Source: Elusimicrobiota bacterium
GTDB lineage: Bacteria; Elusimicrobiota; Elusimicrobia; UBA1565
Length of the DNA stretch: 64,000 nucleotides
Direction: 5' to 3'
NCBI GenBank assembly: GCA_016196755.1
Contig: JACPXC010000048.1
Coordinates: forward strand, 1 to 64,000
Below are positions 1 through 64,000 of the stretch, one piece after another. The notes under the pieces are model-generated. The model saw only the letters and a list, made by a program, of their open reading frames with translations, did no database searches and was not told where the DNA came from. The translations under genes and the position numbers were made by a program. Every line of letters begins with the position of its first letter. Positions within the stretch are counted from its first letter, which is position 1.

Positions 1-151
1 CCCTCCCGTAGGAGGCTCTTGACGCCCCACTCGGCACCGGAGGTTTCCCTCCGCTGCTGGGGCCTGCTACCGGGCGCTCCGACGCCTGCCCGGACGGGAC
101 TCGCACCCGCTGGTAATGCACGGCCTTACGGCGTACCACCTCGTCATTCTA
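1..151 (-). other. Unidentified structured region, possible leftward RNA
   Basis: No convincing protein gene is seen here. Read leftward, a -10-like TAGAAT (151-146) is followed by several strong stems: a five-base TGGTA/TACCA pairing, a CGGG/CCCG stem with a seven-base loop resembling a tRNA T-arm, a CCGGGC/GCCCGG hairpin, and GGAGG/CCTCC closed by a GAAA tetraloop. The density of nested stems suggests the 5' part of a structured RNA that runs off the left edge. I could not fit it to a tRNA, tmRNA, RNase P RNA, SRP RNA or a riboswitch class I know. The call rests on hand-read pairing only. Confidence 0.25.
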
Positions 152-229
152 GCCCATTCAGGGGGGGGCCTGCCGGTCTGTCTGACGCCCGCTGACAGGG
201 GGGCCCTGGAACGCCGCCGCGGCGCCGGG

Positions 230-235
230 TACGCT
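230..235 (+). promoter_or_regulatory. -10-like hexamer, leaderless start
   Basis: TACGCT ends 5 nt before the ATG at 241, and no Shine-Dalgarno sequence lies between them. The spacing predicts that transcription starts on or near the start codon. No clear -35 is seen. Confidence 0.35.
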
Positions 236-240
236 GTGGC

Positions 241-912
241 ATGGCCGGCTGCCGATTCTGCGGATGCTCGAGTTGGCTCTTCGGCCTGACCCCCGGCGGC
301 CTTTGCGCCAACTGCGAGCACCTGGTCTCCGCGGAGGTCGAGCAGCGGATCCGGGTCCTCAACGAGTCGGCCCGCGGCGCCGAGACCACCCAGAACGCCT
401 CCACGAAACTCGACCGCCTGGACCTCGTCGTCGTCCAGCTCGAGGCCCTGGCCGCCCACGAGCGCCGGGGGATCCCGATCGGGCTCTCCGCCGAACGCCA
501 GCTCCGGGAGGCCGCGCGGGAACGCGACGCCCTCCTGATGCAGACCGCCAAGCGCGACTTGGATGACACGATGCGCGCGGTGCGCGCCGAGCCCGACCCG
601 GAACGCAAAGCCAAGCTCCTGCTCGACTTCCGCCTGCGCCTGCGCGACTTCGCCGGCCGGGCCAGGGTCAAGGGGCCCCTGCCGGCCCTCGAGCGCAAGG
701 TGGCCCATGCCGCTTGGCGCGTGAACCTCGACGCCGCGCTCGAGCGCGGGGTCCGCGCCGAGTGCGCCGGCGACCGCGACGCCGAGCTGCGCGCCTACCA
801 GCAGTCGCTCACCCTCCTCTCCTCGCCCGACGCCTCCGGCCCCACCGTCATCGAGCAGCGCTTGCGCGTGATGGGACGGCTCGAGGCGCTTGACGCCGCC
901 CGCTCCGCTTAG
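241..912 (+). CDS. Zinc-ribbon and coiled-coil protein of unknown function
   Basis: A 223-residue protein I do not recognise. The N-terminus has Cys4, Cys7 and Cys9, then Cys22 and Cys25, spaced as in a small zinc ribbon. The rest is highly charged and almost certainly helical, with many Glu/Arg heptad-like stretches and no signal peptide or membrane segment, so a cytoplasmic adaptor or nucleic-acid/protein-binding role is plausible but unproven. The ATG start is preceded at 5 nt by a -10-like hexamer and has no ribosome-binding site. It ends just before the palindromic operator of the iron permease gene, with no clear terminator between. Confidence 0.6.
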   Translation: MAGCRFCGCSSWLFGLTPGGLCANCEHLVSAEVEQRIRVLNESARGAETTQNASTKLDRLDLVVVQLEALAAHERRGIPIGLSAERQLREAARERDALLMQTAKRDLDDTMRAVRAEPDPERKAKLLLDFRLRLRDFAGRARVKGPLPALERKVAHAAWRVNLDAALERGVRAECAGDRDAELRAYQQSLTLLSSPDASGPTVIEQRLRVMGRLEALDAARSA

Positions 913-914
913 TA

Positions 915-937
915 TTATTGATACCTAGTATCAATAA
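915..937. promoter_or_regulatory. Perfect 10-bp-arm palindrome, likely metal-regulator operator
   Basis: TTATTGATAC and GTATCAATAA form a perfect inverted repeat separated by CTA. This AT-rich 23-bp site stands out in G+C-rich surroundings, fills the gap between two genes and ends 4 nt before the ATG of the iron permease. Its position fits an operator for an iron-responsive repressor of the Fur or DtxR/MntR type; which family binds is inference, because it does not match the textbook box of either. It overlaps TAGTAT (926-931), a possible -10. Confidence 0.6.
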
Positions 938-941
938 GCGG

Positions 942-2912
942 ATGCCGGCACTCCTCACAACCCTCCTCTGTCTCGCGGTCTCGCTCCATGCCGCGGCCCC
1001 GAAGGCCGAGGAAGCCCGCCGGATCGCCTTCGCGCTGGAGATCGCCGCGGCCGAGTACGAGAAAGCCGTAGGCGGGACCGTCGTCATCAAGGCCGAGCAG
1101 GAGGAGGCGGTAGGCTTCCTGTCCCAGGCGCGCAAGCGCTTCCGGAAGCTGGCCGACGCCACGGGCTTAGACGGCTTCACCCGCGGGCCGATCGAGGACG
1201 CCTTGGCCGGTCTGGAGAAGGACGCCCGCTCCGGCCGCGGCGACCCGGCCGCGTTCCGCGCCCGCGCGGCGCGCGCCGGCTTGGAACTGGCCGCGGCCGT
1301 CGGCGCCTCGGCCCGGCCGGCCCCCGCCGAGCGCCCGTCGGCGCGCGCGGGAGCCGAGGTCTACCGCATGCACTGCGCCATGTGCCACGGCGCCAGGGGC
1401 GACGGCCACGGTCCGGCGCGCCCCGGCCTCGAGCCCAAGCCGGCCTCCTTCGCCGACGCCGAGGCCATGCGCCGCGCCGCGCCGGCCGACCTCTTCCGGG
1501 TCGTCACCGTCGGCGTCGACGGGACGGCGATGACGGCCATCGACGACCGCTTAAGCGAACTCCAGCGCTGGGACGCCGTCCAGCATATCTTCTCCTTCAC
1601 GAACCCGCCCGAGACCGTAGCGCGGGGACGGGCTCTGCTCGAGTCCGCGCGTCTTTCCGATGAGCTCGAAAGCGAGGGCGCGCGCGCCGAGTCCTCGGCC
1701 CTCGAGCTCGAGCGGCGCCTGGCGGCGGTCCTGCCGAAGGCGACCGCCGAGGAACGGGCCTCGATGGCGGCGGCTCTGCGCCTCGAGGAGCCCTCCGCCC
1801 CGCGCGCTCCGGGCCGGGACGCCGCCGAACGCCGGGCCGCCGCCCTCGTCGCGGTGGCCGCCGAGCTCGACCGTTCGGTGGCGATGCGAGCGGCGGGGAA
1901 CGCCGAGGACGCGGCCGCCTCGGCGCTCGACGCCTATCTCCTGTTCGAGCCGCTCGAGAGCGAGGCCCGCGTCGACCGGCCGTCCGAGGCCGCGGCCCTG
2001 GAGCGCTCCTTCGCGGGCCTCCAGGACGCGCTCAAGGCCGGCGCGCCGCTGGACCAGGTCGAGCGGCATGCGGCCGACATCCGGCTGTCCCTCCAAGGCC
2101 TGGCCGGAGAGCGCGGCCCCGCGGGCTCCTGGGGCGCCTTCGCCCAGTCCTTCCTCATCATCGCCCGCGAGGGCTTCGAGGCCATCCTGGTGCTCGGCGC
2201 CATCGCCGCCCTGCTCACGCGCGCCGGCCGCGGCGCCCTGCTCGGCGTCTTCTACGCCGGCGCCTGGACCGGGGTGGCGGCGTCATTTGCCACGGCCTGG
2301 ATCCTCGGCGCGCTCTTGGACGTTACCCCCGTGCAGCGCGAGGCTTTGGAAGGACTGGTCATGCTGGCGGCCGCCGTCACCTTGATGTACGTCTCGTACT
2401 GGATGCTGGCCACGATAGGGATGCGGCAATGGAACCGGTGGCTGCGCGGCCGGCTCGGTAAGGCGCTGGAGGGGGACAACGCCTGGGCTTTGGGCGCCGT
2501 GGCGTTTCTCGCGGTCTACAGGGAAGGCTTCGAGACGGTCCTGTTCTACCAAGCGCTCGTCAGCTTCGCCCCGGGGCAAGGATCCTCGATCGCGGCGGGC
2601 TTCATCGCCGGGACGCTCGCCCTGGCCGTGGTCTTCGCGGCCCTGCGCATGAGCGGCTTGCGCCTGCCGATGCGCCCGTTCTTCCTGGCTACCGGCACCC
2701 TGCTCTACGCGATGGCCGTCGTGTACATCGGCCGCGGCGTGGCCGAACTGCAGGCCGCGGGCTGGGTCTTCGCCACGGCGACGCCCTGGGCTCTCTCCGT
2801 CCCGAGCTTGGGCATCCGGCCGACCTGGCAGACCAGCGCGCCCCAGCTCGTCTTGCTGGCCGCGGGCCTGGCCGCCGCCTGGTCCGCGCGGGGACGGGGG
2901 GAGAAGGCGTGA
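942..2912 (+). CDS. FTR1-family iron permease with fused cytochrome c domain
   Basis: Predicted envelope iron importer. Residues 1-17 look like a signal peptide. A haem-binding CAMCH motif lies at about 145-149 inside a cytochrome c domain. The C-terminal third is an FTR1 permease with two REGFE motifs (about 409 and 527), the conserved iron-translocation signature. In this family the periplasmic cytochrome is thought to oxidise or hand over iron for permeation. The start was placed at ATG 942 rather than an upstream TTG at 918, because the TTG sits inside the palindromic operator and would spoil the signal peptide. It overlaps the next gene by 4 nt (GTGA), so the two are probably co-translated. 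The function is well supported; Fe(II) versus Fe(III) is not decided by sequence. Confidence 0.85.
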   Translation: MPALLTTLLCLAVSLHAAAPKAEEARRIAFALEIAAAEYEKAVGGTVVIKAEQEEAVGFLSQARKRFRKLADATGLDGFTRGPIEDALAGLEKDARSGRGDPAAFRARAARAGLELAAAVGASARPAPAERPSARAGAEVYRMHCAMCHGARGDGHGPARPGLEPKPASFADAEAMRRAAPADLFRVVTVGVDGTAMTAIDDRLSELQRWDAVQHIFSFTNPPETVARGRALLESARLSDELESEGARAESSALELERRLAAVLPKATAEERASMAAALRLEEPSAPRAPGRDAAERRAAALVAVAAELDRSVAMRAAGNAEDAAASALDAYLLFEPLESEARVDRPSEAAALERSFAGLQDALKAGAPLDQVERHAADIRLSLQGLAGERGPAGSWGAFAQSFLIIAREGFEAILVLGAIAALLTRAGRGALLGVFYAGAWTGVAASFATAWILGALLDVTPVQREALEGLVMLAAAVTLMYVSYWMLATIGMRQWNRWLRGRLGKALEGDNAWALGAVAFLAVYREGFETVLFYQALVSFAPGQGSSIAAGFIAGTLALAVVFAALRMSGLRLPMRPFFLATGTLLYAMAVVYIGRGVAELQAAGWVFATATPWALSVPSLGIRPTWQTSAPQLVLLAAGLAAAWSARGRGEKA

Positions 2913-3097
2913 CTCCCGCCAAGAACGACAGCGTGGTCTGCGAGTGCCTGGGGATTACGGAGTCGCAGGTGCGTCAGGCGGTGGCGCGCTGGAAGCTCTG
3001 CGACCTCTCGGAGATCATGACCAAGACCGAGGCGGGGACGGGCTGCAACCACTGCCACTTCGCCCTGCGGCGTTTGCTCGAGAAGCGGGCCGAATAG
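2909..3097 (+). CDS. bfd: BFD-like [2Fe-2S] ferredoxin
   Basis: A 62-residue protein with the bacterioferritin-associated ferredoxin pattern: CEC near the N-terminus (residues 11-13) and a CNHC pair near residues 46-49, the four cysteines that bind a [2Fe-2S] cluster. In known systems Bfd passes electrons to bacterioferritin to release stored iron. The GTG start overlaps the permease stop by 4 nt, and the bacterioferritin gene follows in convergent orientation about 200 bp away, so uptake, storage and release genes sit together. Length and cysteine spacing match the family. Confidence 0.8.
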   Translation: MTPAKNDSVVCECLGITESQVRQAVARWKLCDLSEIMTKTEAGTGCNHCHFALRRLLEKRAE

Positions 3098-3109
3098 ACG
3101 GAGGAATTT

Positions 3110-3297
3110 ACGCGCCTCGGGCGCGTGGATCGAAGAATCGCGTAACGGCCCGCGATTCTTCGATCTCGTACGGAGAACGACGGAAGAGTTGGGCGAATCG
3201 TGTGCACGCTTCGCGCAAGGACCCTTTAATCGGTCCGTGCGCGAAGCGTGCACGCAGGCGTGCCGATCCTACTGCCGTTTGCCGTGCATTGCTCGAG
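3110..3297. repeat. Palindromic intergenic repeat, copy 1 (degenerate)
   Basis: Between the convergent bfd and bacterioferritin genes lie two strong hairpins: 3128-3142 pairs with 3151-3165 (15 bp, perfect), and 3202-3217 pairs with 3238-3253 (16 bp, perfect) with an inner GGACC/GGTCC stem. Following the first is a segment at 3168-3199 (GTACGGAGAACGACGGAAGA and on) similar to the conserved unit of the repeats near 39.3 and 62.1 kb; 3261-3284 holds an inverted version containing CGGCAAACGGCAG. It may also serve as a two-way transcription stop, although no T-tract follows. Confidence 0.6.
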
Positions 3298-3305
3298 ATC
3301 CGCCG

Positions 3306-3782
3306 TTACTTCGCGCCGCCGATCTGCTCGGCGAGGTAGTTCTCGAGCCCCACGCCCTTGATGAGCCCGAGCTGGGTCTCCAGCCAGTCGACGTGCTCCT
3401 CGGAGTCGACCAGGATCTCCTCCATGAGCTCGCGGCTGCCGGCGTCGCCTTCTTCGAGGCAGAGCGCGATCCCCTCGTTGTAGGCGGCGACCCCGTTGGT
3501 CTCGAGCTTGAGGTCGTTCTCGAGCTGACCCTTCACGTCGGTGCCGGCGCGGATGACGTCGTAGCGCGATATCATCGGGACGCCGTCGAGGAACAGGATG
3601 CGCTCGATGATGGCGTCGGCGTGCTTCATCTCGCCGATCGACTCCTCGTGGTGCTTGGCGGCCAGCTTCATATAGCCCCAGTTCTTGCACATCTTGGCCT
3701 GGATGAAATACTGGTTGATGGCGGTGAGCTCGATCGTCAGCGCCTTATTCAAGGCTTCGATAACCTTCTGGTTCCCTTTCAT
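3306..3782 (-). CDS. bfr: Bacterioferritin
   Basis: A 158-residue iron-storage protein, exactly the usual length. Ferroxidase ligands Glu18, Glu51, His54, Glu94 and His130 and the haem-ligand Met52 all fall at canonical positions. Position 127, normally a bridging Glu, reads Ser (DSEEH), with Glu at 128 and 129. The start was set at the internal ATG (3782), which has a strong GGAGGA ribosome-binding site 5 nt upstream; the open frame continues upstream without support. It is convergent with bfd and divergent from the protease gene. The role, storing iron as a 24-mer, is family knowledge. Confidence 0.92.
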   Translation of the reverse strand: MKGNQKVIEALNKALTIELTAINQYFIQAKMCKNWGYMKLAAKHHEESIGEMKHADAIIERILFLDGVPMISRYDVIRAGTDVKGQLENDLKLETNGVAAYNEGIALCLEEGDAGSRELMEEILVDSEEHVDWLETQLGLIKGVGLENYLAEQIGGAK

Positions 3783-3816
3783 CGCGTTCCTCCAACCCTG
3801 CGCGCGGATAGTAACA

Positions 3817-3822
3817 TATAAT
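3817..3822 (+). promoter_or_regulatory. -10 box TATAAT for the HtrA-like gene
   Basis: A consensus TATAAT ends 12 nt before the ATG at 3835, leaving room for a leader of only about five nucleotides and no Shine-Dalgarno site. No good -35 is visible. Confidence 0.5.
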
Positions 3823-3834
3823 TTCCGAACGCCC

Positions 3835-4890
3835 ATGACAGCACTCCACCTGCTTCTCTTAGCCGCCGCCGCTTCCGCCGCCCCGGCCTCGGCCGTCCGC
3901 GCCGTGGCCCCGCGCGGGCCGCTGGCCGCCGACGAACAGGCGACCATAGAGCTGTTCCGCGGCGCCAACGACTCGGTCGTCTACATCACCAACATCGGCC
4001 TGGCCCGCGACCGCTTCTCGCTCGACGTCACCGAATACCCTCAGGGCACCGGCTCCGGCTTCGTCTGGGACGAGGAAGGCCGCATCGTCACGAACTTCCA
4101 CGTGATCCAGGGCGCCCAGGCCGCCGAGGTCACGCTGGCCGACCACACCACCTGGAAGGCGCGCCTGATCGGCGCCGCCCCGGACAAGGACCTGGCCGTC
4201 CTCCAGATCGACGCCCCGAAGGCCAAGCTCAAGGCCCTGCCGCTGGGCCTATCCAAGGACCTCCAGGTCGGCCAGAAAGTCTTCGCCATCGGCAACCCGT
4301 TCGGCTTGGACCAGACGTTGACCACCGGCGTGATAAGCGCCTTGGGCCGCGAGATCCAGTCCGTCACCCAGCGTCCCATCACCGGCGTCATCCAGACCGA
4401 TGCCGCGATCAACCCCGGAAACTCCGGCGGCCCTTTGCTCGACAGCGCGGGCCGCCTCATCGGGGTCAATACCGCCATCTTCAGCCCCTCCGGCGCCGCG
4501 GCCGGCATCGGCTTCGCCGTGCCGGTCGACGTCGTGGCCGCGATCATCCCCCAGCTCATCGGCCACGGCAGGGTCATCCAGCCCGGCCTCGGGATCGGCC
4601 TGGCTCAGGACTCCCTGGCCCGGCGCGCCGGGGCCGAGGGGGCCTTGGTCCTCAACGTGGCCCGGGGCGGCGCCGCCGAGCGCGCCGGCCTCCGTCCGAC
4701 GCGGCGCGACGCCTACGGCCGCATCGACCTGGGCGACGTCATCGTCGCCTTCGACGGCAAGCCGGTGCGCGAGACCGCGGACCTCTACAAGGCCCTCGAC
4801 GGCAAGGCCGTCGGCCAGACCGTGACCGTGACGGTCCTGCGCGAAGGCCGCCGCAAGGACCTGAAGGTCAAGCTCCAGGCGCTGGAGTAA
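3835..4890 (+). CDS. HtrA/DegP-type periplasmic serine protease
   Basis: A 351-residue envelope-stress protease. It has a signal peptide (about residues 1-20), a trypsin-like domain with catalytic His89 (TNFHVIQG), Asp119 (DKDLAVLQ) and Ser in NPGNSGGP near 199, and a single C-terminal PDZ domain (about 255-345). Known relatives degrade or refold misfolded periplasmic proteins. With one PDZ it resembles DegS/HhoB-size proteins rather than two-PDZ DegP. The start was placed at ATG 3835 because it begins the hydrophobic leader and lies just after a TATAAT box; the frame is open 50 codons further upstream. The SulP gene follows after 1 nt. Confidence 0.9.
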   Translation: MTALHLLLLAAAASAAPASAVRAVAPRGPLAADEQATIELFRGANDSVVYITNIGLARDRFSLDVTEYPQGTGSGFVWDEEGRIVTNFHVIQGAQAAEVTLADHTTWKARLIGAAPDKDLAVLQIDAPKAKLKALPLGLSKDLQVGQKVFAIGNPFGLDQTLTTGVISALGREIQSVTQRPITGVIQTDAAINPGNSGGPLLDSAGRLIGVNTAIFSPSGAAAGIGFAVPVDVVAAIIPQLIGHGRVIQPGLGIGLAQDSLARRAGAEGALVLNVARGGAAERAGLRPTRRDAYGRIDLGDVIVAFDGKPVRETADLYKALDGKAVGQTVTVTVLREGRRKDLKVKLQALE

Positions 4891-4891
4891 C

Positions 4892-6583
4892 GTGGCCGCC
4901 GCGACCCGCCGCCCTCCGCCGCTCTTCAGACCCAAGCTCGCCAGCGTGGTGGCCGACGGCTACAGCTGGGAGACGTTCTGGGCGGACGCCGCCTCCGGCG
5001 TCATCGTCGGCCTGGTCGCGCTCCCGCTGGCCATCGCCTTCGCCATCGCCTCCGGGGTCCCGCCGGAGAGCGGCCTGGTCACCGCCGTGGTGGCCGGTTT
5101 CCTCATCTCCGCCCTTGGAGGGAGCAAGGTCCAGATCGGCGGCCCCACCGGGGCCTTCATCGTCGTGGTCTACTCCATCGTCCAGCGCCATGGCGTCGAC
5201 GGGCTGGCCGCGGCGACTCTGCTGGCCGGGTTCATGCTGGTCGGCATGGGCTTGGCGCGGCTGGGTTCGGCGATCAAGTACATCCCCTATCCCGTGACGG
5301 TAGGCTTCACCTCCGGGATCGCCCTGATCATCGCCGCCTCGCAGGGCCGGGACTTCCTCGGGCTCACGATGCAATCCGTGCCGGCCGACTTCATCCACAA
5401 GCTCGGAGCGTACGCCTCGCACGCCGGCACGGTCAACCCGTGGGCTCTGGGGCTCGGCCTGGCTTGCCTGCTGCTGCTGGCGCTCTGGCCGCGGCTGACG
5501 CGGCGGGTCCCGGCGCCCTTCGTGGTCATCGTGGCGGCCACCGCCGCCGTGGCCCTGCTCGACATCCCCGTCGACACCATCGGCAGCCGCTTTCCGCCGA
5601 TCCCGGCCGGCCTGCCGGTTCCCCGCCTCCCTAACATCTCGCTGGCCACCCTGCGCGAGGTCTTCCAGCCCGCCGTCACCATAGCGCTCCTGGCCGCCAT
5701 CGAGTCGCTGCTCTCGGCGGTCGTGGCCGACGGCATGACCGGAGGGCGCCATCGTTCCGACACCGAGCTCATCGCCCAAGGCGTGGCCAACATCGCCGTG
5801 CCCCTCTTCGGCGGCATCCCCGCCACCGGCGCCATCGCCCGCACCGCCACCAACGTCAAGAGCGGCGGCAAGACTCCGGTAGCCGGGCTCATCCACGCCG
5901 CGACCCTCCTGCTCATCATGCTGTTCTTCGGAAGTCGGGCGTCGCTCATCCCCATGCCCGCCTTGGCGGCCATCCTCCTGTTCGTGGCCTACAACATGAG
6001 CGAGTGGCGCCTGTTCGTCCGCCTTCTGCGCGCCCCCAAGAGCGACGTGGCGGTGCTCGTCGCCACCTTTCTCCTCACGGTCCTCATCGATCTCACGGTG
6101 GCCATCGAGACCGGCATGGTCATGGCGGCGTTCCTCTTCATGCGCCGCATGGCCGCCGCCACCAAGACCGCCTTCGTCACCGGAGCGGCGCCCGAAGACG
6201 AAGACCCCGACGACCCCATGGCCGTCTCCCGCAAGAGCATCCCGAAGGGCGTCGAAGTCTTCGAGATCGACGGCCCGTTCTTCTTCGGGGCCGCCGACCA
6301 GTTCAAGGACGCCCTGCGCGCCGTCGCCGCCGCGCCCAAGGTCCTCATCCTGCGCATGCGCCGGGTCCCGGTCATCGACGCCACCGGGATCGCCGCCCTC
6401 GACGACGTGTTCCGGAAATCCCAGCGCGACGGCACGCGCCTCATCCTCTCCGGGCTGCATGCCCGGCCGCGCGCGGTCATGCGCCAGATGGGCTTGCTCG
6501 AACGGATCGGCGAGGAGAACCTCGTCTCCGACCTCGACAAGGCGCTGGACCGGGCGCGCGCCGTGCTGGGCGGGCAGGGCTGA
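4892..6583 (+). CDS. SulP-family anion transporter with STAS domain
   Basis: A 563-residue inner-membrane transporter. Residues about 25-420 hold repeated hydrophobic helices typical of SulP, beginning near the TGIVVGLVALPLAIAF-like region. Residues about 447-560 form a cytoplasmic STAS domain containing VIDATGIAALD, the usual regulatory-loop motif. SulP proteins carry sulfate, bicarbonate or dicarboxylates, often with Na+ or H+; the substrate cannot be read from sequence. The GTG start follows the protease stop by 1 nt, so the genes are probably one transcript. No partner carbonic anhydrase or sulfate-assimilation gene is adjacent. Confidence 0.85.
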   Translation: MAAATRRPPPLFRPKLASVVADGYSWETFWADAASGVIVGLVALPLAIAFAIASGVPPESGLVTAVVAGFLISALGGSKVQIGGPTGAFIVVVYSIVQRHGVDGLAAATLLAGFMLVGMGLARLGSAIKYIPYPVTVGFTSGIALIIAASQGRDFLGLTMQSVPADFIHKLGAYASHAGTVNPWALGLGLACLLLLALWPRLTRRVPAPFVVIVAATAAVALLDIPVDTIGSRFPPIPAGLPVPRLPNISLATLREVFQPAVTIALLAAIESLLSAVVADGMTGGRHRSDTELIAQGVANIAVPLFGGIPATGAIARTATNVKSGGKTPVAGLIHAATLLLIMLFFGSRASLIPMPALAAILLFVAYNMSEWRLFVRLLRAPKSDVAVLVATFLLTVLIDLTVAIETGMVMAAFLFMRRMAAATKTAFVTGAAPEDEDPDDPMAVSRKSIPKGVEVFEIDGPFFFGAADQFKDALRAVAAAPKVLILRMRRVPVIDATGIAALDDVFRKSQRDGTRLILSGLHARPRAVMRQMGLLERIGEENLVSDLDKALDRARAVLGGQG

Positions 6584-6743
6584 CCGGACGCATCGCCGCG
6601 CGCGACCGATGCCGCCGTCCCGCCTGAGCGATGCCGCGCGCCTAAAAAAAGCGCTGACGGTGCCAGGCTTTAGACAACCCCTCCGCTCAAGTTTCTTACC
6701 TTAATCCCCTTGAAAATCGGGCCGTTAGGCCCATAATTAGGAG
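6584..6743. other. Intergenic spacer with hairpin and -10 element
   Basis: The spacer holds an A-run, a GGTGCCAGGC motif (6659-6668) shared with the palindrome at 31306, and a GGGCC-GTTA-GGCCC hairpin (6719-6732) next to a CATAAT -10-like hexamer (6732-6737) that ends 6 nt before the GTG of the next gene. The AGGAG sequence touches the GTG directly, too close to act as a normal ribosome-binding site, so a leaderless start explains it better. Confidence 0.45.
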
Positions 6744-8798
6744 GTGAAGGGCCCCCTAGCGCTTCTCCTTGCCCTGTCAATAGGTGCCCCCGCCCGCGCC
6801 GGCAACACCGCGCCGGTGCGTACCAACACCCGCGTCGGCTCCGTCGGAGGGAACGCCGTCGCTTCGCCGTTGGTCAGCCCCGCTCCGGTCGTCCTCGCCC
6901 AACCCGGTCTCCTCATGCCCGGTCCGAGCCTCGTCACCGCGGTGCCGTCGGCCCTCCCTACGCCGGTCCTGGCGCAAGGCCTGCGACAGAGCCTGCCGCA
7001 GGCGATGCCCTTCATCCAGGAGCTGGCCCAAGGCGCGGACCCGGGCCGCGCCCAAGCCGCCGCGGCCACGTTGTCGGCCACGGCCGACCCCGCGCTCTTG
7101 GCCGCGCTGGCCGAGCCCGACCCGGCGGCGGCCCTGAGCCGCCTGGCCGGCCGGCTCAAGGGCGACGCCGGCTCGCGCGACGTGGTCGAGGCCCTCGAGA
7201 AAGCGGCCAGCTACGGCTCCCCGCTCCTGCGCCGCGTGGCCGGGCACCTCGGCGAGCAGCGCCAAGCCCTCTCGCGCTCGTTGGCCGACGGCAGCGTCGA
7301 GCAGTTCCTCGGCGAGAAGATGGACCAGAGCCGGTCCCGGACCGGCGGCGTCGCCGGCAAGCCGCTGGCCGTCGCCTCCCTGCAGGGCGGCCGCTGGGTG
7401 CCGGTCTCTCCGGCATCGGGGGGGCTCAAGGCGGCGCCGGCTCCGGCCGCTCCGCGCAAGGCCGGGGTCTTCCACGAGAACGACATCGCCAAGGTCGTCG
7501 TCATGCACGAGCCCGGGCAGGAGACCAGCTTCTCCAACGCGCATCCAGCCTCCGCGCTCTTCACCGGTCCCGTCGATTGGCAGAGAGCCGCCGGCCAACA
7601 TGCGGCCTACCGGAAGGCCTTGGAGGCCGCCGGGCTCCAGGTGCGCCTCGTCAAAGACATCCTGCTCGAAGGCACGATCGACGCGGAGGGGGAGCCCGTG
7701 AAGGGCCCGGCGCTCGACGCCCTCCGGGAGTTCGCCGGGCGCTCCCTGCGCTACGACACCTCCAAACTGGCCGCGGAGCACCGCCGCGCGAAGCGCGCCG
7801 TCGAGAAGCTTCCCGAAGGGCCGTACAAGAAGGACGCGTTGGCCAAGCTGGCCGCGCTCGAGGCCGAGATCACGCCCGGGGCGCAGGAAGCCTACCGGCA
7901 GGAGGCGCTCGCGAAGCTCTCGCCCCAGACCCTGGTCGAGACCATCCTCAACCGGCCCACGATCGAGCTGCACCTCCAGACGAAGACGCGGAACGAGACC
8001 TACTACGCGGGCCTCTTCCAGAGGGTCCGCCTCGAGCCCATCAGCAACCTTTACTTCTCCCGCGACCAGCAGATCACCACCCAGAAGGGAATCGTCATCT
8101 CGAACCTCAGCTTCGTCCAGCGCCGGCCCGAGGCCAAGGTCATGCGCTTCGTCTTCGAGAAGCTCGGCTTGCCGATCGTCACCGAGCTGACCAAGGGCAC
8201 GATGGACGGGGGGGACTACGTCCCGGCCGGGGACCTGGTCTTCCTGGGCCAGGGCCTGCGCACCAGCGCCGGCGCGGTCAAGCAGCTCCTCGAGGAGGAC
8301 GCCTTCGGCGCCACGGAGGTGGCCGTCGTCAAAGACGCCGTCGACCAGAGCATGGACCGGATGCACCTCGACACGGTGTTCAACCTCGTCGGCGAGAAGA
8401 AGGCCGTGGCCCTCCAAGACCTCTTCACCGATCCCGCCCGGCGGCGCACCGTCGACCTCTACCGGCGGGCGCCGACCCGCGGCCTCAAGAACGCCGTCGG
8501 CCATTACGTGAAGGTCGCCGAGAACAAGGAATTCGGCGAATTCCTCAAAGACCGCGGCTTCGAAGTCGCCGCCGTCACCCATGAGGAACAGCTCCAGTAC
8601 GCCACCAACTTCCTCAACGTCGGCGACGGCCATATCATCACCCCTTTCGGCGGCGGGCGCTACCTCAAGATGCTGCGCGACATGGGCCTTACGGTCAGAT
8701 ACGTGCCCATGAATAGCCTGACGGACGGCTACGGCGCGGCCCACTGCATGACCCAGGTGGTGCTGCGCGAGCCGAGGACGCCCGATGGCACGAATTGA
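6744..8798 (+). CDS. Secreted-leader arginine-deiminase-fold enzyme
   Basis: A 684-residue protein in two parts. Residues 1-20 are a signal peptide (cleavage before Asn21 predicted). Residues about 20-200 are an Ala/Pro-rich then helical leader shared with the next two genes, ending in KMDQS (192-196) and followed by a GGLKAA linker. Residues about 248-680 are an arginine-deiminase-type guanidino-modifying fold: NLYFSRD (about 434), DGGD (about 490), HLDT (about 541) and the C-terminal nucleophile Cys668 in HCMTQ. Known ADI turns arginine into citrulline and ammonia. Known ADIs are cytoplasmic and lack such a leader, so its location is the odd point. The substrate is inferred; another guanidino compound is possible. 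It overlaps the next gene by 14 nt. Confidence 0.75.
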   Translation: MKGPLALLLALSIGAPARAGNTAPVRTNTRVGSVGGNAVASPLVSPAPVVLAQPGLLMPGPSLVTAVPSALPTPVLAQGLRQSLPQAMPFIQELAQGADPGRAQAAAATLSATADPALLAALAEPDPAAALSRLAGRLKGDAGSRDVVEALEKAASYGSPLLRRVAGHLGEQRQALSRSLADGSVEQFLGEKMDQSRSRTGGVAGKPLAVASLQGGRWVPVSPASGGLKAAPAPAAPRKAGVFHENDIAKVVVMHEPGQETSFSNAHPASALFTGPVDWQRAAGQHAAYRKALEAAGLQVRLVKDILLEGTIDAEGEPVKGPALDALREFAGRSLRYDTSKLAAEHRRAKRAVEKLPEGPYKKDALAKLAALEAEITPGAQEAYRQEALAKLSPQTLVETILNRPTIELHLQTKTRNETYYAGLFQRVRLEPISNLYFSRDQQITTQKGIVISNLSFVQRRPEAKVMRFVFEKLGLPIVTELTKGTMDGGDYVPAGDLVFLGQGLRTSAGAVKQLLEEDAFGATEVAVVKDAVDQSMDRMHLDTVFNLVGEKKAVALQDLFTDPARRRTVDLYRRAPTRGLKNAVGHYVKVAENKEFGEFLKDRGFEVAAVTHEEQLQYATNFLNVGDGHIITPFGGGRYLKMLRDMGLTVRYVPMNSLTDGYGAAHCMTQVVLREPRTPDGTN

Positions 8799-10980
8799 CG
8801 CGGCGCTGACCTTGCTCCTGGCCGCGGCCCTTCCGACCGCGGCGGGAAACCTCACCGGCGTCAAACCGGTGGGCAGCCGTACCGGGACCGGCCAGACCAC
8901 CGTCGCGGCGCCGTTGGGCGGGCAGCCCTCGGTCAGCCTCGTCCAGCCCAGCCTTGGCGGGCAGGCCTCCGCCCTGCCCGCCCCGGCGTCGCCCGCCGCG
9001 GCGGCGGGCTATCGCCAAGCCTTGGCCCGCGTCTCCGAGGCCCTGGGGGAGCCCCAGGCCGAGGCCCCGGCCGCGGCCGCCGCCAAGGCCGAGCCCGCCG
9101 CCGTGGAGGCCGCCGAGCGGGCCGTCTCGAAGGCCCTGGCCCAGCAGGACCCCGCCGCCGCGCTGAGCCGCCTGGCCGAGAGCCTCAAGGGGGAGCCGTC
9201 GGCCCAGGACGTCGTCGGCGAGCTCGCGCGCCTGAGCGCCTTGGGCTCACCGGCCCTGCGTACCGTGTCGGGGAAGCTGGCCGCCCTGCGCGGCGAGCTG
9301 GGCCGAGCCGCGGCCCAAGGGACGGCGGCGGAGCTGTTGGCCGCCAAAATGGACCAATCCCAGACCGGCCGGGGCGACCTCGCAAGCCCAGCGGTGGCGT
9401 TGCCCGAGGCGGCGCTTGCGCAGAAGCCCGGCTCGAGGCTGGCCCCCGCCGCGGAGGACGCACCCGCCCCGGACGCGCTCTTTAAGGAAGTCCCCGCGCG
9501 GAACGCCTCCCGGCTCGAGGGCGACGACGCCCCCGCCGAGAGCCTCCGGGCGCGCGTGACGAAGTTCGCCCTCGCCTACGGCGGGGTCTTCGGGATCTCG
9601 ATGGCCACCCTCCACTCGGTCAACGCCTTCGGACAGGGTCTGGTGGCGGGAGGGGAGAGCCCCGCGGCGCGGGCCGGTTCGCACGCCCTGATCGAGGCTT
9701 TCTCCGCGTACCACATCCCGCTCCTGCTCCTCCAGCTGGGCGTCATCATCGGCGCCGGCAAGCTCTTCGGCTGGCTGCTCGGCAAGGTCGGCCAGCCCAG
9801 CGTCGTCGGCCAGGTCATCGGCGGCCTGGCGCTGGGGCCCTCCCTGCTGGGCCTGCTCTTCCCGGGCGCGGCCGCCGCGCTGTTCCCCGAGGCGACGATG
9901 CCGATCCTGCACGGCCTGAGCACGGTGGGCCTGGCCTCGTTCATGTTCATCGTCGGCCAGGAGCTCGACCTGAGCTCGCTCAAGAAGCACGCCAACGCCG
10001 CCGGCCTCATCTCCCACGCCAGCATCTTCATCCCCTTCGCGATGGGCGCCGCCCTGGCCCTGGCGCTGTTTTCGGGCTTCGCCCCGGCGGGGGTGGCCTT
10101 CCTGCCCTTCGCCCTGTTCATCGGCATCTCGATGAGCATCACGGCCTTCCCGGTGCTGGCCCACATCCTCCACGAGCGCGGCATGACCAACACGCCGCTG
10201 GGCTCGCTGGCCCTGGCCTGCGCCGCCATCGACGACATCTCGGGCTGGACCCTGCTGGCCGTCGTCCTCGCGGTCGCCGGCGGCGGCACCTTGATGGCGG
10301 CCGGGGGCATCCTGGGCTCGACCCTGCTATTTGCCGGCGTGATGTTCGGGGTCGTCCGGCCGCTCTTGGCCCGCTTCGCCGAGACCTTCGCGGACCGGCC
10401 CTGGTACAAGTGGGCCTGGCTGCCGATGCTGGCCGCCATGCTCGCCGCCTCCGCGTTGACGACCGAGCTCATCGGCGTGCATTCGCTCTTCGGCGCCTTC
10501 GTGGCGGGCATGGTCGTCCCGCGCGGAGAGGCCGGTCTCAGCGAGGACCTGGCCAAGAAGATCCAGGCAATGAGCGCGGCCTACCTCCTCCCGGTGTTCT
10601 TCGCGCTGACCGGCCTTCGAACCCAGCTCGACATCCTGTCCAGCCCCGCGCTCTGGGGCGCGGCCGCGCTGGTCATCGCCACGGCGGTGGCCGGCAAGTT
10701 CGGCGGCGGCGCCTTCGCGGCCCGCTACTCGGGGCTCAGCTGGCGCGATTCGTTCTCGATCGGCGCGCTGATGAACACCCGGGGCCTCATGGAGCTCGTC
10801 GTCCTCAACATCGGCTACGAGCGCGGCATCATCAACGGCCCGCTCTTCGCGATCTTCGTCCTGATGGCCGTCGGCACGACCATGATGACCGGGCCCTTCC
10901 TGAGCTGGTTCGGCTCGAAGGAACCGGCGGAAGCGGAACTCGTCAAGGAAGCCAGGCAGCAGCTCGCCAACCCCGCATGA
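8785..10980 (+). CDS. CPA2-type cation/proton antiporter with shared leader domain
   Basis: A 731-residue membrane protein. The N-terminus repeats the leader of the preceding gene: a hydrophobic signal ending in AGN, the block DPAAALSRLA, LKG, DVV, a GSPALR segment, then KMDQS (188-192). Residues about 255-715 are a 12-13 helix CPA2 exchanger of the KefB/RosB/NhaS3 type, including the paired acidic motif AIDDISGW and the NTRGLMELVV motif late in the domain. No TrkA-N regulatory domain follows. Typical members exchange Na+ or K+ for H+. The leader of roughly 240 residues before the first transport helix is not usual for this family; if the signal is cleaved the leader would be periplasmic. Confidence 0.8.
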   Translation: MARIDAALTLLLAAALPTAAGNLTGVKPVGSRTGTGQTTVAAPLGGQPSVSLVQPSLGGQASALPAPASPAAAAGYRQALARVSEALGEPQAEAPAAAAAKAEPAAVEAAERAVSKALAQQDPAAALSRLAESLKGEPSAQDVVGELARLSALGSPALRTVSGKLAALRGELGRAAAQGTAAELLAAKMDQSQTGRGDLASPAVALPEAALAQKPGSRLAPAAEDAPAPDALFKEVPARNASRLEGDDAPAESLRARVTKFALAYGGVFGISMATLHSVNAFGQGLVAGGESPAARAGSHALIEAFSAYHIPLLLLQLGVIIGAGKLFGWLLGKVGQPSVVGQVIGGLALGPSLLGLLFPGAAAALFPEATMPILHGLSTVGLASFMFIVGQELDLSSLKKHANAAGLISHASIFIPFAMGAALALALFSGFAPAGVAFLPFALFIGISMSITAFPVLAHILHERGMTNTPLGSLALACAAIDDISGWTLLAVVLAVAGGGTLMAAGGILGSTLLFAGVMFGVVRPLLARFAETFADRPWYKWAWLPMLAAMLAASALTTELIGVHSLFGAFVAGMVVPRGEAGLSEDLAKKIQAMSAAYLLPVFFALTGLRTQLDILSSPALWGAAALVIATAVAGKFGGGAFAARYSGLSWRDSFSIGALMNTRGLMELVVLNIGYERGIINGPLFAIFVLMAVGTTMMTGPFLSWFGSKEPAEAELVKEARQQLANPA

Positions 10981-11002
10981 ACCCCGACCCGAGGTGTGTC
11001 CG

Positions 11003-13753
11003 ATGAACAAGCTCATAGCGCTCCTGCTCTCCGCCGCGCTGGCCGTCCCCGCCGGCGCCGGGAACGTCGCGTCGGTTCCCGCCCCCAACGCTCCCATCGG
11101 AGGCTCCGGAGGAGCGGCCTCCGGCGCCGCGGCGGCCTCCTTGGCCCCCGTGTCCGCCGCGGGACTGGCGCCCAGCCCCTGGGTGGCGCGCGCCCTGTGG
11201 GGCCATGATTACCATGTCCCGACCCCGTCTTTGGCCCAAGGCATGAGGCAGAGCCTGCCGGTGCTGACGGAAGCCATGGCGGCGGCGGCCCGGAACCCGG
11301 ATACCGCCGCCGGCGCGAGGCAGGTGGCGGCCGCGCTGAGCCAGAGTCTCGACCAGAACCTCAAGAACGGCAATCAAGAAGCCGCCGCCGCCGACGCCGC
11401 CCTGATATCGGCCATCAGCGGCCGTAGGCCGAAAGAGCGGCTGAAGACTCTCGCCAAAGATCTCGAAGCTCAGGAGGACGCACGCGAGCTCCAAGCCGCC
11501 CTGGGTCAGCTCGAGATCTATACGGCGCTGGAGTTTATCCGCGTCGGAAGCCAGCTAAGCGCCTACCGCCTGGCCCTCACCCAGGCGATCAAGGGAGGCA
11601 CCGTCGAGCAGTTCCTGGCCCAGCGTATGGACCAAAGCGGCTCCCCGCAGGCGGGCCAAGCCCCGGCCGCCGCCCCGGCCGTCTCGGCCGCGCGCGGCAA
11701 GACCGCCCCGACCCCGCCTTCCCGCGGCGGCCTCAAGGCCGCCCAGGCTCAAGCCGTGGCCGCCCAGGCGACGACGGCGCGCGACTCGGCCGCCTCGCAG
11801 ACCGCGGTGCCCGCGCCGGGCGCCCGTGGGTATCTCTCGGTCTTCGACCTGGCCCCCGCCCTCGGCGCGCCGACCAACGGCGTGGCCGGCACCGTCGCGC
11901 GCCCGCTCAGCGGCGACGACGCCTGGGCCAGCGCGGCCACCGACAGGCCGGTCAAGCCGAACCCGGTCATGAACGGCCCGCTCGTGAGAGGCGAGCTCCA
12001 GGCCGACTTCGTCAACGTCGGGATGGGGCCGACCGGCATGATGGCGATGATCGCCGCGGTGGCCAGCGGAAAGACCGCGGTCGGCGTCGAGATCCGCGCC
12101 GAGCCCCAGCGCGGCGTGCACCAGAACATCCGCGAGGAGTGGTTCCACGTGCTGGGCCTCATCGACAAGATGATGCTCGACCGCTACGGCGAGGACGGCG
12201 TGCCCAAGCTTCCGAGCGGCAAGCCCTTCATGCTGGCCGACGTCTTCTACAACCCGGAGCGCGTCGGCGGGCACCTCGACTTCAACGAGATCTACGGCGT
12301 CGGCGACTCCCAAGGCCAGAACGTGGCCGGCCGCCTGAGCCGCATCTCCTTCGAGGACGCCCGCGAGGCCACGGTCTCCGGCAACGACGGCAAGGCCAAG
12401 GTCTTCGTCCTGCCGGCCCCGACCCTCCCCGACAAGCCCGACCCGGCCAAGATCACCGGCAACATGCAGAAGGTGCTCGACAGCCCCTCGTCGTTCCAGG
12501 TGGCGCTCATCAACTACGAGCTGATGCTGCGCGCCTACATCAACGCCATCCAGGCGCAGGACAAGGCCTCCGGACGTCCCGCCCGCATCAAGACCTACGA
12601 GAACCACCGCGTGGCCGTCGAGGAGGGCCAAGCCCTGGGCTACGTCGAGGTGCCCGGCGACCGGCGCCGGATCGTCATCGAGGAGGTGGTCGACAAGCGC
12701 GGCGCCGGCGGGGCGGCCCAGCGCGTCCACAAGGAGGGGACGCCGAGGATCGACCTCGGCGCCCCGAAGCGCTTCGCGCTGTCGATGGGCTTCGGCGGCG
12801 GGCTCGACGCGAAGACCTTGGGCTACAAGCAGGAGGACGTGAAGTACGCCGATCCGGCCACGGGCCAGGAGATCGCCGGCAAGCAGAACTGGATCGTCGG
12901 CGAGGTCACGGCGAACATCGGCGGCCAGCTCATCCGCCGCATCAGCACGATCGCCGACCCCAGGACCGGAGAGAAGCACACCGTGCGCCAGATCGCCGTG
13001 GGCCATGAGAACGCGCCGAACGTGGCCTGGGTGCCGGTACAGGTCCCGGCGTTCATGGACTTCGACCCCGTGGCGGCCGGCAAGGTCCCGGCCGGCAGCG
13101 ACCCCAAGTCCGCCGCCCACATCGACGCCCGCAAAGCCCTGATCCTCGACTACTTCGTCGGCCAGGTCTCGGCGGTCACCCACATCCCCGAGGCCGACAT
13201 CCGCCGCATGCGCATGTTCTACGGGCCCAACTTCTTCACCCTCCAGGAGAAGATCGGCCACACCGCGCGCGTAGCGGCCAACGGCAACGTAGCCGGGGAC
13301 CTCATGGGCAACGGGCACTTCCTGACCAGCGGCGGGTCGATGACCGGGATGATCGGCCACACCATCTGCTTCCTGCGCTACTGGGACAACCTCTCCCGCG
13401 GCGTGCCGGCGGACGTGGCGGCGCGCGTCCTCGAGGACGGGATCAAGACCAACAGCGAAGCTTGGCTGCACGTCAGCCAGAAGGAGTTCGACAGCCTGGG
13501 CCCGGCCAACTTCGGCGCCGAGCGCGCGGCGGCGCTCGGCGTCAGCAACGAGGGCGGCGGCCAGAACGCCACCGGCCGCGGCTTCGGCCTGGCCCAGGTG
13601 CTCGGCCAGCAGAGCTGGGCGGACTCGTTTAGGCGGCTGTTCGCCGGCGAGTTCGGCAAGGCCGGCGAGGACTTCTACGTCCCCGAGAAGGAGGTCGACG
13701 TCACCGCCGCTCAGGGCGTCACGGTCCAGCGCGTCACCTTGGCCGGCAATTAG
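11003..13753 (+). CDS. Secreted-leader FAD-type oxidoreductase, substrate unknown
   Basis: A 916-residue protein. ATG 11003 was chosen over GTG 10994 because GAGGTG lies 6 nt upstream and it begins the signal peptide, which again ends in AGN. The leader carries PTPSLAQGMRQSLP (also nearly present two genes upstream) and RMDQS (208-212), then a GGLKAA linker. From about residue 333 a dinucleotide-binding fold starts (GMGPTG, then an acidic residue ending strand two, as in FAD-binding proteins), followed by about 570 residues that I cannot assign. Candidate relatives are flavin monooxygenases or amine-oxidising enzymes; no substrate is proposed. A strong hairpin terminator follows. Confidence 0.6.
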   Translation: MNKLIALLLSAALAVPAGAGNVASVPAPNAPIGGSGGAASGAAAASLAPVSAAGLAPSPWVARALWGHDYHVPTPSLAQGMRQSLPVLTEAMAAAARNPDTAAGARQVAAALSQSLDQNLKNGNQEAAAADAALISAISGRRPKERLKTLAKDLEAQEDARELQAALGQLEIYTALEFIRVGSQLSAYRLALTQAIKGGTVEQFLAQRMDQSGSPQAGQAPAAAPAVSAARGKTAPTPPSRGGLKAAQAQAVAAQATTARDSAASQTAVPAPGARGYLSVFDLAPALGAPTNGVAGTVARPLSGDDAWASAATDRPVKPNPVMNGPLVRGELQADFVNVGMGPTGMMAMIAAVASGKTAVGVEIRAEPQRGVHQNIREEWFHVLGLIDKMMLDRYGEDGVPKLPSGKPFMLADVFYNPERVGGHLDFNEIYGVGDSQGQNVAGRLSRISFEDAREATVSGNDGKAKVFVLPAPTLPDKPDPAKITGNMQKVLDSPSSFQVALINYELMLRAYINAIQAQDKASGRPARIKTYENHRVAVEEGQALGYVEVPGDRRRIVIEEVVDKRGAGGAAQRVHKEGTPRIDLGAPKRFALSMGFGGGLDAKTLGYKQEDVKYADPATGQEIAGKQNWIVGEVTANIGGQLIRRISTIADPRTGEKHTVRQIAVGHENAPNVAWVPVQVPAFMDFDPVAAGKVPAGSDPKSAAHIDARKALILDYFVGQVSAVTHIPEADIRRMRMFYGPNFFTLQEKIGHTARVAANGNVAGDLMGNGHFLTSGGSMTGMIGHTICFLRYWDNLSRGVPADVAARVLEDGIKTNSEAWLHVSQKEFDSLGPANFGAERAAALGVSNEGGGQNATGRGFGLAQVLGQQSWADSFRRLFAGEFGKAGEDFYVPEKEVDVTAAQGVTVQRVTLAGN

Positions 13754-13761
13754 CCCGTTGG

Positions 13762-13789
13762 GGAGGCGTCACGGAACCGTGACGCCTCC
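13762..13789 (+). terminator. Strong hairpin terminator after the shared-leader cassette
   Basis: GGAGGCGTCACGG pairs with CCGTGACGCCTCC around an AA loop (13 bp, perfect), directly after the stop codon at 13753. Only a short T-rich stretch follows. Confidence 0.7.
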
Positions 13790-13817
13790 GTCGTTTCCTC
13801 CAAGACCCCGCATCGGT

Positions 13818-13823
13818 TAGCAT
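13818..13823 (+). promoter_or_regulatory. -10-like hexamer, leaderless start of glgX
   Basis: TAGCAT ends 6 nt before ATG 13830, with only CCCCCG between and no ribosome-binding site. Confidence 0.4.
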
Positions 13824-13829
13824 CCCCCG

Positions 13830-16007
<2,178 letters not shown>

Positions 16008-16110
16008 GCCGGCGACGTCACCACTTCCTTACACCGCGGCCGGCACGCCGGGCACGGGCGCTCTGATAGCATGGAGACAGCCCGGCCCCGGCCGGGGTAG
16101 GAGGCACGCC

Positions 16111-16752
16111 ATGAACGTCGAGAACCTGGAGAGGCTGCTCCAAGAGGCCCTCGAGACGGAGAAGGGGGGGGTCAGGGTCTACGAGACGGCGCTGCGCTGC
16201 GCCTCGAACGAAGAGCTGCGCGAGGAATGGGAGAGATACCTCGAGCAGACCAAGAAGCACGTCGACGTGGTCGCGAGGCTCCTGTCGCGGCTGGACTTCG
16301 AGGAGGGCTCCGAGACCCCGGGAGTCCGGATCGTCCGCATGAAGGCGGAGGCCCTGATCGGGGCGATGACGACGGCGATCGAGGAAGGCGACCGCGACGC
16401 CGCCCAGCTCGTGGCCGCGGAGTGCGTGGTCGACGCCGAGACCAAGGACCATCAGAACTGGGAGCTCATCGGGGCCGCGGCCAGGCAAACCGAAGGGGAC
16501 GCGAGCGAAGCCCTGCGCGAGGCCTACGAGGCCGTCGAGGACGAGGAAGACGAGCACCTCTATCACACCATGGGCTGGTGTCGCGAGCTCTGGATCCAGT
16601 CCCTCGGCATGAAGGCCGTCCTGCCGCCTCCCGAGGAGAGAAAGCACGTCAAGACCGCCATCGCCGCGGCCCGGGCCAAGGCCTCGCGCGGCCGCATGAC
16701 GCGCCCCCGCGGCGGCCGCCGGCGCGGCCGGAGGGTCAGATCGGCGGCCTGA
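16111..16752 (+). CDS. Ferritin-like protein with basic C-terminal tail
   Basis: A 213-residue four-helix ferritin-like protein. Helices carry Glu-rich metal-ligand patterns (ETEKGGVRVYE near the start; ETKDH and EEDEH later, matching the E-x-x-H pattern of di-iron carboxylate proteins). The last 30 residues are extremely Arg/Lys rich (GGRRRGRRVR), as in tails that bind nucleic acid, though this is inference. Start at ATG 16111 with GTAGGAGG 8-15 nt upstream. It lies between glgX and treY and may be an oxidative-stress or iron-handling protein sharing their transcript. The exact family (rubrerythrin-like or DUF-type) is unresolved. Confidence 0.6.
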   Translation: MNVENLERLLQEALETEKGGVRVYETALRCASNEELREEWERYLEQTKKHVDVVARLLSRLDFEEGSETPGVRIVRMKAEALIGAMTTAIEEGDRDAAQLVAAECVVDAETKDHQNWELIGAAARQTEGDASEALREAYEAVEDEEDEHLYHTMGWCRELWIQSLGMKAVLPPPEERKHVKTAIAAARAKASRGRMTRPRGGRRRGRRVRSAA

Positions 16753-16796
16753 GCGCCGCGCCGGCGGGGACGCGCGTCGAGCGGGCGCGGGCCGCG

Positions 16797-19529
16797 GTGC
16801 GGACCGCGGCCCAAGCGACGCGCGTCCCGGCGGCGGCCTACCGTCTCCAGCTCGGGGCGGCCTTCACCTTCGGCCGCGCCGCGCGGCTGACCCCCTATCT
16901 GCGCGAGCTGGGCGTGGACGCCGCCTATCTCTCGCCCTGCCTCAAGGCGGTGGCCGGCAGTCTGAGCGGCTATGACGTCATCGACCACGGCGCCCTCGAC
17001 CCCGCGCTGGGCGGGGCCGCCGGCTTCGAGCGGCTCTGCGCCCGCCTCGAGCGCGCGGGGCTGGCCCGCGTCGTCGACTTCGTCCCCAACCACATGGGCC
17101 TGGCCGGCAACCCGCTCTGGCGCGACGTCCTGGAGCGCGGCCCCGCCTCGCCCTGGGCGGGCTTCTTCGACATCGATTGGGAGCCCGCCAAGCCCGAGCT
17201 CAAGGGGAAAGTGCTCCTTCCCGTCCTGGGCTGCCTCTACGGCGACGCGCTCGAGGCCGGGGAGCTGCGCTTGGTCCACGATGCCGGAGTCCCCGAGCTG
17301 GCCTACGGCGACCAGCGCTTTCCGCTCTCGCCTGAGTCCCGCGCGGCGATGCTCCGAGGCGCCGAGACGCCCGCCCTCCTCGAGGAGCGCCTAGCCGCGC
17401 TCAACGGCCGGCCCGGCGACCCGCGCAGCTTCGACGCCTTGCACGAGCTCCACGAGGCCCAGAATTACCGGCTGGCGCACTGGCGGGTCGCCGCCCACGA
17501 GATCAATTACCGGCGCTTCTTCAACATCAACTCGCTGGCCGCCATCCGGATGGAGGACGAGCGCGTGTTCCGCCACTGCCATCGACTCATCGCGGCCCAG
17601 CTCCGCGCCGGCCGGGTGGACGGGCTCCGGATCGACCACCCCGACGGCCTCTACGAACCGGCGGGCTACCTGGCCAAGCTCCAGCGCTTGGCGCTGCGCG
17701 AGCGCGCCCTGGCGCTGGCCCCCGGCGCCGAGGCGGAGGTCGACGCGGCGTTGGGCGAACCCGAGTTCGAAGACGCGCGGGGCATCTATCTCGTCGTCGA
17801 GAAGATCCTCGGCCGCAAGGAGACCCTGCGTCCGGACTGGCCCGTCCACGGCACGGTGGGCTACGACTACCTCAACGCGCTCAACGGCCTCTACGTCCAG
17901 CGCGAGAACGAGGCGGCCATGAGCGCCGTCTACTCAGGCTTCATCGGCGAGGCGCTCGATTTCGCGCGCCTGGTCTACCAGACCAAGAAGCGCTTCACGC
18001 TGGCCGAGATGTCGAGCGAGATCCAGGACCTGGGCCGCAGGCTCGACGCGGTCTCCGAACTCAGCCGCCGCCACCGCGACTTCACGCGCATCGACCTGGT
18101 GCGGGCGATAGGCGAGGTCATCGACTGCCTGCCGGTCTATCGGACCTACATCGCCCCCGACGGGACGGCGAGTCCGGAAGACGAGAAGACCCTGACGATA
18201 GCGCTCGAGCGCGCCAAGAGGGCCGCGCCGGGCCTGCACCCCGCCGTCTTCGACTTCGTCCGCGAGGTCCTGCTGATGCGGTTTCCGGCCGGGACCCCGC
18301 CCGAGCAGGCCGCCGGCTACCGCGACGTGGCCATGCGCTTCCAGCAGCTCAGCGCCCCGGCGATGGCCAAGGGCCTCGAGGACACGGCCATGTACGTCAA
18401 CAACCGCCTGCTCTCCCTCAACGAGGTCGGCGGGGACCCCGAACACTTCGGCTGGTCCGCCGGCGACTTCCACCGCCGCAACGCCGAGCGCGCCGAGCGC
18501 TGGCCGGCCTCCATGCTGGCCGCCTCCACCCACGACTCCAAGCGCGGGGAGGACGTGCGCCTGCGCCTCGACGCCATCAGCGAGGTCCCGGAGGAATGGA
18601 AGGGCCTTCTGGCGCGCTGGGCCTTCTGCAACGAGCCCTGCAAGACGGCCGTAGGCGGGAAGCTTCAGCCGGGCCGCAACACGGAGTATCTCATCTATCA
18701 GACCCTCCTGGGGGCTTGGCAGCCCGGCGCGCGGGGCGACCAGGTCTTCTTCGAGCGGGTCTGGGACGCGCTGCTCAAGTCCGTCCGCGAGGCCAAGCAG
18801 GACACCAACTGGAACAATCCCGACGCCGAGTACGAAAGCGCGCTGAGGCGCTTCCTCGAGTCGATCCTCGCCCCCGTCCCCGAGAACCGGTTCCTGCCGC
18901 TCTTCGAGGAGTTTCAAGGCCGGTTGGCCCGCTGGGGGATGCTGAACTCGCTTTCCGCGCTGGCCCTGAGGCTGGGCTCTCCCGGCGTGGTCGACGTCTA
19001 CCAAGGCGACGAACTCTGGAACCTGACCTTGGTCGATCCCGACAACCGGAGGCCGGTCGATTTCCGGCGCCGGGTAGGCGCCTTGAGGGCGCTGCGGCGG
19101 ACGGTCGGAAGAGACGGGCCGGAGCGCACCGCCCGGAAGCTCGCCCGCTCGCCCGAGGACGGCCGGATCAAGCTCTTCATGCTCTGGCGAGGCCTGCGGG
19201 CGCGGCGCCGAAGCCCCGCGCTCTTCGTGGGAGGAGGATATAGCGCGCTGCGGGCCGAGGGTCCCCGCGCCGAGAACGTCGTCGCCTTCCTGCGCACCGA
19301 GGGCAGCCGCGTCGCTTTGAGCGCCGGTGCGCGGTTCTTCGCCGGCGGCGAGACGGCCTGGGAGGGCACCGGCCTACGACTCCCGCCGGCCCTGCGCGGC
19401 GTCGTCCTCGAGGATGCGTTCACCGGACGATCCTTCAGGGTCACCGACGCTGAGGAGCCGCGGCTGTCCGTCGCCGAGCTGTTCCGGGTGCTTCCCGGCG
19501 CGCTGGCGTTGAGCGCTCTCCCAGGCTAG
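16797..19529 (+). CDS. treY: Malto-oligosyltrehalose synthase TreY
   Basis: A GH13 intramolecular transglucosylase of about 910 residues that converts the reducing end of maltodextrin into a trehalose unit. Seen: PAAAYRLQL at the very start, VDFVPNHMG, RVDGLRIDHPDG and the catalytic-region YLVVEKILG, plus long family-specific insertions. The open frame runs far upstream but that part is a shadow of the ferritin-like gene. Two starts are possible: GTG 16797 (annotated) or CTG 16749, which overlaps the preceding stop codon as CTGA. No good ribosome-binding site supports either. The 3' end overlaps the Ogt frame on the opposite strand by 156 bp. Confidence 0.88.
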   Translation: MRTAAQATRVPAAAYRLQLGAAFTFGRAARLTPYLRELGVDAAYLSPCLKAVAGSLSGYDVIDHGALDPALGGAAGFERLCARLERAGLARVVDFVPNHMGLAGNPLWRDVLERGPASPWAGFFDIDWEPAKPELKGKVLLPVLGCLYGDALEAGELRLVHDAGVPELAYGDQRFPLSPESRAAMLRGAETPALLEERLAALNGRPGDPRSFDALHELHEAQNYRLAHWRVAAHEINYRRFFNINSLAAIRMEDERVFRHCHRLIAAQLRAGRVDGLRIDHPDGLYEPAGYLAKLQRLALRERALALAPGAEAEVDAALGEPEFEDARGIYLVVEKILGRKETLRPDWPVHGTVGYDYLNALNGLYVQRENEAAMSAVYSGFIGEALDFARLVYQTKKRFTLAEMSSEIQDLGRRLDAVSELSRRHRDFTRIDLVRAIGEVIDCLPVYRTYIAPDGTASPEDEKTLTIALERAKRAAPGLHPAVFDFVREVLLMRFPAGTPPEQAAGYRDVAMRFQQLSAPAMAKGLEDTAMYVNNRLLSLNEVGGDPEHFGWSAGDFHRRNAERAERWPASMLAASTHDSKRGEDVRLRLDAISEVPEEWKGLLARWAFCNEPCKTAVGGKLQPGRNTEYLIYQTLLGAWQPGARGDQVFFERVWDALLKSVREAKQDTNWNNPDAEYESALRRFLESILAPVPENRFLPLFEEFQGRLARWGMLNSLSALALRLGSPGVVDVYQGDELWNLTLVDPDNRRPVDFRRRVGALRALRRTVGRDGPERTARKLARSPEDGRIKLFMLWRGLRARRRSPALFVGGGYSALRAEGPRAENVVAFLRTEGSRVALSAGARFFAGGETAWEGTGLRLPPALRGVVLEDAFTGRSFRVTDAEEPRLSVAELFRVLPGALALSALPG

Positions 19530-20075
19530 GAGCGCCCGCTTGCGGGCCCTCCCCCATCGGTAGTCGCCGATGACCCCGGAGCCCTTGATGACGCGATGGC
19601 AGGGGATGAGGTACGCCACCGCGTTCTCGCCCACCGCGGAGCCCACGGCCCGGGAGGCCTTCGGCAGACCGACGGCCTTGGCCACGTCGCCGTAGGCGCT
19701 CACCCCGCCGGAGGGGATCCGCAGAAGGGCTTCCCAGACCTTGAGTTGGAACGCGGTGCCCCTCAGGTGGAGGGGAACGCGTCCTTTCCCGTCAGGGCGG
19801 AAGACCCGCCGGGACAGCCGCGACGCCGCCGCGGCGTCCGCCTTGAGGGCGGCCTTCGGCCAGCGCGCGCGCAGGCGGGAGACCGCCTTCTCCTTCCCCG
19901 CGGCGGCGAGGAACTCGAGGTGGCAGACGCCGCGCGCGGTCTCGGCCAGCAGGGCCGGACCGAAAGGGGTGTCGACGAAGCCGTAACGGACCTCCACGTC
20001 CGTGAGCCGCTGCTGCTCCAGGCGCCGCCGCCCGATGTAGGTGATGACTTTCTCGATCCGTTGGTAGGTGGTCAT
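19374..20075 (-). CDS. ogt: Methylated-DNA-protein cysteine methyltransferase
   Basis: A DNA repair protein that removes O6-alkyl groups from guanine by self-alkylation. The acceptor Cys159 sits in the invariant IPCHRV motif, preceded by GTAFQLKVWEALLRIP and followed by GVIGDYRWG. The family normally ends near residue 188; this frame continues about 45 residues, all encoded antisense to the end of treY, so the tail is odd and may be unconserved. ATG 20075 was chosen because TATCCT (20087-20082) ends 6 nt before it; the frame is open 12 codons upstream. No ribosome-binding site is seen, fitting a leaderless mRNA. Confidence 0.88.
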   Translation of the reverse strand: MTTYQRIEKVITYIGRRRLEQQRLTDVEVRYGFVDTPFGPALLAETARGVCHLEFLAAAGKEKAVSRLRARWPKAALKADAAAASRLSRRVFRPDGKGRVPLHLRGTAFQLKVWEALLRIPSGGVSAYGDVAKAVGLPKASRAVGSAVGENAVAYLIPCHRVIKGSGVIGDYRWGRARKRALLAWESAQRQRAGKHPEQLGDGQPRLLSVGDPEGSSGERILEDDAAQGRRES

Positions 20076-20081
20076 GAGGCT

Positions 20082-20087
20082 AGGATA
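20082..20087 (-). promoter_or_regulatory. -10-like hexamer, leaderless start of ogt
   Basis: On the minus strand TATCCT is followed by AGCCTC and then ATG at 20075, a 6-nt gap with no ribosome-binding site. Confidence 0.4.
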
Positions 20088-20226
20088 CGCGCGCGACGGG
20101 CGGAGCGACACCCGATTCTTGCCGCCCCTTCATTATAATTCACAAAAGCTTACCCGGGGTCCCAACAGGGCGTCGCATCGTCGGCGCTAGACTGTACTCC
20201 TGACCCGAACGGGTCGGGAGGACATC

Positions 20227-20646
20227 ATGCGGAATAGACAGGGCGCTTGCCTGGCGCTGGCTCTGGGACTGGCTCTGCCCGGCGTTTCGCTCGCGCAGGA
20301 CCCAGGAGCGACGGGAGCCGGCACCACCACCAGCGACGGTCAATCGACCACGAAGCCCGGGGGGGAAGGCGTCACCGGCACCGACTGGCGGCAGCCGGAC
20401 AACGCCGACGAGCAGCGCAAGAAGGACGGCCAAGTCATCGGAGCCGACGACGGCACGATGCGCGACGCCCCCAGCGCCATCCCGGAGGAGCACAAGGCCA
20501 AGAAGCGCTGGTGGCAGTTCTGGAAGCGCGGCGAGACCGAGGATAATGAGGACGCGCGCCTTCGCGAAGAGCGGCGCCGCACCGAGGAGCTGCGGCGTCA
20601 GGAGCAATCCAAGCAGGGCGTGGGCGTACCGCCGCAGCAGCCGTAG
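20227..20646 (+). CDS. Small secreted or periplasmic protein, unknown
   Basis: A 139-residue protein with a clear signal peptide (cleavage expected after SLAQ, about residue 24). The mature part is Gly/Thr-rich, then strongly charged, with a Trp cluster (RWWQFWKR, about residues 98-105) and a Glu/Arg/Gln-rich C-terminal helix. No domain recognised. It has GGGAGG 6 nt before the ATG, immediately after a small GACCCG/CGGGTC hairpin, and is a single-gene unit closed by a textbook terminator. Probably an envelope protein; function unknown. Confidence 0.65.
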   Translation: MRNRQGACLALALGLALPGVSLAQDPGATGAGTTTSDGQSTTKPGGEGVTGTDWRQPDNADEQRKKDGQVIGADDGTMRDAPSAIPEEHKAKKRWWQFWKRGETEDNEDARLREERRRTEELRRQEQSKQGVGVPPQQP

Positions 20647-20664
20647 CCCTTCCCTGAGACGAAA

Positions 20665-20698
20665 ACAACCTCTCCCGCTAGGGAGAGGTTGTTTTTTT
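20665..20698 (+). terminator. Intrinsic terminator
   Basis: ACAACCTCTCCC pairs perfectly with GGGAGAGGTTGT around GCTA and is followed by seven Ts. Classic rho-independent stop for the gene at 20227. Confidence 0.92.
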
Positions 20699-20760
20699 GT
20701 TGCGCCGCTCAGCCGAACGAGGAGTGCGACCAGTTCGTAGGAGCTCCGCAGGAGAGACCC

Positions 20761-20803
20761 TTGACAATAGAATAGTTTATCCTATACTATTACCGAACGG
20801 TAA
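20761..20803 (+). promoter_or_regulatory. Promoter and two operators of the AbiE-like pair
   Basis: TTGACA (20761-20766) and TATACT (20783-20788) with a 16-nt spacer make a near-consensus sigma-70 promoter. An imperfect palindrome ATAGAATAG/CTATACTAT (20767-20790, one mismatch) covers the spacer and -10, and a perfect TTACCG-AA-CGGTAA palindrome (20790-20803) lies between -10 and the ATG at 20806. Both are well placed for autorepression by the encoded antitoxin, as known for AbiEi. Confidence 0.75.
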
Positions 20804-20805
20804 CT

Positions 20806-22224
20806 ATGGCACTTAAACTATTCGCCTCATTGTCAGAGTCAAGCGCGGCAGACCTGGTTCGGGTCGTGCCGCGCCTCCTATCCGTGATATTGCCGCAAAT
20901 TGAGGTTGTGGACACGCTTCCGGAAGCGAAGTTCGGTTCTGTCCGAGTTGACCTCCGATGCAGGGTGAAAGTCGGAGGAGTTCGGAAAGACCTCATCGTC
21001 GAAGTTAAGTCCAAAGGCGAGCCAAAGTATCTCCTCAATGCGATCGGAAGTCTGTCCCTTGTCACTAAGCAGCGGCCGGACGCTTACCCCGTTGTTTTCG
21101 TGCCCAGCCTAACGCGGGAGGCTCGCGCGCTTCTTCGCCAAGCCGAGGTTGGGTACATTACTCTTCGGGGAGAAGCCTTCCTGAAATTCGATTCGGTTTA
21201 TATCGACAAAGAATCAGGAACCGCCGATCTTGAGGAAATGGCCGAAACCAATCTTCGCGCCCTTGAATCCCCCCGACGCTCGCGCGCCCTAAAAGAGCAA
21301 TACCAAAACATACTGAAGGAAGCGTCGGAGACGCGAAGATCGCGCAAGACCCTCGACTTCCCGTTCAGCGCCAAAGCATCTCGCGTGGTCCGTGCGCTCC
21401 TGGAAAAGCCGGACATGGGGTGGTCCATCTCTACGCTCGCCAAGGAAGCCCGGGTGGCGCCCCGGCTGGCACTCTTGGTGGTTAACAATCTTGATGCCGG
21501 CGGCTATGTGAAGAAGGTCCCGGGAAACATCCGGCTTGCTCAGCGCGACGCGTTGCTCGATAGCTGGAGCGCACTGTACCGATTTGAGAAGGCGAACCGG
21601 CTGAACTTCTGCTACTCGCTGGCCTCGGATTTCGAGGCGTTCTCGGCCAAGCTCGCGGCCTTGCCCGATGAACTGCGGGATGGATATCGTCTAACCATGT
21701 TTGCGGGCGCGTCGTTGGTCGCACCCTACGTGAGGTTCAACACGATTCACCTCTATGTCAGGAGCGGCCTTGAAGACTGGTTGAAGCGCCTCGATCTCGA
21801 GCGCGTCGAGTCGGGGGCCAATGTCGTCTTGGCGGAGCCATTCGATGAAGGAGTATTCGATTATCGCCAGACGAAGAAGGGACTGAGCATCGTCTCCAAT
21901 ACACAACTCTACCTGGATCTCTTCAATCTAAATGACCGGGCTCGGGAGCAGGCGGGGTTTCTCTTCAAGGAAACCCTTAAGCGCGTTACCCCAGGGAGCC
22001 TCGGGGAACGGATCAAATCCGCCCGCTTGGCGCGGATGGGCGAGCGCGGAGCAATGACGCAAAGAGGGCTGGCGGACTTCCTGCAAGTCTCTCCCGAGCG
22101 CGTGCAGGCTTGGGAGGAGAACGCGGAGCGCCCCACGGATGAACAACTCCAGAGACTTGCAAGATGGCTCCGCAAGCCGATCGGGTATTTCCTGACGGCG
22201 GGAACAGAGGATGCTCGAGCCTAG
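20806..22224 (+). CDS. AbiEi-type antitoxin with nuclease-like N-terminus and C-terminal HTH
   Basis: A 472-residue protein, much larger than a minimal AbiEi. Residues about 30-110 look like a PD-(D/E)XK nuclease fold: Asp49, then Glu66-Val-Lys68 on a strand (LIVEVKSK). Residues about 185-255 form a winged helix of the AbiEi/transcription-factor kind (RVVRALLEK, LAKEARVAPR), followed by an AbiEi_C-like middle. Residues about 400-465 are an Xre-type helix-turn-helix (TQRGLADFLQVSPERVQAWE). The antitoxin call comes from fold and from the adjacent nucleotidyltransferase. Base composition is clearly lower in G+C than neighbours, suggesting transfer. It overlaps the toxin gene by 14 nt. Confidence 0.65.
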   Translation: MALKLFASLSESSAADLVRVVPRLLSVILPQIEVVDTLPEAKFGSVRVDLRCRVKVGGVRKDLIVEVKSKGEPKYLLNAIGSLSLVTKQRPDAYPVVFVPSLTREARALLRQAEVGYITLRGEAFLKFDSVYIDKESGTADLEEMAETNLRALESPRRSRALKEQYQNILKEASETRRSRKTLDFPFSAKASRVVRALLEKPDMGWSISTLAKEARVAPRLALLVVNNLDAGGYVKKVPGNIRLAQRDALLDSWSALYRFEKANRLNFCYSLASDFEAFSAKLAALPDELRDGYRLTMFAGASLVAPYVRFNTIHLYVRSGLEDWLKRLDLERVESGANVVLAEPFDEGVFDYRQTKKGLSIVSNTQLYLDLFNLNDRAREQAGFLFKETLKRVTPGSLGERIKSARLARMGERGAMTQRGLADFLQVSPERVQAWEENAERPTDEQLQRLARWLRKPIGYFLTAGTEDARA

Positions 22225-23104
22225 AACAGTCTCCGATTACAGCAAAGAGGTCACCGAGGCCTCGAAGTCCGTCCTGCTTGAGGTCATGACAGTAGTCGGC
22301 GAGTACAGCCCGGCCATCGTCCTGATCGGCGGCTGGACGCCTTACTATCTGCTCCACTCGCGGCTGGCGTTCGATGGGACAGAGCCGTTGGCATTCGGTG
22401 CCGGGAAGTTCCGCCATGCCGGCTCCATCGATATCGATTTGGCCGTGGACCCAGCCAAGATCACGGGTGAGGAATATTCGACGATCATCAAGCTGCTTGA
22501 GAAACGAGGGTACACTCCGGACAAGGAGATCAAATTCCGTTGGAATCGAGCGATGCCCCGCATCGATGGGCCGATCGGCGTGGACTTTTTGACGACGAAG
22601 CCTCCGCTCGGCCAGGGCCGGGCGCGTCGACACCGCGAGGTTCAGGCGGACCTTCCAGCTCGGGCTACGGATCACCTGGAACTGGCCTTCCGCTGGAACG
22701 AGCCATTCATGCTCGAAGGAGAGCTCCCCGAGAAGGGCGGCAGGACCCGAGTCGAGATCAAGATCGCCTCGTTGCCGGCGATTGTCGGGCTCAAGGGGCT
22801 CGCGCTTGGAAACCGCTACAAGGAAAAGGACGCTTACGACATCTATGCCCTATGTCGACACTATCGCGCCGAGGTCTCCGATACCACCGAAATCCTGAAA
22901 CCGCATGTGGGGCTTGATGGACTCAAGGAAGGTATGGGGTGCATCCGAGCCAAGTTCACGACCGTGAAGGATGCCGGCCCCGCCTGGGTCGCGAAGTTTT
23001 TCGATGCGGCAAGTCCCGAGGATGAGTCCCGGATCGCTCAGGATGCGTTTCAGACCCTCGATCGAGTATTGAGGGGCTGCGGATTGCCTCAAGGCGCTGC
23101 ATGA
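22211..23104 (+). CDS. AbiEii-type nucleotidyltransferase toxin
   Basis: A 297-residue protein with the nucleotidyltransferase fold of type IV AbiEii toxins: GGWTPYYLL near residue 38, then the metal-binding SIDIDLAVD pattern (about 72-80), and the late KEKDAYDIYAL block corresponding to the conserved K..RD..DI of the family. AbiEii members modify tRNA acceptor ends or other RNAs and stop growth; the target of this one is unknown. It has the same lower G+C as its partner and ends about 160 bp from a tRNA-Asn gene. It may alternatively be a nucleotidyltransferase of a phage-defence pair. Confidence 0.75.
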   Translation: MLEPRTVSDYSKEVTEASKSVLLEVMTVVGEYSPAIVLIGGWTPYYLLHSRLAFDGTEPLAFGAGKFRHAGSIDIDLAVDPAKITGEEYSTIIKLLEKRGYTPDKEIKFRWNRAMPRIDGPIGVDFLTTKPPLGQGRARRHREVQADLPARATDHLELAFRWNEPFMLEGELPEKGGRTRVEIKIASLPAIVGLKGLALGNRYKEKDAYDIYALCRHYRAEVSDTTEILKPHVGLDGLKEGMGCIRAKFTTVKDAGPAWVAKFFDAASPEDESRIAQDAFQTLDRVLRGCGLPQGAA

Positions 23105-23220
23105 TGCCGATGGTGAAGAACCGTGATTTCTGAGACATTCTCGCTTCCAACCTCAGATGGGGATGCCGTGCTCAGAGGGCAGATCGATTTCCCGGATGTC
23201 CCGAGCTCTGGCCCAATGAA

Positions 23221-23242
23221 AAACGACCCTCTCGGGTCGTTT
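23221..23242 (-). terminator. Terminator of tRNA-Asn
   Basis: AAACGACCC pairs with GGGTCGTTT around a four-base loop; on the minus strand it is followed by Ts and lies 20 nt past the tRNA 3' end. Confidence 0.8.
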
Positions 23243-23262
23243 CACACGAATTTACAAAGTGG

Positions 23263-23334
23263 CTCCGGGCTCAGGACTCGAACCTGAAACCTTGCCGTTA
23301 ACAGCGGCCTGCTCCACCATTGAGCTAGCCCGGA
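23263..23334 (-). tRNA. tRNA-Asn (GTT)
   Basis: Complete cloverleaf on the minus strand: acceptor TCCGGGC/GCCCGGA, D-arm GCTC/GAGC, anticodon loop CTGTTAA (GTT) and T-arm CAGG-TTCGAGT-CCTG. The discriminator is G and CCA is not encoded. The lower-G+C AbiE pair lies on its 3' side. Confidence 0.93.
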
Positions 23335-23382
23335 ACGTGCCTCTATTCTAGCAATTGGGCGGGGCTGGAAGACCGGCCGTTC

Positions 23383-23979
23383 TCAGAAGGGGGGAGAGCC
23401 GCCTAGGCGATTGAAGAACGCGTTTCCGGAGGCGTATATCGGGGAGTTCCAGGCACCCCCGGTGGAAACGGCGGCCCACATCGAGACCCATGCGCCGCGG
23501 CTGCCGCGGTAGGAGCCCATGTATTTCCAGCCGGTGCCGCCCGTGAAGTAGGAGCCGCATTGCTCCTCATAGTATTGGATGAGGACGTAGGAGATAGTGT
23601 CGCCCCACATGGTGAAGCGGGCCTGGTCCGCCCTGACCGCGGAGGTGATCGTGCCCAGGGTAGGCCTCATCGTGTCCGCGGCCTGCTTGGTGGTCGCCTG
23701 GTCCCAGGGCGGCAGCGGCCAGACGTAGGACTGGATGCCGTCGAAGGCCAGCGTCTGGCGCGTGAAATAGATCTCCACGTTGCAGGCGAGCCAGCCCGTG
23801 CCGACCGGACCCGCCTTGATGGCCGGGCTCGCCGGCTCCGGCAGCGCAAGGGGGCCGGCACCCAGCGCCGCGGCGCCCTGCCTCAAGGCCGCTCGGATTT
23901 CCGCGCCCTCGGCATGCGCGGGGGTGAAGCCTGTGACGCCGACAAGTCCCGCGGATAGGGCTAGCGCCAAGAGTCTCAT
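23383..23979 (-). CDS. Secreted Trp/aromatic-rich protein, unknown
   Basis: A 198-residue protein with a signal peptide (MRLLALALSAGLVGVTGFTPAHA). The mature domain is rich in Trp, Tyr and Gly, and two cysteines (near residues 66 and 137) could form a disulfide. It resembles a compact beta-sandwich or phage-tail-like surface domain by composition only; I recognise no family. It is monocistronic on the minus strand with TATAAT (24009-24004) as a possible -10 about 24 nt upstream and a GGAG near the start. Probable location: periplasm or cell surface. Confidence 0.6.
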   Translation of the reverse strand: MRLLALALSAGLVGVTGFTPAHAEGAEIRAALRQGAAALGAGPLALPEPASPAIKAGPVGTGWLACNVEIYFTRQTLAFDGIQSYVWPLPPWDQATTKQAADTMRPTLGTITSAVRADQARFTMWGDTISYVLIQYYEEQCGSYFTGGTGWKYMGSYRGSRGAWVSMWAAVSTGGAWNSPIYASGNAFFNRLGGSPPF

Positions 23980-24029
23980 GACTGGATTCTCCGGAACGGC
24001 CGCCTATTATAGCAAATGGAGGGGTGATG

Positions 24030-25652
24030 CTAAGGGACGGGCGGGGGCCTCTTGAGGTCCCCGATCGTCCGCCAGCCGCGCCGCGCCGCGTCAGCCTCGC
24101 GGACGCCCAAGGCGTAGGTGTTGCTAAATCCCAACCCCCCGAGCCAACGGCAGCCGAAGCGGCGGGGATACTCGCGGGCTACCGTCGCGTAGGCGGACGC
24201 GCGGTCAGCCTCGGCGGGCAGGCCGAGGATGGCCGTCAACGCCGTACCGGTGTACTCGGCATAGGCGTCGATCTCCCCGGCCTTCAGGGCGTTGTGGACG
24301 ATCATCGTGCCGCCGAGGCTGAAGCGTCTGAGCACGCGGACCCCGAGCCGGGACTCGACGAGCTGGGCCATGAGTTCGCCCAGCAGGACGCCCTCGGTGA
24401 AGGCCTTGGTCCCTATGACGACGGGACGGCCGCCTGGTTTCGGCGCGGCCGAGCCGTAGAGGCGCCGGCTCTCGAGGAACTCCCGCGCCACGGCGGCCGG
24501 CGAGCGCTTGCGCTCGTCGACCTCGTAGTTGAGCTTCCGCATGGCCTCCTCGTCGAGCCGCCCCGCCAGAGTCTCCCACGCCGCCGCCAAGCCGGGCGTG
24601 GCGTCGAGGACGGCCTGCCGCACGACCGGAGCCGCCTCGTAGGCCGGAAAGACATGGAGGTCGTCCTCGAGCAGGCGGACGCCGTAGGCCCGCAGCCGAC
24701 CATCCGTGCTGTAGGCGCTGATGAGGTCGACGGCGCCGCCGGCAAGGGCCCGGTACATGAGCGAGGCCTCCATGTCGCGGACCTCGGAGAAGCGCATCCC
24801 GTAGGCGAGTTCGACGGAGCTCAGGCAGTCCGGCCGTCCGATGAACTCGCCGGTGAAGGCGGCGCGCAAGGGGACGTCGGCCAGGACGGGCTTCCCGCCG
24901 TCCGCCGGGACGAGCGCCAGCGCGGCGCCGGCGGCCAGCGCGGGTACGGCGACCCAGGCCAAGCCCCGCCGCGCCCGGCGCCGGGCCGGGGCGGCCTGCG
25001 GGCCGCGCTCGAGAGCCGCTTCGACCCAGGCGAGCGACTGGTCAAAGGCAAGCGCCAGCCAGGCGGCCGGCAGGGCGCCGAGCAGGATCAGGCGATGCTG
25101 GCTCAGGTAGAGCCCCCGGTTGATGAACTCGCCCAGGCCGCCGGCGCCGATGAAGGCGCTCAGGGTCGTGATCCCCACGCCGGCCACGGCCGCGGTGCGG
25201 ATGCCGGCGACGATCACCGGCATGGCCAGCGGCAGCTCCACGAGGCGGAGCCTCTCGTTGGCCGTCATCCCCAGACCGTCGGCCGCCTCGAGGGACGCTT
25301 GGGGGACGCCGCGCAGGCCGGCGACCGTGTTGCGGACGATCGGCAGCAGCGCATAGAGGGTCAGCGCGACGAGCGCGGGGGGCGCGCCGATGGCGCTGAT
25401 CCGGCCCAAGAGCGGCAGGGCCGGCAGGGCCGAGAGGATGACGATGAGCAGCGAGAGCAGCGCCAAGCTGGGGACGGTCTGCAGGACCCCCGCAAGCGCC
25501 AGCACGGGGCCCTCCAGCCCGGGGCGGCGCCGGACGAGCGCCCCGAGCGGCAGGCCGGCCAGCGCGGCGGCCCCGACGCTGGCCGCGGTCAGCCCCAGAT
25601 GCTCGGCCAAGCGCAGCCACAGCTCGGCGCGGTGCTCGAGGACGAAGTCCAT
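24030..25652 (-). CDS. Betaine/choline-type ABC permease fused to a permuted binding domain
   Basis: A 540-residue fusion. Residues about 10-215 are an OpuCB/ProW-type permease with the coupling loop (EAADGLGMT...LVELPLAMPVI). One more hydrophobic segment (about 231-250) leads to a periplasmic substrate-binding region of the OpuAC/OpuBC type, but the two halves are swapped: residues 262-395 match the usual second half (GRPDCL, YSTDGRL, LLEDDLHVFP, LNYEVDE), while 410-534 match the usual first half (VVIGTKAFTEG, GGTMIVHNAL, EYTGTALT, IGDLK). Known relatives import glycine betaine, choline or carnitine. It overlaps the ATPase gene as ATGA and is the last gene of a three-gene operon. Confidence 0.85.
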   Translation of the reverse strand: MDFVLEHRAELWLRLAEHLGLTAASVGAAALAGLPLGALVRRRPGLEGPVLALAGVLQTVPSLALLSLLIVILSALPALPLLGRISAIGAPPALVALTLYALLPIVRNTVAGLRGVPQASLEAADGLGMTANERLRLVELPLAMPVIVAGIRTAAVAGVGITTLSAFIGAGGLGEFINRGLYLSQHRLILLGALPAAWLALAFDQSLAWVEAALERGPQAAPARRRARRGLAWVAVPALAAGAALALVPADGGKPVLADVPLRAAFTGEFIGRPDCLSSVELAYGMRFSEVRDMEASLMYRALAGGAVDLISAYSTDGRLRAYGVRLLEDDLHVFPAYEAAPVVRQAVLDATPGLAAAWETLAGRLDEEAMRKLNYEVDERKRSPAAVAREFLESRRLYGSAAPKPGGRPVVIGTKAFTEGVLLGELMAQLVESRLGVRVLRRFSLGGTMIVHNALKAGEIDAYAEYTGTALTAILGLPAEADRASAYATVAREYPRRFGCRWLGGLGFSNTYALGVREADAARRGWRTIGDLKRPPPVP

Positions 25653-26395
25653 CAGAGTTCAAGGAGCTCGGCCGGCTTGCGGAAGAGCCGCTCGACGAAG
25701 GCCGTGGCGGGCCTCTTGAGCAGGTCCTCCCCGGAGCCCAGCTGCTCGACCCGGCCCTCGTGCATGACGGCGATGCTGTCGCCGAGGTCCAGCGCCTCGA
25801 AGATGTCGTGGGTAACGAACACCACCGTCTTCTCGAGCCGCGCTCGGAGGCTCTTGAGCGCCGCGCGCAGGCTCTCGCGCGTGAGCTCGTCGAGGGCGCC
25901 GAACGGCTCGTCCATGAGCAGGTATTTCGGCTCGGCGGCCAGGGCGCGCGCCACGCCGACGCGCTGAGCCTGGCCGCCGGAGAGCTCGGAAGGATAGCGC
26001 CCGGCATAGAGGTCCGCCGGCAGCTCGACGAGGCCGAGGAGCTCGCGCGCCCGGAGCCGGCGCTCTTCGGGCGGACGGCCGGCCAGACGCAGGCCGACGG
26101 TGATGTTCTCCTCGATGCTCATATGAGGGAAGAGGCCGACCTGCTGGAAGACGTAGCCGATCGAGCGCCGCAGGCGCACCGGGTCCTGCTCGAGCACGTC
26201 GACCCCGTCGACCGACACCGTCCCGGAGGTCGGCTCGACGAGGCGGTTGATCATCTTGAGGACCGTCGTCTTGCCGCTGCCCGAGGAGCCCAAGAGGACC
26301 AGGGTCTTGCCGTCGGGGACCTCGAGCGAGAGCTCGCGGACGGCGAAGGTCCTCCCGCCGTCGTGCGATTTCGACAAGCCGCGCAGGACGATCAA
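25652..26395 (-). CDS. ABC transporter ATPase, OpuCA/ProV type
   Basis: A 247-residue ATPase that powers the fused permease/binding protein. Walker A GSSGSGKTT (about 37-45), Q-loop VFQQVGLFPHMS, signature LSGGQAQRVGVARAL, Walker B YLLMDEPFGALD and H-loop VTHD are all present. No CBS domain follows, unlike OpuCA of some species. The TTG start overlaps the stop of the upstream permease gene as TTGA, and its own stop overlaps the next ATG, so the three genes are tightly coupled. The frame is open upstream but that part is antisense to nothing recognisable and overlaps the preceding gene. Confidence 0.9.
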   Translation of the reverse strand: MIVLRGLSKSHDGGRTFAVRELSLEVPDGKTLVLLGSSGSGKTTVLKMINRLVEPTSGTVSVDGVDVLEQDPVRLRRSIGYVFQQVGLFPHMSIEENITVGLRLAGRPPEERRLRARELLGLVELPADLYAGRYPSELSGGQAQRVGVARALAAEPKYLLMDEPFGALDELTRESLRAALKSLRARLEKTVVFVTHDIFEALDLGDSIAVMHEGRVEQLGSGEDLLKRPATAFVERLFRKPAELLEL

Positions 26396-27255
26396 TCGCG
26401 GCGCTCGGCCTTCGCCGAGCGGAGCATCATGACCGCCGTGTAGAGCACGACCAGCATGACCAGCCAGCGCAGGGCCGTCATCGGCAGGGACTTCACGATG
26501 AAGGCCGCCACGAGCACCGCCGGCGCTCCTCCGAGGGTCAGGCCCAGAGCCGCGCCGGGGGTGTAGCGCTTCTCTTTGATGAAACGGAGGGAGGCCACCG
26601 GCATCAGGAACGCGCAGGAGCCCATCATGATCGGGAAGGCCGTGATGGGGCTCATGCCGAGGACGCTGACCAAGATCATCGAAGGGGCATAGGCGCCGAT
26701 GCCCAGCGTCATCAACGCCCCGAGGACGAGGTTGCCGACGACGGCGATCCCGAGCTTGGCGCCCGAGAGTCCCAGGGCCTCGCCGCCGGGGGGAAAGAGG
26801 CCGACGTTCTTCATGAAGAAGAACACCGCGGCCGCGAAGAGCGCCGCGGCCATGCCGAGCTGGATCTTGCGGCGCGGCCATCCCGCCACGATGCCGGCGC
26901 CGAACCAGGCCCCGATGACCGCGGCCGCGATCATCAGGATCAGGGTCTTCATCTCGATCTCGACGATGGAGATGAAGATGACGGCCTCGAGGAAGGTGGG
27001 GATGGTATGGCCGATGTTGAGGATCCCCGGGATGTTCTCGTCGGGCGCGCGCTTGAAGAGCTTGAGGAGCGCCGTCGTCGGCGCGAACGAACCGATCCCC
27101 AGCGTGTCGATGAAGTCTGTCAGGGCGCCTATACCGAGCTCGACGCCGTCCGGGCGCCGCACCGAGGGGTCCTCGCGCAGGCTGGCGTACCAGCGCCAGG
27201 CGAACGCGGCCGTCACGAGCGTCAGGGCCCCGAGAAGGCCGGCGCGGGCGTCCAT
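26392..27255 (-). CDS. TauE/SafE-family membrane permease
   Basis: A 287-residue protein with about eight membrane helices and the internal duplication typical of the TauE/SafE (DUF81) family: two Gly/Pro-containing halves, for example GIGALTDFIDTLGIGSFAPTT and LMTLGIGAYAPSMI. Members export sulfite, sulfoacetate or other organosulfur anions; the substrate here is unknown. It is the first gene of the operon with the betaine-type ABC genes, which could link it to organosulfur or osmolyte metabolism. TATGCT (27273-27268) lies 12 nt before the ATG and there is no clear ribosome-binding site. Confidence 0.8.
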   Translation of the reverse strand: MDARAGLLGALTLVTAAFAWRWYASLREDPSVRRPDGVELGIGALTDFIDTLGIGSFAPTTALLKLFKRAPDENIPGILNIGHTIPTFLEAVIFISIVEIEMKTLILMIAAAVIGAWFGAGIVAGWPRRKIQLGMAAALFAAAVFFFMKNVGLFPPGGEALGLSGAKLGIAVVGNLVLGALMTLGIGAYAPSMILVSVLGMSPITAFPIMMGSCAFLMPVASLRFIKEKRYTPGAALGLTLGGAPAVLVAAFIVKSLPMTALRWLVMLVVLYTAVMMLRSAKAERRD

Positions 27256-27325
27256 GGCGGTAAGGCTAGCATAGTTCTAACATCCCCTCATGCTGCCCTG
27301 CGCGCCTGGGCTGTACACTGGTGGG

Positions 27326-30300
27326 TTATTTCTTATCCGCGACGGCTCCGCCCGCGCGCACCGAGGCGATGTAGAGTTCGGCCTTGCGCAGGACCTCGGA
27401 GTACGGCTCGCCGGTCAGGATCTCGACGCCCTGGCTGACGTGCGACACCGCCCAGATGTGGAACTTGCCGGCCTTGACCGCGGCCACGATGTCGGCGCGC
27501 AGCGTCAGGTCGGGGATGTTGGCCACCGGGATCATGATGCCCTGCTCGCCGTCCATCTCCCGGCCCTTGAGGCGCAGCATCTCGGCGACCACGTCGAAAT
27601 AGCCCTCGATCTTGTAGTTGACGCCGCCGATGACCTGCACGTTGCCCTTCTGGTCCATCGAGCCCGTCATCGCGATGCCCTGCTTGATCTTGACGCCGGA
27701 GAGAGCCGAGAGCACGCCGTAGGTCATGGTCTGGGTGGCCGAGTCGCCGTCGATGCCGCCGTACTGCTGCTCGAAGGCGATCGAGACTTCGACCGGCACG
27801 GTCCTCTTCTTGCCGAACAGGTTGTTGAGGAAGCCCTTGATGTCGGCGATCGACTTGTCAAACGAGCTCCCCGTGCTGTTGGCGGCCTGGTCGGCCGAGA
27901 CGATCAGCGCGCTGCCGGGCCGGGCGTAGGCCGAGTAGGTGATGCGCGAGGGCACGCCGAAGTCGCCCATGACGGCCAGGCCGTTGTTCTGGCCGACCTC
28001 GGAACCCGCGATCTGCACGCGGAAGATCCCGTTGGCGTAGAGCTCCTTCATGCGCCGGCGGCCGGAGCCCTGGCGCTCGACGCGCTCGGAGACCGCCTTG
28101 TCGACGTCCTCGCGCGCCACCAGCTCGCGCCCGGCCTGACGGGCCCAGAACGAGGCCTCGTGCATCAGGGTCTGGACCAGCCCGAACTGCGCGGTGAGCT
28201 TCTCGTTGGACTCGGCCATCGCGGCCGCGCTCTCGAGGACGCCGGCGATCGCCTCGCGTCCGAAGTCGAGCAGGTTCGTCGTGCCGCTGGTGACCACCTC
28301 GCGCATGAAGCTCAGGTAGCCCTTCACGGTGTCGGCCGCGATCTTAAACGAGTTGTCGAACTCCGCCGCGGCGTGGAACAGGCGGGCGAAGTCCTCGTCG
28401 TTGTGGGCCAGGAGCATCTTGAGGTAGGGCGCGCCGATGAAGACCACCTTCACCTTGGTCTCGATCGGGTAGGTGGCGCCCTGTTTGGCGGTCATGAGGC
28501 CCACCAGGCCGTCCTCGACGATCTCCGCCTTGCCGTTGCGGATCATCCGCATCAGCGACTGGTAGACGCCCGGCTCGCGCAGGGTGTCGAGCAGGTTGAG
28601 GACGAGGAAGCCGCCGTTGGCCTTGAGGAACGAGCCGGCCTTCAGGGTCGGTCCGCCGGGGCCCTCGCGCTTGACCATGCCGCCGTTGGGCATCATCATG
28701 ATCTTCTTGTTGTCCTCGGCGTAGCCGAAGAGGTTATTGAAGGTCGGGGTGGGCTCGAAGACCACGGGCGCGCCCTTGGTCTTGGCGTTGTCGACCAGGA
28801 GGCCGACGTTGTAGCGCTCGGCCGGGTCGCCCTCGGCCTCGGTGGAGAAGGCGCGCCAGCCCATGACCAGGTCCTGGGCGAAGGACTGCACCCACTCGAT
28901 CGCCCGCTGGCGGTCGGCCGTCATGGGCAGGTCGTTCTCGTGGAGCTTCTGGTGCTCGGCCTCGATCCCGGCCTGGACCTTCTCGAGCTCAGCGGAGAGC
29001 GGCTGGACGGCGGCCATCGCCGCCCCCACGAGCGCCTCCCAGGTCAGGGCCGCGTCGACCTTGCCGGCCTCCTTGAGGGACGCGAAGCGCTTGGGGCTGA
29101 CCGGCTTGCCCTCGTAGGTGATGGCCAGGCCCTCGCCGATGGCGATGCCGAAGATCCCGCCGACCTTGACCTTCGCGACCTTGGTCTCCCAGGCCTTGAA
29201 CTTCTTCTCGGCGGAGGCGCGCCAGGCGGTATGGCCCTCGTCCTCCTCCCGGTTGGCGGCGCCGGAGACCAGGCCCGCCAGATCGGCGGCGAGCTCGCTG
29301 ACGACGGCGCCGGCCACCTTCTGCTCCAGCATCATGAGCTGCATCTGGGCCTGCTCGGCCTCGGCGCCCGAGGACTGCATCATCTCGCCGAACTTCTGGA
29401 GGAGAGGCTTGGCCTTGGCCTGGGCGTCGGCCATGGCTTGCTGGAAGGTGACGCCGGTTCCCTCGAGGGCCTTCTGGGCCTCCTCGGGGGAGATCGCCTT
29501 GCCGTCTTTGGTGATCGCGGCCCGGACGTTGATCTTGCCTTCGCCGGCCTGCTCGGCCGATATCTCGATGCCGAAGCCGCCGACGACCTTGACCTGGGCG
29601 ACCTCGCGCTGGAAAGCCTTCTGGCGGTCGGCCGCGCCGGCCTCGAGCTGGGCTTGGACCTGCTTGCGCAGCTGGCCGACCTCGCCCTGGTTCAGGGCCT
29701 TGTTCATGGCCCCGGGGAAGTTCTCGACGACCTTGTCGACGGCGGCGAGGAACTTCGCGCCCTCGCCGGGCTCCATCTTGAGGACGTGGGGGTTGTCGCG
29801 GTCGGCGAAGTTGACGGCGGCCACCAGGTCGCCGGGCGTGGCGCGCTTGGGCGCGAGCTCGGAGAGCATCTCGCGCACCGCGGTCTCGCGGCCGGTTCCC
29901 TCGGCTCCGGAGACGATGACGTTGTAGCCGGGGTCCTCGATCTTGAGGCCGAACTCGAGCGATTCCAGCGCGCGGTCCTGGCCGACCATGCGGCGCGCGC
30001 CGCGGGTGGCCTCGGAGGCCTTGGCCGGCAGGGCCTTGGCGTCGGGAGTCCAGCGCAGCTTCTCCGCCGGGACCTTGAGCTTGTCGGTGTCGATCGTCGC
30101 CGCCTTGGGACGGGCGTCCTCGGCCTTCTTCAAGGCGTAGCGGCGCACGGAGCCCAGCGGGCTCCAGCCGGCCACGGTCGTCCAGAAGCCCGACGCCTTC
30201 GCGGCGGTCTCTACCGGCATGAGCTCGGCGCGGCGGGAGTTGTCGTAGATGGCGGCCATCGACTCGCCGCCGCCGCCGAATTTCTGGGCGGCCAGCGACT

Positions 30301-30775
30301 TGCCGAAGGCGGTGATGCTCTCGCGGGCGGCGCCGGCCGGCAGCGCGGCGGCCACGGCCTCGAACTGGGCCGGGGTCTTGGCGGCGTCGAGCTGGGTGAG
30401 CAGGGACTGCCCGCCGGCCTTCTGGACCGCGGAGATCATCGAGAGGGCGGGGTGGCGCTCCACGGCCTGGGCCCCGGCGGCGGCCGCGAAGGCCGACGGG
30501 GCCGCGGCGGCGGGGGTCATGACGGCGGCGGGCGCCGCCTGGGGGCGGGCGGAGAGGACCGGGGTCGGCAGGGCCGCGCTGGGGCCGGTCAGCACCGGCA
30601 GCGTCATCGTGAAACCGTTGACGGAGGGCCCGTGAGTGGTGTAGCCGGCCGCACCCACGCCGGAGGGGACGGCGGCGACAGGGGCGGCGGCGCGGGTCAC
30701 GACCTGGGCTCGGGCGGCCGGGGCGCTGCCCCAGACCAGACCGAACGAGAGCATGACGGCCAGGAATTTTCTCAT
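27326..30775 (-). CDS. Lon-type AAA protease with a signal peptide
   Basis: An 1149-residue protein. Residues 1-23 are a signal peptide (MRKFLAVMLSFGLVWG then APAARAQ), followed by an Ala/Pro-rich leader containing PTPVLSA, similar to the leader of the arginine-deiminase-like protein. A LonB/AAA_32-type module follows: P-loop variant GAEGTGRET (about 292), as usual for that family, and a large helical insertion. The C-terminal Lon protease domain has the catalytic dyad Ser near 1011 (GDSATQTM) and Lys near 1054 (GGVNYKIEG). Family members are cytoplasmic and ATP-linked; a signal peptide is therefore odd. ATG 30775 was chosen for the clean leader, with GAGG about 10 nt upstream; an ATG 14 codons earlier is possible. 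Confidence 0.8.
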   Translation of the reverse strand: MRKFLAVMLSFGLVWGSAPAARAQVVTRAAAPVAAVPSGVGAAGYTTHGPSVNGFTMTLPVLTGPSAALPTPVLSARPQAAPAAVMTPAAAAPSAFAAAAGAQAVERHPALSMISAVQKAGGQSLLTQLDAAKTPAQFEAVAAALPAGAARESITAFGKSLAAQKFGGGGESMAAIYDNSRRAELMPVETAAKASGFWTTVAGWSPLGSVRRYALKKAEDARPKAATIDTDKLKVPAEKLRWTPDAKALPAKASEATRGARRMVGQDRALESLEFGLKIEDPGYNVIVSGAEGTGRETAVREMLSELAPKRATPGDLVAAVNFADRDNPHVLKMEPGEGAKFLAAVDKVVENFPGAMNKALNQGEVGQLRKQVQAQLEAGAADRQKAFQREVAQVKVVGGFGIEISAEQAGEGKINVRAAITKDGKAISPEEAQKALEGTGVTFQQAMADAQAKAKPLLQKFGEMMQSSGAEAEQAQMQLMMLEQKVAGAVVSELAADLAGLVSGAANREEDEGHTAWRASAEKKFKAWETKVAKVKVGGIFGIAIGEGLAITYEGKPVSPKRFASLKEAGKVDAALTWEALVGAAMAAVQPLSAELEKVQAGIEAEHQKLHENDLPMTADRQRAIEWVQSFAQDLVMGWRAFSTEAEGDPAERYNVGLLVDNAKTKGAPVVFEPTPTFNNLFGYAEDNKKIMMMPNGGMVKREGPGGPTLKAGSFLKANGGFLVLNLLDTLREPGVYQSLMRMIRNGKAEIVEDGLVGLMTAKQGATYPIETKVKVVFIGAPYLKMLLAHNDEDFARLFHAAAEFDNSFKIAADTVKGYLSFMREVVTSGTTNLLDFGREAIAGVLESAAAMAESNEKLTAQFGLVQTLMHEASFWARQAGRELVAREDVDKAVSERVERQGSGRRRMKELYANGIFRVQIAGSEVGQNNGLAVMGDFGVPSRITYSAYARPGSALIVSADQAANSTGSSFDKSIADIKGFLNNLFGKKRTVPVEVSIAFEQQYGGIDGDSATQTMTYGVLSALSGVKIKQGIAMTGSMDQKGNVQVIGGVNYKIEGYFDVVAEMLRLKGREMDGEQGIMIPVANIPDLTLRADIVAAVKAGKFHIWAVSHVSQGVEILTGEPYSEVLRKAELYIASVRAGGAVADKK

Positions 30776-30932
30776 CGCTGTGTTGCCTCGGTTCTCGCGG
30801 CGGTTTTCGTCCCTCATCCCATCAATGTTAAGGGTACAGCGATTCTCAGTCATGGGTCGACGGGCTCCATACGGCATGCATTAGGGCCTATGCGCGCCTA
30901 GGCCTTATCGCCGGGCCGCGGGCGGTGTTTGG

Positions 30933-30938
30933 TATTAT
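30933..30938 (+). promoter_or_regulatory. -10-like hexamer, leaderless start
   Basis: TATTAT ends 5 nt before GTG 30944; no ribosome-binding site lies between. Confidence 0.4.
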
Positions 30939-30943
30939 GACGC

Positions 30944-31300
30944 GTGCTCCTAGCCCTCCTGATGGCCGTCCACGCGGGCGCGTTCTGCGCCTGGCTGGCG
31001 GCGGCGTCCTGCGAGGCCTTCCTCGCCGAGGCCGCCCCGGAACGCTCCCGGGCCCTGGCCCGCCGCTGGGCCCCCGGCTTCATGCTGCTCTGCTTGGCCG
31101 CGGGCTCCCTGAGCGCCTACCTGTCCCTGCCGTTCTATCGCGAGCAGACCTGGCTCTGGCTCAAGCTCGTCCCCGCCGTCGCGGCCGCCCTGGTCACCGC
31201 CCTGCGCGCCGGCGGCCGCCTGCGCCCGAGGCCGGCCCTCTGGAGCCTAGCGGCCCTTTCCGGCCTCGCCCTCGTCCTCTCCTTCACCCGTCCCTTTTAG
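30944..31300 (+). CDS. Small integral membrane protein, unknown
   Basis: A 118-residue, four-helix hydrophobic protein rich in Ala, Leu and Trp, with a conserved-looking His10 in the first helix and short charged loops (PERSRALARR). It resembles small CopD- or DUF2214-like inner-membrane proteins in size and layout, but I cannot assign a family. The GTG start is directly preceded by a TATTAT box. It stands alone and is convergent with the TPR-protein operon. Confidence 0.55.
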   Translation: MLLALLMAVHAGAFCAWLAAASCEAFLAEAAPERSRALARRWAPGFMLLCLAAGSLSAYLSLPFYREQTWLWLKLVPAVAAALVTALRAGGRLRPRPALWSLAALSGLALVLSFTRPF

Positions 31301-31305
31301 GGAAA

Positions 31306-31318
31306 GGTGCCAGGCACC
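31306..31318. terminator. Short palindrome between convergent genes
   Basis: GGTGCC-A-GGCACC followed by TAAACTTTTTAAC. Usable stem is GGTG/CACC with a five-base loop, then Ts; it probably ends the gene at 30944. A partial copy of the motif occurs at 6659. Confidence 0.45.
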
Positions 31319-31331
31319 TAAACTTTTTAAC

Positions 31332-31988
31332 TTAGCGCAGGCGGGCCAGGCCGCGCTCGGCGGCCTCGTGGTAGGAGGCGTCGCGCGACTCGAGTATCTC
31401 GCGGTAGAGCCGGGCCGCGGTCTCGCGGCGGCCCAGGCGCTCGTTCATGAAGGCGGCCATATTCTTGAGCATGGTCGGCGCGTCAGGGCCGTCGACGGCC
31501 GTCATCAGGCGCTCGAGCGCCGCGGTCAGGTCTCCCTTCTTCTGAAACCCCACCGCCGCCACCGTGGCCAGGAGCTCGCGGTCGCCGGGCCTGAGCGCCA
31601 GCGCCTCGTCGAGCAGGGCCAGGGCCTCGTCCGGGCGCTCGAGGTTGAACGCCAGGGCGCCCGCGGCGTAGAGGACCGGGTACGACCAGTAGGGGTCGAG
31701 CGCCCGGATGCGCCGCGCCCGCGGCAGGAGGTCCTCGTAGCCTCCGGCGGCCGCGTGCTCGTGGCCGTCGTGGTCCTCGTCGTGCGTGCCGTAATAGACG
31801 AGGAGGTTGATGAAGCCCAGGTCGGCGCCCAAGCGTCTCATCCCCAAGGACCAGAGCGCCGCGCCGGCCACCACCCCTTCGCCGGCCAGCGATACGCCGC
31901 CCCGAGCCGGCAGACGCGGGACGGAAACGGACGAGAAGGCCAGGTTCAGGGCGGCGGCCGCGCCCGCGGCCGCCAGCGCCGCGCGCAT
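31332..31988 (-). CDS. TPR protein, membrane-anchored
   Basis: A 218-residue protein with one N-terminal hydrophobic segment (uncleaved anchor or signal) and about three tetratricopeptide-like helix pairs in residues 90-215 (for example PDEALALLDEALALRPGDREL). A His/Asp-rich patch (HDEDHDGHEH, about 69-78) could bind metal. It is the last gene of an operon with an ABC-2 exporter; its ATG overlaps the permease stop as ATGA. It may act as an accessory scaffold of that exporter, but this is inference from position only. Confidence 0.65.
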   Translation of the reverse strand: MRAALAAAGAAAALNLAFSSVSVPRLPARGGVSLAGEGVVAGAALWSLGMRRLGADLGFINLLVYYGTHDEDHDGHEHAAAGGYEDLLPRARRIRALDPYWSYPVLYAAGALAFNLERPDEALALLDEALALRPGDRELLATVAAVGFQKKGDLTAALERLMTAVDGPDAPTMLKNMAAFMNERLGRRETAARLYREILESRDASYHEAAERGLARLR

Positions 31989-32752
31989 CAGAACTCCCGG
32001 CGCCGGAACAGCGCCGTCGTCAGGCCGAGGCAGACCGCGCTGTAGAGGACGGCGTAGAGCGCGCCGAGAGCCAGCGACTCTCCGAGGCCGGCTCCGGGCA
32101 GATGGAGGCGGTCGCGGTAGTTGAGCAGGGCGAAATCCGGCAGGAGCCAGACGGCCGGCAGGAGCGCCTTGGCGGCCAAGGACTGCGTATGCTGGGCCAG
32201 GAAGCGGATCTCGGCCACGAAGTGCCCGAGGACCCAGACGACCCCGGTCATCGTCATCGCCGAGAGCACCGAGGTCGAGACCAGGGCCAGGAGGGTGGCC
32301 ACCGCGGCCGTGACCAGGCCCTTGAGCAGCGCGCCCCACAAGGCCAGCAGGAGGTCCGTCCCCGCCGGCGCCCCTTTGACGAGCAGCACCGAGGCCACGC
32401 AGGCCGTCATCGCTGCCGCGGCGGTGGCCGAGGCGGCCACGGCCCCGGCGTAGCGGCCGAGAAGGAAGGCCGGGCGCGGGACCGGCCGGGTCAGGATGAG
32501 GTAGAGGGTCTTCTGCTCGATCTCGAGAAGGACGCCCGACGCCGCGCAATAGGCCAGCGCCCCGCAGGTCATGACCTCGACGACCGCCATGCCGACGTCC
32601 AGGAGCACGCGCGGCTCCACGTCGCCGGCCAAAGCGCCCAGGAGCAGACCGAGATAGACCAGGACCCCGCCGAAGAGGACGACGACCGGCAAGAAGCGCG
32701 TGCGCAGGAGCTGGCGCCAGGTGTTGACGGCCAGCACCATGGCGGCGTTCAC
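31988..32752 (-). CDS. ABC-2 type transporter permease
   Basis: A 254-residue membrane protein with six hydrophobic helices, of the NosY/ABC-2 type. It has the typical cytoplasmic segment EIEQKTLYLILTRPVPRPAF between the second and third helices. With the preceding ATPase it makes an exporter of unknown substrate; NosFY-like, gliding and resistance exporters share this architecture. Its start overlaps the ATPase stop by 4 nt. Confidence 0.8.
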   Translation of the reverse strand: MNAAMVLAVNTWRQLLRTRFLPVVVLFGGVLVYLGLLLGALAGDVEPRVLLDVGMAVVEVMTCGALAYCAASGVLLEIEQKTLYLILTRPVPRPAFLLGRYAGAVAASATAAAAMTACVASVLLVKGAPAGTDLLLALWGALLKGLVTAAVATLLALVSTSVLSAMTMTGVVWVLGHFVAEIRFLAQHTQSLAAKALLPAVWLLPDFALLNYRDRLHLPGAGLGESLALGALYAVLYSAVCLGLTTALFRRREF

Positions 32753-33507
32753 GGGCGCGCGCCTCCAGGGCGGACGGTATGGACGAAGATGGCCTCGAGG
32801 CGGCCGGGCTCATCGGCCCATTCCTTCTGCTCGACGACCCGCGCCAGACGGCCGTTGACGAGGATCCCCACGCGCGCGCACAGCCGCTCGACGTCCGAGA
32901 TGCTGTGCGAGGCCATGAGCAGGCTGCAGCCGTCTTCGTTTAGCGCGCGCAGGAGGACCCGCACGTCGTGGACCGCCAAGGGGTCGAGCCCGCTGACCGG
33001 CTCGTCGAGCAGGACCAGGCGCGGGCGATGCAGGACGGCCTGGGCCAGGCCCAGGCGCTGGAGCATGCCCTTCGAGAACTCCCCGGCCTTGCGGTCCGCG
33101 GCGGCGGAAAGCCCGACTCTCTCAAGGAGGGGAGGGATGCGGGCGTCGATCTCCGCGCGGGCCAGCCCGGAGAGCGCGCCGTAGAAGCGCAGGGCCTCGC
33201 GCGGCGAGAGGTAGGGGTAGAAGTACGGCAGTTCGGGAAGGTAGCCCACCTCGGCCAGGGAGGACGGAACGCCCGAGGGCTTGCCGAACACCGAGACCGA
33301 CCCGGACGTCGGGCGCAAAAGGCCCAGGGCCAGCTTCATCGCCGTGGTCTTGCCGTTGCCGTTTAGGCCGAGCAAGCCGAAGACCTCGCCGGCGCGGACC
33401 TCGAGGTCCAAGCCGTCGAGCGCGCGGGTCCGGATGACGCGCCCCAGGTGCGAGCGCTCGTAGTCCTTGACGACGGCCCGGCAGCTCAGCGCCGGGACCG
33501 CGCTCAC
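32749..33507 (-). CDS. ABC transporter ATPase for ABC-2 exporter
   Basis: A 252-residue ATPase. Walker A is GLNGNGKTT, the signature FSKGMLQRLGLAQA, Walker B LVLLDEPVSGLDP, and the switch His is in MASHSISD. GTG 33507 was chosen because it overlaps the serA stop by 4 nt, the usual junction in this genome; ATG 33519, four codons upstream, is the alternative. Partner of the permease that follows. The single-gene ATPase/permease/TPR arrangement downstream of serA has no obvious metabolic link to serine. Confidence 0.88.
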   Translation of the reverse strand: MSAVPALSCRAVVKDYERSHLGRVIRTRALDGLDLEVRAGEVFGLLGLNGNGKTTAMKLALGLLRPTSGSVSVFGKPSGVPSSLAEVGYLPELPYFYPYLSPREALRFYGALSGLARAEIDARIPPLLERVGLSAAADRKAGEFSKGMLQRLGLAQAVLHRPRLVLLDEPVSGLDPLAVHDVRVLLRALNEDGCSLLMASHSISDVERLCARVGILVNGRLARVVEQKEWADEPGRLEAIFVHTVRPGGARP

Positions 33508-35093
33508 AGCACAACCCATCGCACCGTCCGGATCCCTTCGAAGCGCTTGAGCTCGCCCTGCAGCTCGGGACTCGGGTCCTCGTCGACCGTGATGACCATC
33601 ACGGCCTCGCCGTGAGGAGCGCGGCGCCCGACCCGCATGTCGGCGATGTTGACCTTGTGCCGGCCGAGCAGGGTGCCCACCGCGCCGATCATCCCGGGCC
33701 GGTCCTCGTTGGAGAGCACCAGCATCTTGCCGCGCGGCGTCACGTCGACGAGCAGGTTGTCGAGGCGCACGAGCTTGGGGCCGCCGTCGGCCCCGACCGC
33801 CCCCGACACGCTGCGCTCGCCCTTGTCGGTGACCGCGGTCACCTCCAGCAGGCGCGGGAAGCCCTCGGAGGCCGGAGCGGCCGCCTCGGAGTGCTCGATC
33901 CCGCGCTCGAGGGCGAGGATGGGGGCGTTGATGTAGCTCAGGGTCGACTCGAGGATGGTCGAGAGCGCGCCCTTGAGGACGGCCACCGCCAGCGGATGGC
34001 GCTGGGGGGTGGGGAATTCGCCGTGGAAGCGGCAGCGCACGGCCTTGAGGCCGCCGTCGAGGGTCTGGCCCAGGAAGCGGCCCAAGGTCTCCGCCAGGCC
34101 CAGCCAAGGGCCCATGGCCTCGAGCAGGTCGGGGTCGAAGCCCGGCAGGTTGATGGCGTTGCGCGCCACGCCGCGCGCCGAGAACTCGAGCACGCTCTGG
34201 GAGAGCTCCGAGGCCACCTTGAGCTGGGCCTCGGTGGTCGAGGCCCCGAGGTGGGGAGTCAGGAGCAGGTTGGGCAGCCCGCGCAGGGGGCTGTCGGCGG
34301 GCAGCGGCTCGGCTTCGAAGACGTCGAGCGCGGCGCCGGCGAGGCGGCCGCTCTTAAGCGCCTCGGCCAGGGCCGCCTCGTCGATGAGCTCGCCGCGCGC
34401 GCAGTTGATGAGCCGCGCCCCGGGCTTGAACCACTCCAGGGACTTCGCGTCGATCATGCGCTTGGTCTTCTCGGTGAGCGGGACGTGCAGGGAGACGAAA
34501 TCGGAAGCGGCCAGCACGGCCTTGAACTCGGCCAACTCGATGCCCAGTCCCTCGGCCTGGCGGGCCGAGATGTAGGGGTCGTAGGCGACGACCTTCATGC
34601 CGAAGGCCAGCGCGCGCTTGGCCGACTCGCGGCCGATGCGGCCCAGGCCCACGAGCCCGAGGGTCTTGCCGGCCAGCTCCACCCCCATGAACTTCCCGCG
34701 CTCCCAGCCGCCGCCGCGCATGCTGGCGTCGGCCGCCGCGACGCGCCGGGCCAGGCAGAGGAGCAGGGCCCAGGAGTGCTCGCAAGCCGAGATGGTGTTG
34801 GCGGCCGGGGCGTTGATGACGGCGATGCCGCGCCGCGAGGCGCCGCTGACGTCGATATTGTCGACGCCGACCCCGGCGCGGCCGATCAGGCGCAGAGCCT
34901 TGGCCTTGTCGAGCCACTCCTCGGTGACCTTGGTCTCCGAGCGCACCAGCCAGACATGGGTGGAGGGGATGAACTCGGCCCACTTGGCCTTGTCGCCCAC
35001 CGCCATCCGGAGCTCGATGCCGGCGTCGTGCTTGAGCGGCTCGAGGCCGGCGGGGTCGATCTTGTCGGTGACGAGGACGCGCAGCTTAGGCAT
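33504..35093 (-). CDS. serA: D-3-phosphoglycerate dehydrogenase
   Basis: A 529-residue enzyme, the long form of SerA, catalysing the first step of serine synthesis from 3-phosphoglycerate with NAD+. Seen: catalytic and cofactor segments GRAGVGVDNID, GLVGLGRIGRESAKRA (Rossmann GxGxxG), the Arg in NCARGELIDE, and the Glu-His pair ending in LTPHLGAST. Residues about 310-450 match the intervening domain and the last 75 are an ACT domain (NEDRPGMIGAVGTLL), which allows serine feedback. It overlaps the aminotransferase gene by 8 nt, so the first two serine-pathway genes are coupled. Confidence 0.95.
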   Translation of the reverse strand: MPKLRVLVTDKIDPAGLEPLKHDAGIELRMAVGDKAKWAEFIPSTHVWLVRSETKVTEEWLDKAKALRLIGRAGVGVDNIDVSGASRRGIAVINAPAANTISACEHSWALLLCLARRVAAADASMRGGGWERGKFMGVELAGKTLGLVGLGRIGRESAKRALAFGMKVVAYDPYISARQAEGLGIELAEFKAVLAASDFVSLHVPLTEKTKRMIDAKSLEWFKPGARLINCARGELIDEAALAEALKSGRLAGAALDVFEAEPLPADSPLRGLPNLLLTPHLGASTTEAQLKVASELSQSVLEFSARGVARNAINLPGFDPDLLEAMGPWLGLAETLGRFLGQTLDGGLKAVRCRFHGEFPTPQRHPLAVAVLKGALSTILESTLSYINAPILALERGIEHSEAAAPASEGFPRLLEVTAVTDKGERSVSGAVGADGGPKLVRLDNLLVDVTPRGKMLVLSNEDRPGMIGAVGTLLGRHKVNIADMRVGRRAPHGEAVMVITVDEDPSPELQGELKRFEGIRTVRWVVL

Positions 35094-36171
35094 GCGTCGG
35101 GGCCAGCCTCTTGGCCAAGGCCTTGAGCCCGGCGTCGACGTCGGCCTTCTTGATGTAGCCCATGTGGGCGATGCGGACGATCTTGCCCTCGAGGTGGAGC
35201 TGGCCGCCGGCGATCGAGATGTGGTCTTGCTCCCGGATGTCCTTGATGAGCTTCTTGCCGTCGACGTCGGGGGGGAGGTTCACCCCGGTCAGGATGTCGG
35301 CCGGGTCCTTGGCGAACAAGGTCAGGCCGAGCTTCTGGACCTCGGCGCGCGTGTAGGCGGCCAGCTCGGCGGTGCGCTTCCAGACGTTCTCGATGCCCTC
35401 CTCGCGGATGAGGCGCAGGGACTCGGCCTGGGCCGTGACGATGGTGACGGCCGGGGTCCAGGGGGTCTCCTTCTTGGGGAGGCTCTTGCGGATGGTGCGC
35501 CAGTCGAGGTGGAAGCGCGGGAGCCTGGCCGCGTCGCAAGCCTTCCAGGAGCGTTCGTTGACGGCCGCGAACGCCAGCCCGGGGGGGGCCATCAGGCCTT
35601 TCTGCGAGCCGGTCAGGACGACGTCGAGGTTCCATAGGTCGGTCTCGAGCTCCTCGGCGGCCAGGCCCGAGATGGCGTCGACGACGACCAGCGCGTCGGG
35701 CTGGACCTCATGGACGGCGGCGGCCAGGGCCTTCAGGTCGTTGACGACGCCGGTCGAGGTGTCGGTATGCTGGAAGAATACCGCCTTGAGGCCGGGGTTG
35801 GCCTTCAAGGCGTCGCGCAGCTTCTGGAGGTCGGCCGCGTGGCCCCAGGTCTCCGCGACGACGACCGGGGAGAGGCCGTAGGCCTTGAGGATCTTGGTGA
35901 AGCGCTCGCCGAAGGCGCCGGTCTCTTGGACCAGGGTCTTGTCGCCCGGAGTGAGCAGGTTCACGACGGCGGACTCCATCGCCCCCGTGCCCGAGGCCGT
36001 CATCATGAGGACCTCGTTCTTGGTCCGGTAGACGAGCTTCAGGTCGTCGATGACGCGCTGGAAGACCGCGCCGAACTCGGAGGTGCGGTGGTGGAGCAGA
36101 GGCTCCGCCATGACCTTGTAGACCGACGGAGGGAGCGGCGTCGGGCCGGGGGTGAGCAGGATGTGGTCCAT
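35086..36171 (-). CDS. Class V aminotransferase (phosphoserine/serine-glyoxylate type)
   Basis: A 361-residue PLP enzyme starting LTPGPTPLPPSV, the hallmark of the alanine-glyoxylate/serine-pyruvate branch. The PLP lysine is in TGSQKGLMAPPG and the aspartate in VVVDAISGLAAEE. Next to serA it most likely serves as phosphoserine aminotransferase, as such class V enzymes do in several anaerobes and archaea; the serine-glyoxylate reaction is the alternative. GGAGG lies 6 nt before the ATG. No serB is adjacent. Confidence 0.88.
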   Translation of the reverse strand: MDHILLTPGPTPLPPSVYKVMAEPLLHHRTSEFGAVFQRVIDDLKLVYRTKNEVLMMTASGTGAMESAVVNLLTPGDKTLVQETGAFGERFTKILKAYGLSPVVVAETWGHAADLQKLRDALKANPGLKAVFFQHTDTSTGVVNDLKALAAAVHEVQPDALVVVDAISGLAAEELETDLWNLDVVLTGSQKGLMAPPGLAFAAVNERSWKACDAARLPRFHLDWRTIRKSLPKKETPWTPAVTIVTAQAESLRLIREEGIENVWKRTAELAAYTRAEVQKLGLTLFAKDPADILTGVNLPPDVDGKKLIKDIREQDHISIAGGQLHLEGKIVRIAHMGYIKKADVDAGLKALAKRLAPTHA

Positions 36172-36181
36172 CTCGTCCTCC

Positions 36182-38583
<2,402 letters not shown>

Positions 38584-38584
<1 letters not shown>

Positions 38585-39192
38585 TATTTCCCGCCCTTGT
38601 GGGTCTTGATGACCTCGTCGACGATGCCGTAGGCTTGGGCTTGCTCGGCGGACATGTAGGTGTTGCGGTCCATGTCGGCCTCGATGCGCTCGGGCTTCTG
38701 GCCGGTGTGCTTGGCGAGGAGGGCGATCAGGCGCTTCTTGGTCTTCTCGATCTCCCGGGCCTCGATGGTGATGTCGGAGGCCTGGCCGCCGATGCCGCCG
38801 TGGATAAGGGGCTGGTGGATCATGACCCGCGAGAACGGCAGGGCCAGGCGCCGGCCCTTGGAGCCCGCGGCCAGCAGCATCGAGCCGAAGGACATCGCCA
38901 TCCCCATGCAGATCGTCGTGATGGGGGACTTGATGTACTGCATCGTGTCGTAGACCGCCAGGCCGGCCGTGACCATGCCGCCGGGGGAGTTTATATAGAG
39001 GAAGATGTCGCGGTCGGAGTCCTCGGCGTCGAGGTAGAGGAGCTGGGCGATCAAGAGGTTCGCGGAGTCGGTCGTGATGACGCCCTCTTGGCCGCCGACG
39101 AAGATGATGCGGTCCTTGAGGAGCCGGGAGTAGATGTCATAGCCGATCGCCGCGCCCTGGTTCCAACGCTCGAGGATAGTAGGGATGATCAT
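38584..39192 (-). CDS. clpP: ATP-dependent Clp protease proteolytic subunit
   Basis: A 202-residue subunit of the ClpP tetradecamer. Catalytic triad seen: Ser near 101 (GMAMSFGSMLL), His near 126 (VMIHQP) and Asp near 175 (DMDRNTYM). The open frame allows GTG 39198, but ATG 39192 was chosen because a TATACT box (39205-39200) ends 7 nt before it, so the mRNA probably starts at the ATG. No ribosome-binding site is present. First gene of the clpP-lon-aminotransferase-serA operon; clpX, the usual neighbour, is missing. Confidence 0.95.
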
Positions 39193-39199
39193 GGGCACA

Positions 39200-39205
39200 A
39201 GTATA
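39200..39205 (-). promoter_or_regulatory. -10 box TATACT of clpP
   Basis: A near-consensus -10 on the minus strand ends 7 nt before the chosen ATG (39192). A weak CTGACC 18 nt upstream could act as -35. Confidence 0.55.
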
Positions 39206-39250
39206 GAAAATTGTTGCGCTCGGGGTCAGACCTTCGTGTTGCGCTTCTCA

Positions 39251-39470
39251 CGGAATAGGCCCCCGGTGCCGAAGGGCCCCGCGGGGGCCCTTCGGGGGTA
39301 CGGCAAACGGCGGAATCATTGGGTAATCCGGTACGGCAAATTGTCTCGTACCGAATTACCCCTGATTCCGACTTTGCCGTTTTCCGTTCAGGCGAAGCGA
39401 TATTCAAATGATTCCGCCGTTTCCGTCCCAGCGTTCGGCCCCCGGCGGGGGCCGAACGCCACTCGGGGAC
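39251..39470. repeat. Palindromic intergenic repeat, copy 2
   Basis: This gap between clpP and the SRPBCC gene holds no gene. It has a GC-rich hairpin (CCGAAGGGCCCC with GGGGCCCTTCGG, 39269-39295), then the unit at 39299-39330 (GTACGGCAAACGGCGGAATC and on), which folds back on an inverted unit at 39348-39380; GGGTAAT pairs with ATTACCC and CGGTACG with CGTACCG. A second inverted unit (39385-39425) and a GTTCGGCCCCC/GGGGGCCGAAC hairpin (39433-39457) close it. Bases 39251-39330 are almost identical to 62104-62181. Confidence 0.8.
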
Positions 39471-39504
39471 AAGTTTCGTTATTTTTTATATCCTCGCCCC
39501 CACG

Positions 39505-39945
39505 ATGCTCGAGAACCTAGACTTCGTCGTCAAGCGCCCCCGCGAGGACGTCTTCCGCGGCCTCACCGACATGGAGGCGATGGCCCGCTTCGCAGAGGAC
39601 CCGCGCTCACCGATGAAGGTCAGCGTGACCCCCGTCCCCGAACGCCCCAAGACCGGCGTCGGCTCGGCCGTGACGATCGCCATCCAGGGCGCCGGGCAGT
39701 CCATGCTGATGGAGACCGTAGAGTGGGACTCCCCAACCCGCTGTGTGCGGACCCTGGAGTCCCCGGACCTCTCGGCCAAGGTGACCTTCGACTTCTCCGA
39801 CGCGCCGGAGGGTACTCACGTCCGCGTGGAGCTGGCCCTGGAAGCCAAGAGTTTCCTCTTTAAGATGATGCTGCCGGTCCTCGCGAAGCGCCTGGCTTCC
39901 GAAAAGCTGGCCCTGGCCGAGAAGATGAAGGACGGCGTCGGTTAA
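39505..39945 (+). CDS. SRPBCC-fold ligand-binding protein
   Basis: A 146-residue protein of the START/SRPBCC superfamily: the order of strands, VKRPREDVFRGLTDMEAM helix start, a long central sheet and a C-terminal helix (MMLPVLAKRLASEKLALAEKM) are typical of polyketide-cyclase-like or CoxG-like proteins that hold a hydrophobic ligand. No catalytic residue can be named. It is 11 nt ahead of the AhpD-like gene, so the two are probably one unit. A TTATAT hexamer lies 13 nt before the ATG. Confidence 0.7.
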   Translation: MLENLDFVVKRPREDVFRGLTDMEAMARFAEDPRSPMKVSVTPVPERPKTGVGSAVTIAIQGAGQSMLMETVEWDSPTRCVRTLESPDLSAKVTFDFSDAPEGTHVRVELALEAKSFLFKMMLPVLAKRLASEKLALAEKMKDGVG

Positions 39946-39956
39946 GGAGCGCTCCC

Positions 39957-40499
39957 ATGTCCCACATCCCCAACCCCGCAGGCCTGCCCGGAATCCTCGG
40001 CCCCTTCGCGTTCCGGCCCGAGACCGCCAAGCCGCTCTGCGAGCTGGCCGAGACTCTGCTGCGCGGGCCCTCTTCTTTGACGCCCGGCGAGCGCGAGATC
40101 ATCGCGGCCTACGTGTCGCGCCTCAATGAGTGCACGTTCTGCCACGGCTCGCATGCCGCGGCGGCGCGCAGCCTGCTCAAGGATAAACCCGGCACGGTCG
40201 ACGCGGTGATGAAGGACCCCGCCGCGGCGCCGGTCTCCGACAAGCTCAAGGCCCTACTCGTGATCGCGGCCGCCGTCCAGAAGGGCGGGCGGCGGGTGAC
40301 CGACGGGATGGTCAAGGACGCCCGGGCTCACGGCGCGGGGGATAAGGAGATCCACGACACCGTCCTCATCGCCGCGGCGTTCTGCATGTACAACCGCTAC
40401 GTGGACGGGCTGGCGACGCTGACGCCGCCCGATGAAGCCTACGCCGCGATGGGCGACATGCTGGCCGCGGACGGCTACCTGTCCTCGGTCCCGAAGTAA
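39957..40499 (+). CDS. AhpD-like carboxymuconolactone-decarboxylase-family protein
   Basis: A 180-residue helical protein with the redox motif CTFCHGSH (C-x-x-C-x-x-x-H, about residues 59-66), diagnostic of AhpD-like peroxidase-related proteins in the CMD family. Such proteins reduce peroxides through the cysteine pair. AAGGAGCGCTCCC precedes the ATG by a few bases. It pairs with the SRPBCC gene and is convergent with trigger factor, only 3 nt separating the stops. Substrate unknown. Confidence 0.82.
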   Translation: MSHIPNPAGLPGILGPFAFRPETAKPLCELAETLLRGPSSLTPGEREIIAAYVSRLNECTFCHGSHAAAARSLLKDKPGTVDAVMKDPAAAPVSDKLKALLVIAAAVQKGGRRVTDGMVKDARAHGAGDKEIHDTVLIAAAFCMYNRYVDGLATLTPPDEAYAAMGDMLAADGYLSSVPK

Positions 40500-40502
40500 G
40501 GC

Positions 40503-41807
40503 TCAGGCCTTAGCGGCTTTCTCGGCCTTGGCGGGCTTTTCGGCTTTCTCGGCCTTGACCTTGGCCGACTCGCGGATGAGCTGGTAGACCTTCCGCTCCT
40601 TGAGCATCGCCCGGACCTCGTCGGCGCGCTTCTCGAAGAACTCCTTGGCGCGCGACTTGTCCTTCTCGGTCTCGGCCGCCGATAGGGTCTTCTCGAGCTC
40701 GGCCGCCAGGTCGGCGTCGGTGACCTCGACCTTCTCCTTCTCGGCGACGCGCGCCACGATGAACTGCAGGCGCACGGCCTTCTCGGCCTCGGGGGCGAGC
40801 TGCTCTTTGAACTTCTTGGCCTCGGCCTCGGGCAGGCCCTCGGGGCCCATGCGCTCGCTCAGCCGCTCGAACATGTGCTCGAGCTGCTGCTCGACTAAGG
40901 ACGCCGGGACCTCGAAGGCGTTGGCGTCGAGCAGACTCTTGTCGGTCTGGGCCTGCAGGTCGCGCTCGGCGTGCGTGTCGTGCTCGCGCTGGACGATCTC
41001 GGCGAGCTTCTCCTTGAGCTGGGCCAGGTTCTCGACGCCGAGGTCCTTGGCGAAGTCGTCGTCGAGCGCGGGGAGGACCTTGCGCTTGATCTCGCCGATG
41101 ACGGCCGAGCAGGAGGCCGGCTTGCCGTCGAGCTTGACCTCGAACTCGCGGGTCTCGCCCTTCTTGGCGCCGAGCAGGCCGTCCACCAGGCCCTCGACGG
41201 TCTGGTCGGAGGAGAGGTCGATGAGCTCGCCCTTTCCGGTGCCGCCCTTGAGCGCTTGGCCGTCGCGCGAGAGCGTGAAGTCGATGACGAGATAGTGGTC
41301 CCTGGCCGCGGGGCCCTCGGCGGCCTCGAGGCGCGCGTTGCCCTCGACGAGCTGCTTGGCGCGCTCGGCGACCTCGTCCTCGGAGGCCTTGGCTTCCTTC
41401 TTCGCGAGCGCGATTCCTTTATAGCCCTTGGGCTCGAACTCCGGGGCGGTCTCGATGTGGAGCTCGAAGGTCACCGGCCCGCCCTCGGGGAACTTCAGGT
41501 TGCCGACCGACGGCATGGCCACGGGACGGAGCTTGAGCTCGCCCAGCGCCTCGCGCACAGCGCCTTCGATGAGGTCGTCGGCGGCCTGGGCGCGGGCGCG
41601 CGGCATGAACTGGGCCTTGATCTGGTCGAGCGGCACGCGGCCGGGGCGGAAGCCCGGGAGCTTGGCGGTCAACTGCAGGCGCACGAGCGCGGTCTGGACG
41701 GCGTCGGCGGCCTTGGGCGCGGGAACCTCGACTTCGAAGACCTGCTTGCAGCCCTCGGTCTTGAGCTTCTTGGTCTTCGTCTTCTGCTCCGGCGTCCAGA
41801 TGGCCAT
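40503..41807 (-). CDS. tig: Trigger factor
   Basis: A 434-residue ribosome-associated chaperone and peptidyl-prolyl isomerase. The ribosome-binding signature appears as GFRPGRVP (about 50-57), followed by the FKBP-like domain and a long helical C-terminal arm. The C-terminus ends in a Lys/Ala/Glu repeat (about the last 25 residues), a low-complexity tail not usual in the family. ATG 41807 was chosen because GGAGGAG ends 4 nt before it. Trigger factor normally precedes clpP; here two rightward genes and a repeat separate them. tRNA-Leu lies just upstream. Confidence 0.93.
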   Translation of the reverse strand: MAIWTPEQKTKTKKLKTEGCKQVFEVEVPAPKAADAVQTALVRLQLTAKLPGFRPGRVPLDQIKAQFMPRARAQAADDLIEGAVREALGELKLRPVAMPSVGNLKFPEGGPVTFELHIETAPEFEPKGYKGIALAKKEAKASEDEVAERAKQLVEGNARLEAAEGPAARDHYLVIDFTLSRDGQALKGGTGKGELIDLSSDQTVEGLVDGLLGAKKGETREFEVKLDGKPASCSAVIGEIKRKVLPALDDDFAKDLGVENLAQLKEKLAEIVQREHDTHAERDLQAQTDKSLLDANAFEVPASLVEQQLEHMFERLSERMGPEGLPEAEAKKFKEQLAPEAEKAVRLQFIVARVAEKEKVEVTDADLAAELEKTLSAAETEKDKSRAKEFFEKRADEVRAMLKERKVYQLIRESAKVKAEKAEKPAKAEKAAKA

Positions 41808-41833
41808 GTACTCCTCCAATGTTGCTTAACGGG

Positions 41834-41914
41834 TGGCTGGGGGGGGACTTGAACCCCCATGCCTTGCGGCACACGGTCCTAAGCCGTGCGCGTCTGCCAT
41901 TTCGCCACCCAGCC
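41834..41914 (-). tRNA. tRNA-Leu (TAG)
   Basis: Acceptor GGCTGGG/CCCAGCC with discriminator A, anticodon loop CTTAGGA (TAG), a long variable arm (GTGCCGCAAGGCAT) and T-arm GGGGG-TTCAAGT-CCCCC. CCA is not encoded. Confidence 0.93.
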
Positions 41915-41941
41915 CGCGACGGACGCAGATTGTACCAATTT

Positions 41942-42640
41942 TTATGTGGAGGGCTTCGAGGCGGGCGGGGCTTTCTCGGCCGGGGCCTTCTCGGGCGGCG
42001 GCGCGGCGTAGACCGGCACCGTGAAGCCCGCCCGCGTCTCGAAGAGGAGCCGCGCCCCCGGCTCGAACGCCACGTCCTGCTTTCCCTTAATAATGTTCCC
42101 CAGCGCCCCGACGCCGGCTCCCGCGCCCGCGCCCAAGATGGCGCCTTCCTGACCGCCGAACAAGACGCCCATGATGGCTCCCTGCAGGGCCCCGCCGAGC
42201 ACGGAACCTATGTTCTTGCCGGCATGCGGGTCGCCCTGATAGGACAGCGTGTCGGCGGCGACGGTGTAGGTCGAGCCGTCGATCTCCACCGCGGTCAGGG
42301 TCAGGCCCAGGCGCGCCTGACCGCGGAGACGGCCGGACTTGGCCGCTTCGACCACCGTGCCGCGGATGGTCGTGCCGGCCGGCACGGCGAGGCGGCCCTT
42401 CGAGGTGACGCCGTCCAGAACGCGGGCGCGGAAAGAATCGCCGACCGCGCTCTTAGCCGAGGAGACCGGGTCGACGAGCTCCACCGACAGCAGGGTCCCC
42501 GGGGGGACCTCGGCCGTCTCAGGCGGCGGAGCCGCGGCGGCCGCGGCGGGAAGGAGCGCGGCCAGTAGGAGGAAAGAAGGTGTGGGCCATACGGGACTCG
42601 AACCTGTAACCTTGCGCTTAAGAGGCGCCTGCTCTACCAT
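41942..42640 (-). CDS. Secreted glycine-zipper protein, start inside tRNA-Lys
   Basis: About 232 residues. After a hydrophobic signal region (SFLLLAALLPAAAAAA) the mature part is a beta-rich domain (PPGTLLSVELVDPVSS, VPAGTTIRGTVVEA, GLTLTAVEID) and a glycine-zipper stretch (about 145-180, IGSVLGG, GAILGAGAGAGVGALG) typical of outer-membrane-associated lipoprotein-like proteins. No ATG, GTG or TTG exists in frame between the signal core and the tRNA; the first usable start is the ATG at 42640 within the tRNA D-loop, so the gene and tRNA overlap by 58 nt. A non-canonical start closer to the signal is the alternative. Role probably in the envelope; partner unknown. Confidence 0.6.
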   Translation of the reverse strand: MVEQAPLKRKVTGSSPVWPTPSFLLLAALLPAAAAAAPPPETAEVPPGTLLSVELVDPVSSAKSAVGDSFRARVLDGVTSKGRLAVPAGTTIRGTVVEAAKSGRLRGQARLGLTLTAVEIDGSTYTVAADTLSYQGDPHAGKNIGSVLGGALQGAIMGVLFGGQEGAILGAGAGAGVGALGNIIKGKQDVAFEPGARLLFETRAGFTVPVYAAPPPEKAPAEKAPPASKPST

Positions 42641-42654
42641 TGAGCTAATGGCCC
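42583..42654 (-). tRNA. tRNA-Lys (CTT)
   Basis: Acceptor GGGCCAT/ATGGCCC with discriminator A, D-arm GCTC/GAGC, anticodon loop CTCTTAA (CTT). The T stem (ACAGG/CCCGT) has one A-C mismatch and the anticodon stem one terminal mismatch. CCA not encoded. Its sequence contains the apparent start of the following secreted-protein gene. Confidence 0.88.
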
Positions 42655-42799
42655 ATGTTAACGAAGTGTCATGATAGCAAAATATCTTTTTTCTCCCAAG
42701 CCCCGCTTCGACACTCATTCGGAATCCCGTAACATCCCCGACATTGCGGCCCCGGAGGGGGGCTGATATACTCAGCGAAGACGGGATCATCCGTCCGCG

Positions 42800-44728
42800 A
42801 TGAAATACTGGCTATTCCAGAACAACCAGGTCGTCGGTCCCTACGACCGCGACGAGCTAGCCGCCACCCCCGGCTTCGCCTCGGAATCGCTGGTCTGCCC
42901 CGAAGGGCGCAAGGGGACCCAGATGGGCGACTGGCAGCGCGCCGGCGTCCTCGTCGAGCTGGCCGAGACCCTGCTCAAGATGGCCCGCGTCCCCGCGGGG
43001 GTCGGCGTCGGCGGCGCTTCGTTCCTGCCCCCCGAGCCCACCCTGCGCGACCTGGCCGTCCTCGGCACGATCCAAGAAAAAGTCTCCCTGCTCGAGAACT
43101 CGCTTTCCTCTCTTCACGAGGAGCTGCGGGCCCGCGAGGAGGAGATCTCCGGGCTCAAGGTCGAGCTCAGTCAGAAGGGCTCCGAGGCCGCCAGCCTTCA
43201 GATCAAGGTAGGCGACCTCGAGCAGAAGCTGGCCAAGACCGACGGCCTGCGCGACGAGATCGACCAGGCCAAGAAGGCGCAGGATGCCGGCGACAAGACC
43301 GTGTCGGACCTGAGGGCCCAGCTCGACTCCGTCCGCGCCGACCTGCAGAGCTCGGTCGGCAAGATGGAGGAGAACCAGGAGCGCCTGCGCGAAGACCTGA
43401 CCGGAAAGATCTCGAAGCTCCGGGTCGAGGGCGGCGGCGCCGCGCGGCCTGCCCCGGCCGCGGCCTGGACTCCGCCCGTTCAGGAAGCCCATCCGGCTCC
43501 CGCGCCCCTTCCGAAACCGGTCGAGATCACCCATGGCTTCGAGCCTCCGGCGATGGACGCCCCGTCGGGCTTCCCTCCCGACTCCGGCTTCGGCGCGCCC
43601 ATCGAGCTCGGCGGCGCCACGCCCGCCCCGGTGCCGCTGGACTCCCCGCCCGCTTTCGACTTGAACGCCTCGATGGACTCGCCTCCGGGGATGCCGCCCA
43701 TCCTCGACGCCCCGACGCCGATGGGCGGCGGACTCGAGGCCCCCGGCTTCGGGACCTACCCGACCCCTCTGCCTACGCCTACCTCGGTGCCGGGTCCCGA
43801 GCCGCTGTTCGGCCCCGAGACCACCGGCGGCGGCCGGAAAGTAACCGAGGCCCCCGTCGACCTGATGGCCCCCGAGCCCAAGCCGAAGAAGGGCAAGAAA
43901 GTCCTCGCTGTCGTCGCCCTGCTCCTGGTCGCCGGCGGCCTGGGCGGCGCCTATCAGATGGGCATCCTCAACCCCTATCTCAAGCAGTTCGGCCTCGTGA
44001 AGGGAACGCCCGCCGCGCCGGTGGAGACGCCGGCCGAGCCCCAGCCCGAGGCGCCGCTCGACACGGCCCTTGGCCTGCCCGACCGGACGCAGGAGGCGGT
44101 GGAGTTCGCGCGGGCCTACCCGATCACGCGCCTCAACAAGTCCCTGGGCCAGGTCCTCGAGGCCACCGCCTCGGGCAACGGCCTGGTCTCGCCGTGGAAC
44201 GTGAAGCCCGGCGGCGACGGCCGCTGGGAGGTCAGCTTTTACGGCAAGCCGGGCCGGCTCGACTACGGCTATGAGGTGCGGCTCGACGCCAAGGAGGTCC
44301 GAGGCCTCAACGCGAAGAGCCAGGCCGTCCTCGACGGCAAAGCCCCGGCCCCGGCCAAGCCCGAAAGGACGGCCGCCGCGCCCGCCCCCAAGAGGCGCAA
44401 GGGCCGCTACAGCCCGGCCCCGGGCGACCAGGCCGCCGCGAAGGCCGCCTCGAAGGCGCTCTCCGACGACCCGCTGGGCTCGCTTCTCATGGAGAGCTCG
44501 ATGCCGCCCGAGGAGAGGCCGGCGCCCAAGCCCAAGCGCGTCCGCCGCGCCGCGGCGCCCGTAGAGACGCCGGCCGAGGACCAGCCGCAGGAGGACCTGT
44601 CCTCGCTCCTCAGCGAGCCTCCCGCCGAGGAAGCCCCCAGGTCGCGCCGCAGGTCGGCCGCCGCGAAGTCCAAAGAGGAGCTCACCCTCGATGAACTGCT
44701 CCTGCCCGGCGTCCCGAAACAGCGCTAG
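42800..44728 (+). CDS. GYF-domain, coiled-coil, single-TM envelope protein
   Basis: A 642-residue cytoplasm-to-periplasm protein. Residues 1-60 resemble a GYF_2 domain (YWLFQNNQVVGPYDRDEL), which binds proline-rich peptides. Residues about 90-205 form a coiled coil, 210-360 a Pro/Ala-rich linker, and 366-384 one membrane helix. The periplasmic part has a small domain (about 430-510) and a Lys/Arg/Pro-rich tail. Domain order resembles GltJ-type polarity proteins of myxobacteria, but the match is in layout only. A possible -10 (TATACT, 42768-42773) gives a leader of about 20 nt. It heads a cluster with the next two envelope genes. Confidence 0.65.
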   Translation: MKYWLFQNNQVVGPYDRDELAATPGFASESLVCPEGRKGTQMGDWQRAGVLVELAETLLKMARVPAGVGVGGASFLPPEPTLRDLAVLGTIQEKVSLLENSLSSLHEELRAREEEISGLKVELSQKGSEAASLQIKVGDLEQKLAKTDGLRDEIDQAKKAQDAGDKTVSDLRAQLDSVRADLQSSVGKMEENQERLREDLTGKISKLRVEGGGAARPAPAAAWTPPVQEAHPAPAPLPKPVEITHGFEPPAMDAPSGFPPDSGFGAPIELGGATPAPVPLDSPPAFDLNASMDSPPGMPPILDAPTPMGGGLEAPGFGTYPTPLPTPTSVPGPEPLFGPETTGGGRKVTEAPVDLMAPEPKPKKGKKVLAVVALLLVAGGLGGAYQMGILNPYLKQFGLVKGTPAAPVETPAEPQPEAPLDTALGLPDRTQEAVEFARAYPITRLNKSLGQVLEATASGNGLVSPWNVKPGGDGRWEVSFYGKPGRLDYGYEVRLDAKEVRGLNAKSQAVLDGKAPAPAKPERTAAAPAPKRRKGRYSPAPGDQAAAKAASKALSDDPLGSLLMESSMPPEERPAPKPKRVRRAAAPVETPAEDQPQEDLSSLLSEPPAEEAPRSRRRSAAAKSKEELTLDELLLPGVPKQR

Positions 44729-44746
44729 CCGCTCCTACTTTCCTAA

Positions 44747-44752
44747 TATAGT
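44747..44752 (+). promoter_or_regulatory. -10-like hexamer, leaderless start
   Basis: TATAGT ends 6 nt before ATG 44759 (GTCGCG between); no ribosome-binding site. Confidence 0.45.
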
Positions 44753-44758
44753 GTCGCG

Positions 44759-45280
44759 ATGAACGCGGAGGAAGAGCGTTGGACCCTTGTCGCCCGCATC
44801 TCCGTGGCGCTCTGCCTCTTGGCCGGGGCGGCCTGGTTCTGGCCCTCCTACGGTCCCCTGCTCGTCAAGCGCTACCAGTACTGGCGCTATCCGCCGATCC
44901 GCGCCAAGTCGCCGCTGGGGCTGGACATGAAGCGCAACCTCGAAGCGGTGCGCCGCGCCGAGGTGCGCGGGCAATATGACCGCGTCAAAGCCCTGCTCGA
45001 CAAGGCCGGCGGCGAGGGACTCCCGGTCGGCGAACTCTATGGGAAGCTGCCGACGGCGGTGCGCATGATAGCGAACGGACAGTTCGAGTACGCCCGCGTC
45101 CACCTCTCGAGCATCGAGGCGCGCATCCCGCGCAAGCCCGAGCCGATCGCCGCCGCGGGCGCCGGCGTAAGCGTCGACGACGGACTGGAGATGGAGGAGC
45201 CCGAGCGGGAGCCGCCTCCGCCGCCGCGCCGAAAGACACCGGCCAAGGCTCCGGCCAGGACCAAAGGGAGCCGCCGGTGA
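44759..45280 (+). CDS. Single-TM periplasmic protein, unknown
   Basis: A 173-residue protein with a short cytoplasmic N-terminus, one membrane helix (about 12-33), a helical periplasmic region that could form one TPR-like pair (GQYDRVKALLDKAGGEGLPV) and a Pro/Lys-rich tail (PPPPPRRKTPAKAPARTK). The tail resembles proline-rich spacers that cross the peptidoglycan. No family recognised. Its stop overlaps the GTG of the TPR-SpoIID gene by 4 nt, so the two products are made together and may interact. Confidence 0.6.
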   Translation: MNAEEERWTLVARISVALCLLAGAAWFWPSYGPLLVKRYQYWRYPPIRAKSPLGLDMKRNLEAVRRAEVRGQYDRVKALLDKAGGEGLPVGELYGKLPTAVRMIANGQFEYARVHLSSIEARIPRKPEPIAAAGAGVSVDDGLEMEEPEREPPPPPRRKTPAKAPARTKGSRR

Positions 45281-47475
45281 AGCTCCTGCTCGTCCTCCTC
45301 TCGACCGCGGCGTTCGGCGCGGAGCTCACGCCCTCCCAGCGCGCGGCCGCGCGCGCGGCGCTCGAGGGGAACGTCCCGCCGCCCTCCGGCGCCGCCGAGG
45401 TGCGAGAGAGCCTGCGCGGGGCCTTCAACGACTTCCTGAGAGGCAACTACGAGTCGGCCGCCGCGGGCTTCAAATACGTGGTGACCCTCGGCGCGCAGGA
45501 CGCCGCACCCGAGGCCGAACTGGCGCTCATGCTGCGCGACCAGGGCCGCCCCGACGACGCCGCGGCGCACTGGCTCAAGGCCACCTTGCTGGCGCCGACC
45601 GACTCGTTCTACTGGAACCAGCGCGGCTGGAACTACCTGTCCCTGGGGCGCTTCCGAGAAGCCAAGGACTCCTTCAACAAGTCGGCCGAGGCGGCGACGC
45701 GCTCCGACGACAAGGGCGAGGCCCTGGCCGGGCTGGGCTTCGCCGAGTCGATGGACGGAAACGACAAGGCGGCGGCCAAGGCCCTGCGCGGCTCCGCCGA
45801 GATCGACCCCTACGCGCGCGCGGCGACCAACGCGGAGCTGGCGCGGCTGGAGCGCCGTTCCCGGCGCCCGGCCTCGGCCATCGGTTTCGCCCGGGCGTCG
45901 CTCGAGGCCGACGGCGCCCAGGTCGACGTGGCCCGCGAGCTGGCCTCGGCGTTCGAGAAGACCTCCGAGGGCCTGGCCGAGTGGCAGGCGCTCAAGCTCG
46001 TGCTCGACATGGACCCCTTGGACCAGGCGGCCAGGAAACGGCAGGCCGCGCTCGAGAAGTGGCTGCCGCGCTCGCCGGCCGAGTCCTTGCCGGTGGTGCG
46101 GCTGGGCCGGCCGGTGTTCCGCGAGGACGAGGACGCGGCGGAGCGCGACGAGGAGTCGCCGCCGATCCGCGTGGGCATGTTCGCGGCGCCCGACGGGTCC
46201 CTCAGGCACCTGACGCGCTTCTTCGTCATGGGCTCCTCCGGCACGGTGCTCTTCGACACCAAGCTCGACGAGTCGGTCTCCGAGGCGGCGGCGTATCAGC
46301 AGTGGGAGGTCTCGTACCGGCCCGACAACCGTGTCATCGAGATCAAGGACACGCGCGGCCGCATCGTCTACGTGACCAAGCAGCGCTTCCAGCTGCGGCC
46401 CTCCGACTCCCGGTTCACGACGCTTCTAAAGAACGTGGAGATGACCGACATCGCGGGGATGGACATCGGGGATAGGGAGCTCAGAGGGGTGGTGGAGATC
46501 ATCCCGACGCCGGACGGCTTCCACATCGTCAACGAGCTGCCGCTCGACCGCTATCTGTTCTCGGTGGTGGGGATGGCCATCCCGCCCGACTCGCCGCTGG
46601 AGGCCTACAAGACGATGGCGGTCCTGGCGCGCACGGAGATGCTCGAGGCGCTGAGGACGGCGCGCCCGAACCCGGAGGGCACCCAGACCTGCGACTCGAA
46701 GGCCTGCTACCCGTACAACGGCTTGTTCAAGGAGAGGGAGAACTCCGCCAAGGCGGTGCGCGCCACCCGCGGGTTCGTCGTCCGCCTGGCCGAAGGGGGA
46801 ATTCCCGAGCACCACAGCTCCTGCGGCTGGTCGACGAAGGCGGGAGTGCAGGACCGTCAGGTCCCGAACCTCACCCTGCGCTCGCCCTTGGACTTGGAAA
46901 AGCTCCTGCACCGCGGGCCTGACGAGGGCTTCTACCATCAGGCGACGGCGCTCATCCCGGAGTCGTGGAACCGCTGGTTCCGCGTCATCGACGCCGAGGA
47001 CGTGCGCAAGCGCATGGAGTCGCATAAGGACCTGGGGCCGCTCAAGAGGGTGGTCGTTCTGGGGCGCGACGCGGGGGGGCGGGTGAAAGGGCTCAAGCTC
47101 GAGGGCTCGCGCGGGGAGCTGGAGCTGACCGGCCTCGAGGAGATCCAGCGCGCGCTCTCGCCGGGGTCTTTGCGGTCGGATTTCTTCGTGCTCACTCCTT
47201 TGTATGACGGCCATAAGGTCTCCAAGCTCCTCATCTGGGGCGGGGGCTTCGGGCACGGGAACGGGGTCTGCGTGGCGGGGACGGTGGGGCAGGCGGCGCT
47301 GGGGCGGCGGTTCGACCAGATCCTGCGGCACTACTACGAGAAGAGCGCCATCCCGGGGTTCACGCCTCCTCCGGAGCCGGTGGTGGAGACGCCGAAGCCG
47401 GCGCCGACGCAGCGGTCGCCGTTCATGCAGAGGCCGCCGCGCAAGCGGCACCCGCCGGCGCGGCTGAAGAAGTAG
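45277..47475 (+). CDS. TPR and SpoIID/LytB-domain secreted protein
   Basis: A 732-residue envelope protein with a signal peptide (residues 1-15), tetratricopeptide repeats in about 45-265 and a SpoIID-like domain in about 390-690. SpoIID enzymes cleave denuded glycan strands of peptidoglycan. Seen: NELPLDRYLFSVVG..P..SPLEAYKTMAVLARTEM, and late GHGNGVCVAGTVGQAALG plus ILRHYY, matching conserved blocks. The catalytic Glu expected in the EMP tripeptide is absent (GMAIP here), so activity may be lost or altered. The C-terminus is Pro/Lys/Arg-rich. GTG start overlapping the upstream gene. Confidence 0.8.
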   Translation: MKLLLVLLSTAAFGAELTPSQRAAARAALEGNVPPPSGAAEVRESLRGAFNDFLRGNYESAAAGFKYVVTLGAQDAAPEAELALMLRDQGRPDDAAAHWLKATLLAPTDSFYWNQRGWNYLSLGRFREAKDSFNKSAEAATRSDDKGEALAGLGFAESMDGNDKAAAKALRGSAEIDPYARAATNAELARLERRSRRPASAIGFARASLEADGAQVDVARELASAFEKTSEGLAEWQALKLVLDMDPLDQAARKRQAALEKWLPRSPAESLPVVRLGRPVFREDEDAAERDEESPPIRVGMFAAPDGSLRHLTRFFVMGSSGTVLFDTKLDESVSEAAAYQQWEVSYRPDNRVIEIKDTRGRIVYVTKQRFQLRPSDSRFTTLLKNVEMTDIAGMDIGDRELRGVVEIIPTPDGFHIVNELPLDRYLFSVVGMAIPPDSPLEAYKTMAVLARTEMLEALRTARPNPEGTQTCDSKACYPYNGLFKERENSAKAVRATRGFVVRLAEGGIPEHHSSCGWSTKAGVQDRQVPNLTLRSPLDLEKLLHRGPDEGFYHQATALIPESWNRWFRVIDAEDVRKRMESHKDLGPLKRVVVLGRDAGGRVKGLKLEGSRGELELTGLEEIQRALSPGSLRSDFFVLTPLYDGHKVSKLLIWGGGFGHGNGVCVAGTVGQAALGRRFDQILRHYYEKSAIPGFTPPPEPVVETPKPAPTQRSPFMQRPPRKRHPPARLKK

Positions 47476-47478
47476 AAT
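47473..47478 (+). promoter_or_regulatory. -10-like hexamer, leaderless start
   Basis: TAGAAT overlaps the stop of the upstream gene and ends 7 nt before GTG 47486. Confidence 0.4.
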
Positions 47479-47485
47479 CATCGGC

Positions 47486-48643
47486 GTGAGCCGCCGCAAG
47501 GTCCTGCACATCGTCACGCGCCTCGACTTGGGGGGCGCCCAGCAGAACACCCTCTATACCGTCGGGCATATGGACCCGGCGCGTTTTGAGATGGTGCTGG
47601 CGTGCGGGGCGGGGGGGGTGCTCGACGATGAGGCGAAGTCGCTCGGAGTGAAGGTCCGCTTCGTCGAAGACCTGGTGCGGGAGGTCAGTCCGCTGCGCGA
47701 CCTGACGGCCCTCTTTCAGTTGGCGCAGATCATCCGCGAAGAGAATCCCGATGTGGTGCACACCCATTCATCCAAGGCGGGAATCCTGGGACGCTTGGCG
47801 GCTCGGCTGGTCGGGGTGCCGTACGTCATCCATACCTTCCACGGCTTCGGTTTTCACGACCGGATGAACGCTTTGGTGAAGTGGGTCACCGTGGGCATCG
47901 AGAAGCTGGCGGCGGAGTGGTCGGATAGATTGATCTTCGTCTCCAAAGCCAACATGGAGACGGCCCGCGAGCTGGGATTTGTCGAGGACGGGAATTGGTC
48001 GCTGATCCGCTCCGGCGTGAAGCTCTCGGCCCTGCCGGCGAAGGTCGACCGCGAGGCGAAGCGGCGGGAGCTGGGTGTAAGAATCCACAAGCCGCTGGTC
48101 ATCGGCATCGGCAACCTCAAGCCGCAGAAGAACGCCGAGGACTTCCTGCGCGTGGCCGAGGCGGCGCTCAAGGAAGTGCCTGAGGCTTGCTTCATCTACA
48201 TCGGCGACGGGCCGCTGCGCTCGAAGCTCGAAGCGCGCATCATCGCGCGCGGGATGTCGGGGAAGGTAAAGCTCATCGGTTGGCGGCGTGATACGGCCGA
48301 GCTCTTGGCGGCTTCGGACGTATTCCTTTCGACTTCTCTTTGGGAAGGGTTGCCGCGGGCGCTGGTCGAGGCGATGAAGACGCGGCTTGGGTGTGCTTGC
48401 TACGCGGTCGATGGGATAAAGGACGTCCTTCAGGACGGCGTGAACGGCTATGCCGCTCCGGCCGGAGATTGGGAAAGGCTGGCGGCAGGAACAATCTCTC
48501 TTCTTAAAGATGCGGGCCTACGGGAACGCCTGGGTAAAGCGGCGGCGGCATCCATCGGACAAGAGTTCGACATCGATGAGATGGTCCGAGAGCAAAGCAG
48601 GCTCATAGACCGCTCATTCTCTTCGTCGGAAAATCTGCATTAG
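47486..48643 (+). CDS. GT4-family glycosyltransferase
   Basis: A 385-residue retaining glycosyltransferase with two Rossmann-like domains: GGAQQNTLYTVGHM near the N-terminus, HTHSSKAGILGRLAARLVGVP (acceptor-side loop) and the C-terminal donor site with GLPRALVEAMKTRLG, the E-x7-E type motif. Members add sugars to polysaccharide or lipid carriers; substrate unknown. G+C falls visibly in the last third of the gene, where the accessory patch begins. Confidence 0.88.
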   Translation: MSRRKVLHIVTRLDLGGAQQNTLYTVGHMDPARFEMVLACGAGGVLDDEAKSLGVKVRFVEDLVREVSPLRDLTALFQLAQIIREENPDVVHTHSSKAGILGRLAARLVGVPYVIHTFHGFGFHDRMNALVKWVTVGIEKLAAEWSDRLIFVSKANMETARELGFVEDGNWSLIRSGVKLSALPAKVDREAKRRELGVRIHKPLVIGIGNLKPQKNAEDFLRVAEAALKEVPEACFIYIGDGPLRSKLEARIIARGMSGKVKLIGWRRDTAELLAASDVFLSTSLWEGLPRALVEAMKTRLGCACYAVDGIKDVLQDGVNGYAAPAGDWERLAAGTISLLKDAGLRERLGKAAAASIGQEFDIDEMVREQSRLIDRSFSSSENLH

Positions 48644-48714
48644 ACAAGGCTGTGGAACCAAAGACTCTAAGCAGCTGCAGGCGGAATCAAGACCTCCGAA
48701 TAAAGCAATAAATT

Positions 48715-49515
48715 ATGGACACAGGAATTCATGCAGAGCGAAAGCGCCAACTCATTCTTCGCGCAAAGGCACGCTCAGTCAATTCTTCTTGGGCCAATCC
48801 CCTTGCGGTGCTCTTCGTTGTCGCGGCAGGCTTAGGCGCTCTAGCTTCGAAGGTGGGAGTTCAAGATCAAATTTTCACCATCGTTTCTCTGAGTTGTGGG
48901 TGGTTGATGGCCTACTACTCTGCGAATTGGAACTCGCAAAAGAACACGATCACGCAATTGCGGCAGACTGGCTGCAAGGAAGTGGTCAAACGGGCTGCGA
49001 CCACGGAACGTACGCTTTCCAACCTACACAGCAATCTTAATGGGCTCGCATCCAGTATCGCTCTTAGCATGGACCCCGTGACGTCGCCCTATTTGCCTCT
49101 GCACGTCAATCCGGCCAAGCTTCTTGAAGATTGGAAAATGTACACCGACAGCTTTCTCGAATTACTCTATTCATATTCGGAAAACGAGATTCTTTTGATG
49201 CCTCTGGAGCCATTTAGGGTCGCGATTTTTGAAGTGAATATTAAACTCGGAGAAGAGCACTCCACATTTACGAGTCTCCTCATGAAGAGCGCTTCCACAT
49301 TACAGCGAGACCCAAATTCAAAGACCGCAAAAGAAGAGCTTGCAGCAGGGATTCCAATCTTCACGGAGAAACTGATGGACCAAGCCACCTACCTGCATGA
49401 CTTTCGAATCGAACTTCTGAATTTCGGTCTCGGCGAGGCCCTTGGATACAAGATTCCTCGACGGAGGACTGCCGATCCGAGATTCAAAACGCTTGATGCC
49501 AAGGAATACCGCTAA
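48715..49515 (+). CDS. Two-TM protein with long helical domain, unknown
   Basis: A 266-residue protein. Residues about 28-70 hold two membrane helices (LAVLFVVAAGLGALAS and IFTIVSLSCGWLMAYYS) with a short loop, then about 195 residues of mostly helical soluble domain. No motif recognised. The sequence is lower in G+C and uses more A/T-ending codons than neighbours, suggesting a recent arrival. No ribosome-binding site is evident before the ATG. Small membrane proteins of this layout next to toxin-antitoxin genes sometimes belong to defence loci, but nothing in the sequence shows that here. Confidence 0.5.
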   Translation: MDTGIHAERKRQLILRAKARSVNSSWANPLAVLFVVAAGLGALASKVGVQDQIFTIVSLSCGWLMAYYSANWNSQKNTITQLRQTGCKEVVKRAATTERTLSNLHSNLNGLASSIALSMDPVTSPYLPLHVNPAKLLEDWKMYTDSFLELLYSYSENEILLMPLEPFRVAIFEVNIKLGEEHSTFTSLLMKSASTLQRDPNSKTAKEELAAGIPIFTEKLMDQATYLHDFRIELLNFGLGEALGYKIPRRRTADPRFKTLDAKEYR

Positions 49516-49537
49516 AGGGACGCACCAACGCCAATCC

Positions 49538-50014
49538 ATGAATCATAGAGCGGAGCTCCAGAAGCTAGCCTTAGCCGTAGGAGGCGGACTGGGCGTATAC
49601 ATCGAGGTCCATGATTCGATTTTTTCAGATGCCGCGAGCTTCAAGAGTTTCGTCAAGAATCTGCTGGGGCGTGGAGTATCGATGTCTGAGCTCCTGCAAC
49701 GTTCGGAACGTCTTGTAATTCTCTGGTCCGAAATCGACGCAATGGTCGCTTCCTTTCAGCGTTCCGACTACGCGTCATTATCACCGGCCGAGAAGCGCTA
49801 CTTCAATGTCCTTTCGGGATATGTCGCAGCATTAATAAGAACTGTGAATGCATTGGTTGACCGTCAACGCCTACTCAATTCGAAAAGTGAAGGTACGGAA
49901 GTAAGCTGGGTCGAATACAAACAAAAGGAAGAGATCTACGACGACTGTGTCCGGCAGTACAAAGCGATTGGCCATGAGCTCAATGCTTCGAGCAAGATTG
50001 TCTTCAGCCAATAG
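49538..50014 (+). CDS. Helical cytoplasmic protein, unknown
   Basis: A 158-residue, predominantly helical protein with no Cys, signal or membrane helix. The frame is open upstream, but ATG 49538 lies past the stop of the preceding gene and gives a sensible N-terminus. Motifs of note: ILWSEIDAMVASFQRSDY and YIEVHDSIFSD. It shares the low G+C of its upstream neighbour and ends about 70 bp before brnT. It may form a functional pair with the two-TM protein. Confidence 0.45.
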   Translation: MNHRAELQKLALAVGGGLGVYIEVHDSIFSDAASFKSFVKNLLGRGVSMSELLQRSERLVILWSEIDAMVASFQRSDYASLSPAEKRYFNVLSGYVAALIRTVNALVDRQRLLNSKSEGTEVSWVEYKQKEEIYDDCVRQYKAIGHELNASSKIVFSQ

Positions 50015-50043
50015 GCCACCTCCTATCAGACGTATCCCGGGGA

Positions 50044-50080
50044 TTGACATAAAGGATAGATAGGGTATACTATATATACC
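50044..50080 (+). promoter_or_regulatory. brnTA promoter with overlapping operator
   Basis: TTGACA (50044-50049) and TATACT (50066-50071), 16-nt spacer. GGTATA (50064-50069) and TATACC (50075-50080) form an inverted repeat across the -10, a likely BrnA autorepression site. Confidence 0.75.
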
Positions 50081-50082
50081 TA

Positions 50083-50343
50083 ATGGACTTTGAGTTCGAC
50101 GAACGCAAGAGCCAAATCAACAAAACCAAGCACGGCATCGATTTCAGCGAGTCGCAGGCGCTCTGGGACGACCCCGACCTTCTCGAGATCCCCCTAAAGA
50201 GCGACGACGAACCCAGAGTCCTCTTCATCGGCCGCATCGGCGAGAAGCATTGGTCCGCGATCATCACCCGCCGCGAGGAACGCGTCCGCATCATCTCCGT
50301 CAGACGAGCGCGCACCGAGGAGAAAGAGCTTTATGAAAGCTAA
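50083..50343 (+). CDS. brnT: BrnT toxin
   Basis: An 86-residue RelE-like ribonuclease toxin. MDFEFDERKSQINKTKHGIDF is the family's characteristic start, followed by RVLFIGRIGEKHW and the C-terminal IISVRRARTEEKELY with the conserved basic and Tyr/Glu residues. BrnT cleaves mRNA in vivo when free of BrnA. It overlaps the antitoxin gene by 11 nt and has an overlapping promoter/operator upstream. Size and gene order (toxin first) match known brnTA loci. Confidence 0.93.
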   Translation: MDFEFDERKSQINKTKHGIDFSESQALWDDPDLLEIPLKSDDEPRVLFIGRIGEKHWSAIITRREERVRIISVRRARTEEKELYES

Positions 50344-50557
50344 GGATCTAGATAAGCGTTTCGACGCCGGCGGCGACGTTTCCAAGTATCTCGACTTGTC
50401 GCGCGCCAAGCGCACCAACGAGCAGCCCCGGCGCGTCAATGTGGATTTTCCCGCTTGGATGATCCACTCCTTAGATAGAGAAGCCAGCAGACTCGGGGTC
50501 ACCAGGCAATCCATCATCAAGGTATGGATCTCCGAGCGTCTCAGCCGGCCGTCATAA
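50333..50557 (+). CDS. brnA: BrnA antitoxin
   Basis: A 74-residue ribbon-helix-helix antitoxin: PRRVNVDFPAWMIHSLDREA then SRLGVTRQSIIKVWISERL, the RHH DNA-binding and BrnA helix-turn pattern. In known systems it neutralises BrnT and represses the operon through an operator across the promoter, as seen upstream here. Starts within the 3' end of brnT. Confidence 0.9.
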   Translation: MKAKDLDKRFDAGGDVSKYLDLSRAKRTNEQPRRVNVDFPAWMIHSLDREASRLGVTRQSIIKVWISERLSRPS

Positions 50558-50677
50558 TCCTACGGCGTGGCCGTAATGTTGCTCTGCCCTAGGCCGAGTA
50601 TACGGACCGGCTCCTTCCCAATATAGTGCCGGAAATGCTATTTTTGTGACGTCAATCTGCGTAACCCGGAGAAAATG
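50558..50677. other. Leader region of icd
   Basis: Contains a short ACGGC/GCCGT stem (50571-50583), a TATAGT -10 candidate (50622-50627) about 50 nt before icd, and GGAG (50668-50671), 6 nt before the second of two adjacent ATGs. Confidence 0.45.
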
Positions 50678-52054
<1,377 letters not shown>

Positions 52055-52079
52055 CCGAGACGGTAGTCCCCAATCCAGC

Positions 52080-53072
52080 ATGGCGGCCGCTCCCACGGTC
52101 ATGGAAGCGGCGCCGCCTTCCAAGATGGCGCATACGCCCCTGCTCAGCGTCCTCGTGCCGGTCTACAACGAGGAGGAGAACCTCGCCGACCTCGGCAAGG
52201 AGATCACGGCCGCCCTCAAGGGGATCGACTTCGAGGCCGTGCTGGTCGACGACGGCTCGAGCGACCGCTCCTTCGACGAGATCCTCAAGCTCTCCAAGGC
52301 CGATCCCAGGTTCAAGGCCGTGCGCCTGGGGACGAACTTCGGCCAGACCGCCGCCATGGCGGCCGGGATCGCCCACGCCAACGGCAAGCTCATCGCCTGC
52401 CTCGACTCCGACCTCCAGAACGACGCCCGGGACATCCCGCTGCTCATGAAGAAGCTCGACGAGGGCTACGACGTCGTCAGCGGCTGGCGCAAGGACCGCC
52501 AGGACAAGATGCTGACCCGGCGCCTGCCGTCGATGGCCGCCAACGCCGTCATCTCGAAGGTCACCGGCGTCGAGCTCCACGACTACGGCTGCACCCTCAA
52601 GCTCTACCGGGCCGAATACCTCAAGCCGCTCAGGCTGTATGGGGAGATGCACCGCTTCATCCCCGCCTTCGCCGGCTTCATGGGAGCGCGCATCACCGAG
52701 GTGGCGGTCAACCACCGGGCCCGCACCCGAGGCAAGTCCAAGTACGGGCTCATGCGCACCTTCAAGGTCGTCCTCGACCTGTTGACCGTCAAGTTCTTGG
52801 ACGCCTATCTCTCCAAGCCCAACTACGTCTTCGGCGGCGGCGGGATAGCGATGCTCCTGCTCTCCGGCCTCTTGGGCGCCTTCACCCTCTACAAGAAGTT
52901 CGCGCTGGGCGTGTTCGTCAAAGACCAGCCCCTTTTCCACGTCTCGGTGTTCTGCGGCATGGTCGGCGTCCAGCTCCTGCTCATGGGACTCTTGGCCGAG
53001 ATCCTCGTGCGCATCTACTACGAGACCCGCGGCCGCCAGAGCTACTTCGTGCGCGAGACGGTCAACCTGTGA
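52080..53072 (+). CDS. GT2 family polyprenol-phosphate glycosyltransferase
   Basis: A 330-residue membrane-associated glycosyltransferase of the DPM1/ArnC/GtrB kind. Seen: LSVLVPVYNEEENL, VLVDDGSSD (DxD-type metal site in DSDLQND) and two C-terminal membrane helices (about 255-320). Such enzymes load a sugar onto undecaprenyl phosphate for wall, LPS or protein glycosylation. The ATG at 52125 may be the true start because the first 15 residues are Ala/Pro-rich and unlike the family. The stop overlaps the GTG of yceD as GTGA. Confidence 0.88.
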   Translation: MAAAPTVMEAAPPSKMAHTPLLSVLVPVYNEEENLADLGKEITAALKGIDFEAVLVDDGSSDRSFDEILKLSKADPRFKAVRLGTNFGQTAAMAAGIAHANGKLIACLDSDLQNDARDIPLLMKKLDEGYDVVSGWRKDRQDKMLTRRLPSMAANAVISKVTGVELHDYGCTLKLYRAEYLKPLRLYGEMHRFIPAFAGFMGARITEVAVNHRARTRGKSKYGLMRTFKVVLDLLTVKFLDAYLSKPNYVFGGGGIAMLLLSGLLGAFTLYKKFALGVFVKDQPLFHVSVFCGMVGVQLLLMGLLAEILVRIYYETRGRQSYFVRETVNL

Positions 53073-53545
53073 GCCTGCCCGCCCTGGTCTTCAAGACCTC
53101 CGTCATCGTCGAGGAGGGGGGGCTCGCCAAGAGCGTCACCGTCCCCGCCGAGGCTTTGTTCGCGGACCCCGCGGTGGCCTCCGAAGGAGACGTGTCGGTC
53201 GGCATCGAGTTCTCGGTCGGCTCCGACGAGATCCTGCTCGAGGCCTCGATCGCGGGCGGCTGGCGCCTCGGCTGCGGCCGCTGCCTCGTCGAGCATTCCG
53301 TGGCCTACACGACCTCGGCCGAGGAGACCTTCCCCGCCGAGGGCTCCGACATCGACCTCACCGAGACCGTCCGCGAGGTCGCCCTGCTCGAGCTGCCCCA
53401 GCGCTCGCTGTGCCGGCCCGACTGCCAGGGCCTCTGCGAGTCCTGCGGCAAGAACCTCAACGAAGGACCCTGCCCGTGCCCGCCCGGGAAGAAGCCGTCG
53501 GGGACCTCGCATCCATTTGTCAGCCTCAAGCACCTCAAGGAGTGA
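53069..53545 (+). CDS. yceD: YceD/DUF177 family protein
   Basis: A 158-residue protein of the DUF177 family, which almost always precedes rpmF and is needed for 23S rRNA accumulation in plants and bacteria. Cysteine motifs CGRCLVEH and LCESCGKNLNEGPC are the family's predicted zinc site. It sits directly before rpmF as expected, 6 nt upstream. Confidence 0.85.
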   Translation: MSLPALVFKTSVIVEEGGLAKSVTVPAEALFADPAVASEGDVSVGIEFSVGSDEILLEASIAGGWRLGCGRCLVEHSVAYTTSAEETFPAEGSDIDLTETVREVALLELPQRSLCRPDCQGLCESCGKNLNEGPCPCPPGKKPSGTSHPFVSLKHLKE

Positions 53546-53551
53546 TCCAAA

Positions 53552-53773
53552 ATGCCTAATCCATACCGTAAACACTCGCCGCGCCGCCGGGACTCGCGCC
53601 GGTCCAAGAACTGGACCGTCCACATGCCGGGACTCAGCGCCTGCAAGAACTGCGGCGGCGTGCACCAGCCCCACACCATCTGCCAGCAGTGCGGCTTCTA
53701 CGGCGGCAAGCTCATCGTCCCGCAGAAGGTCAAGAAGACCAAGAAGGACGACAAAGAGGAAGGAAAGGGCTAG
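53552..53773 (+). CDS. rpmF: 50S ribosomal protein L32
   Basis: A 73-residue L32: MPNPYRKHSPRRRDSRRS, then two Cys-x-x-Cys pairs (CKNCGG, CQQCGFY) for zinc binding. The C-terminus is extended by about 12 Lys/Glu-rich residues compared with the usual length. Part of the conserved yceD-rpmF-plsX-fabG-acpP order. Confidence 0.95.
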   Translation: MPNPYRKHSPRRRDSRRSKNWTVHMPGLSACKNCGGVHQPHTICQQCGFYGGKLIVPQKVKKTKKDDKEEGKG

Positions 53774-53776
53774 GGC

Positions 53777-54796
53777 GTGCGCGTCGCCCTCGATGCTCCC
53801 GCCGGCGCCGGCCTAGCCGCCCTAGCGGCCGGGGCCGTGCGCGCGGCGGGGGAAGGCGTCGAGGTCGAACTCTTCGGCCCGGCCGAGACCCTGCGCTCGG
53901 AGCTGGCCCGCGCCGGGGCCGGCGGCGCCCCGGGCCTGACCGTCACCGACGCGCCGTCGGCGTCCGCCGCCGACGAGGACCCCGCGGCGGCCTGCCGGGA
54001 GAAGCCCGAGAGCTCGCTGATGCGTGCCGCCGAGGCGGTGGCGCAGAAGCGCTGCCAGGCCCTCGTCACCGCCGCCTCGCCGGCCAGCGCGGCCGCCGCC
54101 TCGCTGTGGCACTTAAAACGCCTGCGCGGCGTCCTGCGCCCGGCCCTGGCCCTGCCGCTGCGCCGCGCCGGCCGGACCACGCTCCTCGTCGACGCCGGGG
54201 CCTGCCTCGAGTGCAAACCCTGGCACCTCCTGCAGTTCGCGCTGATGGGCTCCATGCACGCGCGCCTGGTGGGCGGCGTCTCCGACCCCAGCGTTCGCCT
54301 GCTGGCCGCCGGGCAGGGCGCTCAGCTCGGTCCCGAGCTCCAGCGCGAGACCGTGCCGCTCCTCAAGTACGCCGGGGTGCGCTTCGAGGGGACGATCTCC
54401 TCCGAGGAGGTCTTCCGCGGGCTCGCCGACGTCGTGGTCTGCGACGGCCTCTCCGGAGCGGCCTTGGCCGGCGCGGCGCGCTCCCTGCCTGCGCTGGAAT
54501 TTGAAATGCTATCATCCGACCTGTCCGAAAAGGCGCTGTCGCGCCTGGCCGGACGCCTCGGAGGCGCGGCCTTGGCGCGCGCGAAGTCGCGGGCGCGGGG
54601 GCTGGCGGCTGCGAGCGCGGCGCTGCTCGGGGTCGGCGGCGCCGTGGCGGTCTGCGCTCAGCCGTCGGACCCCGAGGCCGCGGCCGAGGCGATCGCGGCC
54701 GCGGGGCGCCTGGCCGAGTCGGGCCTGGGGGCGGAGATACAGAAGCGCCTCGAGGACATGAAGTCGGGCATGGAGTTCGCTAAGACCATCGAGTAG
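53777..54796 (+). CDS. plsX: PlsX-like phosphate acyltransferase, divergent
   Basis: A 339-residue protein at the plsX position between rpmF and fabG. PlsX makes acyl-phosphate from acyl-ACP for phospholipid synthesis. The region LLVDAGACLECKPWHLLQFALMG fits the family, and VVCDGLSGAALAGA corresponds to the usual VVCDGFVGN region. However, the N-terminal DAMGGD block reads DAPAGA and the NIGEE-type block is missing, so key residues may have changed. GTG start 3 nt after rpmF. The product may be a weakly active or re-purposed PlsX. Confidence 0.75.
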   Translation: MRVALDAPAGAGLAALAAGAVRAAGEGVEVELFGPAETLRSELARAGAGGAPGLTVTDAPSASAADEDPAAACREKPESSLMRAAEAVAQKRCQALVTAASPASAAAASLWHLKRLRGVLRPALALPLRRAGRTTLLVDAGACLECKPWHLLQFALMGSMHARLVGGVSDPSVRLLAAGQGAQLGPELQRETVPLLKYAGVRFEGTISSEEVFRGLADVVVCDGLSGAALAGAARSLPALEFEMLSSDLSEKALSRLAGRLGGAALARAKSRARGLAAASAALLGVGGAVAVCAQPSDPEAAAEAIAAAGRLAESGLGAEIQKRLEDMKSGMEFAKTIE

Positions 54797-54804
54797 GAGA
54801 AGCC

Positions 54805-55587
54805 ATGAGCGTCCAAGAAACCGCGTCGCCGGCCGCCGCCCCAAAGCGCCTCAAGGACCAGGTCGCCGTCATCACCGGCAGCGCGCTGGGGATCGGCCGG
54901 GCCACCGCCGCCCTGTTCGCCCGCGAGGGCGCCAAGGTCGTCATCGTCGACATCCGGCAGGAGGCCTGCGACGAGACCGCGGCCGCCATCGCCAAGGAGT
55001 ACGGGACCGAGACCCTGGCCGCCGCCGCCAACGTCACCGACCTGGCCTCCTGCGAGGCCGCGGTCAAGGCCGTCGTTGACAGATTCGGCAAAATTGATAT
55101 TCTTGTCAACAACGCGGGCATCACGAAAGACAACCTCCTTCTGCGCCTCAGCGAGGCGGATTGGGACGCCGTCATCGACGTGAACCTGAAAGGCGTGTTC
55201 TTTTTCACTAAGGCCGCGATCCGGACGATGCTCAAGGCCCACGCGGGCAGGATCGTCAACGTCGCCTCGGTCGTCGGCCAAGAGGGGAACCAGGGGCAGA
55301 CCAACTATGCCGCCTCGAAGGGCGGCGTGATCGCCTTCACCAAGGCCTGCGCCAAGGAGTTCGCCTCGCGCAACATCCGCGTCAACGCGGTCGCGCCCGG
55401 CTTCATCAAGACGCGCCTCACCGACGCGATCAGCGACGAGGCCAAGCAGAGGATGTCGGAGAAGATCCTGCTGGGGCGGATGGGAGAGCCCGAGGAGGTC
55501 GCCAAGTCGATCCTCTTTTTGGCTTCGGAGGACTCCTCCTACGTCACGGGCCATATCCTGGGCGTCAACGGCGGGATGTACGTCTAG
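54805..55587 (+). CDS. fabG: 3-oxoacyl-ACP reductase FabG
   Basis: A 260-residue short-chain dehydrogenase: nucleotide-binding TGSALGIGRATA, NNAGITKDNLLLRLSE, catalytic Ser in NVASVVG and the Tyr-x-x-x-Lys motif YAASKGG. It reduces 3-oxoacyl-ACP with NADPH in fatty-acid elongation. AGGAG lies 6-10 nt before the ATG. The neighbouring acpP and plsX support the type II synthase assignment. Confidence 0.93.
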   Translation: MSVQETASPAAAPKRLKDQVAVITGSALGIGRATAALFAREGAKVVIVDIRQEACDETAAAIAKEYGTETLAAAANVTDLASCEAAVKAVVDRFGKIDILVNNAGITKDNLLLRLSEADWDAVIDVNLKGVFFFTKAAIRTMLKAHAGRIVNVASVVGQEGNQGQTNYAASKGGVIAFTKACAKEFASRNIRVNAVAPGFIKTRLTDAISDEAKQRMSEKILLGRMGEPEEVAKSILFLASEDSSYVTGHILGVNGGMYV

Positions 55588-55633
55588 AAGCACCCGATTC
55601 GTCCAATAAGAAGCAGCAGAGGAGCGAACCAGA

Positions 55634-55879
55634 ATGGCTGACAACAACTACGAAGAGCGGGTCAAAAAGATCATCGTGGAGCAGCTCGGCGTCGACGCGG
55701 CCGAGGTGACCCCCGCGGCCCACTTCGTCAACGACCTCGGCGCGGACTCGCTCGACACCGTCGAGCTCGTCATGGCCCTCGAGGAAGAGTTCGACACCGA
55801 GATCCCCGACGAGCAGGCCGAGAAGATCCAGACCGTCGGCCAGGCTATCGAGTACATCAAGGCGCACGCCAAGAAGTAA
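55634..55879 (+). CDS. acpP: Acyl carrier protein
   Basis: An 81-residue acidic protein with [11 protein letters not shown], the phosphopantetheine attachment site (Ser in DSL). The carrier for fatty-acid synthesis. AGAGGAGCG lies before the ATG, and a strong hairpin follows the gene. Confidence 0.96.
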
Positions 55880-55894
55880 CCCGTGGGGAGTCCG

Positions 55895-55923
55895 CCGGGC
55901 CCGGCGACCGTCGCCGGGCCCGG
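55895..55923 (+). terminator. Hairpin after acpP
   Basis: CCGGGCCCGGCGA pairs with TCGCCGGGCCCGG around a three-base loop (13 bp). No T-run follows, so it may only attenuate transcription into rnc. Confidence 0.6.
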
Positions 55924-55941
55924 TGGGCGCCCGGGACCGGC

Positions 55942-56625
55942 ATGGCTTCCGCAGAGGAGCTGGTCGGCCACGGTTTCCGGGATCCGTCCCTCCTCGAGGA
56001 GGCGTTGACCCACAAGTCATACGCCTACGAACGGGGCACTCAGCGGAACAACGAGCGCCTCGAGTTCCTGGGAGACAGCGTCCTGGCCGCGGTCGTGGCG
56101 CACCGTCTTTTCCTGGACCATCCGGGAGACGACGAAGGGCGTCTGTCCCAGCTCAAGGCTTCCCTGGTCTCGCGTCCGACTCTGGCGCGCTGGGCCGAGC
56201 AGTGCGGCCTGGGGCCGCACCTGAAGCTCGGCTCCGGGGAGGAGACGACGGGGGGACGGGAGCGGCCGAGCATCCTCTCCAACGCGTTGGAGGCCGTGAT
56301 CGGCGCGCTCTACCTCGACGGGGGCTACGCCGCGGCCCGGGGGTTCGTGGAGTCGCGTTTTTTGGCCGAGCGGGACGATTTCGTCGAGACCGATTTCAAG
56401 AGCCGTCTTCAAGAGCTCGTGCAGAAGCGCAGCAAGACGCCGCCGGAGTACCGCCTCGTCGACACCGCGGGGCCGGACCACGACAAGACCTTCGAGGTCA
56501 CCGTCCTGGCCGGGAACCGGACCTTGGGCGGCGGGAAGGGCAAGACCAAAAAGGAAGCGGAGCAGGACGCCGCCCGCGACGCCTTGCGGCGGATGACGCG
56601 CAAGTCGGCGCAAGCCAAGGACTGA
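55942..56625 (+). CDS. rnc: Ribonuclease III
   Basis: A 227-residue double-strand-specific endoribonuclease. The signature NERLEFLGDS (catalytic Asp) and later LEAVIGALYLDGGY are present, followed by a C-terminal double-stranded RNA-binding domain (GKGKTKKEAEQDAARDAL). It processes rRNA and antisense duplexes. It follows acpP, the order found in many phyla. No ribosome-binding site is obvious. Confidence 0.95.
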   Translation: MASAEELVGHGFRDPSLLEEALTHKSYAYERGTQRNNERLEFLGDSVLAAVVAHRLFLDHPGDDEGRLSQLKASLVSRPTLARWAEQCGLGPHLKLGSGEETTGGRERPSILSNALEAVIGALYLDGGYAAARGFVESRFLAERDDFVETDFKSRLQELVQKRSKTPPEYRLVDTAGPDHDKTFEVTVLAGNRTLGGGKGKTKKEAEQDAARDALRRMTRKSAQAKD

Positions 56626-56635
56626 GGGGAGAACC

Positions 56636-57883
56636 ATGGACTACCAACTTACCGAGACGCAGCAGGAGATCGTCAACATCGCGCGCGAGCTGGGCGAGAA
56701 GAAGATAAAGCCCGTCCGCGAGCACTACGACGAGACCGAGAAGTTCCCCTGGGACGTGGTCGAAGACATCCGCAAGGCCGACCTCTTCGGCGTCTACCTG
56801 CCCGAGGCCTACGGCGGCCTGGGCGGCGGCAACTTCGAACTGGTCATCGCGGCCGAGCAGCTGGCCCGGTCCTGCGGCGGCATCGCCCTCTCGGCTTTGA
56901 CCTCCTCGCTCTGCGCCCTGCCGATCCTCCTCTACGGCAGCCCCGACCAGCGCAAGAAGTACCTGACCGGCCTGGCCACGGGCGAGAAGCTCGGCGCCTT
57001 CTGCATCACCGAGCCCGCCTCGGGCTCCGACGCCACCTCGATGCGCGCCCGCGCCGTCCTCGACGGCGACCACTGGGTCCTCAACGGCATCAAGAACTTC
57101 TGCTCGGGCGGCGAGGTCGCGTCCACCTACGTGGTGTTCTTCTCCACCAATCCCGCGCGCGGCAACCGCGGCATCAGCGCGTTCATCATCGAGAAGGGTA
57201 CCCCGGGATTCTCCTTCGGCAAGAAAGAGAAGAAGATGGGCATCCGCTGCAACCCCACCTACGAGCTCGTCTTCAAGGACTGCCGCATCCCCAAGGAGAA
57301 CCTCCTCTACAAGGAAGGCCACGGCCTCTTCGTGGCCCAAGGGACCTTCGACCTCTCGCGCCCCGGCGTCGGCGCACAGGCCCTCGGCATCGCCCAGGGC
57401 GCGCTCGACGAGACCCTGGCCTACACGCGCCAGCGCCGCCAGTTCGGGGTGCCGGTGTCCAGCTTCCAGGCCATGCAGCACATGATCGCCGACTGCGCCA
57501 CCGCGATCGAGGCCTCCCGGGCGCTGCTCTACTCCGTCACCCGCGCCATGGACCGCGACCTAGGCCCCGCCACCGAGAAGGCCATCAAGGAGGGCATCAC
57601 GGTGGCCGACGCCATGAAGGCCCTGGGGGCTAAGCGCTGGACCAAGGAGTCCGCCATGGTCAAGGTGCTCTGCTCCGACACCGCGATGAAGGTCACCACC
57701 GACTGCGTCCAGATGTGCGGCGGCATCGGCTACATGCGCGACTTCCCCGTGGAGAAGTTCATGCGCGACGCCAAGATCACGCAGATCTACGAAGGGACCA
57801 ACCAGGTCCAGCGCAACGAGATCGGGATGGCTATCATCAAAGAAGCCGCCGCCGGCGCCGTCCGCGAAGCGGTCGCGGCTTAG
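56636..57883 (+). CDS. Acyl-CoA dehydrogenase
   Basis: A 415-residue flavoenzyme. Family features: FCITEPASGSDATSM (substrate and FAD region), the signature QMCGGIGYMRDFPVEKFMRDAK and the catalytic Glu in IYEGTNQVQRN. GAGG precedes the ATG. It transfers electrons from acyl-CoA to ETF, encoded by the next two genes; substrate chain length cannot be told. The placing right after fatty-acid synthesis genes is unusual. Confidence 0.92.
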   Translation: MDYQLTETQQEIVNIARELGEKKIKPVREHYDETEKFPWDVVEDIRKADLFGVYLPEAYGGLGGGNFELVIAAEQLARSCGGIALSALTSSLCALPILLYGSPDQRKKYLTGLATGEKLGAFCITEPASGSDATSMRARAVLDGDHWVLNGIKNFCSGGEVASTYVVFFSTNPARGNRGISAFIIEKGTPGFSFGKKEKKMGIRCNPTYELVFKDCRIPKENLLYKEGHGLFVAQGTFDLSRPGVGAQALGIAQGALDETLAYTRQRRQFGVPVSSFQAMQHMIADCATAIEASRALLYSVTRAMDRDLGPATEKAIKEGITVADAMKALGAKRWTKESAMVKVLCSDTAMKVTTDCVQMCGGIGYMRDFPVEKFMRDAKITQIYEGTNQVQRNEIGMAIIKEAAAGAVREAVAA

Positions 57884-57893
57884 AAGAGGGAAC

Positions 57894-58682
57894 ATGCCGA
57901 TCAAGATCGCCGTCTGCGTGAAGCGCACCCCGGCCTCCACCTCGGTGGCCATCGACGCCGCGGGCAAGGTCCAGACCAAGGGCCTGCCCCACGGCATCAA
58001 CCCGTTCGACGAGTACGCCGTCGAGGAAGCCCTGCGCCTGAAGGAGAAGCTGGGCGGGACCGTCACCGTGGTCTCGGCCGGCGAGGCCGAGGCCGAGGAG
58101 GTCATCCGCGCCGCGATCGCGCTAGGCTGCGACGACGGCGTCCTCTTGAGCGACCCCGCGTTCGCGGGCTCCGACGGCTCGGTGACGGCCTCCGTCCTGG
58201 CCGCCGCCCTGCGCAAGGCCGAGGCCAAGCTCGTCTTATTCGGCAAGGAGACCACCGACGGCGCCTCGGGCCAGATGCCCGCCTTCACCGCCGCCTGGCT
58301 CGACTGGCCGAGCGTCATCGGCGTGCGCAAGGTGGCCGCGGCCTCCGAGGGCGAGCTCACCGTCGAGCGCCTGATGGAGGACGGCGTCGACACCCTCACG
58401 CTCTCCTTGCCCGCCGTCGTCGGCGTCATCAAGGAGATCAACGAGCCGCGCCTGCCCTCTCTCAAGGGCAAGATGGCGGCCAAGAAGGCCCCGGTGACCA
58501 AGTGGACCGCGGCCGACCTGGGCCTCGACGCCGCCAAGCTCGGCGCGGCCGGCTCGCCGACCGAGGTCGTGGGCCTGGAGCCCGTGCCGGCCCGTCCGGC
58601 CGGCTTGGTCATCGCCGGCGCCACGCCCGAGGAGAAAGCCAAGGCGCTGGTCGAGAAGCTGAAAGAAGCGAAGTTCATCTGA
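57894..58682 (+). CDS. etfB: Electron transfer flavoprotein beta subunit
   Basis: A 262-residue EtfB: IAVCVKRTPAS, NPFDEYAVEEALRLKEKLGG, and GKETTDGASGQMPAFTAAWL with the AMP-binding region. The end has the LVEKLKEAKFI tail typical of the family. It forms a dimer with EtfA that carries electrons from the acyl-CoA dehydrogenase to a quinone or bifurcating partner. AGAGGG lies before the ATG. Confidence 0.95.
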   Translation: MPIKIAVCVKRTPASTSVAIDAAGKVQTKGLPHGINPFDEYAVEEALRLKEKLGGTVTVVSAGEAEAEEVIRAAIALGCDDGVLLSDPAFAGSDGSVTASVLAAALRKAEAKLVLFGKETTDGASGQMPAFTAAWLDWPSVIGVRKVAAASEGELTVERLMEDGVDTLTLSLPAVVGVIKEINEPRLPSLKGKMAAKKAPVTKWTAADLGLDAAKLGAAGSPTEVVGLEPVPARPAGLVIAGATPEEKAKALVEKLKEAKFI

Positions 58683-58693
58683 GCGAGGACGAC

Positions 58694-59680
58694 ATGGCCA
58701 ACACTGGTTCCGGAGTCTGGGTCGTAGCCGAGACGCGCCGCGGGAAGCTCCTGCCCACCGCCTTCGAGCTCGTCACCGCCGCCAAGTCCATCGCCTCCCA
58801 GCGCGGCGAGACCGTCACCGCCGTCGTCCTCGGCGCGGCCGAGGGCGCCGAAGGGCTGGCCTCGGCCGGCGCCGCCAAGGTCCTCCTACTCGAAGGCCTG
58901 GGCGAGTTCGCCGACGACGCCTGCGCGGCGGCTATCGCCGCCGCGGCCAAGGCCGGCGCTCCGCGTACCATCCTCCTTTCCTCCGGCGTGTTCGGGCGCT
59001 CGGTGGCCCCGCGCCTGGCCGTGGCCCTGAACTCGGGGCTGGGCTCCGACGCCGTAGCGCTCGAGCTCGACGCCGAGAAGCGCCTGGTCGTCAAGCGCGC
59101 CGCCTACGCGGGCAACGTCACCCAGAAGGTGCTCGTCAAGTCGCAGAGCGGCCCCGAGCTGGCCACCGTGCGGCCGATGGCCTACCCGCGCTCGGCGGTC
59201 AACGGCTCCCACGGCACGGTGGAGAAGGTCCAGGGCGACGTGTCGGCGGCCAAGGGCCGGACCCGCTACGCCTCCTTCGCGGCCGACGCCTCCCCCGAGC
59301 TCGACATCGGCGCGGCCGAGAAGATCGTCTCCGGCGGCCGCGGCTTGGGAGACCCCAAAGGCTTCGAGCTCATCCGCGCGCTGGCCCAGGCCATGGGCGC
59401 GGCGGTCGGCGCCAGCCGCGCCGCGGTCGACTCGGGCTGGATCCCCTACAAGCACCAGGTCGGCATCACCGGACGCTCGGTCCGCCCCCGCCTGTACATG
59501 GCCTGCGGGATCTCCGGCCAGATCCAGCACATGGGCGGCATGAAGTCCTCCGACGTCATCGTGGCGATCAACACCGACGCCGACTGTCCGATGATGAAGG
59601 CCGCCAACTACGCCGTCCAAGGCGACCTCTACAAGGTCATCCCCGCCCTCATCGACGCCATCAAGCAGGCGCGCGGGTGA
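58694..59680 (+). CDS. etfA: Electron transfer flavoprotein alpha subunit
   Basis: A 328-residue EtfA. The C-terminal FAD-binding domain shows [33 protein letters not shown], and [25 protein letters not shown], all conserved. ATG 58694 was chosen because the frame upstream is a shadow of etfB; AGCGAGGA precedes it. The stop overlaps the GTG of the aminopeptidase gene by 4 nt. Confidence 0.95.
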
Positions 59681-62103
59681 GCCTCGAGGGCGACTTCCGC
59701 TGCTCCCGCGCCGGGTCGTCTTTGGCGGCGGGGGGAGTGAAGTCCGCCCTGCTCGGCAAAGACCGGAAGTACGCGCCGGACCGCGCCTTCGATACCCTCC
59801 ACGTCCGCCTGGAGTTGGCCGTCGACGTCCGGGCCAAGACCCTCGAGGGGACCTGCTTCACCACCGTCAAGGCGATCAAGGACGGCGTGCGGCGCCTCGA
59901 GTTCGACGCCGGCGGCATGAAGATCCTGGGCGCCGCCTTGGGCGCCCAGAAGCTCAAGTTCAGCCACTCGGGCGAGCGCCTGGGCGTGACGCTGACCAAG
60001 ACCCTGGGCGCCGGCCAAGACGCCGAGGTGGCGGTGCGCTACCGCGTCGTCGCCCCGCAGCGCGGCTTCCATTTCGTAGCACCCTCGCGCGAGACGCCCG
60101 CCGCCCCCGTGCAGGGCTGGAGCCAGGGCCAGCCCGAGGACGCGCATTGGTGGTTCCCCTGCCACGACTCGCCCCACGAGAAGGCCACCACCGAGGTCAT
60201 CGCGCGCGTCCCCAAGGGCTTCAAGGCGGTCTCCAACGGCGTCCTCCTGGGACGCAAGAGCGTGGGGGGGCGAGACTCCTTTCATTGGCGCATGAACCAC
60301 CCGCACTCGCTCTACCTCGTCAGCCTCTGCGTCGGCCGCTTCGCCGAGGTCGTCGAGAAGTGGGAGGACGTGCCGGTCATCTTCTACTGCGAGCGGGGCC
60401 GCGAGGAGGACGCCAAGCGCGGCTTCTCGAAGACCGTCGCCGCGCTGGAGCTCTTCTCCAAGTCCTTCGGCGTGCGCTACCCCTACGAGAGCTACTCCCA
60501 GGTCGCGGTCTCCGAGTTCCCGGGCGGGATGGAGAACACGACCTGCACGACCCAGACCGACGCCGCCCTCATCGACGCCGAGGCCGCGGCCGACAACGAC
60601 GTCGACACCTTGGTCGCCCACGAGCTGGCCCACCAGTGGTTCGGCGACCTCGTCACCTGCCGGGACTGGTCGCATGCCTGGCTCAACGAGGGCTTCGCCA
60701 CCTACTGCGAGTACATCTTCACCGAGCACGACAAGGGCAAGGACGAGGCCGACCGCGACTTCGACGGCAACAAGCGCTCCTACTTCGACGAGGACGCCCA
60801 CCGCTACCGCCGCCCGGTGGTCTGCGCCACCTACAAGCACCCCTGGGTGCTCTTCGACCGCCACCTCTACGACAAGGGCGGTTGGGTCCTCCACATGCTG
60901 CGCAAGGACCTCGGCGAGGAGGCCTGGAAGCGCTCGATCTCCCATTACCTGCGCCGCTTCCGGGACCAGTCCGTCGAGACCGGCGACTTCATCGCCGCCA
61001 TCGAGGCTGCCTCCGGGCGCAACATGCGCAGGTTCTTCGACCAGTGGGTGTTCGGCGCGGGCTACCCATCCTTCGAGGTCCGTCACCTCTGGAACGCGGC
61101 CAAGGGCTCGGCGGAGCTTCGGGTCAAGCAGGGCAGTGATGTCTTCGAGGTCCCCGTCACCTTCCGCTTCACCGGCAAGGACGGCCGCTGGACCAAGGAT
61201 TTCCACGAGACGGTCAAGGACAAGGAGCACACGTATACGTGGAAGCTGCCGGGTGCTCCGGCCATGGTCGAGGTCGACCCCGAGCACCGCCTCCTCAAGA
61301 AGCTGGATTTGAAGAAGCCCCTGGGCCTCTGGCGCGCCCAGTTGACCGACGCCCGCTCGGGCCTCTCGCGCTCCCAGGCCGCCTTCGCGCTCTCGCGCTG
61401 GGGCGACGCCGCCTCGGTGCGCGCCCTCGAGACGGTCGCCCGCCGCGACAAGTTCTGGGGCGCGGCCGCCGACGCCGCCAGCTCGCTGGGGAACATCCGC
61501 TCGGACGGCTCCCGCCAGGCCCTCGAACGCCTGCTCGCCGTCGAACACCCCAAGGTCCGCCGCGCCGTCGTCTCCGCCCTGTCCGGCTGGGCCGACTCCC
61601 GCTCGGCCAAGGTGCTGGGCTCCTTCGCCAAGAAGGACCCCAGCATCCACGTGCGGGGGGAAGCCCTGCGCGCCCTGGGCCGCGCCCGCGAGCCGCAGCA
61701 CTTGGCCGAACTGCGTGCCGCCGCGAAGCGTCCCTCCTATTGGGGGACGGTGGCCACCGGCGCCTTGCAGGGACTGTCGCTTTCGCGCGACCCGAGGGTC
61801 CTCCCCGACCTCATCGCCGCCTCGAAGGCCCCCACGGGCTATCCCCAGCGCGCCCACGCCATCCGCTCGCTGGGCACCTGGTACCAGACCGACGATTCCC
61901 TGGTCAACGTCATCGCGGCTTCCCTTAATAGCGCCGACGAGCGCATCGTGATGGCGGCCATCTCCACGCTGGGCGAGACCGGCGACCGCCGGGCCCTGAC
62001 CCACCTCGAGAAGATCCGCGACAAGTCGCCGGATACCCGCCTCAAGACCTACGCCCTGGAAGCCATCACGAAGATCAAGGGCGACGACGACTCCAAGAAG
62101 TAA
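59677..62103 (+). CDS. M1-family metallo-aminopeptidase with HEAT repeats
   Basis: An 808-residue zinc aminopeptidase. GGMENT (exopeptidase motif) and HELAHQWFGD followed by NEGFATYCEY, the HExxH-x18-E zinc site. Residues about 560-790 form several HEAT-like repeats (ARREPQHLAELRAA, ALSRWGDAAS), acting as a C-terminal arch. No signal peptide, so it is cytoplasmic or leaderless. The GTG start overlaps the etfA stop, coupling them. Confidence 0.92.
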   Translation: MSLEGDFRCSRAGSSLAAGGVKSALLGKDRKYAPDRAFDTLHVRLELAVDVRAKTLEGTCFTTVKAIKDGVRRLEFDAGGMKILGAALGAQKLKFSHSGERLGVTLTKTLGAGQDAEVAVRYRVVAPQRGFHFVAPSRETPAAPVQGWSQGQPEDAHWWFPCHDSPHEKATTEVIARVPKGFKAVSNGVLLGRKSVGGRDSFHWRMNHPHSLYLVSLCVGRFAEVVEKWEDVPVIFYCERGREEDAKRGFSKTVAALELFSKSFGVRYPYESYSQVAVSEFPGGMENTTCTTQTDAALIDAEAAADNDVDTLVAHELAHQWFGDLVTCRDWSHAWLNEGFATYCEYIFTEHDKGKDEADRDFDGNKRSYFDEDAHRYRRPVVCATYKHPWVLFDRHLYDKGGWVLHMLRKDLGEEAWKRSISHYLRRFRDQSVETGDFIAAIEAASGRNMRRFFDQWVFGAGYPSFEVRHLWNAAKGSAELRVKQGSDVFEVPVTFRFTGKDGRWTKDFHETVKDKEHTYTWKLPGAPAMVEVDPEHRLLKKLDLKKPLGLWRAQLTDARSGLSRSQAAFALSRWGDAASVRALETVARRDKFWGAAADAASSLGNIRSDGSRQALERLLAVEHPKVRRAVVSALSGWADSRSAKVLGSFAKKDPSIHVRGEALRALGRAREPQHLAELRAAAKRPSYWGTVATGALQGLSLSRDPRVLPDLIAASKAPTGYPQRAHAIRSLGTWYQTDDSLVNVIAASLNSADERIVMAAISTLGETGDRRALTHLEKIRDKSPDTRLKTYALEAITKIKGDDDSKK

Positions 62104-62325
62104 CGGAATTGGCCCCCAGTGCCGGAAGGCCCCGCGGGGGCCTTCCGGGGGTACGGCAACGGCGGAATCAGGGGTAATCTGCTTCGCCTAAACGGCTAAC
62201 GGCAACAGCGGAATTATTGGATTATCGCTTCGCCATGAACGGCAACCGAAGGTGTGTCCAGACGCACTCTTAACTCTGGCACCGCAATTAAACGTGCCCG
62301 CGGGGGCCCTTCGGCACCGGGGGGG
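62104..62325. repeat. Palindromic intergenic repeat, copy 3, with terminal inverted repeats
   Basis: A 222-bp noncoding element. The left end (62104-62181) is nearly identical to 39251-39330. The right end (62294-62325) reads, on the other strand, CCCCCGGTGCCGAAGGGCCC and on, matching the left end of copy 2, so it has terminal inverted repeats of about 28 bp. Inside are two tandem units of about 46 bp beginning near 62151 and 62197 (CGGCAACGGCGGAATCAGGG and CGGCAACAGCGGAATTATTG). No open frame of note. MITE-like by shape. Confidence 0.8.
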
Positions 62326-62364
62326 CATTTTCTGTCGTTCTTGTCTCCATTGATTGTCCTTAAC

Positions 62365-62392
62365 TTGACGTACACCTAGTTTGTGCTAGAAT
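62365..62392 (+). promoter_or_regulatory. tRNA-Met promoter
   Basis: TTGACG (62365-62370) and TAGAAT (62387-62392) with a 16-nt spacer, 25 nt upstream of the tRNA. Confidence 0.75.
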
Positions 62393-62416
62393 TCCCTTGC
62401 CGTAACGGCGTAAAAC

Positions 62417-62489
62417 GGCGCGGTAGCTCAGGGGTTAGAGCGGGCGTTTCATAAGCGCTAGGTCGCAGGTTCAATTCCTGCCCGCGCCA
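62417..62489 (+). tRNA. tRNA-Met (CAT)
   Basis: Acceptor GGCGCGG/CCGCGCC with discriminator A, D-arm GCTC/GAGC, anticodon loop TTCATAA (CAT), T-arm GCAGG-TTCAATT-CCTGC. Elongator Met is most likely; a lysidine-modified Ile2 tRNA with the same anticodon cannot be excluded. CCA is not encoded. Confidence 0.9.
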
Positions 62490-62529
62490 CACTTTGGTCT
62501 AGGCGTCTATAATAGGAGAGCGAAAACAC

Positions 62530-62709
62530 ATGGCAGAATCGCTGGTCGTGGCGTCGAAGGTGAAGTCGGTCGTCAAGGAAGCCGGCCTGCGCACCGGCGG
62601 GGACTTCTTGGACGCCCTTTCCAGCCGCGTCGCGTCGATCGTCTCCGCGGCCGTCGAGAAGGTCAAGGCCGAGGGCAAGAAGAAGACCCTGGGAGCCGAG
62701 GACCTCTGA
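62530..62709 (+). CDS. Bacterial histone-fold protein
   Basis: A 59-residue protein. The sequence VVASKVKSVVKEAGLRTGG then DALSSRVASIVSAAVEKVKA and GKKKTLGAEDL matches a single histone fold: short helix, long central helix, short strand, and the terminal (R/K)xT-x-x-x-D-L pattern found in archaeal histones and in bacterial histones such as Bdellovibrio HBb. It would bind and coat or bend DNA as a dimer. Expressed shortly after the tRNA-Met gene, ATAGGAGAGC precedes the ATG. The stop overlaps the next frame as CTGA. Confidence 0.8.
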   Translation: MAESLVVASKVKSVVKEAGLRTGGDFLDALSSRVASIVSAAVEKVKAEGKKKTLGAEDL

Positions 62710-62726
62710 GCACCTTCCGGGACTTC

Positions 62727-63734
62727 ATGGAGACCGCGCTCTACGACGGCGAGCGCGGCTTCTACGCGGCCCGGACGCCCAAGGCGGACTTCTACACCGC
62801 GCCGGAGCTGCACCCGGCGTTCGCGCGCGTCCTGGCCGGGGAACTGGCGGCGCGTCTCGAGCGGGTCCGCGAGGCGCGGCCCCGCTCGCCTCTTTTCATC
62901 GTCGAGGCCGGGTCGGGCGACGGCACCCTGGCGCGCCAGCTCCTGGCCGCCCTGCGCGAACAGCACCCGCGCTGGTTCCTCGCCATCCGCTACGTCCTCA
63001 TCGAGCGAGTCGAGCGGCTCCTGCTCGACAGCATCACCGACCTCCAGGACACGGGCGCTAACGTGATGGGCTACAGCCGCTTGGAGGACATGCCGCCGGT
63101 CTGCGGCGTGGTGCTCTCCAACGAGCTCATCGACGCCCTGCCGGTCCACGTCCTCGTCAAGGCCGCAGGTGCCATCAAGGAGCTCCACGTGGCGCCGCGG
63201 CGCAAGCACGGCCGGCCGGGCGGGGCCCTCAAGGCCGTGCCGGGCCCGCTCTCCGAGCGCGCGCTAAAGACCGCCGCCAAGCGGGTCGGCCCGGGCCTCG
63301 TCGACGGCCAGCTCCACTCCGTCTGCCTCGAGTCGGGCCGCTGGCTGGCCCAAGTCTCGAGCAGGCTCCGCGCCGGGTCGGTCATCACGATCGACTACGG
63401 CAAGCGCTTCGGCCCCGCCGACCCTAACCCGCCGCGCGGCTTCCGGCAGCACCGCCACGTCGCCGACCTGGTCGCCGCGGCCGGACGCCAGGACCTGACC
63501 GCCTCCGCCGACTTCACGACGCTCGAGGCCGAGGGCCGGGCCTGCGGCCTGGAGACCGTCGCCTACACGACGCTGTCCTCTTTCCTCATCGACCGGGGCA
63601 TCCTCGACCTGCTGCCGAAGGGGGACACACCCGCGGCCTACGCCGAGCGCGCCAAGATGAAGACCCTCTTCCATCCCGAAGGGATGGGCGAGGCCTTCAA
63701 GGTCCTCATCCAAGAGAAGGGGTTATCCCGATGA
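62727..63734 (+). CDS. MidA/NDUFAF7-type SAM-dependent methyltransferase
   Basis: A 335-residue class I methyltransferase of the MidA/NDUFAF7 family: DFYTAPELHPAF near the start, SAM site IVEAGSGDGTLARQLL, GVVLSNELIDALPVH and FRQHRHVADLV. In eukaryotes NDUFAF7 methylates an Arg of complex I subunit NDUFS2 and is needed for assembly. Here its stop overlaps the nuoA start by 4 nt, a rare direct genomic link. ATG 62727 is annotated, but the family usually begins with an FxxFM stretch, which a CTG at 62706, overlapping the histone stop as CTGA, would include. Confidence 0.85.
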   Translation: METALYDGERGFYAARTPKADFYTAPELHPAFARVLAGELAARLERVREARPRSPLFIVEAGSGDGTLARQLLAALREQHPRWFLAIRYVLIERVERLLLDSITDLQDTGANVMGYSRLEDMPPVCGVVLSNELIDALPVHVLVKAAGAIKELHVAPRRKHGRPGGALKAVPGPLSERALKTAAKRVGPGLVDGQLHSVCLESGRWLAQVSSRLRAGSVITIDYGKRFGPADPNPPRGFRQHRHVADLVAAAGRQDLTASADFTTLEAEGRACGLETVAYTTLSSFLIDRGILDLLPKGDTPAAYAERAKMKTLFHPEGMGEAFKVLIQEKGLSR

Positions 63735-64000
63735 TGCCCGACTACGCCGTCCTGTTCGCCTTCGCCCTCGTCGCCGTCGGCTTCTCGGCGGTCACTCTGG
63801 TGGCCGCCCAGCTCCTGCGGCCCTCTGTGCCCGACGCGGTCAAGCAGTCGACCTACGAGTGCGGCATGGACGCCGTCGGCTCGACCGAGGTCAAGACCAA
63901 CATCCGCTTCTACGTCTTCGCCCTGCTCTTCGTCATCTTCGACGTGGAAGCCCTTTTCGTCCTGCCCTGGGCCGTGACGGTCAAGGAGCTGGGCCCGGTG
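63731..64000 (+). CDS. nuoA: NADH-quinone oxidoreductase subunit A, truncated by window edge
   Basis: The first 90 codons of NuoA: three-helix membrane subunit of complex I. Seen: first helix, then ASTYECGMDAVGS-like loop (STYECGM) and FYVFALLFVIFDVEALFVLPWAV, both diagnostic. ATG overlaps the upstream stop by 4 nt. The rest of the gene and presumably the nuo operon lie past 64000. Confidence 0.95.
   Translation, partial: MMPDYAVLFAFALVAVGFSAVTLVAAQLLRPSVPDAVKQSTYECGMDAVGSTEVKTNIRFYVFALLFVIFDVEALFVLPWAVTVKELGPV

Follow-up and report, generated by a model that had tools for sequence, protein, structure and literature searches.

Closest described systems

Domains that recur on unrelated enzymes and fix their location are known from the C-terminal domains of type IX secretion and from dockerins, shared tags carried by diverse cargo. 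The locus described here is comparable in that a single domain recurs on unrelated enzymes. It differs in that this domain is N-terminal, following a signal peptide, is predicted to be all-helical and matches no named family; no candidate partner, such as a sorting machine or a cohesin, was identified.

The modules attached to this leader have described relatives of their own. Arginine deiminase ArcA (PF02274) has the fold and the catalytic Cys, His and Asp of the first protein, but the latter lies far under the ArcA equivalog cut-off, has the carboxylate-binding Arg replaced and carries the added leader. Class A FAD hydroxylases (PHBH, squalene epoxidase) and the halogenases CmlS and CtcP share the predicted fold and a GxGxxG motif with the third protein, but no family-level sequence similarity. 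Gene clusters of Kitasatospora, Nonomuraea, Actinokineospora and Ktedonobacter (L011, L020, L018, L028, L031) resemble the locus in having a flavoprotein of about 40% identity near a CPA2 antiporter, to which L011 adds an enzyme of the ADI superfamily; unlike the locus, they have no leader, and they include a TauD-family oxygenase and a PLP decarboxylase, both absent from the window. The window is the whole stretch of 64,000 nucleotides analysed here, from an Elusimicrobiota bacterium of UBA1565. A freshwater Elusimicrobiota chromosome of the order UBA1565 / Lineage IV has been published (PMC9476967), and a search of a limited collection of papers found none describing such leaders in Elusimicrobiota.

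Operon structure and genomic surroundings

The locus comprises the following features:
6744..8798, + strand: gene 1, 684 aa, leader and arginine-deiminase-fold module (ORF; PF02274)
8785..10980, + strand: gene 2, 731 aa, leader and CPA2 antiporter (ORF; PF00999)
11003..13753, + strand: gene 3, 916 aa from ATG 11003, leader and flavoprotein module (ORF and start)
6710..6737, + strand: promoter-like site TTGAAA-16-CATAAT directly 5' of gene 1 (consensus match only; consensus scan, 1 seen against 0.2 expected in shuffles)

All three genes lie on the same strand, with an overlap of 14 nt between genes 1 and 2 and a gap of about 22 nt between genes 2 and 3, and are therefore regarded as an operon. 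GTG 10994 was considered as the start of gene 3; ATG 11003, with GAGG upstream, is most likely the start instead. In window 6704-6746, the promoter-like site stops 6 nt short of GTG 6744, and AGGAGGTG overlaps the start codon. If transcription starts near 6744, the mRNA would be leaderless, which may be how gene 1 is translated.

The trio sits between genes for SulP and GlgX, as a possible insertion; the SulP copies of relatives are found in other surroundings. As in the window, genes for a SulP transporter and a CPA2 antiporter lie within 5 kb of each other in one relative (G011, L188), with 59% identity to the window SulP at 4892 and 50% for the antiporter. A match to group II intron domains D1-D4 (window 1-112, - strand) is cut off at the first base of the window.

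A homologous leader on three proteins

The leader regions were delimited as follows:
6744..6800, + strand: gene 1 signal peptide, read from sequence, predicted cut ARA|GN
6960..7343, + strand: gene 1 helical leader domain, residues 73-200, with the KMDQS end (AlphaFold2 model)
8785..9384, + strand: gene 2 leader, with signal peptide (TAA|GN), Ala/Pro-rich stretch, helical part and KMDQS at 188-192 (homology to leader 1, E 4e-18)
11003..11668, + strand: gene 3 leader, with signal peptide (AGA|GN), Ala-rich stretch, helical part and RMDQS (homology to leaders 1, E 2e-13, and 2, E 3e-6)

An earlier note on this DNA had proposed, from the letters alone, that three unrelated enzymes share one secreted leader. 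The three ORFs and all the motifs quoted there are present: the signal-peptide ends, MDQS (residues 193-196 of gene 1, 189-192 of gene 2 and 212-215 of gene 3, or 209-212 counted from its ATG), PTP(V/S)LAQG(L/M)RQSLP with GGLKAA common to genes 1 and 3, and DPAAALSRLA..LKG..DVV..GSP.LR common to genes 1 and 2. The homology itself was upheld by composition-corrected blastp (E 4e-18 for leaders 1 and 2, 2e-13 for 1 and 3, 3e-6 for 2 and 3), and the pairs scored Z 8-25 over residue shuffles, whether the signal peptide was removed or not.

Each protein has the same layout: a Sec-type signal peptide, an Ala/Pro-rich stretch and about 120 helical residues with (K/R)MDQS at their end, then a flexible linker that leads to the C-terminal module. 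The signal peptides, called by a home-made rule and with cuts (ARA|GN, TAA|GN and AGA|GN) read from the sequence, end in AxA|GN and contain no lipobox (Cys at +1), twin-arginine or prepilin G|F motif. In an AlphaFold2 model of leader 1, built from a three-row alignment, residues 1-69 are disordered and seven helices extend across 73-200; model confidence is low (mean pLDDT 56, with helix blocks at about 53-83 and residues 1-69 and 197-237 below 50). No solved fold matches the modelled helical part, and the leader sequence matches no named family. Only one leader could be modelled, so a single fold for all three is what their homology suggests.

This layout, with the leader between signal peptide and module and flexible linkers after KMDQS, might be that of a pro-domain or intramolecular chaperone, which would aid Sec passage and folding and then be cut near KMDQS or in the linker, with no co-assembly. 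Many proteases occur among the leader-bearing proteins described below, as such a role would allow. Fold-specific pro-domains, however, would hardly be expected to be the same on three folds that include a membrane protein of many helices, and no conserved cleavage site was found; we consider a pro-domain unlikely.

The specific helical leader was searched for in 341 genomes of the phylum and no copy was found outside these three genes, nor were leaders found in viral contigs. A BamA-like protein (L007), examined as a possible fourth carrier, matches by its signal peptide alone, and matches in G126 and G128 are porin-like proteins in which the similarity is likewise restricted to the signal peptide. 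The confinement to three adjacent genes, together with the low-complexity composition of the leader, would suit a 5' segment that was simply duplicated among neighbours, with no joint function beyond export and with the helical part as tolerated filler. Against this, the helical C-terminal half is the better-conserved part of the leader (49% over 81 aa, leader 1 against 2), which suggests selection after divergence, and mere duplication seems improbable.

The arginine-deiminase-fold module

The module identities given in the earlier note were confirmed, that of gene 3 by predicted fold, with no sequence-family match.

7467..8795, + strand: gene 1 ADI-fold module (alignment with ADI 1rxx)

PF02274 matches residues 368-675 of gene 1 (E 1.5e-45; 156.3 bits against a gathering threshold of 22.8). 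When aligned to 1rxx, the catalytic residues D441, H541, D543 and C668 are kept (FSRD 438-441, MHLD 540-543, HCMT 667-670), and a Glu is changed to Asp at about residue 488. The score lies far below the ArcA equivalog cut-off (87.2 bits against 489.1), and GRGRGGGHC of 1rxx aligns with TDGYGAAHC, Tyr taking the place of the Arg next to GGGHC, the carboxylate-binding residue of ADI. The substrate of gene 1 is therefore probably not free arginine, but another guanidino compound. The module was found in no other genome of the phylum (341 genomes).

The CPA2 antiporter module

Gene 2 matches PF00999 over residues 328-709 (E 2.8e-55, 188 bits) and has a DD motif at residues 483-484 (AAIDDISGW at 480), and is a predicted cation/proton antiporter of CPA2 type; it misses the cut-off of the subfamily TIGR00932 (138.6 bits against 238.3). 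The nearest antiporter in the order, that of G011, is 50% identical and located about 2.5 kb from the SulP gene; it has no leader, beginning at the first membrane helix with a stop codon just before. The long antiporters of G001 and G002 were inspected as possible leader-bearing forms and rejected, as they have no N-terminal leader and their added length is C-terminal. Hydropathy and what is known of NapA-type antiporters suggest an N-outside start of the gene 2 module, which would fit a periplasmic leader.

The flavoprotein module

11981..13753, + strand: gene 3 flavoprotein module with the GMGPTG dinucleotide motif and a hydroxylase-like FAD fold (homologues, model, Foldseek)

No sequence match to this module was found in Pfam, NCBIfam or PDB. 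Its model (pLDDT 78.9) retrieved FAD-dependent hydroxylases and halogenases in Foldseek (best E 4e-13, prob 1.0, with moderate TM-scores of 0.32-0.61), and GMGPTG is contained in NVGMGPTGMMA at residues 341-351 of the gene 3 ORF. An FAD-dependent hydroxylase-like fold is thus predicted. A contig search with the gene 3 module alone as query gave no match; an alignment query including one Streptomyces homologue recovered 21 actinomycete and Ktedonobacterales loci, most at about 40% identity. In several actinomycetes (L012, L018, L021, L022, L026, L028, L030) two copies stand side by side. Among 295 sampled genomes of the phylum no other has the flavoprotein.

The same modules without leaders

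None of the ORFs homologous to the flavoprotein at the 21 loci has a comparable leader, nor has the nearest antiporter in the order, which supports the interpretation of the earlier note. Five of the 21 loci (L011, L018, L020, L028 and L031) also encode a CPA2 antiporter, at most a few kb from the flavoprotein and, in L020 and L031, directly adjoining it. In L011, from Kitasatospora paracochleata, an enzyme of the DDAH/ADI superfamily, a distant relative of the ADI module of the window, is located between flavoprotein and antiporter, with the TauD-family oxygenase and the PLP decarboxylase upstream. This cluster (L011:6651-13924; TauD oxygenase, PLP decarboxylase, flavoprotein without Pfam model, DDAH-like enzyme, CPA2) is possibly a guanidino natural-product pathway.

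Since the modules cluster together elsewhere without leaders, the trio appears to be a functional set of old standing to which the leader was added here. In the simplest history, modules that were old or had been acquired were fitted with the leader within this lineage; alternatively, they may have come by transfer from an unsampled relative that already used leaders.

A wider class of leader-bearing proteins

The earlier note had also expected the same leader with varied C-termini in related genomes. As an architecture this is found, in this genome and, with further cases, in relatives; the specific helical leader is not, being confined to the three genes among the 341 genomes. In a survey of 1.15 Mb, about 25% of the genome, with home-made ORF and signal-peptide rules, 21 of 892 ORFs, the trio included, combine a signal peptide, an Ala/Pro-rich leader and a varied module starting from about residue 200. 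Selection used the signal peptide and the composition of residues 22-120, cysteine content playing no part, and four further filter matches were excluded by eye. The other 18 proteins are enriched in LP[TSG] (14 against 4.5 in shuffles), in [ILVM]P[TS][PL]x[LI] (4 against 0.19), which PTP(V/S)LAQG of the trio fits too, and in an FDG-type motif at residues 100-240 (7 against 0.45). KMDQS was considered as a form of the FDGSxR motif that ends the leader in part of the class; matrix scores at MDQS (-5.4 to 2.7) are not above background.

The modules of the class in this genome include LonB, M41/FtsH with Walker and HExxH motifs intact, Clp-type AAA+, LOG, HtrA, S41 and MFS. The same architecture occurs in relatives of the family and order, some with the FDG motif, where it is attached to dynein-type AAA, an MFS/TLC transporter and adenylate kinase. 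One member is encoded in the window:

27326..30877, - strand: LonB-type AAA+ protease, 1149 aa, no cysteine, with signal peptide, Ala/Pro-rich leader and a SALPTPVL-like stretch as in leader 1

Leader-bearing Lon and FtsH forms are extra copies beside canonical ones; the canonical Lon, which has no leader, is at window 36182-38584 (- strand). In G002, G005 and G010 (L201, L199, L200) a second, short adenylate kinase behind a signal peptide and a Pro/Ala-rich leader accompanies the canonical enzyme. The FtsH/M41-like protein of L078:3139-6015 (G000 C14) has two more hydrophobic segments after its signal peptide and leader; with the added signal peptide, its AAA and protease domains would lie outside the cytoplasm, the reverse of canonical FtsH. 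A membrane transporter that carries a leader (L126:17566-19392, G044) matches both MFS and the TLC family of ATP/ADP translocases (E 4e-9).

Cysteine depletion and export

After residue 200, the median number of cysteines in the leader-class proteins of this genome is zero and their mean content 0.034%; proteins lacking a signal peptide have 0.92% (p=2e-12), and other signal-peptide-like proteins 0.66%. The depletion is repeated in relatives, where 12 proteins chosen by architecture have a median of 0 (p=2e-7). Canonical Lon and FtsH contain 6 and 4 cysteines, whereas the leader-bearing LonB and the FtsH-like module have none, and the kinase domains of the leader-bearing adenylate kinases are likewise cysteine-free. 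Each protein of the trio has 1 Cys after residue 200, and in gene 1 this is the catalytic one. Flavoprotein homologues without leader are cysteine-poor too (0-5 per protein), so gene 3 adds little to the argument. Near-cysteine-free modules are as expected for exported proteins, and export of the leader class appears well supported, if indirectly. The earlier suggestion that the leader is a targeting or anchoring tag gains support from this depletion in its targeting part, retention at the envelope being our inference.

It might be supposed instead that the signal peptides do not work and that these proteins, extended at the N-terminus, never leave the cytoplasm, where the ADI fold, the hydroxylase-type flavoprotein, AAA+ proteases and adenylate kinase would meet the cytoplasmic substrates or cofactors that they normally need. 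The near absence of cysteine from the class, here and in relatives, and the likeness of the signal peptide to that of relatives' porin-like proteins speak against this, which makes it very unlikely.

Possible role of the leader

The operon may encode a small functional set of a guanidino-group hydrolase with the ADI fold, a cation/proton antiporter and an FAD-dependent oxidoreductase, to each of which this lineage would have added a leader at the N-terminus, homologous among the three. The Sec signal peptide would take the protein out of the cytoplasm, as its sequence and the cysteine depletion suggest, the disordered Ala/Pro-rich stretch and the flexible linker might serve as spacers, and the helical part ending in KMDQS might act as a docking or retention domain. 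By docking, the two soluble enzymes might be kept beside the antiporter, at the outer face of the inner membrane. That the trio is retained at the envelope and docks there is suggested by the shared domain, the single operon and the one integral membrane member. The trio would then belong to a lineage-wide class of exported proteins with leaders and almost no cysteine. The mismatch between the KMDQS end and the FDG motif seen in other leaders counts against such a role, and docking is a guess, since the helical leader has no fold relatives.

The chemistry is the weak point. FAD hydroxylases with the fold of gene 3 usually need NAD(P)H, which the periplasm lacks, and in the textbook view the periplasm is also without ATP. 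A flavoprotein of this fold and the ATP-dependent enzymes of the class would thus have no known periplasmic supply of NAD(P)H or ATP. Either other donors are used, or the compartment is not a standard periplasm, or the signal peptides lead elsewhere than they seem. On account of this missing supply, we hold the chances to be evenly balanced that the leader serves to export the three proteins and to retain them at the envelope by docking through its helical part. For the same reason, it is a tentative and rather doubtful proposal that the order runs a second, exported enzyme set (LonB, FtsH-like, Clp-like, adenylate kinase) by means of long leaders in a nucleotide-containing compartment outside the cytoplasm, the trio having been recruited there by copying one leader onto three acquired genes.

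If export and docking by the leader hold true, a bacterium would be gathering activities at its envelope in a new manner, through one N-terminal leader shared by unrelated enzymes. The wider class would be more surprising, as almost cysteine-free AAA+ proteases and adenylate kinases behind secretion leaders would imply ATP-using chemistry outside the cytoplasm. The leader may also help to trace which proteins are exported in a little-studied phylum.

Follow-up and report, generated by a model that had tools for sequence, protein, structure and literature searches.

A permease fused to a circularly permuted OpuC-type binding domain in an Elusimicrobiota bacterium, with a cut site that appears to recur

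An Elusimicrobiota genome (GenBank assembly GCA_016196755.1, contig JACPXC010000048.1) encodes an OpuC-type permease fused to a substrate-binding domain in which the two halves of the chain seem to have changed places. An earlier note, based on the letters of the 64,000-nucleotide stretch analysed here (hereafter the window), had read the second block of OpuAC motifs (residues 262-395) ahead of the first (410-534). This locus raises the question of whether the domain represents a true circular permutation of the OpuC fold, where its chain was opened, and how often the order of the halves has changed. The features of the gene and its neighbours are collected in Table 1. In the window protein, half B carries the motifs GRPDx..AYSTDGR..DDxxVFPAY..LNYEVD and half A the motifs VVIGTKAFTEG..LGGT..YAEYTGT..GFSNTYAL..IGDLK, with the stop codon directly after half A.

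Table 1. The fusion gene, its segments and its upstream neighbours in the window
Feature	Position	Strand	Details
Permease / permuted substrate-binding-domain fusion (P0001)	24030..25652	-	540 aa, ATG start
OpuC/ProW-type permease domain, residues 1-215	25008..25652	-	Pfam BPD_transp_1 at residues 33-212; helices in full-length model
Extra hydrophobic helix, residues 220-247, tethering the binding domain	24912..24995	-	full-length AlphaFold model; predicted membrane insertion
Half B (canonical second half), residues 258-398, now first	24459..24881	-	OpuAC profile 114-256 at residues 261-394
New linker, residues 399-409, joining old C- to N-terminus	24426..24458	-	alignment of permuted Elusimicrobia proteins
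Half A (canonical first half), residues 410-540, now last	24033..24425	-	OpuAC profile 2-113 at genomic 24039-24425
ProV/OpuCA-type ATPase	25652..26395	-	TIGR01186 proV family; start taken as TTG at 26395, read from sequence
TauE/SafE-family membrane protein, upstream of ATPase	26392..27255	-	PF01925

The fusion protein matches the Pfam OpuAC profile (PF04069) above its cut-off (4.3e-54) in two crossed stretches, the second part of the profile coming before the first (the latter at about residues 410-538), as the earlier note had claimed; its description of the permease as standard also agrees with the Pfam match. A canonical HMM of length 260, built from 55 canonical-order domains collected in this study, likewise gave two crossed matches to the window domain (134.1 and 132.8 bits). 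When all 286 rotations of the domain were compared, the best one, starting at VVIGTKAFTEG, produced one match of 273.2 bits over profile positions 1-259, and rotation rescued a single end-to-end match in 4 of the 4 permuted homologues tested as well. Furthermore, none of the 27 OpuC/ProX/EgtU/OsmF-type sequences found in the PDB is matched in one continuous stretch; each match is split, and the halves stand in exchanged order in the alignments shown. Chance or a misread motif is excluded as the cause of the swapped order, and the interpretation that the binding domain is circularly permuted, its OpuC fold intact, is supported. Since its half order is B-A, the window protein is filed as a permuted variant and not as a standard OpuC member. 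Profile searches report permuted genes as two OpuAC fragments.

The AlphaFold (AF2) model of the binding domain, for which canonical proteins were entered in the alignment as separate half fragments, is intact and two-lobed (pLDDT 96.6, pTM 0.91), which, with the end-to-end rotated profile match, fits the suggestion that the fold tolerates the swap. The full-length model (pLDDT 91.0, with a moderate pTM of 0.69) contains the helix at residues 220-247. In structural comparison the model is closest to OpuAC and to further OpuAC/OpuC-like proteins. The top 5 rows of a Foldseek search against the PDB are all B. subtilis OpuAC, aligned over the full length with TM-scores of 0.60-0.65 (by query length) at 12-15% identity. 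The alignments to OpuC-type chains of 33-39% identity cover 136-147 columns, and some other OpuC-family chains span more columns at an rmsd near 8 and about 11% identity. Similarly, VIA-align superimposes model residues 1-278 on 2b4m (Z 20.4, rmsd 3.4, 246 aligned residues, 16% identity) but OpuC-type chains on residues 1-145 at most (Z about 10); canonical OpuC structures match over a single half, at 36-38% identity. The window binding domain is an OpuC-family sequence with the chain order of B. subtilis OpuAC.

In EgtUC, lobe D1 comprises residues 232-331 and 445-503 and lobe D2 residues 341-432 (PMC9732360, text available in part). Since the start of the model aligns structurally to EgtUC residue 363, the new termini are placed in lobe D2, after the ISDL helix. 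A cut at the hinge, or lobe crossing, was considered and rejected, these boundaries and the structural offset putting the cut about 22 residues into D2. Both lobe-to-lobe crossings are kept in the permuted domain. Because canonical proteins have their N- and C-terminus both in D1 and the cut is in D2, the tether helix attaches to the opposite lobe, in line with the earlier proposal that the cut shifts the lobes relative to the anchor. The chain runs from the permease through the tether helix to the canonical second half, a short new linker and the canonical first half; the linker joins the old termini in D1, and the new termini open the D2 loop after the ISDL helix, leaving the domain to hang from D2 and not from D1. 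Venus-flytrap closure would work as usual, with both crossings kept. The likely genetic route would be that the domain was duplicated in tandem downstream of the anchor and that the outer halves were then lost. The linker and the anchor are the two fastest-changing segments of the fusion protein.

Among known systems, B. subtilis OpuAC of the OpuA transporter (PDB 2b4l, 2b4m, 3chg, 5nxx) has the same permuted chain order, an equivalent cut and an end-to-end structural match. It is, however, only 12-16% identical to the window domain and belongs to the OpuA rather than the OpuC family. Going by the accessible parts of the respective papers, it is a separate lipid-anchored protein (PMC2861598) with a Trp-based cage (PMC9732360), whereas the window domain is fused to the permease and carries Tyr cage motifs. 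Sequence searches with the window protein returned no OpuAC binding-domain chain (phmmer E <= 0.001; profile E <= 10), and the L. lactis OpuABC chain 7ahc was matched through its permease (query 11-244). B. subtilis OpuAC gave crossed phmmer matches, with an equivalent cut, to L. lactis OpuAC (3l6g, 7ahc), Borrelia 3tmg and ChoX 2reg, the half-A match to 2reg being weak (i-Evalue 0.13); these matches show that B. subtilis OpuAC is itself permuted relative to these three.

The nearest PDB relatives of the window binding domain are of OpuBC/OpuCC type. OpuC, OpuB, EgtU, OsmF and AfProX (cluster F-III; 3ppn, 6eyg, 7txk, 1sw1) belong to the same sequence family in both halves, with 33-39% identity to their structures over the aligned half, and they share Tyr cage motifs and permease and ATPase partners with the window system. 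They differ from it in their canonical order, all 27 PDB sequences matching the permuted profile only in separate stretches. S. pneumoniae EgtUBC and L. lactis OpuABC also place the binding domain C-terminal to the permease (PMC9732360, PMC2861598, each in the portion available) but keep the canonical half order. According to a partly available report on T. pallidum TpMglB-2 (Tp0684; PMC4990184), this type Ic protein is an ABC binding protein that is naturally circularly permuted and, like the window domain, membrane-tethered, and tethering was proposed as a reason for its permutation; it has a type I (sugar) fold, a different cut and an extra (fourth) hinge crossing.

The swapped order is rare. 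Of 52 named homologous loci, 48 are canonical and 4 permuted, so the order is not a shared feature of all homologues, the case that the earlier note had named as speaking against its reading. In the genome samples, a permuted gene was recognised as one full-length match, and distant permutants may have escaped; on this basis, samples from six phyla, 1,779 genomes in all, contain 10 genomes with a permuted gene, each in an intact frame. They are found in 4/340 genomes of the window's phylum (searched with a protein query; distant permutants are likelier to be missed here), and in the phyla of the Latescibacterota MAG (1/64), the Kiritimatiellae MAG (2/337), the Planctomycetota MAG (1/343) and the Acidobacteria MAG (2/297), with none in 398 genomes of the phylum of the Burkholderiaceae MAG (E <= 1e-30). 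The closest named homologues of the window fusion come from three Elusimicrobia MAGs, and canonical-order genes occur in five genomes of the window's own genus, family and order (G001, G003, G006, G043, G046). The window's genome gave no second PF04069 match in a profile search. In a plasmid search, each of the 15 listed of 386 matches came in two pieces. The permuted domain is fused to a permease in the four Elusimicrobia and in G676 and G1178, is a separate TM-anchored protein in the Latescibacterota MAG, G718 and G774, and in one case, G1095, precedes a coiled coil and a channel of MscS type.

To place these proteins, a tree of 46 rows (10 permuted, 36 canonical) was computed from half A, half B and the permease, the canonical rows being hand-picked from 98 or duplicates of picked rows (L088 = L039, L089 = L038). 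This tree has 5 order changes, at least 4 of them forced by the starred branches, and trees with one change made up 0% of 200 bootstraps. The permease-only tree, which is blind to the half order, also has 5 changes, 3 of them forced by the starred branches; the best binding-domain-only tree needs 6, of which the starred branches alone force 1. The permuted proteins fall into the four Elusimicrobia, G1178 beside canonical L121, and a set of L037, L111, L129, L110 and L119, among which canonical L113 and L120 nest. Collectively, the permuted proteins are not one clade; the order changed about 5 times, in at least 3 separate lineages of the sampled OpuC-type proteins. The D2 site is a permutation hot spot, the same cut being found in the OpuA family, in B. 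subtilis OpuAC. Taking the observed domain order, predicted fold, scatter on the tree and opposite-order orthologues together, and treating transport, substrate class and the effect of the tether as predicted properties, we consider it highly probable that the window protein is the membrane subunit of an OpuC-type quaternary-amine importer and a genuine circular permutant opened at a recurrent cut site.

Several other explanations were weighed against this reading. A single ancient permutation spread by horizontal transfer, with the scatter on the tree as noise, would account for the identical cut point in all ten proteins, for a G[DS]GSAG motif in the new linker of 5 of the 10, and for the rarity of permuted proteins and their scatter over five phyla. 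It is improbable nonetheless, since a single clade of all ten permuted proteins, specified in advance of the tree, is rejected by the AU test (p 7.09e-05). Three further groups, named after the tree had been viewed, were rejected too: the GDGSAG five by themselves (p 0.0079), joined with the Elusimicrobia (p 0.0022), and joined with G1178 (p 1.9e-05). The permease-only and binding-domain-only trees concur on several changes, and the linkers are distinct between the Elusimicrobia, G1178 and GDGSAG groups. An assembly or frameshift artefact, or a decaying gene, might be suspected from the sources, the ten permuted genes all coming from draft genomes, several of them named MAGs, and from the loss of some conserved residues in the window copy. 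The same junction, however, stands in intact frames throughout: four of the genomes are Elusimicrobia (61-74% identity to the window), and another six belong to different phyla. Moreover, the start of the fusion gene overlaps the stop of the ATPase gene in the window, and dN/dS in the Elusimicrobia set, where finite, is 0.16-0.40 in both halves, well below 1, so purifying selection acts on both. This explanation, to which we give next to no credence, is refuted for practical purposes. Hardly more credible is a swapped half taken from another gene rather than a rotation of the same domain, an idea put forward for the permuted portion of MglB-2 from T. pallidum (PMC4990184, in the text at hand). 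Against it stand the near-equal identities of the two halves in the L110/L113 pair (73% and 74%) and separate FastTree trees of A and B, both of which recover the Elusimicrobia clade and place L110 with L113 in one small clade.

The permuted protein of G718 (L110/L141) and the canonical one of G592 (L113/L145) lie in operons of shared order, namely MttB-like, methyltransferase-like, ATPase, permease, binding protein and asparagine-synthase-like genes, with one extra small membrane-protein gene before the last of these in G718 (Pfam was run on the G718 genes only). Since their permease and anchor are collinear at the DNA or translated level and the halves are exchanged (blastn, about 69-72% DNA identity in the halves), the half order changed in place. 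No extra A or B half, as in a tandem ABA or BAB intermediate, was found among 135 loci, nor does the 621-bp gap upstream of the canonical G592 gene contain the remnant of one. The sharing of G[DS]GSAG suggests one origin of those five proteins, and hence reversals rather than repeated gains among them. The A-B joint, taken as the residues between the ISDL helix and the EF motif, was measured in 95 canonical proteins (111 loci, 16 of which were set aside as duplicates) and is 13-15 residues long in 93; the sole two above 15 are L113 (16) and L120 (20), which had been picked from the tree and their sequences inspected before the lengths were counted. With such joints, both proteins look as if they had been switched back, and the simplest reading for the GDGSAG group is one opening and two re-closings. 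Alternatively, the order of L113 and L120 may be ancestral and L110, L119 and L037/L111/L129 three separate gains. Parsimony treats both accounts equally, with three changes either way, and canonical is the common state; we nevertheless find the ancestral account rather doubtful, as the linker must then arise three times and the two long joints, expected of a re-made joint, are confined to these two proteins. It is an evenly balanced proposition that half order is a reversible two-state trait of tethered quaternary-amine binding domains, with one D2 loop opened in OpuC-type proteins on three or more occasions and in OpuA-type proteins once, and re-closed at least twice (L113, L120), with the long joint as a scar and the operon and anchor helix unmoved.

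With regard to function, the cage motifs AYSTDGR, FPxY, EYTGT and GFxNTY are retained. The aromatic cage of EgtUC consists of F293, N339, Y341, Y419 and Y443 (PMC9732360, partial text); by structural offset, Y314 and Y338 of the window protein are equivalent to Y419 and Y443, and its cage residues Y467, N511 and Y513 were assigned by motif only. From the ATPase and permease types, the cage motifs and the MttB-like genes that adjoin other permuted operons (by Pfam at L141; by eye at L140 and L037), the substrate is predicted to be a quaternary amine of the betaine, choline or carnitine class. At the position following FTE, three of the four permuted Elusimicrobia proteins carry Gly and the fourth Ser in place of Gln; in 95 canonical proteins this residue is Gln in 62, Ser in 28, Gly in 4 and Ala in 1. 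Since an acetylcholine sensor chain in the PDB search has FTEG (another chain has FTEQ), a ligand other than glycine betaine is possible. Compared with its three permuted Elusimicrobia relatives, the window copy deviates at positions conserved elsewhere, with RPDCLSS for RPDGLPG or RLDGLKN (residues 273-280), VFPAY for FFPPY (334-338) and GGLGFSNTY for KPFGFNNTY (505-513). These losses hint at relaxed or altered ligand selection, and activity could differ.

The best family of the ATPase is TIGR01186 proV (1.2e-86), with 291.1 bits below the family cut-off of 326.6, and an orthologue adjoins the fusion gene at the Elusimicrobia loci L034, L035 and L036. The TauE/SafE-family gene is probably in the same operon as the fusion gene in the window. 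An operon partner as an explanation of the permutation was dropped, the TauE gene, a gene for a 198-aa protein and a Lon-like gene all being absent from the homologous loci L034-L036.

Natural circular permutations are usually treated as old, single events between distant proteins. Opposite-order orthologues 73-74% identical in one operon make the steps of permutation and its reversibility testable on close natural pairs, and likewise the effect of hanging a flytrap domain from either lobe. PDB entry titles show that OpuAC/OpuC-family domains are already in use as scaffolds of sensors for choline, nicotine and other drugs, which makes natural permutants a useful point of departure. The permuted topology itself was already known from B. 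subtilis OpuAC: CPSARST, in 2008, listed circular permutation among the glycine-betaine-binding structures 2b4l, 1r9l and 1sw1 (PMC2395249, accessible in part). That family comprises distant structures (<24% identity), in contrast to the permuted OpuC-type domain and the order change between close orthologues described here, and the accessible part of the paper mentions neither permuted proteins of OpuC type nor recurrence nor a changed order in closely related orthologues. Our literature search, in which this was the relevant prior report, gave among the entries listed none that deals with permutation of an OpuC-type domain or with its repetition within the OpuAC/OpuC family; PMC12667903 is without betaine or substrate-binding text and PMC2096629 without betaine or OpuA. 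Recurrence is the part that looks new.

Some further observations concern the surroundings of these genes. An MttB-like gene (trimethylamine methyltransferase family) lies beside the OpuC-type operon at L141, L145, L140, L146, L037 and L149, in several phyla; most of these loci also have a SAM-dependent-methyltransferase-like gene and often an asparagine-synthase-like gene (Pfam for L141, the remaining loci read by eye). They form a possible quaternary-amine uptake and demethylation cluster. In G1095 of the Acidobacteriota sample, the gene L138:7070-10219 (+) encodes a 1050-aa protein in which an N-terminal anchor and the permuted OpuC-type binding domain are followed by a long coiled coil and a channel of MscS type (MS_channel_2nd, MS_channel_3rd), so that an osmolyte outside the cell may gate or tune the channel; this genome also has a canonical OpuC-type gene elsewhere. 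An MscS-family gene (L037:5525-6946, by Pfam) lies directly downstream of the permuted binding protein of the Latescibacterota MAG, and a similar-looking membrane-protein gene, judged by eye, follows a canonical binding protein in G857 (L147:2926-4194). In the window, 27326-30877 (-) encodes an 1183-aa LonB/LonC-like protease (AAA_32, LonB LID, Lon_C), the N-terminal region of which resembles a signal peptide with a long Ala-rich stretch behind it; provided that the start is correct, this would be an uncommon feature in a Lon protease. Finally, the overlapping genes 20806-22224 (+) and 22211-23104 (+) encode an AbiEi-type antitoxin with a C-terminal HTH (PF09952) and a weakly matched AbiEii-like nucleotidyltransferase (PF08843 E 0.0015, under the cut-off; PADLOC AbiEii 0.0009), and are probably a divergent type IV toxin-antitoxin pair.
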